A stretch of DNA of 48,653 nt from Candidatus Hermodarchaeota archaeon (lineage in GTDB: Archaea > Asgardarchaeota > Hermodarchaeia > Hermodarchaeales > Hermodarchaeaceae), in NCBI GenBank assembly GCA_016840065.1, contig JAEOTB010000027.1, positions 1 to 48,653 of the forward strand, in the 5' to 3' direction. The position numbers and the translations under genes are program-made. The notes under the pieces were generated by a model. The model saw only the letters and a list, made by a program, of their open reading frames with translations. It ran no database searches and was not told the DNA's origin. Position 1 is the first letter of the stretch; the number at the start of each line of letters is the position of its first letter. Below, piece by piece: positions 1 through 48,653 of this stretch.

Positions 1-1298
1 CACTTGTACTCTTTGTAGGACTAGCTATAAGATACATCCCCCACATTTTGCACTATTTTCCCGGATCGTCGGATATGTACTTTCATTTCTCAAAAATCCG
101 TAACCCATCGCATGGAGAAGAAGAGCTATTCTACCCTTCTCTATTTCATTGGATGTTTAGAGTTACTCGAAAACCTGATGGCGCCATTCCTGAGCGAGTT
201 CTCTGTTTCTTAATGCCAATATTCGATATTTTTACTGCAACAATTATTTATCTAATTATTCGAGGGGTGTTTGTCGCAGAGTTTTCCTTGCTTGTGGTGC
301 TTGTATTCCTAGTTACTCCTACTGTTGTGATTCAGGGAATAACTTTCTCACCCCGCCCAATGGGATTGCTTTTCCTTGTAAGTGCATTACTATTCATGAC
401 TTTCCCCTTTCCTTTAAAATTAGTAGCTATAGTGCCTATCGCGCTCACCTTACTTACACACAGATTAGCTACACAAACACTTTTCTTTATCAGCCTAGGA
501 GCATCTTTCATTGATTGGCAAATGGGGATTGTATTTCTAGGAGGAGCAGTATTTGCCATACTATTATCTAAGGGCCAGTATCTCAAAATACTACAGAGCC
601 ATCTTTCGTTTATTGGAAGGTATGTAAAAACTGGAGGGTTACCTAATCGCCGTATATACGGCGTTATCCTAGCACCGACCATTATTGGTTTCTTGTTGTA
701 CATCATTATCCACTTACTTTCAGTGGTCCTCTCATTTCCCTTAACGCTCTTTGGAGTAACTATTTCGACACTCCTCACAATTCAACCTTACTTTGAGAAC
801 CTCTTTCTAATGTGGGGTGTTGTGGGAACATTCCTCTTAGTTTTCTGGCCAATTGGTGAATCCTATAGGTATACCTACTATGCAAGTATGCCCTTCGCCT
901 TTTTCTCTGCCTTTATCCTCCAAAGCAGTCAGATATTCTCACTATTACTCGCAGCCATTCTTTTAGGGTGCGCAGCTTTATCCATCATCTTCTCAGTTCG
1001 CTTCCAACACTTGGATAGAGATATTGTGTCACTATTACGGGAATTGAAAACAATAGACGAGTGCACATACTTCCTAGTGCCATATCATCTCCTAAGAGCA
1101 GCGAGATATTTTAGCCAAAAGGATGGGACCTATGTTGCGTTCGCGGAAACAACTCGCGAGCAGGTTTCTCTACGTATCAAGAAGAAAAAAGTAACTCACA
1201 TTGTTGTAGACGAATCCCATCTAGATTGGTTCCCGAATGTGATACTAATCAAGCAAAACGGTAACTGGTTTCTACTCCAAGTTCAAATTCAGTGTTAA
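1..1298 (+). CDS. GT-C-like polytopic membrane protein, 5' end cut by window edge
   Basis: The frame is open from base 3 through the first in-window start-like codon (TTG at 48), so the gene begins before the window; at least 432 codons are visible. The product is very hydrophobic, with roughly nine or ten membrane segments and a soluble C-terminal tail of about 100 residues. Near the visible N-terminus the motif SSDMYFHF follows the first hydrophobic stretch. An acidic motif in the first external loop is typical of GT-C glycosyltransferases and oligosaccharyltransferase-like proteins using lipid-linked sugar donors. The large membrane protein at 16175-19255 has a similar GSDMW motif. The surrounding sugar-nucleotide and glycosyltransferase genes support a role in surface glycan assembly. 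The family is inferred from topology and context; no specific substrate can be named. Confidence 0.7.
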   Translation, partial: LVLFVGLAIRYIPHILHYFPGSSDMYFHFSKIRNPSHGEEELFYPSLFHWMFRVTRKPDGAIPERVLCFLMPIFDIFTATIIYLIIRGVFVAEFSLLVVLVFLVTPTVVIQGITFSPRPMGLLFLVSALLFMTFPFPLKLVAIVPIALTLLTHRLATQTLFFISLGASFIDWQMGIVFLGGAVFAILLSKGQYLKILQSHLSFIGRYVKTGGLPNRRIYGVILAPTIIGFLLYIIIHLLSVVLSFPLTLFGVTISTLLTIQPYFENLFLMWGVVGTFLLVFWPIGESYRYTYYASMPFAFFSAFILQSSQIFSLLLAAILLGCAALSIIFSVRFQHLDRDIVSLLRELKTIDECTYFLVPYHLLRAARYFSQKDGTYVAFAETTREQVSLRIKKKKVTHIVVDESHLDWFPNVILIKQNGNWFLLQVQIQC

Positions 1299-1445
1299 CT
1301 ACTCTTGAGATAGTAATCACTCAATGTTTAAGAAGGAAGGTATTAAGCGTTCTATAGTTTAGGATTTTAGTGAGGTACATTAAAAAAAACATGAGATAAT
1401 ATCAGAGAATCTCAGACTTCAAATATTTCCTTGGGTGGATACGTA

Positions 1446-2804
1446 ATGCTAATTGACATGAAACCAGCGGATGTTGAAAAGAATCTAAGGACAGGAAAAA
1501 TATCAATTGCAGTTGTTGGTGCAGGGAGAATCGGGTTACCAACTGCAGTCCTTTTTGCTAGTGCAGGTGCCAAGGTAACAGCTTGTGATATCAATGAGGA
1601 AGTTGTATCGTGCATTAATCAATGCCAAAACTACGTGGATGAACCAGGATTAGAAGAAATCTTTGAGAAAGTAGTCCGATCAGGTCATCTGAAAGCAACA
1701 ACCGACACAACAGAAACTTTGCAGACATCGGATGTAGCGATTCTATCTGTACCTACACCAGTTTCCTCAGAAAAGGTGCCTGTTTATGACTTCATTTTTT
1801 CAGCTGCTGAAGCAGTAGGTAAAGGACTTAGAAAAGGGTCCATGGTAATCGTCGAAAGCACAATCGCTCCAGGAACCTTGGAAAATGAAATCCTCCCAAT
1901 TCTTGAGCGCGCTTCAGGACTAAAAGCAGGTCGGGATTTTCTCGCAGCAAGCTGCCCAGAGAGAGCAGACCCGGGATCCATTATCAAGAAATTTCGAGAT
2001 ATTCCTCGTATCATTGGTGGGGTGAATAAGCAATCAGCAGAGATTGCCAAAGCCCTATATTCAACAATAGCAGACAAAATACTAGTAGTTTCAAGTCCAA
2101 AGACAGCAAATGCAGTCAAGTTAACCGAGAACATTTTTCGAGATGTTAATATCGCACTCATGAACGAGCTAGCTATTCTCTTTGAACGACTCGGAATAGA
2201 CGCCATTGAAGTTATCGAAACAGCAGCATCGAAATGGAATTTTGTGCCACACTACCCAGGAGCGGGAGTTGGAGGGCCTTGTCTGCCAGCAAACGCCTAC
2301 TACATAATAGGAGAGGGGACAAAAGTGGGTTATGTCCCCTATCTTGTGCGAATGTCTAGGGAGATAAATGACCGGATGCCAATAGAGATGATTCGCTTGA
2401 CAACTGAGGCGCTAAACGAAGCAGGTAAATGCCTCAAAGGATCCCATGTAGTTATTCTGGGTATCACCTACAAGCCAGGGGTTCGAGACATTCAAACAAC
2501 ACCGGCACTACCGATTGTCACTGAACTACGTGGGCGAGGCGCTAAAATCACTATCTGCGACCCTGTTATGGCAGGCACAACTTTCAGCGGACATCTAGTA
2601 AAAGAGAGAGTAGAGGATTCGGTAGAAGGTGCTGATTGTATTGTAGTTGTTACCGCTCAGAACGAGTTCAAACGACTCGACCTAAAGCAGGTTGCTAAGC
2701 TAACTGCAAATCCACTCATCATAGTAGATGGCAGAGGCCTCTTCAGAACTGTTGAAAAACCTGATAACACCATCTATCTTGGAATAGGTCATTCATCCGA
2801 GTGA
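1446..2804 (+). CDS. wecC: UDP-N-acetyl-D-mannosamine dehydrogenase-like (UDP-glucose/GDP-mannose dehydrogenase family)
   Basis: A 452-residue nucleotide-sugar dehydrogenase, the usual family length. The N-terminal Rossmann motif VVGAGRIG (about residues 23-30) binds NAD. Further family motifs are SVPTPV, ESTIAPGT, a CPERADPG match to the usual CPER-x-x-PG, and the catalytic cysteine in GVGGPCLPAN (Cys279). The C-terminal domain has GITYKPGVRDIQTTPA. ATG 1446 is chosen over an in-frame TTG at 1431 because GGGTGG lies 7-8 bases upstream of it. With the WecB-like epimerase at 3968 it would convert UDP-GlcNAc via UDP-ManNAc to UDP-ManNAcA, a sugar acid common in archaeal glycans. The residue four after the cysteine is Asn where many family members have Asp. 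The exact substrate (ManNAc versus Glc or GalNAc) is inferred from the neighbour. Confidence 0.88.
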   Translation: MLIDMKPADVEKNLRTGKISIAVVGAGRIGLPTAVLFASAGAKVTACDINEEVVSCINQCQNYVDEPGLEEIFEKVVRSGHLKATTDTTETLQTSDVAILSVPTPVSSEKVPVYDFIFSAAEAVGKGLRKGSMVIVESTIAPGTLENEILPILERASGLKAGRDFLAASCPERADPGSIIKKFRDIPRIIGGVNKQSAEIAKALYSTIADKILVVSSPKTANAVKLTENIFRDVNIALMNELAILFERLGIDAIEVIETAASKWNFVPHYPGAGVGGPCLPANAYYIIGEGTKVGYVPYLVRMSREINDRMPIEMIRLTTEALNEAGKCLKGSHVVILGITYKPGVRDIQTTPALPIVTELRGRGAKITICDPVMAGTTFSGHLVKERVEDSVEGADCIVVVTAQNEFKRLDLKQVAKLTANPLIIVDGRGLFRTVEKPDNTIYLGIGHSSE

Positions 2805-2862
2805 TTTAGCTCATGTTCTTGAATTGATTCTATGTTTGGCAAAGAAAGGGTGGATGAAATCT

Positions 2863-3942
2863 ATGAGGATTTGTATGATAGATGAAATTGCAAACTGTGC
2901 CTTTCATCTTACAAGTGGGTTAACGAAAAAAGGACATGAAGTATTTGTGTTACTTGACATTCTACGTAAACAAAACCGACTTCTGTTTAGCCAGAAAAAT
3001 CCTCCTGGGTCAAAGGTGATGTGGATTCGTCCCCTCCCAATTAGGCCTAGAGCCCTCGGCCTATTTCTCCCAATGCTGTTAGCTATTCTTCGAATACGCC
3101 CCCAAATCATACATGTGCAATACCTATGGTCACAATTCTTCATCGGATTCATTGCAGCTAGACTATTACGGGTGCCAATTGTTGGCACGGGTCATGGATG
3201 GGAAGTGCTAGACGTTCCGAAGGAGCGAATACGTGGAAAAGTTCAAAGATTCTTTCTTAAACGCGCGGACAAGATTATTCTTACAGCAGAATATTATCAT
3301 AAATCAATGGAGGGTATTGTGAAACCAAAACGGCGCATCTACATACCTCGAATGATTGATACTGAGATGTTCAGACCTGGTATTCACTGTAATGATATTA
3401 AAGAGAAATATGGAAACCGGATCGTGACCTTCATTGCCCGATTATATAAAATCAAAACACCATACAAGACACTAAAGACCTTTCGTTTGGCTCTAGACGA
3501 ATTCCCCGATGCGAATCTCTTGATATTAGGTATAGGTCCTGAAGAACATGGTATGAGAAAGATGGTAAAAGAGCTTCGAATGGAAAACAATGTGCATTTC
3601 TTGGGAGAAGTTCAAAACACCGAAGTACCACGTTACCTTAACGCTTCAAAGGTTGAGGTTAGAGGGTTCAATCCATTAACTCCAGAGCTTGGCATTTCAC
3701 ATCTCGAAGCCTTAGCCTGTGAGACACCAGTTTTAACCTACAATGATTACCCTGATGTGAAAGGGATGATTATCTGTTTGGAGATTGAGGAGATTGCTAC
3801 AGCACTGAAGAAAATTCTAGGTGATGATAAATATCAGCGTGAGCTTGGTGCTGCTGGCAGACAGTATGTGATTGATAATTTCAGCATTGAAGCCGCTACA
3901 CAACAAACCCTTCAAGTTTACTATAAATTACTCAAGGAGTAA
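2863..3942 (+). CDS. GT4-family glycosyltransferase
   Basis: A 359-residue GT-B fold glycosyltransferase of the RfaB/GT4 type. The N-terminal acceptor domain starts with a beta strand (RICMIDE) and carries HVQYLWSQFF. The C-terminal donor domain shows FIARLYKIKTP, the strand before the phosphate-binding region, and the conserved acidic segment TPELGISHLEALACETPV. ATG 2863 is selected because GGGTGG ends nine bases upstream and it places the first beta strand at the N-terminus; a TTG at 2824 would add a poor extension. The gene sits 58 bases after the WecC-like gene and is followed by WecB, so it is probably in one operon that makes and transfers an amino-sugar acid. The donor cannot be read from sequence. 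Confidence 0.85.
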   Translation: MRICMIDEIANCAFHLTSGLTKKGHEVFVLLDILRKQNRLLFSQKNPPGSKVMWIRPLPIRPRALGLFLPMLLAILRIRPQIIHVQYLWSQFFIGFIAARLLRVPIVGTGHGWEVLDVPKERIRGKVQRFFLKRADKIILTAEYYHKSMEGIVKPKRRIYIPRMIDTEMFRPGIHCNDIKEKYGNRIVTFIARLYKIKTPYKTLKTFRLALDEFPDANLLILGIGPEEHGMRKMVKELRMENNVHFLGEVQNTEVPRYLNASKVEVRGFNPLTPELGISHLEALACETPVLTYNDYPDVKGMIICLEIEEIATALKKILGDDKYQRELGAAGRQYVIDNFSIEAATQQTLQVYYKLLKE

Positions 3943-3967
3943 CCAGTTGCAGCAGGATTTGATATGA

Positions 3968-5281
3968 TTGGCGAAAGACCAAATGAAGATGTGTTTTATA
4001 CTCGGAACAAGACCTGAAATAATCAAGTTTTTCTCGGTAATGAATGCAGCTGTTGCAAATACAGAGGTTAATCCTGTATTCATTCACACAGGTCAACACT
4101 ACGACTATGAGATGTCTCAGTCCTTTTTAGAAGAATTGAAGCTTCCCAAAATGGATTATTTTCTTAATGTTCAATCGGGAACTCATAGCAACCAAACAGC
4201 AAATCTTCTAACCACTATTGAAAGAACGCTCTTGCTAGAGAAGCCAGATGTAGTCTTGGTACTTGGTGACACGAACACAACACTTGCTGGAGCCCTCTCG
4301 GCCGCGAAGCTGAGAATCCCTATTGCCCATGTAGAGGCTGGTTGTCGCTCGTTTGATTATGATATGCCTGAAGAGATAAACCGTCTTGCAGTTGATGCAA
4401 TATCAAGTATCTACTATGCTCCATCCGAAGTAGCTGCTTTAAATCTGTTATCTGAAGGGAAGCCAAAAAATCGGGTTTTTCTAGCAGGAAATACAATCGT
4501 TGACATTGTTCATGAGACACAGGAAATAAGAAGCGCCATACGTTTTGACAGCGAAATAGGTGAAGCTGCCCCAGTCCTTGTGACACTTCATCGCCAAGAA
4601 AATGTCGATGACAAAACCCGCCTTTCGGAGCTTCTAAGAGCATTATCGGAGATAAAAGAAAAGGTTGTATTCCCGATACACCCAAGAACAAAGAAAAGGA
4701 TTGAGGAATTCAAACTAACAGAATTCGTAGATAATATACCTAATCTCCGCTTAGTTAAACCTCAGAAGTACCTCACTTTCATGAAATTGCTTGAGAAAGC
4801 AAAGGTAGTCATAACTGATAGTGGAGGAGTACAAGAAGAAGCGATTATAGTGGGAACGCCTTGTGTTACAGCAAGAGACACTACAGAATGGCCAGAAACA
4901 GTATGGGCGGGTGGCAATCACCTCGCGGGGCGCAGCGCACCAAGAATAGCTGAATTATGTAATCAACTATTAGAAGATGCAGAAGACCCGACACAAACCA
5001 CTAAATGGAGAAATCCGTTCCAAGGCAATGCAGGCCCAACCATTATTCAAACCCTTGTTACACTCTGGAAAGATGAAGAGCTTTGGCCCCAGAAACTCGA
5101 TATGTCACAAGGAAAGTATCCTCTTCCATGGCTTGTAGAAGTAGATGCGGATTTGGAGGGAGAATTTCTCACCAACGTAGAATTCGACAAGGAGGGGCGA
5201 GGCGTGATTGGAAACAAGCAACAGGCAGTTCGCAGGATTATTAGGTGGTCCAAAGCTGAGAACAGAGTTCGCAATCATTGA
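3968..5281 (+). CDS. wecB: UDP-N-acetylglucosamine 2-epimerase (non-hydrolysing type)
   Basis: Interconverts UDP-GlcNAc and UDP-ManNAc in the cytoplasm. Diagnostic motifs are GTRPEIIKF at the N-terminus, HTGQHYDYEMS, GDTNTTLAGALSA, HVEAGCRS with PEEINR, TLHRQENVDD, and DSGGVQEEA in the C-terminal domain. The family is usually about 360-390 residues. This protein has 437, with an additional C-terminal tail of about 60-70 residues after the LVTLWKDEELW segment that I do not recognise. The start is TTG at 3968; an internal ATG at 3983 would give a slightly shorter N-terminus and still keep the fold. The gene follows the GT4 gene by 25 bases and forms a ManNAcA pathway with the dehydrogenase at 1446. 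An oligo-T tract lies 75 bases downstream. Confidence 0.92.
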   Translation: MAKDQMKMCFILGTRPEIIKFFSVMNAAVANTEVNPVFIHTGQHYDYEMSQSFLEELKLPKMDYFLNVQSGTHSNQTANLLTTIERTLLLEKPDVVLVLGDTNTTLAGALSAAKLRIPIAHVEAGCRSFDYDMPEEINRLAVDAISSIYYAPSEVAALNLLSEGKPKNRVFLAGNTIVDIVHETQEIRSAIRFDSEIGEAAPVLVTLHRQENVDDKTRLSELLRALSEIKEKVVFPIHPRTKKRIEEFKLTEFVDNIPNLRLVKPQKYLTFMKLLEKAKVVITDSGGVQEEAIIVGTPCVTARDTTEWPETVWAGGNHLAGRSAPRIAELCNQLLEDAEDPTQTTKWRNPFQGNAGPTIIQTLVTLWKDEELWPQKLDMSQGKYPLPWLVEVDADLEGEFLTNVEFDKEGRGVIGNKQQAVRRIIRWSKAENRVRNH

Positions 5282-5355
5282 CAAAAGTAATACGATTATC
5301 AAGCGCTTCGTACTACAAGAAATAACACAGTAAGTTAATATCAGGAAGTAATTAG

Positions 5356-5363
5356 TTTTTTTT
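5356..5363 (+). terminator. Oligo-T terminator after wecB
   Basis: A run of eight T residues lies in the convergent gap between the plus-strand wecB operon and a minus-strand glycosyltransferase gene. Archaeal RNA polymerase commonly terminates at such U tracts without a stable hairpin. No strong stem precedes it. Confidence 0.5.
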
Positions 5364-5406
5364 CAGGCTTATCATTTTCAAAGGAATCATTAGTGTAACA
5401 GATTTA

Positions 5407-6579
5407 TCAACACAAACGATTTATTAATTCAATGTAGGCGTTTGCCGTAGCGTCCATACTATAATTTGTACGAATTCGTTTTCGTGCCTGCTCCCCCAAT
5501 GTTTTAGCAATTTTACGTTTTGAAAAGATATGGATTATCGCTTTTGTAATTGCATCAGGGACACCTGCTTTAACTAAAATCCCACTTCTTTGGTGAGTGA
5601 TTATCTCAGGAATTCCTCCAACATGTGTCGCAATACAAGGGAGTTTCATTGCCATAGCTTCAAGCAGAGCTCTTGGTGTTCCTTCGCTCAGGGAGGGTAA
5701 AACGAAAACATCGCTAGCAGCAAGAAGTTCCGGGATGTCAAGACGTTCGCCTAGGAAGTGAATGTGATTTTCAATACCAAGTTCCCTTGCTAGATTACGA
5801 AAAGGTTCTTGATCCCCTTTTCCGGCTAGGTATAGATGACATTCAGGGTACACCTTAATTACTTGAGGGAGGGCGCGGATGAGGAAATCGTGACCCTTGA
5901 CGGCTTTTCGTAAGCTGGCTACTGTTATAATAGCCCGCTTACCGGTCATCGAGAATCTCGCTCGGAGCTTGTCACGATCATATCGGGAGGGATCATAGAT
6001 TGTTGTGTTAACACCGCTTGGAATAATTTTGATTTGTTTATTCCATTGGATAAGCTGTCTAGCGTAGATGCTGTCCATAACAACTAAGCAGTCTGCCAGT
6101 TGGTAGGCTTTCTGTTCTAAACTCCGAAATAAGGGCCCTAGAAGAGGTTGAACTGCAGCAGCGTTCTCCGCCCAGGCCCCACCCACAAACTGGATGAGTC
6201 GAGGGCGACTCCTCCTCTTTGCTAGGTGGATTGTGATTAAAGGGTCAGGGGTTATAATAACATCGTAGTTGCTCAAGAAACTATCACGAAGAGAGCTGAC
6301 TCTTTTTCCGTAGAAGAACCCATCAAGGAAAGAGAGATACACATATTCGAAGAGGCGTCCGAACACACTTGTTCTCAGAGTACTAACTGAAGCAATTGGA
6401 AGATGCTTCTCAATACTTACTGCTCTAGATACACGTGGCTTCCTTCCAAGCGCAACAAACTCCCAATCATTCTGTTTTTGAATCCACTTCGCGATATCAG
6501 TAAAAAGCAATTCATCCCCGCCACGAGAGTAAGGATAGCTTGAACTGAAGATAATACAAACCCGTCTTCGACTTGACAT
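5407..6579 (-). CDS. GT4-family glycosyltransferase
   Basis: A 390-residue GT4 enzyme. The N-terminus (CIIFSSSYPYSRGGDE) has the usual glycine-rich loop after the first strand. The donor domain carries TVASLRKAVKGHDFLIRAL, YLAGKGDQEPF, HFLGERLDIPELL and the E-x7-E segment SEGTPRALLEAMAMKLP followed by THVGGIPEII. The start has GTGGGG about ten bases upstream. It is the last gene of a minus-strand trio (8687 to 5407) with a GT2 and another GT4, convergent with the wecB operon. The acceptor and donor sugars are not predictable. Confidence 0.88.
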   Translation of the reverse strand: MSSRRRVCIIFSSSYPYSRGGDELLFTDIAKWIQKQNDWEFVALGRKPRVSRAVSIEKHLPIASVSTLRTSVFGRLFEYVYLSFLDGFFYGKRVSSLRDSFLSNYDVIITPDPLITIHLAKRRSRPRLIQFVGGAWAENAAAVQPLLGPLFRSLEQKAYQLADCLVVMDSIYARQLIQWNKQIKIIPSGVNTTIYDPSRYDRDKLRARFSMTGKRAIITVASLRKAVKGHDFLIRALPQVIKVYPECHLYLAGKGDQEPFRNLARELGIENHIHFLGERLDIPELLAASDVFVLPSLSEGTPRALLEAMAMKLPCIATHVGGIPEIITHQRSGILVKAGVPDAITKAIIHIFSKRKIAKTLGEQARKRIRTNYSMDATANAYIELINRLC

Positions 6580-6607
6580 AGCAGTAGCCCCACGAGGATT
6601 AAATCTA

Positions 6608-7486
6608 TTACTCAGAACGATACCCCTTGACTAGTCCTTGAATGTAGCCAATGAAAATGCGTAAGTATTCCTCTCGGAAAAGGAGAGTATTAGAACCTAC
6701 AAATCTACGCAGTAGATTGAATGGAATGAGCAGCATGTTGATTATTGAATAACCTAATACGCGTAGAATCGCACGCCAGTTTATAAATCCGTGTTTCAGC
6801 CAAACAATTGCTTCCCATTTCGAATATTCCAAAGCCCTCCAGAGCAGCCCTCTACGATTTGGTACACTGTAATAGAGGATAATTCTATTGGTAAAATAAT
6901 ACTTTGTAACTTGCGTAACCCGGAGATGAATATCGTAATCCTCAACCCAGATGAGGTTTCCATCCGCACCGCCTACCCGTCTAAGAAGACTGGTCCTGTA
7001 GATAGTTGATGATATAGGAATGATGTTGCTCTTTCGGAGCGTTGCATTGTCAACTAAGAAATCATGGGGTGGATTGAAGGAGATCGATTCTTGGTTATCA
7101 AGAGACACTTTCACGACAACACCACAAGCTGCTCCAGTTTTAATCACGTTAGTGTACAGAATTTCTAGAGCATCCTTAGAGTACCAGTCATCTCCGTCGA
7201 GGAACGCTATGTATTCAGTTTTCACCGCTCGTATGGCTGTTTGTCTAGCAGCCCCTAATCCTTGACCGGGACCTCGAATCATCTCAAATAATTCTGGAAA
7301 CCTTTTAATTAATTTTTGAATCACTTCAAGCGAATTATCACTACTCTCGTCGTAGACAACAAGAACTTTCTCTGGAGTCAAAGTCTGTGATAACACTGAT
7401 TCAGAACATCGTTGCAGAGTTGAAGCGCAATTCCGCACAGGAATAACAACCGTAATTGGGGCTTTCCTAGATTTCGTGTTATCCAC
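6608..7486 (-). CDS. GT2-family glycosyltransferase
   Basis: A 292-residue GT-A fold enzyme. The N-terminus VTVVIPVRN-like strand (ITVVIPVRNCAS) is followed by VYDESSDNS and the metal-binding IAFLDGDDWYS. A later acidic pair WVEDYDIHLR matches the ED catalytic region of GT2 enzymes. A hydrophobic patch near residues 235-255 may associate with the membrane. The start is GTG and its end overlaps the end of the upstream GT4 gene by eight bases, indicating translational coupling. Substrate unknown; the locus suggests assembly of a lipid-linked surface glycan. Confidence 0.86.
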   Translation of the reverse strand: MDNTKSRKAPITVVIPVRNCASTLQRCSESVLSQTLTPEKVLVVYDESSDNSLEVIQKLIKRFPELFEMIRGPGQGLGAARQTAIRAVKTEYIAFLDGDDWYSKDALEILYTNVIKTGAACGVVVKVSLDNQESISFNPPHDFLVDNATLRKSNIIPISSTIYRTSLLRRVGGADGNLIWVEDYDIHLRVTQVTKYYFTNRIILYYSVPNRRGLLWRALEYSKWEAIVWLKHGFINWRAILRVLGYSIINMLLIPFNLLRRFVGSNTLLFREEYLRIFIGYIQGLVKGYRSE

Positions 7487-8687
7487 CCCTAAAGCACTTC
7501 GATTTGATTATTTGTTCATACATCCTCTCATGTTTGTCTGCAATAGCTTTCCATGTATAACTTGTTCTAACTGCTTCAGCTGATTTTCTTCCTAAATCCT
7601 TCCTTAAAGACGGATCTGTAAGTATTTCCAATGATTTTTCAGCTAACTCTCGCGAGTTTTCACCGATTCGAAGGCAGTTCTTCACACTTTGATCGAAGGA
7701 TTCGGCACCAATTGGAGTTGTCACTACTGGTTTTCCCAAAGCCAAAGCCTCTAGAATCTTGAATAACTGTCCACCACCTTTACGCATGGGAAACAATGCG
7801 ATACTGGCTTTTGTAATATACTCCGTTATGTCGTCAACAAATCCAGTAACCACTACGTCTTTGTGCTTACCCAATTCCATAACTGCTTTTGACGGATGTG
7901 CTCCAACAATATACAGTTTTACTTCTGGTATCTTCGATTTGAGCAAGGGTAGGATTTCATGCACCAAGTAGAGAACTGCATCGATATTTGGAAGGACACT
8001 CATATTTCCGAAGAATATTATGCTTGGATGGTCTTCTGCTCTAGTTACATGTACAGCTTTCTCAATAGCCACCCCAAGCTGAATTACCTGGACGTTAGCC
8101 CTTCTATTCAGCTTCAAGAGATAATACCGCTCCTTTGGTGACACTACAGTCACTATCTCGTATTTTTTCAGTACAAACCTTTCATTCCATATCGCTCGGG
8201 TGAGATAATAGCAGTGCAATAAGAACCTGAGTGGGACAGGTTTCCGCAGTGGGAAAAACATTCGCACAGCATATAAGGTGACCGAGTCGGTAAGATCGAG
8301 TACTCGAGGAATAACCTTCAGATTAGCTAGTAGTAGTCCAATCGGGAGAAGATGAAGGTGAAGGACATCAATGTTTTTTTCTTCGATGACCGTCCTCACC
8401 GCTTGTTCAGCACGTCTTTGAAATTTAGGAAATTTCCTTTTCACTGCTCTAGCAAAGGGATTTCTAATCTGCCTGAAACCTTTCAGGGAGTCTATATAGT
8501 GAAATTCTTTGAACACCCCTCTATGCACATATTCCTCTGCTGCGCGTATGTCATTTTTTGACTCCTTTAGGAAAAATACATGAACCTCATGTTTTGATGA
8601 TAATAGCTTGAATATATTCAATAATCGTAACGAGGATCCTGTTATCACAGGGTAAGATAGCCGTTCAGTGCAAACAAGAATTCGCAG
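7479..8687 (-). CDS. GT4-family glycosyltransferase with apparent CTG start
   Basis: A GT4 enzyme of about 402 residues. The donor domain shows IFFGNMSVLPNIDAVLYL, YIVGAHPSKAVMEL, TGFVDDITEYI and the segment GGGQLFKILEALALGKPVV. The first canonical start in frame is GTG at 8648, but the 13 codons upstream read RILVCTERLSYP, exactly the first strand and loop of a GT4 fold, and they run directly into VITGSSLRLLN. Upstream of that to the next stop (TAA) no ATG, GTG or TTG exists. I therefore place the start at CTG 8687, eight bases after GGGG. A TATA-like GTTATAATT lies about 45 bases upstream of it. A start at 8648 would lose the first beta strand. A sequence error replacing a normal start remains possible. 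Confidence 0.8.
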   Translation of the reverse strand: MRILVCTERLSYPVITGSSLRLLNIFKLLSSKHEVHVFFLKESKNDIRAAEEYVHRGVFKEFHYIDSLKGFRQIRNPFARAVKRKFPKFQRRAEQAVRTVIEEKNIDVLHLHLLPIGLLLANLKVIPRVLDLTDSVTLYAVRMFFPLRKPVPLRFLLHCYYLTRAIWNERFVLKKYEIVTVVSPKERYYLLKLNRRANVQVIQLGVAIEKAVHVTRAEDHPSIIFFGNMSVLPNIDAVLYLVHEILPLLKSKIPEVKLYIVGAHPSKAVMELGKHKDVVVTGFVDDITEYITKASIALFPMRKGGGQLFKILEALALGKPVVTTPIGAESFDQSVKNCLRIGENSRELAEKSLEILTDPSLRKDLGRKSAEAVRTSYTWKAIADKHERMYEQIIKSKCFRGG

Positions 8688-9146
8688 GATTCCAACCCCT
8701 TTATTCCAATTAAATACTGAACCAAGTAATTATAACTTTCAATAATTGTGCATTGAATCCTTGGTTTCGAAGGGATGTTCAGCTATATTTTATATCTCTT
8801 TTGCAGGAAGTCACTAAGCCTGCTGTTGAATTCGACCACTCACGAGGATAGCGTTATAGAATTAAATCCACATCCATAGTTGTTACAGTACTATGTGACA
8901 AACAATCACGACGAACTCCTGTTCTAGCCCGTTTTCCCTTATAACCTGGATTCCTCCTGCATCAAAGCAAATCACCAAAAGTAGTATTTACTATAATAAC
9001 AGGCGAGATACTAGATTGGAGAGACGCCATTTTAAAATACAAGTTTATTGTGGTTCTATCGCATCAAGAGCTATCTTTCTTTATACTGGAAAGAATTAAC
9101 ATCTCGTACACGAATACAAATTGAGAAAACAACCGAGAGGAAAACT
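8688..9146. other. Intergenic region between divergent glycan operons
   Basis: About 460 bases without a convincing gene. It holds the minus-strand TATA-like element at 8728-8736 and a second AT-rich stretch (TATATTTTATAT, about 8784-8795). A further TATA-like TTTTAAAAT near 9030-9038 could serve the plus-strand epimerase at 9147. The frame of that epimerase is open back to 9048, but the residues there do not resemble an SDR N-terminus. I see no tRNA or other RNA gene. Confidence 0.5.
8728..8736 (-). promoter_or_regulatory. TATA-like element upstream of minus-strand GT4/GT2/GT4 operon
   Basis: On the minus strand this reads GTTATAATT, preceded by purine-rich GAAA that could serve as BRE. Transcription starting about 25 bases downstream (near 8707) would include the GGGG Shine-Dalgarno-like site and the CTG at 8687. 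The element overlaps a partial inverted repeat, AATTAT at 8728-8733 and ATAATT at 8742-8747, so regulation at this site is conceivable. Confidence 0.4.
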
Positions 9147-10097
9147 ATGGAACGCGCACTTATAACTGGAATCTCAGGCTTTGTGGGATCTCATCTTGCA
9201 GACTTCTTGTTGAAAAAGAACGTTGAGGTTTATGGAACAATTCGTTGGCGAAGCCAATTACAAAACATCCTCCACATTAAGGATAAGGTGATTCTCGTTG
9301 AAGGGGATATACGGGACTCCTTTTCAATGATAAAACTGTTGAAAGATATCAACCCGGATTACATTTTCCATCTAGCGGCACAGAGTTTTGTCCCAACATC
9401 ATGGAAGGCCCCCCAGGAAACACTAGAAACGAATATCGTCGGAACAGTAAATGTATTGGAAGCAATTCGAGTGACCGAATGCCAAGCGCGCATTCAAATT
9501 TGTGGATCTAGCGAGGAGTATGGACTAGTTCATCCAAACGAGGTGCCTATTAAAGAATCAAATCCTTTACGACCGATGAGCCCCTATGGTGTTAGTAAGG
9601 TAGCGTCTGACCTATTGGGATTTCAATATCATAGGAGCTACGGTCTAAAAATAGTGCGAACGCGAGCCTTTAACCACACAGGCCCTCGCAGAGGTGAACC
9701 CTTTGTTGTTTCAAATTTTGCTAAACAAGTTGCTGATATCGAAAAGGGACTACGACCACCAGTAATTCATGTAGGGAACCTAGAATCGAAGCGGGATTTC
9801 ACCGATGTCAGGGATATGGTCGAAGCATATTGGCTAAGTCTACAAAAAGGAGAATTTGGAGAGGTCTATAACATTTGTTCTGAGAAAACATGGAAAATCA
9901 AATGGGTATTGGATTTCCTACTAAGCAAAGCCAAGAAACCTATTGAGGTCAAAACTGACCCTGCTAGATTGCGTCCCTCAGATGTCGAGATACTACAAGG
10001 AGATTGCTCGAAGTTTCGAGAGCAGACGGGATGGACATACCGAATACCTTTTGAGCAAACTGTAGAGGACACGCTTGACTATTGGAGGAATATCTAA
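9147..10097 (+). CDS. NAD(P)-dependent SDR, GDP-mannose 4,6-dehydratase / GDP-4-keto-6-deoxymannose reductase-like
   Basis: An extended-SDR enzyme of 316 residues. It has the NAD(P) loop TGISGFVGSHL at residues 7-17, the acidic DIRD segment and HLAAQSFVPTSW. The catalytic Ser/Glu region is GSSEEYG, and the Tyr/Lys pair lies in SPYGVSK. The motif RAFNHTGPRRG is typical of the GMD/Rmd branch, as is RDFTDVRDMVEAYW. Glu after the catalytic Ser in SSEEYG fits the dehydratase/reductase group that makes deoxy sugars. ATG 9147 is chosen because GAGAGG ends six bases upstream and it puts the glycine loop at the N-terminus. Dehydratase versus reductase cannot be settled from sequence alone; no second member of such a pair lies next to it. 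Confidence 0.85.
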   Translation: MERALITGISGFVGSHLADFLLKKNVEVYGTIRWRSQLQNILHIKDKVILVEGDIRDSFSMIKLLKDINPDYIFHLAAQSFVPTSWKAPQETLETNIVGTVNVLEAIRVTECQARIQICGSSEEYGLVHPNEVPIKESNPLRPMSPYGVSKVASDLLGFQYHRSYGLKIVRTRAFNHTGPRRGEPFVVSNFAKQVADIEKGLRPPVIHVGNLESKRDFTDVRDMVEAYWLSLQKGEFGEVYNICSEKTWKIKWVLDFLLSKAKKPIEVKTDPARLRPSDVEILQGDCSKFREQTGWTYRIPFEQTVEDTLDYWRNI

Positions 10098-10167
10098 ACT
10101 AGGAGTAGTAAATGACCCTTAGAAGAATCTCTCATAGTAGAATTACCTTTGCTGCGGCACACACCGC

Positions 10168-10316
10168 TTAAGCACTAGTCCACTGGGTGTACCAACCCAA
10201 TTCACTGATTCGACCGATGTCATGGAGCATTAGCTTGGTATCACGCGCCCAGCCACATTCTCGGTCAACATCAACTGTACCTTGTGGGTTTAATAACAAC
10301 GACTTGCGCTGGTTAG
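10168..10316 (-). pseudogene. Relic of the C-terminus of an NDP-sugar epimerase
   Basis: On the minus strand a 49-codon open stretch ends in TAA at 10168. It includes GWARDTKLMLHDIGRISELGW followed by a short tail, with the key spacing GW...D(I)xRIxxLGW. This resembles the C-terminal part of archaeal UDP-glucose 4-epimerase / dTDP-glucose dehydratase-like SDRs, which often end with a DISKIKxLGWxPKxTSxEA pattern. A stop codon lies directly upstream in frame and the rest of the gene is absent, so I read it as a decayed fragment. It lies in an otherwise empty stretch of about 380 bases (10098-10480) between a plus-strand epimerase and a GT2 gene. The match is short, so chance cannot be excluded. 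Confidence 0.4.
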
Positions 10317-10480
10317 CCTACTTGAGTCTCATTGTTTTAATAGGTGTGATGTAGATTATTGCACCAACTACATTGTTTAAATCACGATACTTTGGTAAAG
10401 TTTGGTTTAACCAGCAAGATTGAAAATAGTACAATATTAACTGCCTTATCTGAACTTATTTCCAAGCAGGTTCACCGAAT

Positions 10481-11335
10481 ATGTCTGATAAGAATCGATT
10501 CGTTGTGGTTTTACCAGCGCGCAATGAAGAAAGCTTCATTGAAGGAGCAATCAGGTCGGTTGAGGAGCAAACGTTACAACCAGCTGTATTGCTTGTTGTG
10601 GACGATGGATCCACGGATTCTACAGCCGAAATTGTTCGGAGGTATTCTTGGGTTAAACTTCTCACGGAAACGGATAGAGGTTTTCGTTATCGAGGGGCAG
10701 GTGTTGCAGTAGCAGTTAATCGAGGTGTGCAAGAAGTCACACGACTATTTCCTGACTGGGCATTTCTATGTAAACTTGATGCAGACATCATCCTCCCACC
10801 CGACTACTTTGAGAAGCTAATCAATCACTTAAACGCGCGAGAGAATCGACGTCTCGGAATAGTTTCGGGTGTCGTTAAAGGCGAAACTACCAACTTGGAA
10901 CACCCTCGAGGTGCCGCACGAATATACAGGCGTCAATGCTGGGAGGATATTGGAGGAAGACTACAGGAGATTCATGGGTGGGATACTTATACTGACCTTC
11001 GTGCCCGTCAATTCGGTTGGGTTACTCGTGGAATCCAAGAAATCGAAGTTATCCAGCGTCGACCCACAGCAGGACGCGAACAGAGGCTTTCCGTTGCATT
11101 CCAAGTAGGGAGGATGATGTATTTGCTAGGATATCATCCACTTGTAGCATTCGCTCGCGGAGTCAAACTTCTCACAAAAAATCCCATTGCATCAGTGGTA
11201 CTAATTCTGAGCAATGTGTTAGCACATTTCAACAGAAGGATTCGCATACTACCTGAGGATTATTACCGCTACGTTGAATATGAACAGAAAGCAAGAATTA
11301 GACGAGTAGCTTCACGGTTACTGGGTGGAAAATAG
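10481..11335 (+). CDS. GT2-family glycosyltransferase
   Basis: A 284-residue GT-A enzyme. It opens with FVVVLPARNEESFI, followed by VVDDGSTDSTAEIV and the metal-binding KLDADIILPPDYF (a DxD variant, DAD). A mid-protein segment GGRLQEIHGWDTYTDLRAR places an acidic pair where GT2 enzymes keep the catalytic base. The C-terminal third has a short hydrophobic stretch but no clear multi-span membrane region. The ATG has only a weak GCAGG site about ten bases upstream. It precedes the TPR-CHAT gene by 135 bases and is probably separately transcribed. The polyprenol-phosphate sugar synthase branch of GT2 is possible but not shown. Confidence 0.85.
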   Translation: MSDKNRFVVVLPARNEESFIEGAIRSVEEQTLQPAVLLVVDDGSTDSTAEIVRRYSWVKLLTETDRGFRYRGAGVAVAVNRGVQEVTRLFPDWAFLCKLDADIILPPDYFEKLINHLNARENRRLGIVSGVVKGETTNLEHPRGAARIYRRQCWEDIGGRLQEIHGWDTYTDLRARQFGWVTRGIQEIEVIQRRPTAGREQRLSVAFQVGRMMYLLGYHPLVAFARGVKLLTKNPIASVVLILSNVLAHFNRRIRILPEDYYRYVEYEQKARIRRVASRLLGGK

Positions 11336-11470
11336 CTTTACAGCGTGAATCCGCTGGATGTTTGCTGAAACAGAGGTGACAAAGTATAGCCAATACCAAA
11401 AGCACACGAATCTTTAAACGATTAACGTCTTGTATTTCATTAACCGTAATTATATGAGGGAAAGAAAGGC

Positions 11471-14400
11471 GTGCCGGATAAATCTGAAGCGGACGGTTTA
11501 TTTTCAGCTGGGCGTAAACTCTACATCGAGAAGGAATTCACCAAAGCTTTAGAAGCGTTGAAGTCGGCACAACAACTGTATACTCAGATTGGCGAACAGC
11601 AGGATGCAGGTGTCGCAAGCGGTCATGTTGGACTCGTATTAGAAGCATTAGGGAAACACCGAGAGGCACTCGTCAGCTATTCTCAAGCCGTTCAACTCCT
11701 CCGTGATTCTCAGGAATTCACTGAGTTAAAACATGCTTTGTTTAGGTTGGGCGTTTTACTGGAGAAGCTTGATTATCCAAAAGAGGCAGTGAAAGCTTTT
11801 GATCAAGCAGCGGATATTCATGAAAGACTCGGGGAAATTAAAGAACAGCAAGAATTACTTCTCCGAGCAGGAGTTATACTAGAAAGACTAGGACAGCTAG
11901 AAGCCAGTCACTCTCATTTCGCAAAGGTTGTCGAAATCTCAAGAACGCTTCCTGATTCTAGTTTGTATATAGATGCTCTAAGTTCTTATGCACGCATTCT
12001 CTTGCAACTGGAAGATTTCCAAGAGGCAGAAATAATTTTCCAAAAATTAATCCAACTTTGTAATAGAGCTGGAGAACATACCATACAAGCTCATGCACTG
12101 CTTGGGTTAGCAAGTACCTATGTCAGTAGAAAACAACTAGACCGAGCAGAAGACCTCATTCAACAATCGGAAGAGCGATTCTTTGCCTCCAAAGATGAAA
12201 CAGGAATACCTTATATTGCGTTTCATCGAGCACGTATCAATATACACCGAGGGCAATTAGCCGACGCGTTAGCACAAGCAGAACAGGCCCTCAAAGCCTT
12301 CCAAGATTGTGATGACCCAGTGGGACGTGTCCAGTGCCATTTGATACTAGGTCAGATAAACGAGAAGTTAGAGCAGTGGAAACAAGCATTAAGTCATTAC
12401 GATTTAGCTATTGAAACATTGGAAATGCTAGGCAATCAGACCCGTTCACTACAAACTCGGATAACCAAAGGGAAATTACTGCTCCAAATAGGCAGAGAGC
12501 GGCTAGCAGAGAGGGAGTTCAGTTATGTTATCAAGCACCATAGAGAGAGCCAAAGTCTTGATCGAGAAGCACGAGTTTATCTTGAAGTTGCAGAAAAAAT
12601 GATAGAACTCGGAAAGTACGACAGGGCAAGAGAACAATCAAAGAGCGCCATACAAAGACTACAAAAAACTGAGGATGAAGAAAGGGAGATACTAGCATAT
12701 CGTATTCTGCTCAAGTCATCACAAAGCAGCGGTTCTCTTGAAGAAGATCTTCCTATTCTAAAGGAAGGTCTCGAGAAAGCTAAAGCACATGGGAAAACAG
12801 GTGTGGTCTCGTCCTTAACCGCCAGCTTGTCGTTATTATCAATCGATTTAGAGGCACCACAAGATAAAGAGATTGCTACGCTAGAAGAAGCGCTTCAGGA
12901 TAAGCTTCTACCGAAAACACAACGTGTAGAGATAGCTGAATGCCTTGGGGTAGTTCTTTCTAAACTAGAACGTTTTGCAGAGGCAGTGCAATATCTGTCC
13001 CAAGCAATCAGTGGATATGATATTCAACCAAGCTATGAAAAAGCCAAAACCTACTATCTGTTAAGCCAAGCATACCAACACCTAAACCAACCACAGCAAA
13101 GAAGAGATGTTCTAGAAAAAGCCCTAGCTAGCCTTCCTCGTAGCACTGATGATTTATTACGAGCAAGAATCCTTCATCAACTTGCATCCCTGATGGCAGA
13201 AGAAGATACAGAGACGGCTTGTAAGAATTATTTACTCGCTGCAAAACTATTCGAAGCTCAGGATATTCCTGATGAATTATTCGATGCATTATTGGGAGGC
13301 GCCACATTACTTGTTAAGCTGAAGAAGACCAAACTTGCTTTACAGCTGGTAGAACAGTCGCTTGTTCTTGCAGATGAACTATCAATAATGATTAGAGATA
13401 ACGGCCAGCAACTCCAAGAAGGCATTCACATTCGCCAAGCAGCGGAAGTAGCACTTTATACCGCAACGGTACACTTTGAGAAACACACATCAAAAGCGCT
13501 TCTTGAGAGGATGTATTACTGGTCATCACGCCGAAAAACTGCCATTCTTATACCCTTCTTACCAGAGAAGCTAGGCTACAAGGGTTGTAAGGATCTTCCT
13601 ATTTTGGTACAGGAAAAGGCACGCTTGAAAGAACAAGCAAGAGACCTCCATCTGAAAATAATACAACAGGAAACAGGAGAATCAACTCAGCAAGACGGTG
13701 AGAACCGCCAACAGCTCGACAATCTTCTAGCCCAAATCGATGCTATCCGTGGTATGATTACAGAATCCTGTATCGATCCAGGAAAGACCCTACCTCCAAA
13801 GGAATACAATATCCTATCCAAAGTATTAGCAATGATGCCGAAGGACCGAAAATGGGTTCTAATCAACTACGACATCCTACGAAGTAAAAACAAGATAATC
13901 GTAACTTGGATTGACCATAGAGGGTACTACGGATCTTCCCTTCTCCCGCTAACTAAGAGCTTAACATCAGTTGTATCACACCTTCGGACTGTCCGAGATA
14001 CAACCGATTTACCTCCTCAAACACAATTACAGAAGATTGGAACTCGATTATACCGTTTCTTAATACCCACTAATCTAGCAAAGGAATTGAGAAGCGAGGG
14101 TTACGACTATATACAATTAGTGACAGATGACTTTCTTCACCATCTCCCCTTCGAAGTAATCTTCGATGGAATGCAATTCTGGGGTTTGAAATACGCAGTT
14201 AGCTGGACACCAGATATGGCATTCCTTGAGAATTCAATGAGAGCACGCGCTACAATTACAGCACCCTCAACTGTAGTTCTGGGCGTTAAAACTGGCGACG
14301 AAAAACAGAGAAGTGGGAAACATGTCGCCGAAGAGATAACCAAGACATTTCTTGCCGCCGTACCAATCTCCCATGAACATGTTGGCGAGCCCGTCGTGCT

Positions 14401-14875
14401 CTTTGGTCGTGATTTCACTCGGGAATTATTAATCGAATCTTGTAACAAGTCTTGTAAGCTTCTATTCCTCTCAACGCCTACAGTAATTCATTGCCGAAAA
14501 GGCGAAATAGCGCTCAGACAACCAGATAGTATCCGAGCAATCGAGTTAGGAATCACTACAAAAATAGATGGGGAACCAGCTCTTGTACTTGACTACTGTA
14601 TCCAATCAGAACCCAGGGAGGACGGTTTAAGCCTTGCAGCCTTTCTCCGCTGCCTAAAGGCAGCGGGTGCTACAGCAATAATCTTCACTAGGTGGCCACC
14701 TAAACAAAATACTCGGGCTTTCTTCGCTTCCACCATTGCAACGCAGCTCTACGATGGTAAACCCCTAGCTGTGGCGCTCCAACAAGCAAGACTGATGATG
14801 TCCACGAAGTATACGACTTCAAGCAGCTGGCTAGCATACTCCCTCTGTGGTAACCCCTATCCTACACTCTTCTAG
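11471..14875 (+). CDS. TPR-repeat protein with C-terminal CHAT (caspase/separase-like) domain
   Basis: A 1134-residue protein with GTG start. Residues 1 to about 640 are a long array of TPR/TPR-like helix pairs, for example GLVLEALGKHREALVSYSQA and LGQINEKLEQWKQALSHYD. A charged helical linker of about 120 residues follows, then a CHAT domain from roughly 790 to the end. CHAT landmarks are LVTDDFLHHLPFEVIFDG, YAVSWTPDMAFL, the cysteine segment ALVLDYCIQSE, AAGATAIIFTRWP, and SWLAYSLCGNPYPTLF. CHAT proteases use a His-Cys dyad. The cysteine is retained, but the segment that normally reads H-x-x-x-H-G appears as LLFLSTPT, so the catalytic His seems replaced. A His lies three residues further on (VIHC). 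The product may be a scaffold or regulator rather than a protease. It is followed by dUTPase and THEP1 genes; no partner gene such as gasdermin or CRISPR is seen. Confidence 0.85.
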   Translation: MPDKSEADGLFSAGRKLYIEKEFTKALEALKSAQQLYTQIGEQQDAGVASGHVGLVLEALGKHREALVSYSQAVQLLRDSQEFTELKHALFRLGVLLEKLDYPKEAVKAFDQAADIHERLGEIKEQQELLLRAGVILERLGQLEASHSHFAKVVEISRTLPDSSLYIDALSSYARILLQLEDFQEAEIIFQKLIQLCNRAGEHTIQAHALLGLASTYVSRKQLDRAEDLIQQSEERFFASKDETGIPYIAFHRARINIHRGQLADALAQAEQALKAFQDCDDPVGRVQCHLILGQINEKLEQWKQALSHYDLAIETLEMLGNQTRSLQTRITKGKLLLQIGRERLAEREFSYVIKHHRESQSLDREARVYLEVAEKMIELGKYDRAREQSKSAIQRLQKTEDEEREILAYRILLKSSQSSGSLEEDLPILKEGLEKAKAHGKTGVVSSLTASLSLLSIDLEAPQDKEIATLEEALQDKLLPKTQRVEIAECLGVVLSKLERFAEAVQYLSQAISGYDIQPSYEKAKTYYLLSQAYQHLNQPQQRRDVLEKALASLPRSTDDLLRARILHQLASLMAEEDTETACKNYLLAAKLFEAQDIPDELFDALLGGATLLVKLKKTKLALQLVEQSLVLADELSIMIRDNGQQLQEGIHIRQAAEVALYTATVHFEKHTSKALLERMYYWSSRRKTAILIPFLPEKLGYKGCKDLPILVQEKARLKEQARDLHLKIIQQETGESTQQDGENRQQLDNLLAQIDAIRGMITESCIDPGKTLPPKEYNILSKVLAMMPKDRKWVLINYDILRSKNKIIVTWIDHRGYYGSSLLPLTKSLTSVVSHLRTVRDTTDLPPQTQLQKIGTRLYRFLIPTNLAKELRSEGYDYIQLVTDDFLHHLPFEVIFDGMQFWGLKYAVSWTPDMAFLENSMRARATITAPSTVVLGVKTGDEKQRSGKHVAEEITKTFLAAVPISHEHVGEPVVLFGRDFTRELLIESCNKSCKLLFLSTPTVIHCRKGEIALRQPDSIRAIELGITTKIDGEPALVLDYCIQSEPREDGLSLAAFLRCLKAAGATAIIFTRWPPKQNTRAFFASTIATQLYDGKPLAVALQQARLMMSTKYTTSSSWLAYSLCGNPYPTLF

Positions 14876-14994
14876 AATTGTACCCAGTTAGATACGCGAT
14901 TAGCTAGGAGTAGGTTCCTTGTATCCCTAATTCGCAGCGAGTTTATGCAGACACTTTTAATGTTGGTTAGGTGCCATTAAAACGAGTGGTTTAC

Positions 14995-15495
14995 ATGGCT
15001 GTCTTTGATCGTCAAACTATTCTAGAACTCATCACTCAGCGAGAACTAGTCACGGGTTTAATAGATACGAAAACTCAAGTTTCTCCTAACGGCGTTGAAC
15101 TTACATTACACAAGGTGTATCGCTTTAAGGAGGCTGGTGTGGTCGACTTCTCAAATGAACAACGCCGAATCCCTGAATACGAAGAAATCCCATCAAGGGA
15201 TGGCCGCTATGTTCTTACTCCAGGTAATTATCTAATCACCTATAATGAGATTGTACGCATACCTGAGGATGTAATTGCCATAGGGCGACCCCGATCCTCA
15301 TTGTTAAGATCTGGAGTGACGGTTGAATCAGCTGTATGGGATGCGGGATATACAGGGCGTTCACGTGGATTATTACTGGTTTTCAATCCCAAGGGTTTTG
15401 TTGTGATGCAGAACGCTCGGCTACTACACTTGATATTCATGAAACTTGTACGAAAAACTGAATCATACAAAGGTGTGTATCAAGGAGAGACCTAG
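14995..15495 (+). CDS. dut: Archaeal dUTP diphosphatase (dCTP deaminase/dUTPase superfamily)
   Basis: A 166-residue protein resembling archaeal dUTPases of the DCD-DUT superfamily; it hydrolyses dUTP to dUMP and pyrophosphate as a homotrimer. The signature motifs are QVSPNGVELTL, YLITYNEIVRIPEDVIAI, GRPRSSLLRSG, ESAVWDAGYTGRS (nucleotide-binding beta hairpin), and the C-terminal SYKGVYQGE lid. ATG 14995 is preferred to a GTG at 14971 because GAGTGG lies six bases upstream and the upstream residues are unlike the family. It lies three bases before the THEP1 gene and is surely co-transcribed with it. A bifunctional deaminase/dUTPase is possible since the Glu before AVWDAGY is present, but the GYTGRS pattern favours dUTPase. 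Confidence 0.85.
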   Translation: MAVFDRQTILELITQRELVTGLIDTKTQVSPNGVELTLHKVYRFKEAGVVDFSNEQRRIPEYEEIPSRDGRYVLTPGNYLITYNEIVRIPEDVIAIGRPRSSLLRSGVTVESAVWDAGYTGRSRGLLLVFNPKGFVVMQNARLLHLIFMKLVRKTESYKGVYQGET

Positions 15496-15498
15496 CAG

Positions 15499-16065
15499 GT
15501 GCTGCGTAAGGTAAACGTGTTGGTTACAGGGCCACCAGGATGTGGCAAGAGCACATTAATCAACAACTTGGTTGAGAGGTTGCGGGTTTGCGGCTTCAAG
15601 GTCGGCGGGATAACCACACCTGATATTCGTTCAACTACTGGACAGCGTACCGGCTTTCACATCTGTGATATTGCTACAGGTGATAAGCAGACAATGGCGT
15701 CCATTGGCTTTCAAAGTGAAGTAAGCGTTGGACGTTATGGTGTCAATGTCGAGGCAATACGCACTCTAGGAGTGTTTGCTATTAACCGAGCTATTGGTCA
15801 AGCGGATATAGTCGTGATCGATGAAATCGGAAAGATGGAGTTAATAGTACCCGAATTCCAAAGATGCGTTATTGAAGCTTTAGACAGTACAAAACCTGTG
15901 TTGGGTACAATCGGGTTACACTTGAAATCAGATTTCATTACAGAAGTGAAGCAACACCCTAAAATGACGATTGTAAAACTCGATAGAACCCATCAGGCAG
16001 TAGTATTTCAACATACTTGTGAACTATTAGGCCTCACAAATAAAAGGACCCAAGGAAAAGGTTAA
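15499..16065 (+). CDS. THEP1-family nucleoside-triphosphatase
   Basis: A 188-residue P-loop NTPase of the THEP1 family, which hydrolyses ATP, GTP and other NTPs. It has Walker A GPPGCGKST near the N-terminus, the GGITTPDIR segment typical of this family, VGRYGVNVEA, and Walker B VVIDEIGKMEL with the characteristic IGKME extension. The start is GTG 15499 with GGAGAG nine bases upstream, within three bases of the dUTPase stop, so the two are translationally linked. Both act on nucleoside triphosphates, suggesting a nucleotide-pool role. In other archaea this family stands alone or near RNA-processing genes and its physiological role is unclear. Confidence 0.88.
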   Translation: MLRKVNVLVTGPPGCGKSTLINNLVERLRVCGFKVGGITTPDIRSTTGQRTGFHICDIATGDKQTMASIGFQSEVSVGRYGVNVEAIRTLGVFAINRAIGQADIVVIDEIGKMELIVPEFQRCVIEALDSTKPVLGTIGLHLKSDFITEVKQHPKMTIVKLDRTHQAVVFQHTCELLGLTNKRTQGKG

Positions 16066-16117
16066 GAAGAAAAATAACGATAGGAATAGGTACCACGGTA
16101 ACGAGGATATCTAATAC

Positions 16118-16131
16118 CTACATCAATGTAG
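16118..16131. repeat. Short perfect palindrome upstream of the LamG membrane protein
   Basis: CTACAT-CA-ATGTAG, six-base arms with a two-base centre, lies 43 bases before the ATG at 16175. It could be an operator; with arms this short chance is also plausible. Confidence 0.25.
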
Positions 16132-16174
16132 ACACCCTTGAGATGCCTGAGAAAATAATATGAGGAGAGGCAAT

Positions 16175-19100
16175 ATGGGTGAAAAAAACTTAAGAAATCA
16201 AGAGATGCAGCAGCCCATTCCCCATCTCCAAAAGAACCAGGTTAGTCTCGTTATTTTCGCAATTAGTGTTGCGATGCTTATAATCAATCTGTGGTTCTTT
16301 CAATCATTCTGGATTGGATTGCCTTTCTTTATTATCTATGCATTCTTTGCCTCAACAGCAGTTGCTAGACACTTGGGATTGAGTGAGAGGTTATTAGCTA
16401 TCCCCTTTGGGTTTCTATTATTGAATATGTTATTCCTCTCTGTCACTGCTGTAGCAATACGACTGTTTATCCCCTTAAGTAACGTGTTACTTACTATACT
16501 CGTGCATGTTCCTTTTCTATTCTTCATAAAGAAGGGAGATGATGACAAAACTGAGGAATCGATATCCGAAGAATCGTCGACAACCATCACTCCTCATACT
16601 AATCCTTCCTCACCGGGGAAATGGTCGATAAATCCCGTGATTCTTCTGGTATTTTCCTTATCTATTCTTGGGATGATTTTGGCGCTCTGGGTTTCAAGGA
16701 CCGGTGAAACCATTCCATCATTTCACGCAACACTCAATCCACTTTATTACATATTTTGTTTTACCGCGGCTGTCACGATGATGGGAGTGATTCTTTCAAG
16801 ACATAGCCTACAAATCAAGCTTGTCTTTCTCATTGTCTTTTCATTAGCTTCGCATATATTCAGATACATCATTTATGTTATAATGACTGGATCTGACATG
16901 TGGAGCTATCTTATCGGGTCATGGTGGATCTACAACGGGGGGGTGCTCCCCCCTCACTCAAGCCTTTACCATTATATTGCTAGTTCAGAGAATGGCTACC
17001 TAGGAATCTGGGGCTTTAACGTCTTCATCTCACGTGTTACCTCGGTAAACCTATATTTTGGATATCCATACATTGGGCTTTTACTCTCCTTTTTCGCGCC
17101 GCTAATATTATACCAGATTACAAAATCGCTTCTGACCAATGATACCTACGCGCTATTCGTTGCAACCCTATCCGCGTTCCTTTACTCAACATTCATGTGG
17201 CTATCTCTCTCCTCTGCCAACGGCCTAGGCGTCCTGGCAATGCTATTCTCCCTTCTTGTATGGATAACATACCTCAAAGATTCATCTGCCTCGATTTTCT
17301 TCCCAATATTGGTTACCATAGCAGGAATCATTGCCTATCCCCTTACTGGAATGTTCGTAGCATGCATCGCTTTGATATCCATTTCCTTAAGAGTGGGTCT
17401 ACGAAAAGGGGTTGTTGCCCTCGCCGCCGTTCTTGCTTTGATTCTCCCATCATTCCTTCTCGTTGGAGCGATTGTTCAGTTCCTTGCAAGTGGTATGCCT
17501 CCTCCTCTCAATACTCTCCCAATCACCACAATATTAGCCAATATCATCTTCCCGCATAATGATCTAAGCAATCTGTTAGACATACCCTATCTCGTAATAT
17601 ATCCTCTAATTGGAATAGGTATCGTTTTAGGACGAAAGGCAATCAACCGCAACGTCTACTACCTACTATTAACGGTATTCGCAATAGTATTGTTCAACGA
17701 GGCAGTAGGATGGTGGGCCCAAATACGTATTCTTCACCGGATTGGAGACACAGTGATTCCTTGGTTCTTTTTGATATTTGCTGGTATAGGTCTGCCAAGG
17801 TTTCATCGGTCTCTAAAAACAGTTACACCCACAGCTGTTAATATACGATTTATTCGGATACACCGTGTTGTCGAGTCACGGAAACTGCTCGCAATCGGTC
17901 TATGCTTGATGTTTGGAATATCTACAACAAATCATTTCATCCTCGCTCCAACTACTAACAAGTTTAATCCCTCAACAGATTTAGTAGACGCTGTACAGTT
18001 CATAATCCAGCAAGACCCATCTAGAAATACTCTCATCCTCGCTGATGCCTACTCGATTCTGCTGCTAGATGTCCTGTCTCAGGGCAGGTGGTATAATCTT
18101 CCCTATTTAAGGGCAAGCACACACGCACTCGAACTCGCACTCCCCATCTACACTAGCATCCTCAGATATCCTTCCACTTTATATTCTGGTGCCCAAGATG
18201 CGAAAATTACTCTAACCAATCATCTTATGACTTATTATAATTACACTACCAACCCAGATACGTTTTATTTTGTATTCGATCCTGTTTTGGCACCTTATAT
18301 GTATTCGAACATAGCATCAGACCTTACGGAAATAATATCAGTTTATCTCGGAGAACCCACAGTATTTGGAAATGTACACGTTTACAGGTCACACATTCCA
18401 ACACTACTCTGGAATACAACAGTCCATGACATTTCCGGAAACAACAACGACGGAGTTGCCTATGGACCCTTCCTTAATCAGGAATTTATTGGTAAATATA
18501 CAACATTTGATGGCATAGATGATTACATAGAAGCGCCCTTCCTGAACTTAACTACTGAGTTCACTGTTGAAGCCTGGGTTTATTTCATTGATGGCCAGCC
18601 CTTAGGAGATTATGGAGGGCTGTTTAGTATGATGTTAGATTTGAGAGTTCTTCTGATAAATGAAAGTGCCGCTGTCCAAATGCATATAGGATCTAATACT
18701 GAAACTCATCTTTCTAACACAATTGACCTAACCAATGCTTGGCACCACATCGTTGCATGCTATAATGGAACAGATGTTTGCATATACGTAGACCAGGCGT
18801 TAATCTATAGCCACGAACAGGTCGGAAACATAAACATATCCGCGAACAAGACGTATATTGGATGGGGAAGCCCATATTCTAGTTGGTATCATCTCCAAGG
18901 TTCATTAGACGAATTCCGAATCTATGACAGGGCTTTGAATAGTACCGAAGTGTCCCATTCATACCTACAAAGTGTTCCTATGAATAATACTGGGTTGATT
19001 CTATGGTACTCCTTTGATGATGAAGAGGAGAGGGGTTCCATCAATTCCGTAATACCCACTCCACCCACCATTGTTACAGAGGCAGATGCAGGTCAGCTCC

Positions 19101-19255
19101 TACATGGTAGATTTCCTCAACTGTTCTGCAATATTACACTCCGGTCAATATACCGGAAAGCGTATACAATTCCTGTTCGCCTTTCCCTAGCTCCTCGTGG
19201 AATACTAGCAAAATTAGACATCCATTTACTAATAGAGCAGGAAAACCAGGATTAA
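16175..19255 (+). CDS. Large polytopic membrane protein (GT-C-like) with C-terminal LamG-like domain
   Basis: A 1026-residue protein. Residues 1 to about 590 contain roughly 14 hydrophobic segments, with the motif MTGSDMWSYL in an external loop, as in GT-C glycosyltransferases. A predicted external region of about 150 residues follows. Residues about 745-930 form a concanavalin/LamG-like fold: DISGNNNDGVAYGP, TFDGIDDYIEAP, FTVEAWVYF, WHHIVACYNGTDVCIYVD and LDEFRIYDRALNSTEV are the standard LamG strands. Several N-x-S/T sequons suggest that the C-terminal part faces outward. ATG 16175 is used because AGGAGAGG ends four bases upstream. The context suggests transfer or display of glycans at the cell surface, with the LamG part binding sugar. 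The transferase assignment is inference from topology. Confidence 0.78.
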   Translation: MGEKNLRNQEMQQPIPHLQKNQVSLVIFAISVAMLIINLWFFQSFWIGLPFFIIYAFFASTAVARHLGLSERLLAIPFGFLLLNMLFLSVTAVAIRLFIPLSNVLLTILVHVPFLFFIKKGDDDKTEESISEESSTTITPHTNPSSPGKWSINPVILLVFSLSILGMILALWVSRTGETIPSFHATLNPLYYIFCFTAAVTMMGVILSRHSLQIKLVFLIVFSLASHIFRYIIYVIMTGSDMWSYLIGSWWIYNGGVLPPHSSLYHYIASSENGYLGIWGFNVFISRVTSVNLYFGYPYIGLLLSFFAPLILYQITKSLLTNDTYALFVATLSAFLYSTFMWLSLSSANGLGVLAMLFSLLVWITYLKDSSASIFFPILVTIAGIIAYPLTGMFVACIALISISLRVGLRKGVVALAAVLALILPSFLLVGAIVQFLASGMPPPLNTLPITTILANIIFPHNDLSNLLDIPYLVIYPLIGIGIVLGRKAINRNVYYLLLTVFAIVLFNEAVGWWAQIRILHRIGDTVIPWFFLIFAGIGLPRFHRSLKTVTPTAVNIRFIRIHRVVESRKLLAIGLCLMFGISTTNHFILAPTTNKFNPSTDLVDAVQFIIQQDPSRNTLILADAYSILLLDVLSQGRWYNLPYLRASTHALELALPIYTSILRYPSTLYSGAQDAKITLTNHLMTYYNYTTNPDTFYFVFDPVLAPYMYSNIASDLTEIISVYLGEPTVFGNVHVYRSHIPTLLWNTTVHDISGNNNDGVAYGPFLNQEFIGKYTTFDGIDDYIEAPFLNLTTEFTVEAWVYFIDGQPLGDYGGLFSMMLDLRVLLINESAAVQMHIGSNTETHLSNTIDLTNAWHHIVACYNGTDVCIYVDQALIYSHEQVGNINISANKTYIGWGSPYSSWYHLQGSLDEFRIYDRALNSTEVSHSYLQSVPMNNTGLILWYSFDDEEERGSINSVIPTPPTIVTEADAGQLLHGRFPQLFCNITLRSIYRKAYTIPVRLSLAPRGILAKLDIHLLIEQENQD

Positions 19256-19377
19256 ATATGTGCATTCGAATAAGCTAATTCACATGTTGCCTAGACACCT
19301 TTTGTTTCCCCAATCGACTTTCGTAGCATTTGTATTGAAAACTAGAATTATGATGTGTTGGCAAACCCTCTAAGAAA

Positions 19378-19385
19378 TTTATAGA
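19378..19385 (+). promoter_or_regulatory. TATA-like element upstream of flippase
   Basis: TTTATAGA preceded by AAGAAA lies 40 bases before the ATG at 19425. A transcription start about 25 bases downstream would give a short leader including the GGAG and GAGG Shine-Dalgarno-like sites. Confidence 0.4.
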
Positions 19386-19424
19386 TGTCTGATTACTCTG
19401 AAATAGGTTAGGAGAAAGAGGATA

Positions 19425-20987
19425 ATGAGTGACACAATCACGATAGCGAGGTCGTCTGCCAAGGGCGGATTCAACCTTCTCTGGGGAGCAGCGCTTTCTA
19501 CAATCCTAACAACCATCAGTGGTATAGTTATCGCAAGACTTCTCACGCCAAGCGAATATGGCGTAGTTGGAATCGCTTTGATTGGCCCCAATTTTATCCG
19601 TCTTTTCAGGGATTGGGGTGTAAACTCTTCAATAATTAAGTACACTGCTCAATACAAATCAGAATCTAGAACAGCGAAAGTGAAAACCTTCCTAGTTACG
19701 GGATTACTCTTTGAATTCATTTTAGGATCTTCGCTCTTGGTTATCTCGATTATTCTCTCAAATTCCCTAGCAACGATTTTCCACCGACCATATGTGAAGC
19801 CCTTAATCGAAGTGGCTTCTTTCACAATCATTGGTGGAGCACTTCTCACAGCCACTCAATCAGCATTCATAGGCTACGAGAGAATGAAACTCTACAACAG
19901 CACAGTGATATGTCAAACCGCGACAAGAGCAGTTCTAGCCCCCCTCCTTATAATCATAGGTTTCGGCGCATTTGGAGCAGTTCTCGGAACAACCATCTCC
20001 TTTCTGCTAAGCGGACTAATCGCTACACTAATCTTCTACCAAGCGATTTACAAGAATCTAAGAGTAAGAACCAACAAACAAGAAATGTGGGAATCCTTAA
20101 AGTCAATGCTCAAGTTTGGGATACCACTCTCGATTTCAACAATTCTTCGCGGCATTCTCTTACAATTCTACGCTATTCTCATGGTAATTTTCTGCACCGA
20201 TCTACTGATTGGGAATTACCAAGTTGCGTCAACCCTTGGTAGCTTGCTCACTTTTTTCATTATTCCAATAGGCACTGCTTTATTCCCTGCGTTCTCAAAG
20301 CTTGATTGTACAAAGCACCCTACAACACTCAGAAACATCTTCACGTTCTCAGTCAAATTAACCGCGCTTACAGTTGCACCAACGATAGGCGCTGTCATGG
20401 TATTGTCGCAACCACTAACTTTCACACTTTTTGGCGAAGGATATAGTTATGCCCCACTCTTTCTATCCATATATTCCATCAATTACTTATTCCCAGTTTT
20501 CGGAAGCATAAGCGTCGAAGCGCTTTTCAGAGGGCAAGGAAAAACAGGGCTAAATTTGGCACTAGTACTGATTACATGTTCTGTAGGATTCCCAGTAAGC
20601 TTACTTCTCATTCCGACATTTGGCATCTTAGGCTTGATCGCAACGAATATTATTCACGGAATTCCCTTTCTCGTCGTTGGACTCTGGTGGGCGAAGAAGC
20701 GGTTCACAGCCACTATTGACCGGGCTTCATCAGCCAAAATACTATTAGCCGCATCCATTGCCGCCACAATCACCTTTTTGGTCGTTTCTCACCTTTACCT
20801 ACCCAGCTGGATAAATCTAATTATTGGGATTCTAATCTTCCTAGCTGCATACACACTAATTACTCCACTAACACGGGCAATAACCCGAGCAGATATACAA
20901 AACCTCAGAAAAACCCTAAATAACCTCGGACCAATCTCACGCATATTCACTCTCCTACTTGATATCATGGAGAAACTAACACGTTAA
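19425..20987 (+). CDS. Wzx-like polysaccharide/lipid-linked glycan flippase (MOP superfamily)
   Basis: A 520-residue membrane protein with about 12-14 predicted transmembrane segments, the usual size of RfbX/Wzx-type exporters. The N-terminus GGFNLLWGAALSTILTTISG and RLLTPSEYGVVGIA is a hallmark of this family (first helix followed by the LLGPxEYG-like loop). Such proteins flip lipid-linked oligosaccharide across the cytoplasmic membrane. GGAG and GAGG stand just before the ATG. It is convergent with the minus-strand GT4 array, whose terminator overlaps its stop codon. It is the only clear flippase in the window and so the likely exporter for the product of this locus. Confidence 0.88.
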   Translation: MSDTITIARSSAKGGFNLLWGAALSTILTTISGIVIARLLTPSEYGVVGIALIGPNFIRLFRDWGVNSSIIKYTAQYKSESRTAKVKTFLVTGLLFEFILGSSLLVISIILSNSLATIFHRPYVKPLIEVASFTIIGGALLTATQSAFIGYERMKLYNSTVICQTATRAVLAPLLIIIGFGAFGAVLGTTISFLLSGLIATLIFYQAIYKNLRVRTNKQEMWESLKSMLKFGIPLSISTILRGILLQFYAILMVIFCTDLLIGNYQVASTLGSLLTFFIIPIGTALFPAFSKLDCTKHPTTLRNIFTFSVKLTALTVAPTIGAVMVLSQPLTFTLFGEGYSYAPLFLSIYSINYLFPVFGSISVEALFRGQGKTGLNLALVLITCSVGFPVSLLLIPTFGILGLIATNIIHGIPFLVVGLWWAKKRFTATIDRASSAKILLAASIAATITFLVVSHLYLPSWINLIIGILIFLAAYTLITPLTRAITRADIQNLRKTLNNLGPISRIFTLLLDIMEKLTR

Positions 20988-20992
20988 AAAAA
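20986..20992 (-). terminator. Oligo-T terminator of minus-strand glycosyltransferase array
   Basis: On the minus strand seven T residues begin 12 bases after the stop codon of the last GT4 gene. The tract overlaps the stop codon of the convergent flippase gene. It has the form of a U-tract archaeal terminator. Confidence 0.4.
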
Positions 20993-21003
20993 TGAAGATA
21001 ATA

Positions 21004-22161
21004 CTATCTATCTCCAGTGATTTCAATAAGCTCTTTGACTAACTTTATCTCTTTAGCTGCACGTTCGTCCCAATTGCAGAAGTGTTTCAAGGCAAATTCT
21101 CTAGCTCTAGCTCCGAGTTCATTCCGGTAATCTCCATCCTCTAATAATTCATTCAAAACCTTTGGTAAATTCTGTAGTTGAGAATATTTCAGCAAGACCG
21201 CATTCTGCTGGTTTTTCAGGATCCGCCTAGTACCACCAGAGTCAAGAGCTACAACACACTTTCCACAACGCATAGCCTCCATAACAGTAGCAGATAAACA
21301 AGACAAATCATACAAAGCCACAAATATATCAGCAGCAGCAAGATAACTAGGCACATCTGCATGCGGAATTCTGCCTACAAATCTAACATATTCAGGGACT
21401 TTCAGCGAATCCACTAGACGATGCAGTTTCACCTTTTCTGACCCCTCGCCAACGATAACGAAAAATACATCATCCCTATTTTCGACTATCTTTGGTATAG
21501 CATTAATCAATCTGTGTACACTTTTAATAGTCGTTAACCTGCAGAGCGAAAGCACTATCTTAGCTGACTTGGGTAATCCTAATCTTTGCTTGGCTAGAGC
21601 AGAATCAATGTCAATGCACAGACCTTTGTCAACACCATTCAACCAAAGTCGTATCTTGTTCTCTTGGACACCTAAGTACTTAGCAACTGACTCTCCATAT
21701 GTTCCATCTTCGGTGATAATGACGGCATTTGCGGGTGTTCTAAAGGCAACAACATGATAGAAATAATGTAGAAATAACGAAAACTTCCCAAGGTAAGGAT
21801 ACAGGATACTCCCCTGGAATCGTAGGATAAGTGGAATCCTGAATATCTTGCTTATGATGTAGGCAGGTACAGCACCGAAAACTTCGTAACCATAAATAGC
21901 ACTAGGCCTGTTCTCCTTAGCAATAGCGATTGCCTTTCTCAGCGAAAGAAACAGAAAAAGAAACCATGTAATTACGCGCCCCCTGATTCTTTCAAAGAGT
22001 GGAATATTTACCTTGTAGACGAATGGATTCCTTCCACTATCACCACTAAGCGAGATATAATGAACTTCATATCCCGATTGAGCGAATCGAGAAAAAACCT
22101 GCCATCTAGGTCCATAGTTCCAAAGCCCTAACCCGCTTATCACCATTATTCTAGGTTTCAA
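21004..22161 (-). CDS. GT4-family glycosyltransferase
   Basis: A 385-residue GT4 enzyme. The N-terminal domain begins IMVISGLGLWNYGPRWQVFSRFAQ. The donor domain has VLSLCRLTTIKSVHRLI, FVIVGEGSEKVKLHRL, RFVGRIPHADVPSYLAAADIFV and SCLSATVMEAMRCGKCVVA; the last is the usual E-x7-E region in which the first Glu is replaced by Ser/Cys. TTG 22161 is the start: GGAG is eight bases upstream, and the TTG overlaps the TGA of the preceding gene (TTGA), indicating coupling. It is the terminal gene of the minus-strand array. Substrate unknown. Confidence 0.87.
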   Translation of the reverse strand: MKPRIMVISGLGLWNYGPRWQVFSRFAQSGYEVHYISLSGDSGRNPFVYKVNIPLFERIRGRVITWFLFLFLSLRKAIAIAKENRPSAIYGYEVFGAVPAYIISKIFRIPLILRFQGSILYPYLGKFSLFLHYFYHVVAFRTPANAVIITEDGTYGESVAKYLGVQENKIRLWLNGVDKGLCIDIDSALAKQRLGLPKSAKIVLSLCRLTTIKSVHRLINAIPKIVENRDDVFFVIVGEGSEKVKLHRLVDSLKVPEYVRFVGRIPHADVPSYLAAADIFVALYDLSCLSATVMEAMRCGKCVVALDSGGTRRILKNQQNAVLLKYSQLQNLPKVLNELLEDGDYRNELGARAREFALKHFCNWDERAAKEIKLVKELIEITGDR

Positions 22162-23417
22162 GTTTCATTCTCCGAGTGTAAATGGGTAGTTGAATTAATC
22201 ACTGTGGAATATACTTCCTGGATGCGTTTTGAGATGTTTATCCAAGAATATTGCCTTGAATAATCCCGTATTAACTCCGCTAACCATTTCCTTTCTAATG
22301 CACTCAAAATAGCTTTCGATAATGATTCAGGGTTAGCAGGCTCTACTAGAATTCCAAGATCATCTCTACTAATGATTTCTGGTACACCTCCAACGCGGCT
22401 CGCTACAACTGGTTTCCCACATGCCATCGCTTCAATGATTACCACACCAAAACTTTCCTTTATGCTGGGCAGAACAAAAAGATTACAGGTGTTCATCCAT
22501 GCTGGAACCTCCTCATGTTTCTTTTGCCCAACAAAAATGATTGTTTCAGCCAAACCAAGCCTGACAGCTAGTTGTTTTAACTTTCCCTCTTTTACACCTG
22601 AACCAACGATTACGATGGTAATGTCTTGTCTTTTTTTCAAGACGAGTCTCGTAGCTTCTATCAGATATTTGTGCCCTTTCAAAGGAGATAGGTTTCCTAC
22701 CGAAAGTATAATCTTCTTGTCTAGTGGTAACCCAAGCTTTCTTCTTATTTTCTTAAGAGGTAATGGTCGAAAGAGCGTTGTGTTAACACCGTTAGGAATT
22801 ACTGATATTCTATCATTTATTCTACCCCGAACCCCCAAAGCGGTATCCTTCAACATTTCGGATACACAGATAATATGACTACTTTTTCCGAGGGTGTAGG
22901 ACATGATACCGCGCAGAAATAATTTCTGAATATTGTTATACAATTCGCCGCCAAGAATCGTTAATACAACAGGTTTCTTTACGAATTTACTCAAAATAAC
23001 TGCACAAAATCCATCTGGTATGATACCATAAGCGTGAATGATTTCAGTTTTTCTTATGTGGTCTCTGTTTCTTATGAGGAATATTACAATAGAGAACAAG
23101 TAAAGCAGAACTTGAATTAAAGATGCAACACCGAAGATGTTTAGTCTTGATCTATCACTAATCCGAAGTGCGAAAAACCGCGGATGAAAAACAGTTGTGT
23201 TACATATCTTTTCGCGTTCTGGGATTTCAGTATAGCTCTGAAGATGAATAAACCAGCGGGACTTCCTAAATAGCCTAGTGTTGGGCACATATGGTGTAGG
23301 TGAAACTACACTAACTGGATTATGTTTGGAGAGTAAATCCGTTTGTTCCTTTACCCAAATCCCTAAATTAGGGAGTTGACGGTTGGGGAACATGGAAGAA
23401 ACTACGAGAACCCTCAT
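22158..23417 (-). CDS. GT4-family glycosyltransferase
   Basis: A 419-residue GT4 enzyme with the N-terminal MRVLVVSSMFPNRQLPNLG strand and loop. Donor-domain motifs are SVGNLSPLKGHKYLIEA, IVGSGVKEGKLKQLA, FVGQKKHEEVPAWMNTC and PSIKESFGVVIIEAMACGKP, followed by VASRVGGVPEII; the E-x7-E pair is intact. ATG 23417 is preferred to TTG 23423 since it puts the first strand at the N-terminus, with GGAG ten bases upstream. A hydrophobic stretch near residues 95-115 could anchor it to the membrane. It overlaps the next gene by four bases. Confidence 0.88.
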   Translation of the reverse strand: MRVLVVSSMFPNRQLPNLGIWVKEQTDLLSKHNPVSVVSPTPYVPNTRLFRKSRWFIHLQSYTEIPEREKICNTTVFHPRFFALRISDRSRLNIFGVASLIQVLLYLFSIVIFLIRNRDHIRKTEIIHAYGIIPDGFCAVILSKFVKKPVVLTILGGELYNNIQKLFLRGIMSYTLGKSSHIICVSEMLKDTALGVRGRINDRISVIPNGVNTTLFRPLPLKKIRRKLGLPLDKKIILSVGNLSPLKGHKYLIEATRLVLKKRQDITIVIVGSGVKEGKLKQLAVRLGLAETIIFVGQKKHEEVPAWMNTCNLFVLPSIKESFGVVIIEAMACGKPVVASRVGGVPEIISRDDLGILVEPANPESLSKAILSALERKWLAELIRDYSRQYSWINISKRIQEVYSTVINSTTHLHSENET

Positions 23418-23475
23418 TGCCAAACTGCTCCACTTTTCATTAGATTGCCAATTTCTCGGATATTTTCCACACTCA

Positions 23476-24633
23476 CTACACTAGTTGCAAGAATTTCCGT
23501 GATATTTCCCGCCAATCTATTTGCTCAGCATATTTCCTGGCATTCTGTCCCATTATTGTTCTTCTTCTCTGATCAAGTAGTAAACCCATTTTTTCCTCAA
23601 GGTCTTTTTCGACACCGCTCCTATACAATAAACCATTTTGGTGGCTTACTCGTTCTGATACTCCAGAATCGTCTGCTATGATTACCGGTAAGCTACAAGC
23701 CATTGCTTCAATCATTGCAATCGAACTTTGGAGCGGCCATATCCCTACATCAGCTGCTGAATAGTATCTATATAGATCCACATTGGGAACCATATCAACA
23801 AATATGAAATGGTCACTTAATCCAGAAGCTGTTGCTTTGTCCCTTAAGCTATTGACATATTCTGGTTCACCGCTACCCACTAATACTACTTTCACAGTTG
23901 AATATTTCCTTATCAACGAGATAGATGCTTTAATTAATAGATGAGGACCCTTTGAGGCCGTTAACTTTCCAGCGTAAATGAATACTATATCATCCTTTGA
24001 GAGCTTTAATTGTCTTCGCGTCTCTTTCCTCGCACGTTTTTCATAACGGAATAATCTAATGTCACACCCCAAGGGAATTACTTTTATCCTTTCAGCCGGG
24101 ATTCGATAGTACGTTTTCATGAATTGCCTTGCATCTTCTGCTACTGCAATCAAAGCATCAGCTGAGTTTATTATTTTCCTGCTGAAAAGCAATCTGAAGA
24201 TCACATACACAAATTTGACCCATTTCCGGGTTGCTATTGGTGCCATATGCACATCAAAGATTATTTTAGTATCTGGCAAATCCTTCCCCAAAGAGATTGC
24301 AGTTATCGAAGCAGCGCTTAGTATGCTATGAAAAATAATTACATCAGGTTTTAGTTTCAGGAGAACCTTTCTTAAATTTCGAAGCCACACCCTCCCTAAA
24401 AACTCCAATGTTATTGGTAATCTCCAAACTTGTATCCCCTCCTCGATAAAAGTGCCATTTCCTCTTATCCTATCCCCCAAGATATCTTGCGCAGCAGGAT
24501 ACAAACCAGGAGCATATCGATCAGAGGTTACCACACTCACATCATGCCCTTCCTCAGTTTGAACCCTTGCTAAATAAAACTCTTGATATCCCAGTTTAGG
24601 TTGAAAGTAATCAATTACATGTACAATTTTCAT
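23476..24633 (-). CDS. GT4-family glycosyltransferase
   Basis: A 385-residue GT4 enzyme. The N-terminus MKIVHVIDYFQPKLGYQEF matches the first strand and loop of the fold, and IIFHSILSAASI is the third strand. The donor half carries FIYAGKLTASKGPHLLIKA, VLVGSGEPEYVNSLRD, IFVDMVPNVDLYRYYSAADVGIWP and SIAMIEAMACSLPVIIADDSGV. ATG 24633 has GGTGA six bases upstream. It lies 75 bases after the previous gene in the array. Acceptor and donor are not predictable. Confidence 0.87.
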   Translation of the reverse strand: MKIVHVIDYFQPKLGYQEFYLARVQTEEGHDVSVVTSDRYAPGLYPAAQDILGDRIRGNGTFIEEGIQVWRLPITLEFLGRVWLRNLRKVLLKLKPDVIIFHSILSAASITAISLGKDLPDTKIIFDVHMAPIATRKWVKFVYVIFRLLFSRKIINSADALIAVAEDARQFMKTYYRIPAERIKVIPLGCDIRLFRYEKRARKETRRQLKLSKDDIVFIYAGKLTASKGPHLLIKASISLIRKYSTVKVVLVGSGEPEYVNSLRDKATASGLSDHFIFVDMVPNVDLYRYYSAADVGIWPLQSSIAMIEAMACSLPVIIADDSGVSERVSHQNGLLYRSGVEKDLEEKMGLLLDQRRRTIMGQNARKYAEQIDWREISRKFLQLV

Positions 24634-24708
24634 ACTTTCACCTTGTGATTTTGTATGTTGATAAGAAGACTCCCTGTGCTTGATATGTTCAATACCCTCC
24701 CCTTGTCT

Positions 24709-25866
24709 TTAGGTGGCAACCTCCTCGTAGATTTTTTCCAGTTTATTTACAACAGATTCAATAGAGAATTCCGTTTCTACAATTGTCCTACCATTTCTTG
24801 AGAACCTCTTACGCAATCTTACATCGGTGATTATTGTATGAATTGCTTTGGCGAGTTTCTGAGGGGACGGAGGTGTAACAAAACCTACATTGCCATCAAT
24901 CCATTCTAATGCATCTCCTAGCTCAGTTGTGATTATTGGAACCCCAATTGAACAAGCTTCAAGAAAGGTCACAGGAAATCCGTAAAAAGAGGGTGTTACG
25001 AAAACGTCAGCATCAACAAAGGCGCTGAGTTTCTCCTCATGACTTATGAAACCCGTAGTTAGAACCGACTCCGACACACCTAACGAATTTACCAAAGACT
25101 CAACTTTGTATAGATATCCTTCATCAGGTCCTGCAATCACCAAGAGAGTTTCCGCGGACTTCGGTAGTCGCCTCAGCTTTGCATAGGCTCTAACCAACAA
25201 ATCAATACCTTTTGTTTGATGAATTCTTCCAAGGTAGAGGACAATCCTTTTCTCCCTAGCGATTTCAAAACGTTTTCTGAATTTACCTTTCCGCGGTAAG
25301 CGATGAAACTCTGATAGATCTATTCCATTGGGAACAATAGCAATCCTCTCATCTGGCACTCCTTTACGCTTTACATCTTTAGCTTCCCCTTGGCTCAGAG
25401 CTATTACCTTTGCGGCATCTCTGAGTACTTTAGAGCCTAATATTGCATCATAAATCAGCTTCAAACATTGTTTAGAAATAATAAAGGGAATCGACCCATG
25501 AGGTTGTATCAGAAAGGGAACGCTGTATCGTCTAGCGTATTTACGGACGATTAGGTCCTGGTAATGCCGCCAGGAATGCAAATGTACAACATCATAATCC
25601 GCAATTGTGTCCTTTACCGCTTTTGTCATTGTGGGTGAAATGTTAAACCCAGTAAAACGCAGCACCCTCGGAAAGAAGCAGATTCGATAGCCATCTCGTT
25701 GTTCTTCCTTTACTATTGACTGATTATCATGATATTGATTGATTGCACTTGTTGTGAATATCGTAACATCATGCTTCCTTGCTAACTCTTTCGAGATGGA
25801 CTTGACAACCCCAACAGGTCCCCCAAACAAGGAGGAAAAAACAGGGATTACTTGAAGGATTCTCAT
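24709..25866 (-). CDS. GT4-family glycosyltransferase
   Basis: A 385-residue GT4 enzyme. The N-terminal MRILQVIPVFSSLFGGPVGV strand and glycine loop, HLHSWRHYQDLI and LIQPHGSIP match mannosyl/rhamnosyl GT4 enzymes. The donor domain has LYLGRIHQTKGIDLLVRAY, LVIAGPDEGYLYKV, TTGFISHEEKLSAFVDADVFV and PSFYGFPVTFLEACSIGVP, then ITTELGDALEWI. ATG 25866 is chosen because GGGTGAT precedes it by three to four bases; a TTG at 25878 lies within that site. It is 25 bases from the methyltransferase upstream in the array. Confidence 0.87.
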   Translation of the reverse strand: MRILQVIPVFSSLFGGPVGVVKSISKELARKHDVTIFTTSAINQYHDNQSIVKEEQRDGYRICFFPRVLRFTGFNISPTMTKAVKDTIADYDVVHLHSWRHYQDLIVRKYARRYSVPFLIQPHGSIPFIISKQCLKLIYDAILGSKVLRDAAKVIALSQGEAKDVKRKGVPDERIAIVPNGIDLSEFHRLPRKGKFRKRFEIAREKRIVLYLGRIHQTKGIDLLVRAYAKLRRLPKSAETLLVIAGPDEGYLYKVESLVNSLGVSESVLTTGFISHEEKLSAFVDADVFVTPSFYGFPVTFLEACSIGVPIITTELGDALEWIDGNVGFVTPPSPQKLAKAIHTIITDVRLRKRFSRNGRTIVETEFSIESVVNKLEKIYEEVAT

Positions 25867-25891
25867 AGTATCACCCAAACCAATTCTCCAT

Positions 25892-26389
25892 CTATTCTTT
25901 TATTCCTCGAACATGCAGACAATCTGGGAGGAAAGGAATCCCCCTGTATCCTTTGATAATTCGCTTGACCCTTCTGACTCCACAATCAATGAGAAGAGAT
26001 TTCAACAACCCGAAAGAGAAGCCAGACTTGTGGAAGTTTTCGGGGTAATCCTGTTCGCCATAGATGTTCCGCAGATTCTGCCACGAGGGCCTTAGGAAGA
26101 ATAGCAATGCTCGAGCCCTCAAGTCAGGACAACGAAGTTCTATCATTCCACCCTTCTGAAGTACTCGTACCCATTCGGAAAGAATCGAAGGAACATGGGT
26201 ATGTCCGAAGTGTTCAATTAGATGACTCGAAAAAACATATCGGAACGATTCTGCACGGAAGGGTAGAGCCTGAGCGTCTGCTATAACATCTACTTCTGGA
26301 GTTACTCGGCAGTCTAGACCTAATGTATTCGGCTGTCTTTTGGTTCCACAGCCAATATCAAGACCTGATGGAATCCCAATAAATCTCAG
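25892..26389 (-). CDS. Class I SAM-dependent methyltransferase with non-canonical start or frameshift
   Basis: Only the last 84 codons (25892-26146) follow a canonical ATG. The same frame continues upstream through the full methyltransferase core: GLDIGCGTK (SAM motif I), NTLGLDCR (end of strand 2), VIADAQALPF, RYVFSSHLIEHF and EWVRVLQKGGMIELRCPD, then a C-terminal HKSGFSFGLLKSLL and PDCLHVRG. The total is about 165 residues, a normal size for a type-11 methyltransferase of glycan clusters. Between the motif I strand and the upstream in-frame TGA there is no ATG, GTG or TTG; the candidates are CTG 26389 or an ATA six bases earlier, after GGAGGAG. Alternatively a TTG in another frame just after that GGAGGAG gives a 14-codon peptide that would join this frame by a one-base shift. 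The gene lies five bases after the upstream GT4. It may methylate a sugar. Confidence 0.72.
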   Translation of the reverse strand: MRFIGIPSGLDIGCGTKRQPNTLGLDCRVTPEVDVIADAQALPFRAESFRYVFSSHLIEHFGHTHVPSILSEWVRVLQKGGMIELRCPDLRARALLFFLRPSWQNLRNIYGEQDYPENFHKSGFSFGLLKSLLIDCGVRRVKRIIKGYRGIPFLPDCLHVRGIKE

Positions 26390-26394
26390 GGTTC

Positions 26395-27516
26395 TTATTC
26401 AACTCCTCCGATTTTTAAATCTGGCAAGTATTTTGACCAGTTTTTCTCTGAATGATGTTTAACGAAATACTTCCTACAGTTTCCTGAGAGCCTTGTGAGG
26501 TTCTCTTTAATGTAATCGATTCCTTTGACCCATAGTGATGCTTCTGCATCAACCCCTAAAAGATAACCAGTTTTACCTTGCGAGACGACTTCTGGTAGCC
26601 CCCCAACTTTGCTTGAAACTACTGGCGTTCCGTACATGAATGCCCCAATAATTGTAGCGCTTTGAGTCGCGCGCCTAAATGGAGCAAGAACAGTATAGCT
26701 TTGCTGGATTATTTCACCAAAAGCAACATCATCAAATCCCTTTGTAGATAGGATTCGGAGATCCTTTTCTCTAAGGAATCTAGAATCCCTGGGAGTTGCG
26801 CGTGATGTCATTTGGAGTTTAAGACCTAAACTATGCCTTGAAGAATAGCGCGCAATTTCCAATAATTTATCTGGTCCCTTTGCAGGTAGAGGAGGTCCCA
26901 CAAATGTTACGTATTCTCGAGTTTGCTTTTGACACCTCGAGCTACCTAAATCCTCGAATAACAAAGGAATCATTAGTCTTTCCCCCGAGAAACGAGGATA
27001 CCTGATATCAAATAATTTAGAAGCGAATCGTGACGAAACGATGGCAATATCAGTTTGTTCCAATAATTTTCCTTGATAATATTCAAAGAAATATAACCAA
27101 TATTGATGGACCCCTTTGTATATCGGCTTGTAGCAGTTTTGAACAAAAGGTTCATGGACATGATAAATGAATAAGGAGTTGTTTTTCCGAGCGAATTTTG
27201 CGATGAAGCTATTGAGCAAGTGAAAGTTTTGAAGATAAATGTGAGTGGGAGGGTCTTCAGCAAACACCTTCAGGATGCTGCTTTTGTTTCGATGGTCAAT
27301 AGCATCTTTGAGTATAGAAGAGATGTTCTTTGAGGATCCAATGAAGATTGTATTTTCCTTGATTTTTTTTGGCAGCAGATGTGCGTATTCATAACTGAAG
27401 AGATATTTCACTGAATGTCCAGCACTTTCGCAGGCCTTGCCAAACGCGCAACAAAGTGACTTAAAGGTTGGGCTGAACTGCAGGCACCCTACATAAACTG
27501 TCATTGCAATAATCAT
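26395..27516 (-). CDS. GT4-family glycosyltransferase
   Basis: A 373-residue GT4-type enzyme. The N-terminal half is less conserved but shows FIYHVHEPFVQNCY and IVSSRFASKLF. The donor half has TFVGPPLPAKGPDKLLEIA, LKLQMTSRATPR, STKGFDDVAFGEIIQQSYTVL and QSATIIGAFMYGTPVVSSKVGGLPEVV. The first Glu of the usual E-x7-E is missing (ATQSATIIGAF), so catalysis may differ from typical GT4 members. The start at 27516 is four bases from the stop of the upstream gene; a second ATG at 27504 is an alternative. Confidence 0.82.
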   Translation of the reverse strand: MIIAMTVYVGCLQFSPTFKSLCCAFGKACESAGHSVKYLFSYEYAHLLPKKIKENTIFIGSSKNISSILKDAIDHRNKSSILKVFAEDPPTHIYLQNFHLLNSFIAKFARKNNSLFIYHVHEPFVQNCYKPIYKGVHQYWLYFFEYYQGKLLEQTDIAIVSSRFASKLFDIRYPRFSGERLMIPLLFEDLGSSRCQKQTREYVTFVGPPLPAKGPDKLLEIARYSSRHSLGLKLQMTSRATPRDSRFLREKDLRILSTKGFDDVAFGEIIQQSYTVLAPFRRATQSATIIGAFMYGTPVVSSKVGGLPEVVSQGKTGYLLGVDAEASLWVKGIDYIKENLTRLSGNCRKYFVKHHSEKNWSKYLPDLKIGGVE

Positions 27517-27520
27517 AAAC

Positions 27521-28726
27521 CTAGGCTGCTTCCAAGATGCGCCTCATTTTTTCCCCAATTATCTCTATACTCAGATTCCGTTCTACATATTTTCTACCAT
27601 TATTTCCTAATCTCCTTCTAAGAGTAGCATTATCTTTCAGCCTGAGAACTGCTTCAGCCAACGCCTTGTAATCTCCAGGATTTACTACAAGACCAGATTT
27701 TGTGGCTGTAACATACCGCCCTGGCTCTCCTTTGGAACAGCAGATTATTGGTTTCCCTGCTGCCTGATATTCATAAAGTTTGGAGGAGATACCCAATTCA
27801 ATTGCGCTAGCACCGCATAATGGTAAAAGCACTATATCGGCTCTTGCTATTATTTGTGCAACTTCGTCACGCCCTACAATTTTCTCCACGACTCTCAGGT
27901 TTTCTAATTTCAGTCGTTTCTTCTTCGACTTCAACTTAGCTGTGAGTTCACCACCTCCTTGAATCAGAAACTCGATATCTGTAATTGAAGTAAGTATCTT
28001 AGCGGCTTTGAAAACTTGGCCGAAGTCATACGCAGGGGAAAAAGCGCCGATGTATAGAACTTGGAATTTCCTAGTTGTCTTCTGGGAGTAGCGGCGTTTA
28101 GCAGTGAACCGAGAAATATCGACACCCGCAGGAAGTACATGTATCTTTCTTGGATTAACCTGGTACTTGTTGGTTATAACACCAATATAAGCAGGGCTAA
28201 TTGATGTAATAGCTGATGCCACTCGGTAAGCTAATTTTGCAAGGAATGTACCTAGTCTTGCTAAGAATGAATTTTTATTTAGACCAAGATCAAAAAGAGT
28301 CTCTGGCCATAAATCATCTACATTTTGGACTAGTGGGCATCTGTGAAAAAGATGATAGATGAACCCAGGAAACATAGACAGGATATTTGGGTTGGCAGCC
28401 CACACTACCTTAACTTTTCTAATAAAGGGAAGGGCAAAGAGAGACGAAATCATGAAGCTAGCGAAAAGAAGTATTCGTTTTACAATACCTTCCGAGGGAA
28501 GGGGAGGCACGTATGTTCTAATCACTTTCAGCTTACCGCTGTACTTGACAGCAAGAGCCTTCCATTTGTATTCCGCGAGGATTTGACCTGTAGGATAATG
28601 AGGGAATGCTGAAACGACCGTTACTTTGCACCCTGCTTTCAAAAGACCATATGCAGCATTAATGGCGCGGGTCGCTCCCCCGCCCATGTCTGGTGGGAAC
28701 AGCTGCGCTATGATTAGAACGTGCAT
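27521..28726 (-). CDS. GT4-family glycosyltransferase (WbuB/CapM-like)
   Basis: A GT4 enzyme of 401 residues from ATG 28726. It starts MHVLIIAQLFPPDMGGGATR, an excellent match to the first strand and glycine-rich loop of WbuB-like GT4 enzymes that add N-acetyl-fucosamine-type sugars. SAFPHYPTGQI and the hydrophobic segment FASFMISSLFALPFI follow. The donor half has LYIGAFSPAYDFGQVFKAA, FLIQGGGELTAKL, KIVGRDEVAQIIARADIVLLP and GISSKLYEYQAAGKPIICC with GEPGRYV. An earlier in-frame start at 28756 would add ten residues. The gene overlaps the end of the upstream epimerase by 68 bases. WbuB-like function is inference. Confidence 0.87.
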   Translation of the reverse strand: MHVLIIAQLFPPDMGGGATRAINAAYGLLKAGCKVTVVSAFPHYPTGQILAEYKWKALAVKYSGKLKVIRTYVPPLPSEGIVKRILLFASFMISSLFALPFIRKVKVVWAANPNILSMFPGFIYHLFHRCPLVQNVDDLWPETLFDLGLNKNSFLARLGTFLAKLAYRVASAITSISPAYIGVITNKYQVNPRKIHVLPAGVDISRFTAKRRYSQKTTRKFQVLYIGAFSPAYDFGQVFKAAKILTSITDIEFLIQGGGELTAKLKSKKKRLKLENLRVVEKIVGRDEVAQIIARADIVLLPLCGASAIELGISSKLYEYQAAGKPIICCSKGEPGRYVTATKSGLVVNPGDYKALAEAVLRLKDNATLRRRLGNNGRKYVERNLSIEIIGEKMRRILEAA

Positions 28727-29750
28727 GTTTCTCAACCCATGAAGCTTCGCGTGCAAGGGCTTGTTTTATTTCTTCACTCTTTGCTAGGAACCAGTCAAAC
28801 GTTCTCTTTAAGCCTGTCTTAAGGCCTATCTTTGGTTTATACCCTAGAAGCTTTCCCGCTTTTTCTATTGACGCTCTTCTTCTCGAAATACTATCCCAAT
28901 CACGTGAAGGCTTGAATTCTATTTCAGCGTTGCTTCCTGTGATCTCGTTTATTTGATTGGCGAGATCAAGGATACGGGTTTCGGTCCCAGATGCCAGATT
29001 AACTGCTTCACCCAGCACTTCCTCAGAGATGCCCATCCGTAAGGTTCCTTCAACAATATCGTCCACGTAGGTGAAGTCCCTCGTTTCCTCGCCAGTTCCA
29101 GTAATGGGTAAAGGAATCCCATTTATCGCCCACCAGAAGAAGTTGGGAATAACGTTTCTATACAAGCCTGGTACTTCGCCGGGTCCAAATACGTTGAAAT
29201 AACGAGCTATGGCAACGGGCACGTTGTAGTAGTTGTGGTAAAAGTTGCAGTATAATTCGCCTACTAGTTTTGTAATTTGATATGGTGTATCTAGGTGTAA
29301 AGAAACATAATCTTCGGTTAGTGGTAAGGGCGCGTTGTTGCCGTAAATAGAACAGCCAGAGGAGGCATATACAAACTTCGTACACTTGGTCTTGGCGGTG
29401 AACCGTAAAGTTCTCAGTGTTCCTAGCGCGTTAGTGAGTAGGTCATTTTCAGGGTAGTCAATACTATTTTGGTTTGCAAAGTGTGCAGCTAAATGAAAAA
29501 TGTAGTCAGGCGTGAAGCCGAAGGCTTCTCGCATTTTCTCGTCATCGAGTATACTTCCGTGAATGAATACAATATTAGGATTCTTTGGAATATTCCATTC
29601 ATAGGAAGCCGAAAGATCATCTATTATGATTATTTTTTCAGGCTCAGCTTGCAGTAGCACTCGAACAAGGTTGCTCCCGATACATCCAGCACCTCCAGTA
29701 ACTAGGATGCGTTTCCCAGCATATTGGGTTAGTACGCTCTCAAACATCAT
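28659..29750 (-). CDS. NAD-dependent epimerase/dehydratase (UDP-glucose 4-epimerase-like SDR)
   Basis: An extended SDR of about 363 residues. It has the NAD loop TGGAGCIGSNL, acidic IIIDDLSAS, FHLAAHFANQNSIDYP, catalytic SSGCSIYG and TPYQITKLVGE, RYFNVFGPGE and GTGEETRDFTYVDDIV. The residue after GGAG is Cys where Phe is usual. The catalytic Tyr/Lys pair is in PYQITK. ATG 29750 is chosen because the residues upstream, back to GTG 29810, are strongly basic and unlike SDR N-termini. A TATA-like element about 20-30 bases before 29810 would also permit a leaderless GTG start there. The last 20 or so residues are read through the start of the next gene in a different frame and look unselected. Confidence 0.85.
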   Translation of the reverse strand: MMFESVLTQYAGKRILVTGGAGCIGSNLVRVLLQAEPEKIIIIDDLSASYEWNIPKNPNIVFIHGSILDDEKMREAFGFTPDYIFHLAAHFANQNSIDYPENDLLTNALGTLRTLRFTAKTKCTKFVYASSGCSIYGNNAPLPLTEDYVSLHLDTPYQITKLVGELYCNFYHNYYNVPVAIARYFNVFGPGEVPGLYRNVIPNFFWWAINGIPLPITGTGEETRDFTYVDDIVEGTLRMGISEEVLGEAVNLASGTETRILDLANQINEITGSNAEIEFKPSRDWDSISRRRASIEKAGKLLGYKPKIGLKTGLKRTFDWFLAKSEEIKQALAREASWVEKHARSNHSAAVPTRHGRGSDPRH

Positions 29751-29828
29751 CCATTTCAACCGCGTTTTTTTTCTCGGGAACACTGAGCGGGGGAACCGTC
29801 TTTCATTCACATTTAATATCGTGTAACA

Positions 29829-29841
29829 TTGTTTAAGTTTT
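29829..29841 (-). promoter_or_regulatory. TATA-like element at the head of the minus-strand epimerase-GT4 array
   Basis: On the minus strand this reads AAAACTTAAAC, about 20-30 bases before GTG 29810 and 80-90 before ATG 29750. It is the best promoter candidate for the array that runs down to 21004. Confidence 0.35.
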
Positions 29842-29966
29842 ACTTATTACTAAGTTACGTGAGGTACTTATTTTAAGGAATCTGAATGGAGAAATAGTCG
29901 AGGGGGGCAACGGACTCGTCTATCTCATAATGGATTTTTCAATGATGGCTTCTACAAGTGTTGGAT

Positions 29967-30893
29967 TTAGGGTGTGTGCTGTTTAAACCACTCTACAGTT
30001 CGTGCTATCCCTTCCTCGACGGATACCGTTTCCCGAAAGTCAAGGTCCCGCTTTGCCTTCGAGGAATCCGGTGTTTTTATCTTCGTTGTGAAGGGCTCTG
30101 AGTCTTTGTACACAACCTTTGAATCATCCTTTCCTAGACTCTTTAAAATCAAATCAGATATCATTTTGATGCTAAATTGTGTCTCGCTACCTAGGTTGTA
30201 GACCTCACTGGATTTAAAGTTGGAAAGTATAGCGGCTAGTGCTCTACATATGTCATCGATGTATTCCAATGTACGTTTGTGATTAAGAAAAACTGTGTAC
30301 GGGCGGTCAAGCAGTGCTAGATGAATAAACTTGGGGATAAAACCACGGTAAGGAGTATAATTTTCACCGGGACCATATACGTTGAACAGCCTAACTCTTA
30401 CAGATTCTGTTCCACACATTTCTATTGAATTGAGTATCTGTAGTTCGTTAACCCACTTGGAAATTGCATAATCGTTCATCTGTCTGATGGGGATCCTTTC
30501 CATGATATCCTCGCTCATTACTCCATCAAAATCTCCATAGACCTCTGCACTCCCAAAAAAAATCATCTGAAAGTTTTGTTTCTCTTGCATCCGGAGAAGA
30601 TGTTTGGTTCCAACAGCATTGGTTTGCCACAGATTCTCATAGTAGTCTTCACCACTCCATCTCCCGTATTCAGCTGCGGCGTGGTATACAAAATCGAATT
30701 CATGCTCTTGGAATAGATGTTCTATTTGTCTGTACTTGCTTATATCGCAACGAAGATAATTTTCTTGATCAGAGTGCTTGAGATCACAGGTCCAGACCTG
30801 GTGTCCACCGCTTTTCAATAGACGAACTAGCCCCGTACCGATGAACCCAAGTCCGCCCGTAACTAGTATTGTCTTTGATTTTGCCATGTCCAT
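29967..30893 (-). CDS. NAD-dependent epimerase/dehydratase (SDR)
   Basis: A 308-residue extended SDR. It has TGGLGFIGTGL near the N-terminus, YHAAAEYGRWSGEDYYEN, the catalytic FFGSAEVYG with NDYAISKWVNE (Ser, Tyr and Lys present), RLFNVYGPGE and KRTLEYIDDICRAL. Archaeal and bacterial members of this type act as UDP-glucose or UDP-glucuronate epimerases or 4,6-dehydratases. The start ATG has AGGAT five bases upstream. It precedes the other epimerase by about 200 bases in the same direction and so may supply sugars to the same array. The exact reaction is not predictable. Confidence 0.85.
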   Translation of the reverse strand: MDMAKSKTILVTGGLGFIGTGLVRLLKSGGHQVWTCDLKHSDQENYLRCDISKYRQIEHLFQEHEFDFVYHAAAEYGRWSGEDYYENLWQTNAVGTKHLLRMQEKQNFQMIFFGSAEVYGDFDGVMSEDIMERIPIRQMNDYAISKWVNELQILNSIEMCGTESVRVRLFNVYGPGENYTPYRGFIPKFIHLALLDRPYTVFLNHKRTLEYIDDICRALAAILSNFKSSEVYNLGSETQFSIKMISDLILKSLGKDDSKVVYKDSEPFTTKIKTPDSSKAKRDLDFRETVSVEEGIARTVEWFKQHTP

Positions 30894-30968
30894 TCTATCC
30901 TAGCTGCAACTATTATTGCACAATTCCAGCAAAGAATAAGCTGGGAAGTTTCCTGCAAACATAATCCG

Positions 30969-31781
30969 CTAACGAGCTCTTGATGGAGAGTAGAATATGT
31001 GTATTGCTTCAACGACGAGTGTCAACCCGAGGATGATATGTATTGGGAGAAAGAACGAAACTGGATACACAAGTGTTTCTGTGGCCCAGAGATAGAGACC
31101 CATTGTTGTCGGGGCAACCAAGATGAAGAGGAAACTAAAGAATATTGGTAGTTTACGTCTGCGAAAACTAGCTTGACGCTTCTGCGTTTCCACCCAGAGT
31201 ACACCAAAAACACCCACGATGAGTGCTGCGACTCCTAGAATTAAGGGTGATATCGTCCGAAGAGGAACTATTGCCAAGAGATTATCAATTTCCCAAATTA
31301 CAAGAAATGCGCCCCACGCAATAGCGAATATTGCTGTAATCTTGTAGAGAATAGGCATTATGGTTTTTCCTTCTAACTTGTAACTACTAGGAACCGCTAT
31401 ACGCCGCACAAGTATTGCTTCAGCGATGATGATAGCGCTCAATAAAAACATGCCAACCGAACGTGTAGGAATCAGAAATATCGGGTGATTGAGAACCATG
31501 TCAGGAAAAATCATGAAGAGAAATCCAAGATGAAAAGCCAATACGCCAATCCCAAAGAGAAGCGCCCAACCTACAAATTGGCTGTCGATTTTCGCTACTT
31601 CGTCGAAGCAGAGAACGCCCACACCGATAACTGTAGCTGCGATTACAGTGTACAACATATAATCAGGGTTTGCTAGAGGGAATGTCAGATATCTCCAAAG
31701 GCGCCATAATCCAAACGCGAAGGCTAGAATTGCTGTGGCCTGTAGACTGCGAGATAATGTAGAAGTAGATTGTTTTGTCAT
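30969..31781 (-). CDS. Hypothetical polytopic membrane protein
   Basis: I do not recognise a family. From ATG 31781 (GGTG about seven bases upstream) the protein has 270 residues with about eight hydrophobic segments. Short basic stretches such as TQKRQASFRRRK lie between segments six and seven, probably in the cytoplasm. An earlier in-frame start at 31847 would add 22 residues with two cysteines. It lies between the sugar epimerases and pheT, on the same strand as both, and is probably transcribed separately. No transport or enzymatic motif is visible. Confidence 0.7.
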   Translation of the reverse strand: MTKQSTSTLSRSLQATAILAFAFGLWRLWRYLTFPLANPDYMLYTVIAATVIGVGVLCFDEVAKIDSQFVGWALLFGIGVLAFHLGFLFMIFPDMVLNHPIFLIPTRSVGMFLLSAIIIAEAILVRRIAVPSSYKLEGKTIMPILYKITAIFAIAWGAFLVIWEIDNLLAIVPLRTISPLILGVAALIVGVFGVLWVETQKRQASFRRRKLPIFFSFLFILVAPTTMGLYLWATETLVYPVSFFLPIHIILGLTLVVEAIHIFYSPSRAR

Positions 31782-31911
31782 TACGAACACCACTCGTGCG
31801 ATAGACATGTTGACATTTTTCTTCATAAATCCAGAGCAAGTACACAAGTGAAGGTCTTTCTTATCTAGCTATCGAGCAATAAAATGTTACTGGAAGGCTA
31901 AATAGAAGATT

Positions 31912-33567
31912 CTACGATGCCCACTTTGCAGAAATCTCAAGTTCAAAACCCGCACAAGGTGCTTCAATGCCGAAATTTGCGAGAACTACTGGATGAACCT
32001 CGCCAATAATACCGACCCGTCGACCAGCAATTTGAAGGGCTCCAACACGCCCAACAATGAAAGAGGAGTTAGTGATTGGAGTAACTTCTGCGGTAAGTCC
32101 AAGATTTTGGAGAAATGAAAACAATTCAGTCTTCATCTTTGTAATATCGACTCTAGAATCTACTAGTACCGCAGCAAGATGAGGAATAGTCTCAGTTTGT
32201 GTCTCAGCCTTAGAATTAACAATCACAACATCTCCTGCTTCGAATACCCGTTGAGGTAATTCCTGTGCCGAATTTTCCCCAAGAAAGGATAGTAATCCAG
32301 GTAATAGCCTGTCTCGTGTCACATGATATTCTGTTGACTTGGGGTTTGAGATTTCGACGATTTTATTTGGTTGGCAATTCATTTTTTCGAAGAGCGTTCT
32401 TGTATTCGTTAGGACGTATGTCCAGATTTCTTGATATCCAAGCCCCACCATAAGATCACGAATAGTCCGACGGAGAGTAGTAATTGGGAGTTCTCTACCA
32501 ATAGTCATTGTGCTGGGCAGTGTCGGTTCAAATCGATCAAAGCCATATCCAATCGCAACATCCTCAACGATGTCAATATCATGAAGTATATCAACGCGAT
32601 ACCGAGGAATAACTACACGCAAATTATCTCCACGAGCTGTGCAGTTCATACGCATACGTGCTAAACAGTGTGCCACTGTCGACACATCTAATTGGTAACC
32701 GAGGATTTTATTGATGTAGGTGAGAGATACCGAACGTTGTAGAGGCGAGAGATTAGGGAGTCGTTCAACGCTCTGTGGATAAACAGTTTCCACCGCTGTA
32801 ATTTGACCTCCTCGTTCTGCCAACGCGGCAATCATTATATTCAAGGCGTGAATGGTTGTAGGTTTGTGTGTTCCAGTGACCTCTACAAAGAGGTTCCTTG
32901 TAGTATCCACAATTCGTCCTAGACCATTACTATTGATAACAGGAGGAAGGCTTAACACCTGGTCTTCTGCGTCGATTAGAACCGGGTACTTTGAATAGCC
33001 TTCAATAATTGAACCAAATTCTTGTCCCTTGGGATGGATGCGCAGAATTTGTTTGGCTGTCATCACCTCTTTGCTTTCGAGAGGGATAAATCGAATAGAA
33101 TCCGGTGATGCTGTGCGGTAATAGATAGGAGGTTTGATGAGATCTAGTGCATAGAGACCAATGCTAGCCTTCTTTCGGTTGCGACCGTATGTGCTTGTCA
33201 ACCTTTCTTGGAATTGCATATATTCAGCTATCAAATCAGAGGTTAGCTTCACTCCTCGCACAATACCACAAGCAAGATAGGGACGCACTTTTGCTACAGA
33301 GGAATCCACAATAGCTTGCCACTTGGAGGGACGGACACGATACTTAGGCGCCCCCATCTCGATTTCGAGGAAGCCGCGGAGAGCACGAGCTATGCCTTCT
33401 GTTGAGAGCATATCAACCCGATCAGGGTTGACTTCTATTGTTGCGATATCATCATCAACGCGCTCCAACTCACACTTCAAAAGAAACAAATTTTCTTCAA
33501 GCTCTTCGAGGGTTAGTTTTCTACCGATTAAATCGAGTAGGTCAGAGACACGAACATCAACAATCAT
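31912..33567 (-). CDS. pheT: Phenylalanyl-tRNA synthetase beta subunit
   Basis: A 551-residue archaeal-type PheT, lacking the tRNA-binding OB domain of bacterial versions as expected. It starts VSDLLDLIGRKLTLEELEENL and includes the B3/B4 domain with VDMLSTEGIARALRGF. The B5 part has YINKILGYQLDVSTVAHCL and IVEDVAIGYGFDRF, and the catalytic-like core has TNTRTLFEKMN and EISNPKSTEYHVTRDRLLPGLL. It forms the alpha2-beta2 enzyme with PheS, whose gene ends 21 bases upstream. GGTGAT lies seven bases before the ATG. Typical housekeeping gene, no anomaly. Confidence 0.96.
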   Translation of the reverse strand: MIVDVRVSDLLDLIGRKLTLEELEENLFLLKCELERVDDDIATIEVNPDRVDMLSTEGIARALRGFLEIEMGAPKYRVRPSKWQAIVDSSVAKVRPYLACGIVRGVKLTSDLIAEYMQFQERLTSTYGRNRKKASIGLYALDLIKPPIYYRTASPDSIRFIPLESKEVMTAKQILRIHPKGQEFGSIIEGYSKYPVLIDAEDQVLSLPPVINSNGLGRIVDTTRNLFVEVTGTHKPTTIHALNIMIAALAERGGQITAVETVYPQSVERLPNLSPLQRSVSLTYINKILGYQLDVSTVAHCLARMRMNCTARGDNLRVVIPRYRVDILHDIDIVEDVAIGYGFDRFEPTLPSTMTIGRELPITTLRRTIRDLMVGLGYQEIWTYVLTNTRTLFEKMNCQPNKIVEISNPKSTEYHVTRDRLLPGLLSFLGENSAQELPQRVFEAGDVVIVNSKAETQTETIPHLAAVLVDSRVDITKMKTELFSFLQNLGLTAEVTPITNSSFIVGRVGALQIAGRRVGIIGEVHPVVLANFGIEAPCAGFELEISAKWAS

Positions 33568-33588
33568 TCAATAAATCACCATTTTACA

Positions 33589-35103
33589 CTATGACCGGAG
33601 AGAGGCATGACGAAGGCGTTCAAGATTTCGGGTGGCTAATTCCCGGATGTCATCGATTTTCAGAGCAGCCATTGCAAGACGGTCAAGACCGATTCCCCAA
33701 GCGAGAACCGGGAAGTCTATACCAAGAGGACGCGTAACTTCAGGACGGAATATTCCACCAGGGAGCGCTTCAACCCACCCTCGTCCTTCCATGTGAATGA
33801 AGCCTTCAACTGAGGGCTCGGTGAAGGGGAAGAATCCGGGTTTGAATTTAATTTTCGGGATGCCCACACTTCTGGCAATCGTTTCAAGGTATCCCATTAA
33901 ATCCCGCAAAGTAAGCCCTTCACCGCCAATGATGCCCTCACATTGGAGGAATTCCGCGGAATGGGTAGCATCAAATTTCTCTGGGCGGAAGTTACGATCA
34001 ATACTAAACATACGAAGTGGTGCCTTTGGCCCTTTTGCGAGGTGTCGCACTGAGACGGCAGTTGTTTGGCTGCGAAGAACAAGGCGTCTGGCGATATCCT
34101 CGCTGTACTTGTACCCCCAACCTGAAGAGCCGGTAGTCCAGCCATCTTCGTGAGTCTTAGCGATTTGCTGGAGCAGTAACGGGTAGGCAATCTTTCCTGG
34201 CCCCTTTGGAGTCTTGATGTGATAGATGTCATGGACTTCACGGGCTACATGATCTTGGGGCATAAACAACGCATCACAATTCCAGAACTCTAGCTCCACG
34301 AGTGGTCCTTTTTCCTCTTGGAATCCTAAGCCAATTAAAGCTCTGTAAACACGATCTACAAATTCGACATAGGGATGTTTCTTGCCAGGAAAAATGCGAG
34401 GAACTGGCCCACTTAGATTGTAGGATCGAAACCGACCCCCCTCCCAGGAACCTGATTTTAGAATCTCTGGTGATAAATCACCTATTAGTCCTTCTTGAGA
34501 CTCAACGGTTTCAATGGCTTCACTACCTACCGAAGTAATACGGATCTGAGTAACTTCACGTTTTGACTGTGGAGTTGCTAGATTCCGACGAAGTAAATCC
34601 CTTCTTACTTCTTCAGTAGTTTCAGTAATTACACCACTAGAATCCATTGCGATACGAAGCGTGGTTTGGAGTGGATCTTTACTCGTTTCTATTTTTTCAG
34701 TGAGTACAAGGCGGGTTTTTCCTCCATCTTTGGAGATGGTTACCCATCCTTTCCGTCGTGCCCACCCAAGCGCAACACGAAGTTCACCCTCTTCGAAGCC
34801 GTGTTCTTTTTCTAAATCTTCTAGACAGCCTTTCCCGCGGCTGTCCTTGAGGATGGCGACTAGTCGTACCTCTGGAAGACCTCTGTCTGCGTATTTCTCG
34901 CCTTCAGGAGTTAACACTAATCTTTGCACAATTGCAGCCTTGCGGGTGATTAGCCCCTTTTGGTGGAGACTTTCTACAAGGCTGAGCACGGTTTCGGTTG
35001 TTATCTTCAATTCTCCTGCTATTTGATCAGGGAGTATTAGATTCGGAGAGTTATGCAAGACGGAGAGGACTTTTCGCTCATTTTCTGGAAGCCTGATACT
35101 CAT
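33589..35103 (-). CDS. pheS: Phenylalanyl-tRNA synthetase alpha subunit
   Basis: A 504-residue archaeal/eukaryotic-type PheS. The N-terminal 180 residues contain winged-helix modules (ILPDQIAGELKITTETVLSLVE) that contact tRNA. The class II core follows, with HPYVEFVDRVYRALIGLGF, FRPEKFDATHSAEFLQCEG (motif 2) and GIGLDRLAMAAL (motif 3). ATG 35103 is preferred to the start at 35133 because GGAG lies eight bases upstream and the shorter N-terminus (MSIRLPENE) fits the family. It forms an operon with pheT. A TATA-like ATTTAAAT about 155 bases upstream (near 35258) suggests a long leader or an additional upstream start. Confidence 0.96.
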   Translation of the reverse strand: MSIRLPENERKVLSVLHNSPNLILPDQIAGELKITTETVLSLVESLHQKGLITRKAAIVQRLVLTPEGEKYADRGLPEVRLVAILKDSRGKGCLEDLEKEHGFEEGELRVALGWARRKGWVTISKDGGKTRLVLTEKIETSKDPLQTTLRIAMDSSGVITETTEEVRRDLLRRNLATPQSKREVTQIRITSVGSEAIETVESQEGLIGDLSPEILKSGSWEGGRFRSYNLSGPVPRIFPGKKHPYVEFVDRVYRALIGLGFQEEKGPLVELEFWNCDALFMPQDHVAREVHDIYHIKTPKGPGKIAYPLLLQQIAKTHEDGWTTGSSGWGYKYSEDIARRLVLRSQTTAVSVRHLAKGPKAPLRMFSIDRNFRPEKFDATHSAEFLQCEGIIGGEGLTLRDLMGYLETIARSVGIPKIKFKPGFFPFTEPSVEGFIHMEGRGWVEALPGGIFRPEVTRPLGIDFPVLAWGIGLDRLAMAALKIDDIRELATRNLERLRHASLRS

Positions 35104-35276
35104 TTCACTGTCTCCTAATGTTTTCTGCAACATCCACAGAGGTCAATGGGTAGATTGGGGTGAGATAGGAAAAATAAGTGTTGGTTAAAGCCCAAGAAAT
35201 TCCACGGCATCAAGCCTACCTGTTCATTGACTGGGGCAACCAGAGCCTTGTACCTTTATTTAAATCTGACCTCAGA

Positions 35277-36563
35277 TTATTCAGGTAGTGCTTTCAAAAT
35301 CTTGCCGTAGGGTATTTCGTATCTGCGACCCTTTCTAGTGTAGAAAATTGTGGCGTAGGGGGATTTTGTGAAATAACGTTGATACTTCTTATCCACCAAT
35401 AGGATCAAATCTTTTAATCCGTGATTTTGTAGCACCTGCAGCTGCTCTAACTTCTTTCGCGTGTACTCCTCTCGCCAATATCCTACAATCTCCACAAGCA
35501 CTTTATGGTCGCCTTTAATAAGGGCGAAATCGGGGATTATCATTCTTGTCCCAATTATGATTGCGTCAGGTTCACGTATGATATCCCAACCACGGTACTT
35601 GTTACTGTGCCAACTCCAGTAAAACTGTTCTTCCACCTTAGAATCCAGGAAGGCTTCATCTTCACGTCCTTCATCTTGGGGAAGGAATGAGGGCGCGGTA
35701 TCTGATGCGAGACGCACCATATAATGACGGTCACGCAGCACCAAATTAATAGTGAAGTCAACAACCTGGGTGTCCAGTGCCCCCGCATCCTTCAACAGGT
35801 TTGTTATGACTTGGGCAATATTCCACCCGAATGGTGAAGAGCGTCCGAAGAAAAGACGAGGACCAGCTATGTTTGCGCGTAGCCCTTCACTAGTTTGTTC
35901 TAAATCAACGAGAACGCCAAAACGTTTGGTAAGACGGAGTAGTGTTCTAGCAGCTGTACCTAGACTTCCCTGTGATAGTGTTATGGATACTGATTCGCTA
36001 TGATAAAGGAGCGTTTCTAGAACTTCGTAATTATATGCATGGAGAAATTCTTGTATCGAGGGGCTGCTGTCTCTATGTTGTAGGATCATGTATTCTTCGC
36101 GATGGACTACAAGCAAATGTTTCAGTATTTCAGGTGAGGATAAGCACTGTTCTTGAGTAAAAAGAGCATAAGCTGACGTACGTTCAGAACGGGGTATGAA
36201 TCCGTTATACTTCTCTTCGACGAAGCGCCAAAACTTGTACCGTACCTCCTCAAGATTGGTGATTCCCAGTTTGTGGAGTTCTGCTAACTCTTCCTCCGTG
36301 ATAAAATCTTCGAGCTTCCTGGGAATGAAAATATAGAAGCGAGACAAGGCAGTAGCAACTAATGCTCTGGCTACGCGAATATCTGGCACCCAAGTTACAG
36401 GTGTTTCTAAATCGACCTCACAACGCGGCTTACCAATGAAGGATTCTAAATGCTCAAGAATCCGAGCAGAAATGTCCCTGTCATCTTCTCTGTCTAAGAA
36501 ATAGGGTTCTAACTGCCCTCCCGGGATTACACGATATTTCAGATATTGTAATCTCAAGACCAT
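35277..36563 (-). CDS. Bax1-like PD-(D/E)XK nuclease (DUF790), XPB partner
   Basis: A 428-residue protein of the DUF790/Bax1 family. Bax1 binds archaeal XPB and supplies endonuclease activity in a presumed nucleotide-excision-repair role. The C-terminal nuclease core shows DAIIIGTRMIIPDFALIKGD, VLVEIVGYWREEYTRKKLEQL (acidic residue, E and K of the PD-(D/E)XK fold) and LILLVDKKY. The middle contains AYNYEVLETLLYHS and LFFGRSSPFGWNIAQVI, both recognisable in the family. ATG 36563 is chosen over TTG 36572; the site before it is weak, so coupling to the upstream PIN gene (gap 23 bases) is likely. The XPB gene lies nearby on the same strand (start about 40654), consistent with the known linkage. 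Confidence 0.88.
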   Translation of the reverse strand: MVLRLQYLKYRVIPGGQLEPYFLDREDDRDISARILEHLESFIGKPRCEVDLETPVTWVPDIRVARALVATALSRFYIFIPRKLEDFITEEELAELHKLGITNLEEVRYKFWRFVEEKYNGFIPRSERTSAYALFTQEQCLSSPEILKHLLVVHREEYMILQHRDSSPSIQEFLHAYNYEVLETLLYHSESVSITLSQGSLGTAARTLLRLTKRFGVLVDLEQTSEGLRANIAGPRLFFGRSSPFGWNIAQVITNLLKDAGALDTQVVDFTINLVLRDRHYMVRLASDTAPSFLPQDEGREDEAFLDSKVEEQFYWSWHSNKYRGWDIIREPDAIIIGTRMIIPDFALIKGDHKVLVEIVGYWREEYTRKKLEQLQVLQNHGLKDLILLVDKKYQRYFTKSPYATIFYTRKGRRYEIPYGKILKALPE

Positions 36564-36586
36564 TTTATTCAACAGATTATTTCTTA

Positions 36587-38476
36587 TTATGATGGTGATG
36601 GGGGGTCATCAAGTAAAGAGCCTAGCTTCAGTAGACGGAAGCCTTGACCGCCTCGAATGTAAAGTCTGCTTCTCCCCTTTGGATCCGCATGAACAAGGAC
36701 CAGGATGTGATACTGATCTTTTAGGGCGCGAGGTGGTTTTGTGATTTTAAATTTCCCTTCTCCTAACCTTACCTGTTCTCCTCTCTTTGCTTTCTCCTCA
36801 GGTGATACCCCTTGAATTATAAGCCCAGCATTCCATTCCAACTTCCAGCTACGACAAATGAGAACACTTTCTTGGGCTGATTGGTTATCAACACGGTCTA
36901 TTACCGTCATCCAATCACGGAGATCAGGATGGATTTCTGTGACTGGTAAACTGGTCTCTGAGTAATGTTCAGTCTTAGGAGCTGGCGGTGAGGCTATCTC
37001 ATGTTGGAACCGCTCCACAATTGATGAGACCTGTTCATCTGTTTGAACCCACCCTCTTATCTGCTCAAGTAGAGTAACAAACTCTTCTTTCCGTTTTAGT
37101 TTTTCAGCGTAATATAAGAGAGTCATCCGCCGCAATGTCGGCTCATATTGTGTAAATAGATTGAAGTGCTTAGTTAGATGAATAACTTGGTTGAGAAGAC
37201 GCCAGGCTTCTTCAAATCGACGAAACATGAAGTAGAGAGAAGCCAAATCTACTAAGTAGCGAATGACCTCTTCTGCATCTTCAGGAGAAGTGATTTGAGG
37301 AAATTTCGTTGCAGTAACCTCACCTCTAATCACAAGTAGGGCTAGATATAAGGCGTGAGCAGTAGCCTGCTCCCTAGTAAACCCCCACTCCTTACACTTA
37401 CGTGAGAACATAGTGAAGTACATTGTAGCAGAATCAAAATCCTCAATGATTAGATTGATTGTAATTCGTAGTAGGTGTGTCATCACCATTAAGCGGCGGA
37501 ATGCTCTTGCCGCTGGCCGACTGTTGAGAAGAATCCTATTACATTCTTCGATTGCTCTCTTTGCCTCAAGGAGGTTTTCCGGATCTCCAAGATATAGGTT
37601 ACAGAGTGCCATTAAATAATTGATAAGAACTAGATCAGGTGTAATTTGTCTTATTAGTTTCCTATGAGCGTCACCCGCTAACTCCCATGCTAGAATCACT
37701 AGATGATTATAAAGTTCTTCGCGGGCCACTACGATTTCCTCTAGGATAGCATTGTAATTCTGGGTTTGGATCATTTGTACAAAAACCGGATAACGACGCC
37801 TTAACTCTTGAAGAAAGATACGCAAACCAAGCGCTTCTTGAGCAGACATACCTACTAAATCTTCTTCCGCAATTCTCGGTCCTCGGAGTGAACGTAGGAT
37901 ATGAAATGCTTGGCTTTCAATTAATTGAATTCTAGTTGCGGGATCATACGCACTGCTTCGCGTTAAACTGTACTTGATTTCCGTTTGCAAGACACGATAC
38001 CTCAGCTCCTCAAGGAAGGCTGCCTCCTCATCGTTTTCAAGGCTGAGTTCCAATAGGGTTAACAAGAACGCACTGCCCATTAGACCTTCAATGTGAGGCT
38101 CAAGACTCTGAAGGCTTTGTAAAAGATAGAAATCTGAACTCACTAGCCTCCTTTTACCCAATTTCTTTAACACAAGAAGCAGAGAAAGATCGGGTGCTTG
38201 GGGAATCCTCTCCATCATCGTCTTTGCCTTGATTATATAGGCCTGAAGTTCCTCCTTCGACACGTTTACTACTTCGACAACATTCTGAACCTCACGCCGG
38301 AGATTCCACCGCAGCTCTTTAAGAACTTGCGGCGATGTAAACAATCGAAAGGACAACCGGTCAATAATCTGCTTAAACTTGGATATTTTTTCAGGATTCT
38401 GAGCAAAAGCCAAAATGAAGAAATTTGCATCGACTGCAACCCAAGAGAATTGAGTTCCAGTCTCTGACACCAACAT
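36587..38476 (-). CDS. PIN-domain protein with helical-repeat body
   Basis: A 629-residue protein. Residues 1 to about 135 form a PIN-like nuclease domain with the complete acidic set: D16 in VAVDANFF, E54 in VLKELRW, D96 in APDLSLLLVLKKLG and D115 in VSSDFYLLQ. The following 380 residues are helical, with TPR-like pieces such as YLVDLASLYFMFRRFEEAWRLLN. A C-terminal block of about 90 residues is beta-rich (EWNAGLIIQGVSPEEK, YHILVLVHADPKGRSRLYI). PIN domains cleave RNA or single-stranded nucleic acid. It lies between XPB and Bax1 on the same strand, 23 bases before Bax1, so a shared role in repair or RNA handling is a reasonable inference. GGAG stands close to the ATG. I know no characterised protein with this architecture. 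Confidence 0.75.
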   Translation of the reverse strand: MLVSETGTQFSWVAVDANFFILAFAQNPEKISKFKQIIDRLSFRLFTSPQVLKELRWNLRREVQNVVEVVNVSKEELQAYIIKAKTMMERIPQAPDLSLLLVLKKLGKRRLVSSDFYLLQSLQSLEPHIEGLMGSAFLLTLLELSLENDEEAAFLEELRYRVLQTEIKYSLTRSSAYDPATRIQLIESQAFHILRSLRGPRIAEEDLVGMSAQEALGLRIFLQELRRRYPVFVQMIQTQNYNAILEEIVVAREELYNHLVILAWELAGDAHRKLIRQITPDLVLINYLMALCNLYLGDPENLLEAKRAIEECNRILLNSRPAARAFRRLMVMTHLLRITINLIIEDFDSATMYFTMFSRKCKEWGFTREQATAHALYLALLVIRGEVTATKFPQITSPEDAEEVIRYLVDLASLYFMFRRFEEAWRLLNQVIHLTKHFNLFTQYEPTLRRMTLLYYAEKLKRKEEFVTLLEQIRGWVQTDEQVSSIVERFQHEIASPPAPKTEHYSETSLPVTEIHPDLRDWMTVIDRVDNQSAQESVLICRSWKLEWNAGLIIQGVSPEEKAKRGEQVRLGEGKFKITKPPRALKDQYHILVLVHADPKGRSRLYIRGGQGFRLLKLGSLLDDPPSPS

Positions 38477-38541
38477 CTTCTCCTTTATCTTGTTTTTTAA
38501 AGGGGTTTAGGGTTCCTATTGATATTCTTTTAGTTACGAAG

Positions 38542-38551
38542 AAATAAATAA
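38542..38551 (+). promoter_or_regulatory. TATA-like element of small membrane gene
   Basis: AAATAAATAA lies about 45 bases before the ATG at 38592 and immediately upstream of a perfect palindrome. Read on the other strand (TTATTTATTT) it could also serve the PIN gene starting at 38476. Confidence 0.4.
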
Positions 38552-38569
38552 CCTAATTTGTATTAGGTT
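38550..38569. promoter_or_regulatory. 20-bp perfect palindrome, candidate operator
   Basis: AACCTAAT-TTGT-ATTAGGTT: two perfect eight-base arms around a four-base centre. It sits in the divergent gap between the small membrane gene (plus) and the PIN gene (minus), directly downstream of a TATA-like element for the plus gene and over its expected transcription start. That is the usual position of an archaeal repressor operator. Confidence 0.5.
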
Positions 38570-38591
38570 CTAGACATTAAATGGTGATGTT

Positions 38592-38948
38592 ATGGTACGC
38601 CCAGCACTTTACGGTGGAATAATGGTCGCAGCTGCCTTTTGGGTAGAAGTCTTCGCAGTCGCCATCCTTGCAGGAGGCTATTATTGGATAGCAGTAATTC
38701 CTGCGCTTTTCATAATTGCAGGACTTTTCGTTGCGGGAGCAACCAAAGAACAAGCAGAATTCTGGGAGCTAGCAGGTGGCGGGATTTGTATTGGAGGAGC
38801 AGTTGGCGCAGTAGGCTGGCTTTGGCTCGTCATTGGTCCACTTAATGGTTTAGATTTGAGAAATGGGTCGATTGCCTCACTCGCTGCAGGGTTTCTGTTT
38901 CTAATTGGACTAGTATTCATACTAGGTGGGGACGATAAGAGCTACTAA
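38592..38948 (+). CDS. Small hypothetical membrane protein
   Basis: A 118-residue protein with about four hydrophobic segments rich in Gly and Ala (GGGICIGGAVGAVGWLWLVIG) and a short acidic tail. GGTGAT lies three bases before the ATG. I do not recognise the family; the size and glycine content resemble small integral membrane proteins of unknown role. It is transcribed alone on the plus strand between the minus-strand XPB and PIN genes, behind a TATA-like element and a 20-bp palindrome. It may therefore be regulated separately from its neighbours. Confidence 0.7.
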   Translation: MVRPALYGGIMVAAAFWVEVFAVAILAGGYYWIAVIPALFIIAGLFVAGATKEQAEFWELAGGGICIGGAVGAVGWLWLVIGPLNGLDLRNGSIASLAAGFLFLIGLVFILGGDDKSY

Positions 38949-39022
38949 TCCCTAAACAAATCTTTTGCGGAGAAAGCTTCCCAGTGGAGGACGACTCTCC
39001 CAAGCTAGTCTCAGATAGACTA

Positions 39023-40654
39023 TCAACGAGTCTTGTCTATTTGGCGGCGCCGGCGAGCTAATCCATCTTCTAATGTTGCTTTAGTTATTATTTCTACAAG
39101 TACAGCTTCTTCTTTCTGGGGGCGAAGAAGCCTGCCAAGACGTTGAATGAATTCCCGTTTACTACCTGAACCAGATATTATTATTCCTACAGAAGCGTCA
39201 GGAACATCGACGCCTTCATCGAGAACGTGCCCCGTTGTAATCTTCGTGAAATGCCCTTCCTTGAAAGCGCTGAGAATCGCCTGACGCTCAGCAGCCTTGG
39301 TTTTATGGGTGATTAATGGGATTCCGAATATATCCGATATTTTCTCCACGACACGTGTGTACCGGCAAAAAATAATCACTTTTTCTTCTCGATATTTGTG
39401 GAGGAGCTTTTCAACATAGTTGATTTTTTCAGAAGCTTCTAGGGCAATGCGGCGGGCCTTTTCAAGGTGAGAGAGTGCTCTCCGAGCATCTTGATCGAAG
39501 ATTGTACGCTCTACGATGGTTTCAAATTGCCATCCAGGTTCGATATCATCTAGTTTCTTTGTGTAAGAGCGAAATATTGCCATGTGTTCATCGTATTGAG
39601 TTTTTTCTTCTGGTGTGAGGTCGACTTGGATTGTTTCAATGCGGTAAGGAGATAGATAGCCATCCTGTTCTAGAAGTCGGGGGGATATTCGATAGACTAC
39701 TTGTCCCACTAGTTGATCAAGGTCACGATGAAGTTCATCATATCTTTCAGGAGTAGCAGATAATCCGAGGCGGTGGGGTGCAATAAACAGCTCTGCAGCA
39801 AGGCGATAAGTTGGGCTAGGGAGATGATGGACCTCATCGAAGATTAGAAGTCCGAAGAGTTCAGTGAGTTTGTGTGCCATGAGGGATGCGGAATCATACG
39901 TGGCAACAGTAATTGGGTTGACTATTTTAGAGCCCCCTCCCAAAATACCAACTTCTGGAACATGGAGACGGTTTTCCAGTTCCTCCCGCCATTGATTAAG
40001 GAGATCGATAGTGGGAACCACGATAAGCGTCTTTAGTCCTAGTCGGCGGATAGCTTCAAGGGCGAGTACTGTTTTTCCAGCACCAGTTGGTAGGACCACA
40101 ACTCCTCGCCCACTGGCACCGAGCCAGCGATTCAAGGCATCCTCTTGATATTTCCTTAACACGTAATCTAAATAAAGCGCCTCTTTGATTTCAAACGGTA
40201 GATCGAAAATTTCCTTTACATGTGAAATTATCGGATAGCCCTGTTTTTCGAGGAATTTTCGAATGATAAAGAAATTCATTGGACGAGCGTGGAAGATTCT
40301 ATCTTCGGCGTTGTAAATCAGTAGCGATTTGATACCAGAAAGTTGGAGGAAACCCGTTGGCTTCAAGATAAGGTCGCTTTTTTGTAGGTACAGTTCAGCG
40401 AATTTCGTTCCCTGCAACTGAAGGATTTCTTTCTGGAGATTTGGTGATAGCACCACTTCAAATTGTGCTAGTAGATGAATAAGGTCTCTTATAGGAAGTT
40501 TTGCTGCCTTTTGTAGGTCAAGCTTGAATGTTGTTATCTGATTATTGGAGGATGACTGAGTAAAATCTGCTATCTGACTCAGGCGTGCTAATAACGATTT
40601 GTTTGCCTCTTTTACTTCAAAGGTGATAGAGCCTTTGTCTAATGTTATCGTAAT
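39023..40654 (-). CDS. XPB-type superfamily 2 DNA helicase with apparent ATT start
   Basis: An archaeal XPB homologue, a DNA-dependent ATPase/helicase linked to repair and promoter opening. Motifs: Walker A LPTGAGKT (about residue 190), LIFDEVHHLPSP (DEVH box, about 271), GLSATPER, VIIFCRYTRVVEK, TGHVLDEGVDVPDA and QRLGRLLRP. The first canonical start in frame is GTG 40456. However, the frame is open for 70 codons upstream and encodes a coherent N-terminal domain: ITLDKGSITFEVKEAN, typical of XPB N-terminal strands, then KAAKLPIRDLIHLLAQFE. No ATG, GTG or TTG exists there. ATT 40654 lies six bases after GGAGGA and is my best start, giving 543 residues. Starting at 40456 would remove the N-terminal domain. 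Bax1 lies nearby on the same strand. Confidence 0.88.
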   Translation of the reverse strand: MTITLDKGSITFEVKEANKSLLARLSQIADFTQSSSNNQITTFKLDLQKAAKLPIRDLIHLLAQFEVVLSPNLQKEILQLQGTKFAELYLQKSDLILKPTGFLQLSGIKSLLIYNAEDRIFHARPMNFFIIRKFLEKQGYPIISHVKEIFDLPFEIKEALYLDYVLRKYQEDALNRWLGASGRGVVVLPTGAGKTVLALEAIRRLGLKTLIVVPTIDLLNQWREELENRLHVPEVGILGGGSKIVNPITVATYDSASLMAHKLTELFGLLIFDEVHHLPSPTYRLAAELFIAPHRLGLSATPERYDELHRDLDQLVGQVVYRISPRLLEQDGYLSPYRIETIQVDLTPEEKTQYDEHMAIFRSYTKKLDDIEPGWQFETIVERTIFDQDARRALSHLEKARRIALEASEKINYVEKLLHKYREEKVIIFCRYTRVVEKISDIFGIPLITHKTKAAERQAILSAFKEGHFTKITTGHVLDEGVDVPDASVGIIISGSGSKREFIQRLGRLLRPQKEEAVLVEIITKATLEDGLARRRRQIDKTR

Positions 40655-40801
40655 TGGGAGTCCTCCAGGTCATCCTAATACAGCATAACTTTTCTTTTTT
40701 ATCGTCTTTGTTTATGTGGTATTTCCGTGAAGCTTGGATTTCGGAAAAGACTAAATGTGAGTAACTCAGCTGAGCTTATCTAGTAGCTGGAGGTGTACAT
40801 G

Positions 40802-41635
40802 ATGCCTTTAGACGAGGAGATGCAGGCGATTGGCGTAAAAATTCGAGAAGCACATAGGCTGGAGATGGAGGGGAACATATCTGAAGCGGTGGAGATGTTT
40901 GACCAGATTTCAGAGAGGTTACTAGAATTAGCACAACGGGCTAAAGGTACATCTTTAGCGGGTGTTCTTGAACGCCGCGCTAGTCAGTTCGCTAGTAGCG
41001 CAGCTGTTCTACGTAGACAAATCGCAGGATCACAAGATAGACTAGCGACCCCAGAGCAGCAGGGCGTAGTGGACTTACACCTATTAAGAGGGTCTGCTGT
41101 AACTGCTCAACTTCTGAAATTGTTTCAATCTGCTCAGTATAGGATTTTGATTGCCGTGCACCAACTTCACGCAGTTGAGTTAGTAGTGGATGAGGCTGAA
41201 TTTGACGAGTCGTCACTGAATCTTCTTGTTCTGCTCAACGAGCTACATAAGAGAGGTATCAAAATCCGGGTCCTCACTACTCCACCTGTTCACCTAGTAG
41301 GCGTGTCAAGATGGAGGCAAGCAGATACCTTGCGCTCGCTAAAAGAGAGTAGCATTGAATTCCGGCTTTGTACTAGGTTGCATTTCAACAGTGTTCTTGT
41401 GGATGATACTGCTGTTTGGCGTGGTTCTGCGCCGCTCACAGCACAAGGCCTTTCAGGACTAGATGATGTGATAGAATTCTCAGTTTCAAAGTGGCTGATA
41501 TCCGTTTATTTAGACCTCTTTCGTTCTAGGTGGGAGCAAAGTGATCTATCGTGTATGCGTTGCTCTGAGAAGACATGCCAGAAGGATTTTCAGCCTGAAG
41601 ACCCTCGCCGTTCTTTTGAGCATAGAGGATTTTAG
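40802..41635 (+). CDS. MIT-like plus PLD-like domain protein
   Basis: A 277-residue protein. Residues 1 to about 72 form a three-helix bundle of MIT type (IREAHRLEMEGNISEAVEMF, then an RRASQFASSAAVLRRQI helix). Residues about 88-255 look like a single-motif phospholipase D fold: YRILIAVHQL, LLNELHKRGIKIRVLTTPP, and H194-F-N196-x4-D201-x6-G208-S209, which has exact HKD spacing but with Lys replaced by Asn. A Cys-x2-Cys-x4-Cys cluster lies near the C-terminus. The order MIT then PLD-like is that of eukaryotic MITD1, an ESCRT-III-binding abscission factor with an inactive PLD-like domain. GGAGGTG precedes two ATGs; 40802 has the better spacing. It is divergent from XPB, and its stop overlaps that of the longin-like gene. 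Confidence 0.68.
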   Translation: MPLDEEMQAIGVKIREAHRLEMEGNISEAVEMFDQISERLLELAQRAKGTSLAGVLERRASQFASSAAVLRRQIAGSQDRLATPEQQGVVDLHLLRGSAVTAQLLKLFQSAQYRILIAVHQLHAVELVVDEAEFDESSLNLLVLLNELHKRGIKIRVLTTPPVHLVGVSRWRQADTLRSLKESSIEFRLCTRLHFNSVLVDDTAVWRGSAPLTAQGLSGLDDVIEFSVSKWLISVYLDLFRSRWEQSDLSCMRCSEKTCQKDFQPEDPRRSFEHRGF

Positions 41636-42354
41636 CCCTTTGATGTCAATAACTCTGTGTCCGATGTGTCAATCTGATGTGTGAAGGCTACTTTTAGGTA
41701 TCCCCGCTCTTCAGCATATCTTAGTATTTCTTCTAAACGGGTGAGAGTGATATGTAATTTTTCTGCAATTTTCGCTGCAGTATGCTTCCCATCAGAAAGA
41801 AGTATTACGAATATTGCGTCAACGCCAAACCGCTCTTCTAGGTCCAAACGAATCGGTGAATCCTTATAGAGTAGCCGTTCAAGAGAAGTCACCCTGACCG
41901 GCAATGGTTCTTTTTGAGGTTCGAATCCCACTAAACTATCGACATCCTGCTCAAACCTTCGAAGCAAAGCTCTAGCTTCAGGGCTTCCCCTAAGAGGCAT
42001 ACTAAGAAGAATGAGATTATCTTGAAAGTGCCGATAGAAAAGGTCCCGGAGAGCACTTAGCAAGTTACTGTATTGAGCATCTTTTTTCACACATGCTAGA
42101 AAGACTAAACCTGCATCAACAACATAAGTAAATGAAAGGTTTTCGAAGGCTATGTCTTGCAGCTGTCGCCCCATTAACTCCGATTGGAAATGAACAATAG
42201 CTGAGAAGAAGCTACTAAATAGTGTGGGATCGAATTCGAGGGGCGAATAGGCCTTATGAAAGAGCGGAATTCCACTGGCATCAATGACCCACACTGCGTG
42301 AACTGTCATAGACTCGATACCCCGCTCAAGGGAATCTAGAGCAGTATTCAACAA
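41632..42354 (-). CDS. Longin-like domain protein with C-terminal winged helix
   Basis: About 240 residues. The N-terminal half reads AVWVIDASGIPLFHKAYSPLE, DPTLFSSFFSAIVHFQSEL and VDAGLVFLACVKKDAQYSN, a longin/roadblock-like alternation of strands and helices. Such modules in Asgard archaea and eukaryotes bind small GTPases. The C-terminal third is a winged helix (LLSDGKHTAAKIAEKLHITLTRLEEILRYAEERGYL; key helices only approximate). The frame overlaps the AsnRS gene if extended to 42450, so I start at TTG 42354 (GGAAG five to six bases upstream), which keeps an N-terminal helix. ATG 42309, with GGGGT nine bases before it, is equally possible. It is the last gene of a run with a Ras-like GTPase and AsnRS, suggesting it is that GTPase's partner and a possible signal-to-transcription link. 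Confidence 0.7.
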   Translation of the reverse strand: MLNTALDSLERGIESMTVHAVWVIDASGIPLFHKAYSPLEFDPTLFSSFFSAIVHFQSELMGRQLQDIAFENLSFTYVVDAGLVFLACVKKDAQYSNLLSALRDLFYRHFQDNLILLSMPLRGSPEARALLRRFEQDVDSLVGFEPQKEPLPVRVTSLERLLYKDSPIRLDLEERFGVDAIFVILLSDGKHTAAKIAEKLHITLTRLEEILRYAEERGYLKVAFTHQIDTSDTELLTSKG

Positions 42355-42385
42355 TAAATCTTCCGCAATCGGTACACAAACGTGT

Positions 42386-43699
42386 TCAGGGTCGTAACCG
42401 GCTTGGGGTTCGAGGGAAAAGGCACGCTTCCCGTATATGTTTGAGGCCAAGTAGCCACACTAGACAACGCTCCAGACCCATTCCAAATCCAGCATGTGGT
42501 GGGAGACCAAATTCCCGTAGTTCAAGATACCAAGAATAAGAGCTGGGATCAAGTGCTTGCTCCTTAATTCGCTCCATGAGTTGATCTAAATCGTGGATTC
42601 GCTGTCCACCGCTAGTTAGTTCACCAAATCCAGCAGGAGCGATCAAATCGCTACTGAGGGTAACTTCGGGTCGGTCGGGATCAGGAAGATGATAGAAGCT
42701 ACGAGCCGCAGTAGGATAGCCCTTTATGAAGAATGGTTCCTTGAATTGCCTTGAAATCGCCCGCTCTACTTCTCTGCCGAAATCCTCACCCCACGAAACC
42801 TTGAAACCTTGTGTTGCAGCAATCTCGATGGCTTCGTCGTAGGTTATGCGTTTGAATGGAAGAGAAGGCACCTTGATCTTTACATCAAGCAAAGATAGTT
42901 GTCGTTTACACTTAGATTTGATATGCTTACAAATGGCGTGTACAAGTCGTTCCTCTACACCCATTATATCGTCATGGGTGGCGAATGTTAACTCTGCTTC
43001 TAGGTGCCAAAATTCTGTTAGGTGTCTTCGTGTGCGGTGTTTTTCTGCGCGAAAACTGGGGGCAATTAGATAAACCTTCTCAAGCCCACAGATTGCGGCT
43101 TCTTCGTATAATTGAGCGCTTTGACTTAGATAGGCAGTTCTCCCGAAATACTTCAGAGGGAAAAGAGTTGCACCGCCTTCGACACTAGCTGAAACTAGGA
43201 TTGGTGGAAAGATTTCAGTGAATCCCTCATTATCTAAGTGTAGATGGGCAGCACGGCTTATCTCTGCCTTAATCTGCATAATCGCCGTTTGACTTGGACT
43301 TCGTATGTACAAATGGCGCTTATCATATAGAAAGGCGTCCCCGGCATCTTTTTCTAATGGCCACTCAGGGTCTGCTAGGCTCACTATCTCAAAACTTGTC
43401 ACGTGGATTTCGATTCCAGTAGGTGCCCGTTTATCAACGAAGACCTTCCCTGTTACTCGGATAGAAGACTCCAGCGTAACTTGTTGCATCGCTTCAAACG
43501 CAGCTGGCGATATTTGCTTACGATGCCCCGCCACTTGGACAGTTCCAGTAGAATCTCGGAAGATGATGAAAATTACTCCACCGTGTTCCCGTTTCCGGTG
43601 AACGAAACCAGTCAATGTCACAATCTCATCTGTGCTGGAGCTGTCAAGCTCACTAACAAAGTGGCTTTTCTCAAATGTTTTCAATACCTTGCTTGTCAA
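42386..43699 (-). CDS. asnS: Asparaginyl-tRNA synthetase
   Basis: A 437-residue class IIb synthetase. The N-terminal OB-fold anticodon domain has VTLTGFVHRKREHGGVIFII and RDSTGTVQVAG. The core has PPILVSASVEGGATLF, FRAEKHRTRRHLTEFWHLEAE (motif 2 with the AsnRS-like TRRHLTEF), and GMGLERCLVWLLGL (motif 3) with the terminal FPRTPSRLRP. The alternative, AspRS of the non-discriminating archaeal kind, is less likely given the motif 2 form and terminal sequence. The start is TTG 43699 with GGTGGG six bases upstream. It is 65 bases after the GTPase gene and probably co-transcribed with it. Confidence 0.9.
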   Translation of the reverse strand: MTSKVLKTFEKSHFVSELDSSSTDEIVTLTGFVHRKREHGGVIFIIFRDSTGTVQVAGHRKQISPAAFEAMQQVTLESSIRVTGKVFVDKRAPTGIEIHVTSFEIVSLADPEWPLEKDAGDAFLYDKRHLYIRSPSQTAIMQIKAEISRAAHLHLDNEGFTEIFPPILVSASVEGGATLFPLKYFGRTAYLSQSAQLYEEAAICGLEKVYLIAPSFRAEKHRTRRHLTEFWHLEAELTFATHDDIMGVEERLVHAICKHIKSKCKRQLSLLDVKIKVPSLPFKRITYDEAIEIAATQGFKVSWGEDFGREVERAISRQFKEPFFIKGYPTAARSFYHLPDPDRPEVTLSSDLIAPAGFGELTSGGQRIHDLDQLMERIKEQALDPSSYSWYLELREFGLPPHAGFGMGLERCLVWLLGLKHIREACLFPRTPSRLRP

Positions 43700-43764
43700 G
43701 GGAAACCCACCAAGAGCAGAAGTTCAACACGCTCAAGGATTATATCAAGCTGAGTTCATCCGGT

Positions 43765-44322
43765 TTATGCTTGGCGTTTGCGCGTATACTCTAACATCTG
43801 CTTTGCGATGTACTCAAAAACGGAGTCCACATTAATGTTCTCCTTCGCACTGGTCTCAAAATAAGCCTTCAACCCTTGGCTCTGAGTGAACTCGATAGCT
43901 TCTTTCTGATCTACCGCACGTAACAGGTCCGCCTTCATCCCAACCAAGATAACCGGAACACTCTCAGTATTACTCCGAATCATAGTTAGCCACTCGGATA
44001 ACTTAAGAAAAGTACTAAACCTCGATAAATCAAACGAAAGAATAGCGCCCCGCGCACCTACACAGAATTTAGGCAACATAGAACGAAAACGCTTCTCGCC
44101 AGCAAAGTCCCACAATTGCAGCTTCAAGGGACTTTGTTGCCCCTGTCCATCGTCTACTACTATTCGTTTCGCTGCGAAAGCCGTTCCAACGGTCAAAATA
44201 CTATCGTGGTAAACTCCTTCGACAAAGCGGCGTACGAAGGTGGTTTTTCCGACTCCGCCTTCACCTGCAATTATCAGTTTAAGCAAAGTTCCTTCTGATG
44301 TCACGTTTGTCTGCTTCCACAC
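43765..44322 (-). CDS. Ras-superfamily small GTPase (Rab/Arf-like)
   Basis: A 185-residue small GTPase. G1 is GEGGVGKTTF (residues 20-29), the switch I threonine lies in ILTVGTAFA, G3 is LWDFAGEKRF, G4 is VGMKADLL and G5 is ETSAKENI. The G4 motif is MKAD instead of NKxD, which may weaken guanine selectivity. No C-terminal CaaX-type cysteine is present, so membrane attachment by prenylation is unlikely. Expanded Ras-like families of this kind are typical of Asgard archaea. The start is GTG with no strong Shine-Dalgarno site. It shares direction with the longin-like protein 1.4 kb downstream, separated only by AsnRS. Confidence 0.88.
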   Translation of the reverse strand: MWKQTNVTSEGTLLKLIIAGEGGVGKTTFVRRFVEGVYHDSILTVGTAFAAKRIVVDDGQGQQSPLKLQLWDFAGEKRFRSMLPKFCVGARGAILSFDLSRFSTFLKLSEWLTMIRSNTESVPVILVGMKADLLRAVDQKEAIEFTQSQGLKAYFETSAKENINVDSVFEYIAKQMLEYTRKRQA

Positions 44323-44406
44323 TCTCTTACAGTTTGAATTGGTAAGAGGTCTTAAAAAATTGTTGCAATGGTCCTAGAAACCCCCTATTTAGAGTGGTAA
44401 TCCTCT

Positions 44407-45612
44407 CTAATGTGTGAACCGTGCGCGTAATTCAGCAATAATCCCTCTCCCGAGGGATTTGAGTGGGTTCCGGAGAAGCCGGTAGTAATCAGTTTGACCA
44501 GTTGCAATGTCTTTAACGAGCCTATCCAAACCTCGGATGTGCCGCAGTAGCTTGAAACCTCCATAAAGATGATTGTGGACAGTCATTGCAACAGAACGGC
44601 TGAATCGTAGTTCTTCACCAAAACGGCGTTGTGCTACTTTCGTGTACTCTCCTAGTGCTTTTTCACTGAAGTTTTGCTTGTTAATTGCCTTGGTGGTTGT
44701 GCGTCCTGCAAGAATACCGCTTTCTACTGCGTAGCAGAGGCCTTGCCCTGAAAAGACATCCACAAAACCCGCTGCGTCTCCAACTAGGAGTAGTCGATTC
44801 GCAACAAGAGGTCTTTCGAAGCCGGTGGCAGGAAGCGGATGACCAACAATTTTTTGGAGCGGTGGAATTCGTATGCCTGTTTGCCGCGCATACCATCTAG
44901 CGAAGATACGTAACTTCCCAGGTAAACCATGTAGCTGACTTGCCACTCCTCCAAGCCCCAGAGAAAGACCCGCTCTACGAGGAAATGCCCAAAAATATCC
45001 TAGCGGGATATTCAGAAAGTAAAGAGCAAGAACGTTTGGGTTGATTTTTTGCTCCAGCTCCTTTTTCGGGATTGGAACATCTACCTCAACTGCGACGCCT
45101 GTGAATTCAGGTTTTAGAGGTCCCCTAAGACCTGCAGCCCGAGCGACACGACCTCCAACACCATCGGCGCCTATGAGTATCTTCCCCCTGAATTCCCCCT
45201 GTTTTGTGTGACAAGCAATCCAGTTCTCCGCCCACTCGACATTGCTTACTCTGTGCCCGTCCAGAAACCTCACTCCCGCGTCAATGGCCTTTTGAGCTAG
45301 AAAGTGATCGAATTTGCTTCGTATTACGGTACATCCAAGAGAGGAATTGGCGCGGATATTAATTGGGTGAAGGTCAGGACCCACCAGTTTAAACCCAAGA
45401 ATCTTCCTCTCAACCACAGACGCTGGTAGGTCTACGCCTATTGTTTCAAGTAAACGCAGCGTACGAACTGAAAGCCCTCCTCCGCAGGGTTTAACCCGCG
45501 GGAATACTGCCTTATCTAGTAGGAGAACATCTAACCCTGCTTTAGCACAAACATTCGCAGCAGTCGATCCAGCTGGACCAGCACCGACCACCACAACGTC
45601 GTATGTTTTCAC
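44407..45612 (-). CDS. Geranylgeranyl reductase family flavoprotein
   Basis: A 401-residue FAD-dependent enzyme of the geranylgeranyl reductase family. Members saturate the isoprenoid chains of archaeal membrane lipids or related polyprenols. Motifs: VVVVGAGPAGSTAANVCAKA (dinucleotide loop), DKAVFPRVKPCGGGLS (family PxxKxCGGG), LIGADGVGGRVARAAG, FPRRAGLSLGLGG and LLVGDAAGFVDVFSGQG (second FAD contact). The start is GTG without a clear Shine-Dalgarno site. It lies 84 bases upstream of the GTPase in the same direction. Whether the substrate is digeranylgeranylglycerophospholipid or a dolichol-type carrier for the glycan locus cannot be told. Confidence 0.88.
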   Translation of the reverse strand: MKTYDVVVVGAGPAGSTAANVCAKAGLDVLLLDKAVFPRVKPCGGGLSVRTLRLLETIGVDLPASVVERKILGFKLVGPDLHPINIRANSSLGCTVIRSKFDHFLAQKAIDAGVRFLDGHRVSNVEWAENWIACHTKQGEFRGKILIGADGVGGRVARAAGLRGPLKPEFTGVAVEVDVPIPKKELEQKINPNVLALYFLNIPLGYFWAFPRRAGLSLGLGGVASQLHGLPGKLRIFARWYARQTGIRIPPLQKIVGHPLPATGFERPLVANRLLLVGDAAGFVDVFSGQGLCYAVESGILAGRTTTKAINKQNFSEKALGEYTKVAQRRFGEELRFSRSVAMTVHNHLYGGFKLLRHIRGLDRLVKDIATGQTDYYRLLRNPLKSLGRGIIAELRARFTH

Positions 45613-45791
45613 GCATTAGTATTTTTACTGATAACTCAAAAAGTTACCTTGACTTCCTTGAGAAGATACAAGACGAACTTGTTTCGTGCTTCTGTGAGTA
45701 ATAAACCGCTTCAGATTTATTTTTCAAGGATGCAAAGGCTTTTAGTATTCAAGGATATGCTCAAAAAACAGACCCTTTGGTGGTATTCTCG

Positions 45792-46958
45792 ATGTCTGTT
45801 GATGAAGAACTAATGCTCTTGATGATTCCTGGTCCAGTGCCCGTGCACCCGCGTGTTTACCGTGCCATGTCCCGGGTATTGTATGGGCATCGCACAAAGG
45901 AATATCAGAGCCAGTATAAGGACACTGTAGAACTCCTTAAGCGATTACTGCATACGAAGCAAGATGTATACCTCTTTGCGGGTTCTGGAACCGCGGCGAT
46001 GGAGGCAGCCATAGCGAACGTACTAGAACCCGGAGAAAAAGTGTTGAATGTGGTGAACGGTAAGTTCAGTGAACGCTGGAATGATTTATCAAAGGCTTAC
46101 GGTGTAGAAGCAGCCCAAATAGAATATGAATATGGCCAAGCTGCGAAACCCGAGGCAATAGCCGAAGCGCTGGAGGCTGATGAAGACATCAGGGCTGTTA
46201 CAATCTGCCACAATGAAACTTCAACAGCAGTTCTAAATCCAGCAGAAGAAATTGGACGAATAGTCCGAAAACATGACCGGCTTCTGATAGTGGATGGAAT
46301 TACCTCAGTCGGCGGCGACCATGTTTATCCTGACAAATGGGGTTTTGACGTATTGGCTACTGGTAGCCAGAAATGTCTTGGTGTACCTCCAGGACTGGGT
46401 GCTATTTGGGTTGGTTCGAGAGGATGGGAAAAAATCCAATCTCGAAAGAAGAAGCTTCCAAGTTACTACTTTGATCTTGTTAAATCGAAGAAAAGGTACG
46501 ATGGTAGCGGCGATTCACCATTCACTTCTGCTGTCAGCCTTCTATATGGTCTTCATGAATCACTAACAATGATGTTTGAAGAGGGTTACGAGCAACGAGT
46601 TGAACGGCACAGACGACTTGGCAGAATTACCCGAGCAGGATACTTGGGCATGGGCTTGGAACTACTCGCAGATCCGAAACACTACTCGAATACGGTAACT
46701 GCGGTCAAATATCCTCCTGGAATTAAAGATTCCGAGTTCAGAAGCCTCATTCGCAAATTTGGTGTCCTTATTGCTGGTGGCCAAGGTCCGGTGAAAGGTA
46801 AAATCTTCCGTACGAATCACATGAACATCTGTATAGAAAGAGATGTTTTAACTACTATGTCACTCATCGAGATTACATTGAAGCAGCTTGGCTATCCTGT
46901 GTCTTTAGGCTCTGGCGTGTCAGCTGCTCAAGAACAGATGCTAAAGGAATTCGATTAG
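45792..46958 (+). CDS. Class V aminotransferase (serine-pyruvate / alanine-glyoxylate type)
   Basis: A 388-residue PLP enzyme of fold type I. It opens with MIPGPVPVHPRVYRAM and YGHRTKEYQ, typical of the AGXT/SPT branch. It has LFAGSGTAAMEAAIANVL (phosphate-binding glycine-rich region), CHNETSTAVLNP, LIVDGITSVGG, and the PLP lysine K194 in TGSQKCLGVPPGL, then GQGPVKGKIFRTNHMN. ATG 45792 is preferred to TTG 45777 because GGTGG stands eight bases upstream. It is divergent from the geranylgeranyl reductase across a gap of about 180 bases. The reaction is probably transamination of Ser or Ala with glyoxylate or pyruvate; (S)-ureidoglycine or phosphonate substrates in relatives cannot be excluded. 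Confidence 0.9.
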   Translation: MSVDEELMLLMIPGPVPVHPRVYRAMSRVLYGHRTKEYQSQYKDTVELLKRLLHTKQDVYLFAGSGTAAMEAAIANVLEPGEKVLNVVNGKFSERWNDLSKAYGVEAAQIEYEYGQAAKPEAIAEALEADEDIRAVTICHNETSTAVLNPAEEIGRIVRKHDRLLIVDGITSVGGDHVYPDKWGFDVLATGSQKCLGVPPGLGAIWVGSRGWEKIQSRKKKLPSYYFDLVKSKKRYDGSGDSPFTSAVSLLYGLHESLTMMFEEGYEQRVERHRRLGRITRAGYLGMGLELLADPKHYSNTVTAVKYPPGIKDSEFRSLIRKFGVLIAGGQGPVKGKIFRTNHMNICIERDVLTTMSLIEITLKQLGYPVSLGSGVSAAQEQMLKEFD

Positions 46959-46988
46959 ACAATAAGCAACAAAATCTCCTCAAGCGTA

Positions 46989-47006
46989 ACCTCCTTATCT
47001 GGAGGT
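46989..47006. repeat. Short inverted repeat after aminotransferase
   Basis: ACCTCC-TTATCT-GGAGGT, six-base arms with a six-base loop, 31 bases after the aminotransferase stop. It may form a hairpin at the transcript end. It also contains a perfect Shine-Dalgarno sequence with no start codon at a suitable distance, so it is not read as a ribosome-binding site. Confidence 0.25.
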
Positions 47007-47132
47007 CAAGGGTGTCTCGCGACAGTATTGAAGGGAGTGGTCGCCATCTTAATTAAGAGGAAGATGAAACTATTCCTCTAGGCTCCAATTTACATAATGA
47101 ATGTAAGTTCGAAAAAGTGGTGAAAAGATTTG

Positions 47133-48653
47133 GTGCCACAAGAACATGAAAAACCCACTAGAACACCAGAAAGAATTCAGCATGGAAAAGTTCTATCGGA
47201 AATATTACAGAACCAATTCCGTTTATCTGCTCCTGAAGCAGAGGCCTATATATCACTACTTCTGATGGGACAGCTAACACCAAGCGAAATATCCTATTAT
47301 TCAGGTCTTTCCCAAGAGAAGGTTGACACGGCTCTCAAATCACTTTCAGAGAAACGGTTAGTAAGGATTGCTGGTGGGATTGTAAATCGGTATTTCGCCT
47401 TGGCACCTTACAAGATTTTCGCCAATTCAATTCAAGATTTTCAAACAAAGATAGCCACCCTCCAAAAGAGTCTCTTAGCAAATCAGGAGAAAGCGACAAC
47501 TGGCATAGAAACGAGGCTAGAGCAGATTGCAGCTAGGATAATTCAAGACATGAAAGATTGGAGAACTGCCCAGAATACAACCCTTGTAGATACATGTAGT
47601 TCAGCGAGTAACATGTTGGAAACCGCCGCTCAAGAGCTACATGGTCTATTGACACAGTTTTCAGATACCAGTAGTGACAAACTTTCAATGAAAACACAAC
47701 AAGCTTTACAGATTTTCCAGAAAACCATTATCAAAGGAATGAAGCAGCTACAGGATACCCTAACAAAGAACCTCAGCACAGGTCACCAAGAAATATCTAA
47801 ACAGGGTAAAACTTCGGAAGAATGTTTGACAACTGCAAGCGCTAGACTTCTAAAGTACCTGGATACAGTATCTACTAATCTAAAAGAACAATTTCGCATC
47901 TCCAAAGCTTCAATTGTAAATGTTACGGAAACCAGCACCAGCGATATCAGAAGCAATTTCACATCAACACAAAAACAAATGCAAAAGGAAGTTCAACAAG
48001 TCGTTACTGAAGTAACAGAAATGATTGAAGGCTTTGAGGAGCAACAAACCAAAACTATCAGTGACTGGCAGAAACAGCAAACTCGGATAATATCAGCCAT
48101 CACAAAACGAGTTAACCAGCAAATAAGGGAATCGGGAAGACAAAGATTAGAATTATTAGACCAGCTAGTATCAAAGATTGGGGAAGCCCATCGTGAGGAA
48201 CATGAACAATTAATCCAGTTTTCAAAACAAACCACCACAGAGATAGATTCCTCAATTAACAAATCAAGACAAGAATCTATTGAAATTGGCGACCTCCTCT
48301 CAAAGAGCCTTCAAAAAGCAATCACAGAATATTCACAAAGCTTGAAACAGCTTAAGGCAGAAAATACAATCACCCAATTTTCTCCTGAAACACTAACGAC
48401 TACTCACTTAACTAAAATTAAAGAATCCTTGACAAAACTCACACAACAAGCATCAGAGGAATATGAGAAACTACTAGACTCAGTAAACGAAACACTCGGT
48501 GCGCGAGTAAGTCGAGCTTATCTAGACCAGTTGGCTGCGCTGCGAACTCTATTGGAAGAACTCCAACAGGACCTATCAAAGCAGCAGTCAGCTCTTACCG
48601 AGAATATCGAAAGCATAGCCAACCAAGTCACAACCGAAACATCCACACAAATA
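47133..48653 (+). CDS. Winged-helix plus long coiled-coil protein, cut by window end
   Basis: The frame is open from GTG 47133 (GGTGA nine bases upstream) to the last base, at least 507 codons, with no stop in the window. The first 100 residues form a TrmB-like winged helix: VLSEILQNQFRLSAPEAEAYISLLLMGQ-type helices, then LTPSEISYYSGLSQEKVDTAL and LSEKRLVRIAGG. The rest is almost entirely helical, rich in Gln, Thr, Ser and Lys with few prolines, and reads as a long coiled coil resembling the signalling region of chemoreceptors or a TrmB-like dimerisation stalk. No membrane segment is seen. It may be a DNA-binding regulator or a chromosome-organising protein; I cannot decide without its C-terminus. 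Confidence 0.72.
   Translation, partial: MPQEHEKPTRTPERIQHGKVLSEILQNQFRLSAPEAEAYISLLLMGQLTPSEISYYSGLSQEKVDTALKSLSEKRLVRIAGGIVNRYFALAPYKIFANSIQDFQTKIATLQKSLLANQEKATTGIETRLEQIAARIIQDMKDWRTAQNTTLVDTCSSASNMLETAAQELHGLLTQFSDTSSDKLSMKTQQALQIFQKTIIKGMKQLQDTLTKNLSTGHQEISKQGKTSEECLTTASARLLKYLDTVSTNLKEQFRISKASIVNVTETSTSDIRSNFTSTQKQMQKEVQQVVTEVTEMIEGFEEQQTKTISDWQKQQTRIISAITKRVNQQIRESGRQRLELLDQLVSKIGEAHREEHEQLIQFSKQTTTEIDSSINKSRQESIEIGDLLSKSLQKAITEYSQSLKQLKAENTITQFSPETLTTTHLTKIKESLTKLTQQASEEYEKLLDSVNETLGARVSRAYLDQLAALRTLLEELQQDLSKQQSALTENIESIANQVTTETSTQI

Follow-up and report, generated by a model that had tools for sequence, protein, structure and literature searches.

A MIT–PLD protein with a degenerate HKD motif in Hermodarchaeia, a candidate ESCRT-III accessory protein

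Introduction

In eukaryotes, many cofactors reach ESCRT-III via MIT domains. MITD1 acts at abscission and interacts with ESCRT-III tails and with acidic membranes. The human protein consists of a MIT domain and a PLD-like MIT_C domain and functions in cytokinetic abscission (PMC9477494). Archaeal MIT domains are discussed in the searchable literature only in Vps4, and a full-text search for MIT combined with PLD or nuclease domains in Asgard or other archaea retrieved no account of a MIT–PLD protein from archaea, with many subscription papers and preprints lying outside that search.

Here we describe such a protein from Hermodarchaeia, which has the layout of MITD1, a MIT domain followed by an apparently inactive PLD-like domain. 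Both proteins are of similar length and carry an N-terminal MIT domain of the Vps4/MITD1 type before a PLD-fold domain that appears to lack a working active site. Unlike MITD1, however, the Hermodarchaeia protein ends in PLDc_2 instead of MIT_C, has an HKD motif that is still recognisable by its H and D, contains a C-x2-C-x4-C cluster, and has HKD-intact close relatives. With Vps4/CdvC of Asgard archaea and Sulfolobus it shares the same MIT domain, as judged by profile and modelled bundle, but it has no AAA+ ATPase and its helix-3 signature is degenerate in the Hermodarchaeia clade. The PLD fold, recognised by profile, is common to this protein and the single-HKD enzymes Nuc endonuclease, MitoPLD/Zucchini and PLD3 exonuclease, from which it differs by the loss of the Lys and of the GSxN Asn and by the MIT domain in front.

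Results and discussion

A conserved gene of Hermodarchaeia

The gene is located at positions 40802–41635 (+) of the window, i.e. the whole stretch of 48,653 nucleotides that was analysed, on contig C128 of a 2.59-Mb genome. The original prediction had been made on the proviso that the DNA was of Asgard origin, and the host is indeed a member of the Hermodarchaeia, with Candidatus Hermodarchaeota MAGs as closest named relatives (91% and 83% identity of the MIT–PLD protein in L028 and L029, respectively). The ORF encodes 277 aa, and a Shine-Dalgarno-like GGAGGTG, read from the sequence, is found at 40789–40795 (+), 6 nt 5′ of the start codon (ATG) at 40802; translation might alternatively begin at an ATG at 40799. 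Orthologues are known in three Asgard families. The Hermodarchaeia family has one in 8/8 genomes, with the other seven being 53–92% identical to this protein. Pairwise dN/dS was 0.05–0.09 for the whole gene and 0.04–0.09 for the PLD part where dS was measurable, some pairwise dS values being saturated. The ORF is a real gene under purifying selection with conserved synteny. A search for viral relatives found none.

The N-terminal MIT domain

Residues 3–80 (40808–41041, +) are a three-helix MIT domain, identified by hhalign, a PDB profile search, and a structure model compared with Foldseek; a short linker of residues 81–94 (41042–41083, +; alignment A1) follows. Searches with the single sequence gave no MIT match at E<1 in Pfam and only noise in phmmer against the PDB. 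With tblastn against Asgard genomes, residues 14–83 matched the N-terminus of Vps4 (E 2e-5 to 1.4e-4) in the three genomes of one other Asgard genus, where Vps4 adjoins ESCRT-III genes. When the Hermodarchaeia N-termini, without the sequences of family f11, were compared with 35 Asgard Vps4 N-termini by hhalign, the score was 38.2 (Prob 91, E 1e-6), against a mean of 10.8 and a maximum of 17.4 in 200 column-shuffles. Profiles that included the f11 sequences retrieved the MIT domain of Vps4 from many other Asgard genomes (profile A3, seven sequences from the whole family; E about 1e-8), and in the PDB they matched the MIT domains of human VPS4B (E 2.4e-4) and of mouse 1wfd (E 0.039), the latter being presumably Mitd1 according to its clone name. 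The orthologues of genomes G057, G034 and G041 surpass the Pfam MIT cut-off, and f11 orthologues do so with 38 to 42 bits (PF04212). The modelled helices span residues 3–22, 26–46 and 51–80 with a pLDDT of mostly 70–92, and Foldseek ranked katanin first (TMt 0.87), the further matches including the MITD1 MIT domain 4a5x (0.85), Sulfolobus Vps4 (0.82) and VPS4A (0.81), with E values above 0.1 due to the shortness of the bundle. The three-helix MIT-like segment of the original prediction is, according to profiles rather than the single sequence, a MIT domain.

The domain has diverged in the Hermodarchaeia. Helix 3 of Asgard Vps4 MIT domains carries the signature EYxxRAxxLK, whose Arg is invariant (35/35). 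The Hermodarchaeia orthologues read (Q/E)(F/Y)A(S/N)(S/N)AxxL(K/R)R at this site and have lost the Arg. Of the 16 positions that are strongly conserved in Vps4 MIT domains they retain only 9, compared with 13 in the HKD-intact orthologues of f11. MIM1-type binding may thus be weak, altered or lost in the Hermodarchaeia clade, which might rely on another groove or another partner; of the two forms, that of f11 is the more reliable candidate for an ESCRT binder.

A PLD domain with a degenerate active site

The PLD-like domain (PLDc_2) comprises residues 95–247 (41084–41542, +). Pfam PLDc_2 matches residues 104–244 over its full model length (1–132/132, E 1.8e-10), and PLD3, MitoPLD and Nuc are the closest PDB relatives among the matches listed (profile E 2e-7 to 2e-6). 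This half was modelled poorly, its pLDDT falling under 50 from residue 76 onwards, because the alignment held only three close sequences, and a whole-chain Foldseek match to 2ymb (rmsd 9.2) was set aside. As originally predicted, the core retains the HKD spacing (H194-x-N196-x4-D201-x6-G208-S209) with Asn in the place of Lys; this degenerate motif, H194-F-N196-x4-D201 (41381–41404, +), reads H-F-N in 8/8 Hermodarchaeia orthologues, and H194 and D201 are invariant. A further loss, which had gone unnoticed in the original prediction, affects the GSxN motif: in G208-S-A-P211 (41423–41434, +) the Asn is replaced, the position being Pro in the Hermodarchaeia orthologues except for Ala in one (loss in 8/8). 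Every other relative fetched, including the f11 and f29 MIT–PLD orthologues, retains HxK. The active-enzyme signature HxKx4Dx6GSxN is present in the f11 and f29 orthologues and in the paralogues and absent here (HFNx4D, GSAP). Behind the PLD domain, the whole group has a C-x2-C-x4-C cluster (C251, C254, C259; 41552–41578, +), which is invariant in A1 and was likewise new compared with the earlier prediction; it is a putative metal site, and metal binding is possible.

Outside the Hermodarchaeia, orthologues were found in f11 (three genomes) and f29 (one genome, gene cut by a contig end). In an 11-row tree, used in place of an 18-row tree that contained long distant outgroups and was poorly resolved, these and the Hermodarchaeia sequences fall on one side of a branch (support 95/94) separating them from in-genome paralogues, and loss of the Lys counts as one change. 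With a length of 1.56, the Hermodarchaeia branch is a long one, and its position should be treated with caution. Since the HKD motif is intact in the orthologues of two other Asgard families, the Hermodarchaeia form is best read as a lineage-specific pseudoenzyme, which would derive from an apparently active MIT–PLD enzyme.

The Hermodarchaeia paralogue group (L002, L003, L022–L027) shares the PLD domain and the C-terminal Cys cluster with MIT–PLD and has an N-terminal helical bundle that is weakly MIT-like (hhalign against MIT, E 4e-4, Prob 34). It differs from MIT–PLD by an intact HKD motif, a long acidic/Pro-rich linker, and a position outside the MIT–PLD clade. Next to its genes (e.g. L002:1477-2421, −) lie those for small membrane proteins and for a protein resembling M28 peptidases, the M28 match being that of L097. 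In f11 (L083:8554-10455, −), the MIT–PLD gene lies 20 bp 3′ of a same-strand gene whose product is a predicted membrane protein with DUF2070, and is thus probably co-transcribed with it; the two genes also adjoin in L084 and L085.

The ESCRT system of the host and the proposed role

An ESCRT locus of the host genome (L080:4040-9001 on contig C69 of G000) encodes a Vps4 with MIT domain, two Snf7-family ESCRT-III proteins and a Vps23_core protein. Across the Hermodarchaeia family, Vps4 was detected in 8/8 and ESCRT-III in 7/8 genomes. To our knowledge, ESCRT is nearly universal in Asgard archaea, and its co-occurrence with MIT–PLD therefore says little. One of the two host ESCRT-III proteins ends in a conserved MIM1-like LxxEIxxLK tail, which resembles the Leu/Ile MIM1 reported for Asgard Vps2/24/46 (PMC7240154). 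A survey from 2024 states that Hermodarchaeia “have none” in a sentence about ESCRT families and domain organisations (PMC10936438); as this may refer to unusual families only, we claim no contradiction with the locus found here.

Vps4 and two ESCRT-III proteins are present, and the tail of one of the latter is MIM1-like, which makes an ESCRT link of MIT–PLD plausible. We consider it somewhat more probable than the opposite that MIT–PLD is an ESCRT-III accessory protein of the Hermodarchaeia, whose MIT domain docks on the tails while the PLD domain binds without cutting. We infer that the MIT domain would dock on the C-terminal tails of ESCRT-III subunits and would thereby carry the PLD-fold domain to a membrane neck or division site. 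The latter domain presumably descended from a one-HKD hydrolase and, with both the catalytic Lys and the GSxN Asn gone, most likely binds rather than cuts; its ligand might be phospholipid head groups, the membrane, or nucleic acid at the neck. The existence of a conserved MIT–PLD family, in which some members look active and others dead, would show that cofactors were already part of the MIT recruitment code in Asgard archaea.

Genomic neighbourhood and alternative explanations

The MIT–PLD gene does not adjoin the ESCRT locus; conserved in its vicinity are genes for tRNA synthetases, XPB/Bax1 and a GTPase, together with an uncharacterised gene. The order of the conserved block is FAD reductase, Ras-like GTPase, class II tRNA synthetase, uncharacterised gene, MIT–PLD (convergent), XPB helicase, small membrane protein, PIN-domain protein, Bax1/DUF790 and PheRS. 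The Ras-like small GTPase (43765–44322, −; PF00071, 1.9e-37) is part of this synteny, and the genes for Bax1 (DUF790; 35277–36572, −) and the XPB-type helicase (39023–40456, −), with the PIN-domain gene between them, are kept across the family. The convergent neighbour (41632–42450, −), conserved in Hermodarchaeia, has a C-terminal winged-helix-like segment (weak); a longin/roadblock reading of its N-terminal part, made by eye, received no support from a PDB search.

This neighbourhood would also fit a scenario in which the MIT domain no longer binds ESCRT-III but another helical partner, and the PLD domain serves as a nucleic-acid-binding module with the XPB–Bax1 repair pair. The degenerate helix-3 signature of the Hermodarchaeia clade, the conserved synteny with the XPB, PIN-domain and Bax1 genes, and the nucleases PLD3 and Nuc among the nearest solved PLDs listed are consistent with it. 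However, XPB and Bax1 are encoded on the strand opposite to MIT–PLD, the block also contains PheRS, AsnRS/AspRS-type and GTPase genes, and the f11 orthologues adjoin DUF2070 and not XPB, and we regard this scenario as rather unlikely. It is quite improbable that the PLD domain still has, or has recovered, catalytic activity through an unusual site, such as one formed by H194 and N196 in a dimer: the Lys and the GSxN Asn are both gone in 8/8 orthologues and all other fetched relatives have HxK, even though the invariant H194 and D201 and the strong purifying selection on the domain could be explained in this way.

The original prediction had suggested an archaeal counterpart of MITD1, and the identical domain order, the Asgard host, and the overlay of the bundle on the MITD1 MIT domain could be taken to indicate an orthologue, or ancestor, of the eukaryotic protein. 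Yet MIT_C (PF16565) was above cut-off in none of 99 Asgard genomes, this genome included, and was absent from the 22 families matched by members of A1. Of the two families envisaged for the C-terminal half, PLDc was recovered (as PLDc_2) and MIT_C was not, and the MITD1 PLD chain was not found among the best 60 PDB matches of the family profile. Furthermore, the HKD-intact orthologues elsewhere in Asgard archaea argue that the dead state arose recently inside an archaeal family. Orthology with MITD1 is therefore unsupported and in our view very improbable, and convergence is likelier than descent: the MITD1-like layout of the Hermodarchaeia protein is more likely of separate origin, as judged from the MIT_C search and a tree of the archaeal proteins. 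That the N-terminal helices are a chance resemblance or a TPR-type hairpin and not a MIT domain is hardly credible. Single-sequence searches do miss the MIT domain, and one Foldseek match is the TPR domain of AIP (TMt 0.42), but the profile scores and the orthologues above the Pfam MIT cut-off contradict this interpretation, and a TPR control in hhalign, albeit with a crude alignment, scored 17.8, which is near the null maximum. The profile match to MIT that the original prediction called for was thus obtained, and the TPR match that would have spoken against it was not.

Other MIT fusions in Asgard archaea

Beyond the preferred reading of MIT–PLD as an ESCRT-III accessory protein, genome G029 encodes a protein (L082:1888-2574, −) in which a MIT domain (E 2.4e-9) precedes a NucS_C endonuclease domain (E 1.6e-8). 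This MIT–NucS_C fusion suggests a wider set of MIT-linked nuclease-type proteins in Asgard archaea. More tentatively, and with some doubt on our part, Asgard MIT domains might serve to bring PLD-type hydrolases to ESCRT-III sites, as well as a NucS-type nuclease in one genome, and the Hermodarchaeia might have turned one of these enzymes into a pseudoenzyme, independently reaching a MITD1-like abscission factor. If true, cofactor recruitment to ESCRT-III beyond Vps4 would predate eukaryotes.

In two further proteins (L081:2191-3021, −, and L096:2590-3693, +), a MIT domain that scores above the Pfam cut-off precedes regions without a Pfam match; the former protein has a long proline-rich linker. 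Elsewhere in the window, a gene at 11471–14875 (+) encodes a 1134-aa protein with many TPR-like repeats, whose C-terminal part looks CHAT-protease-like by eye.
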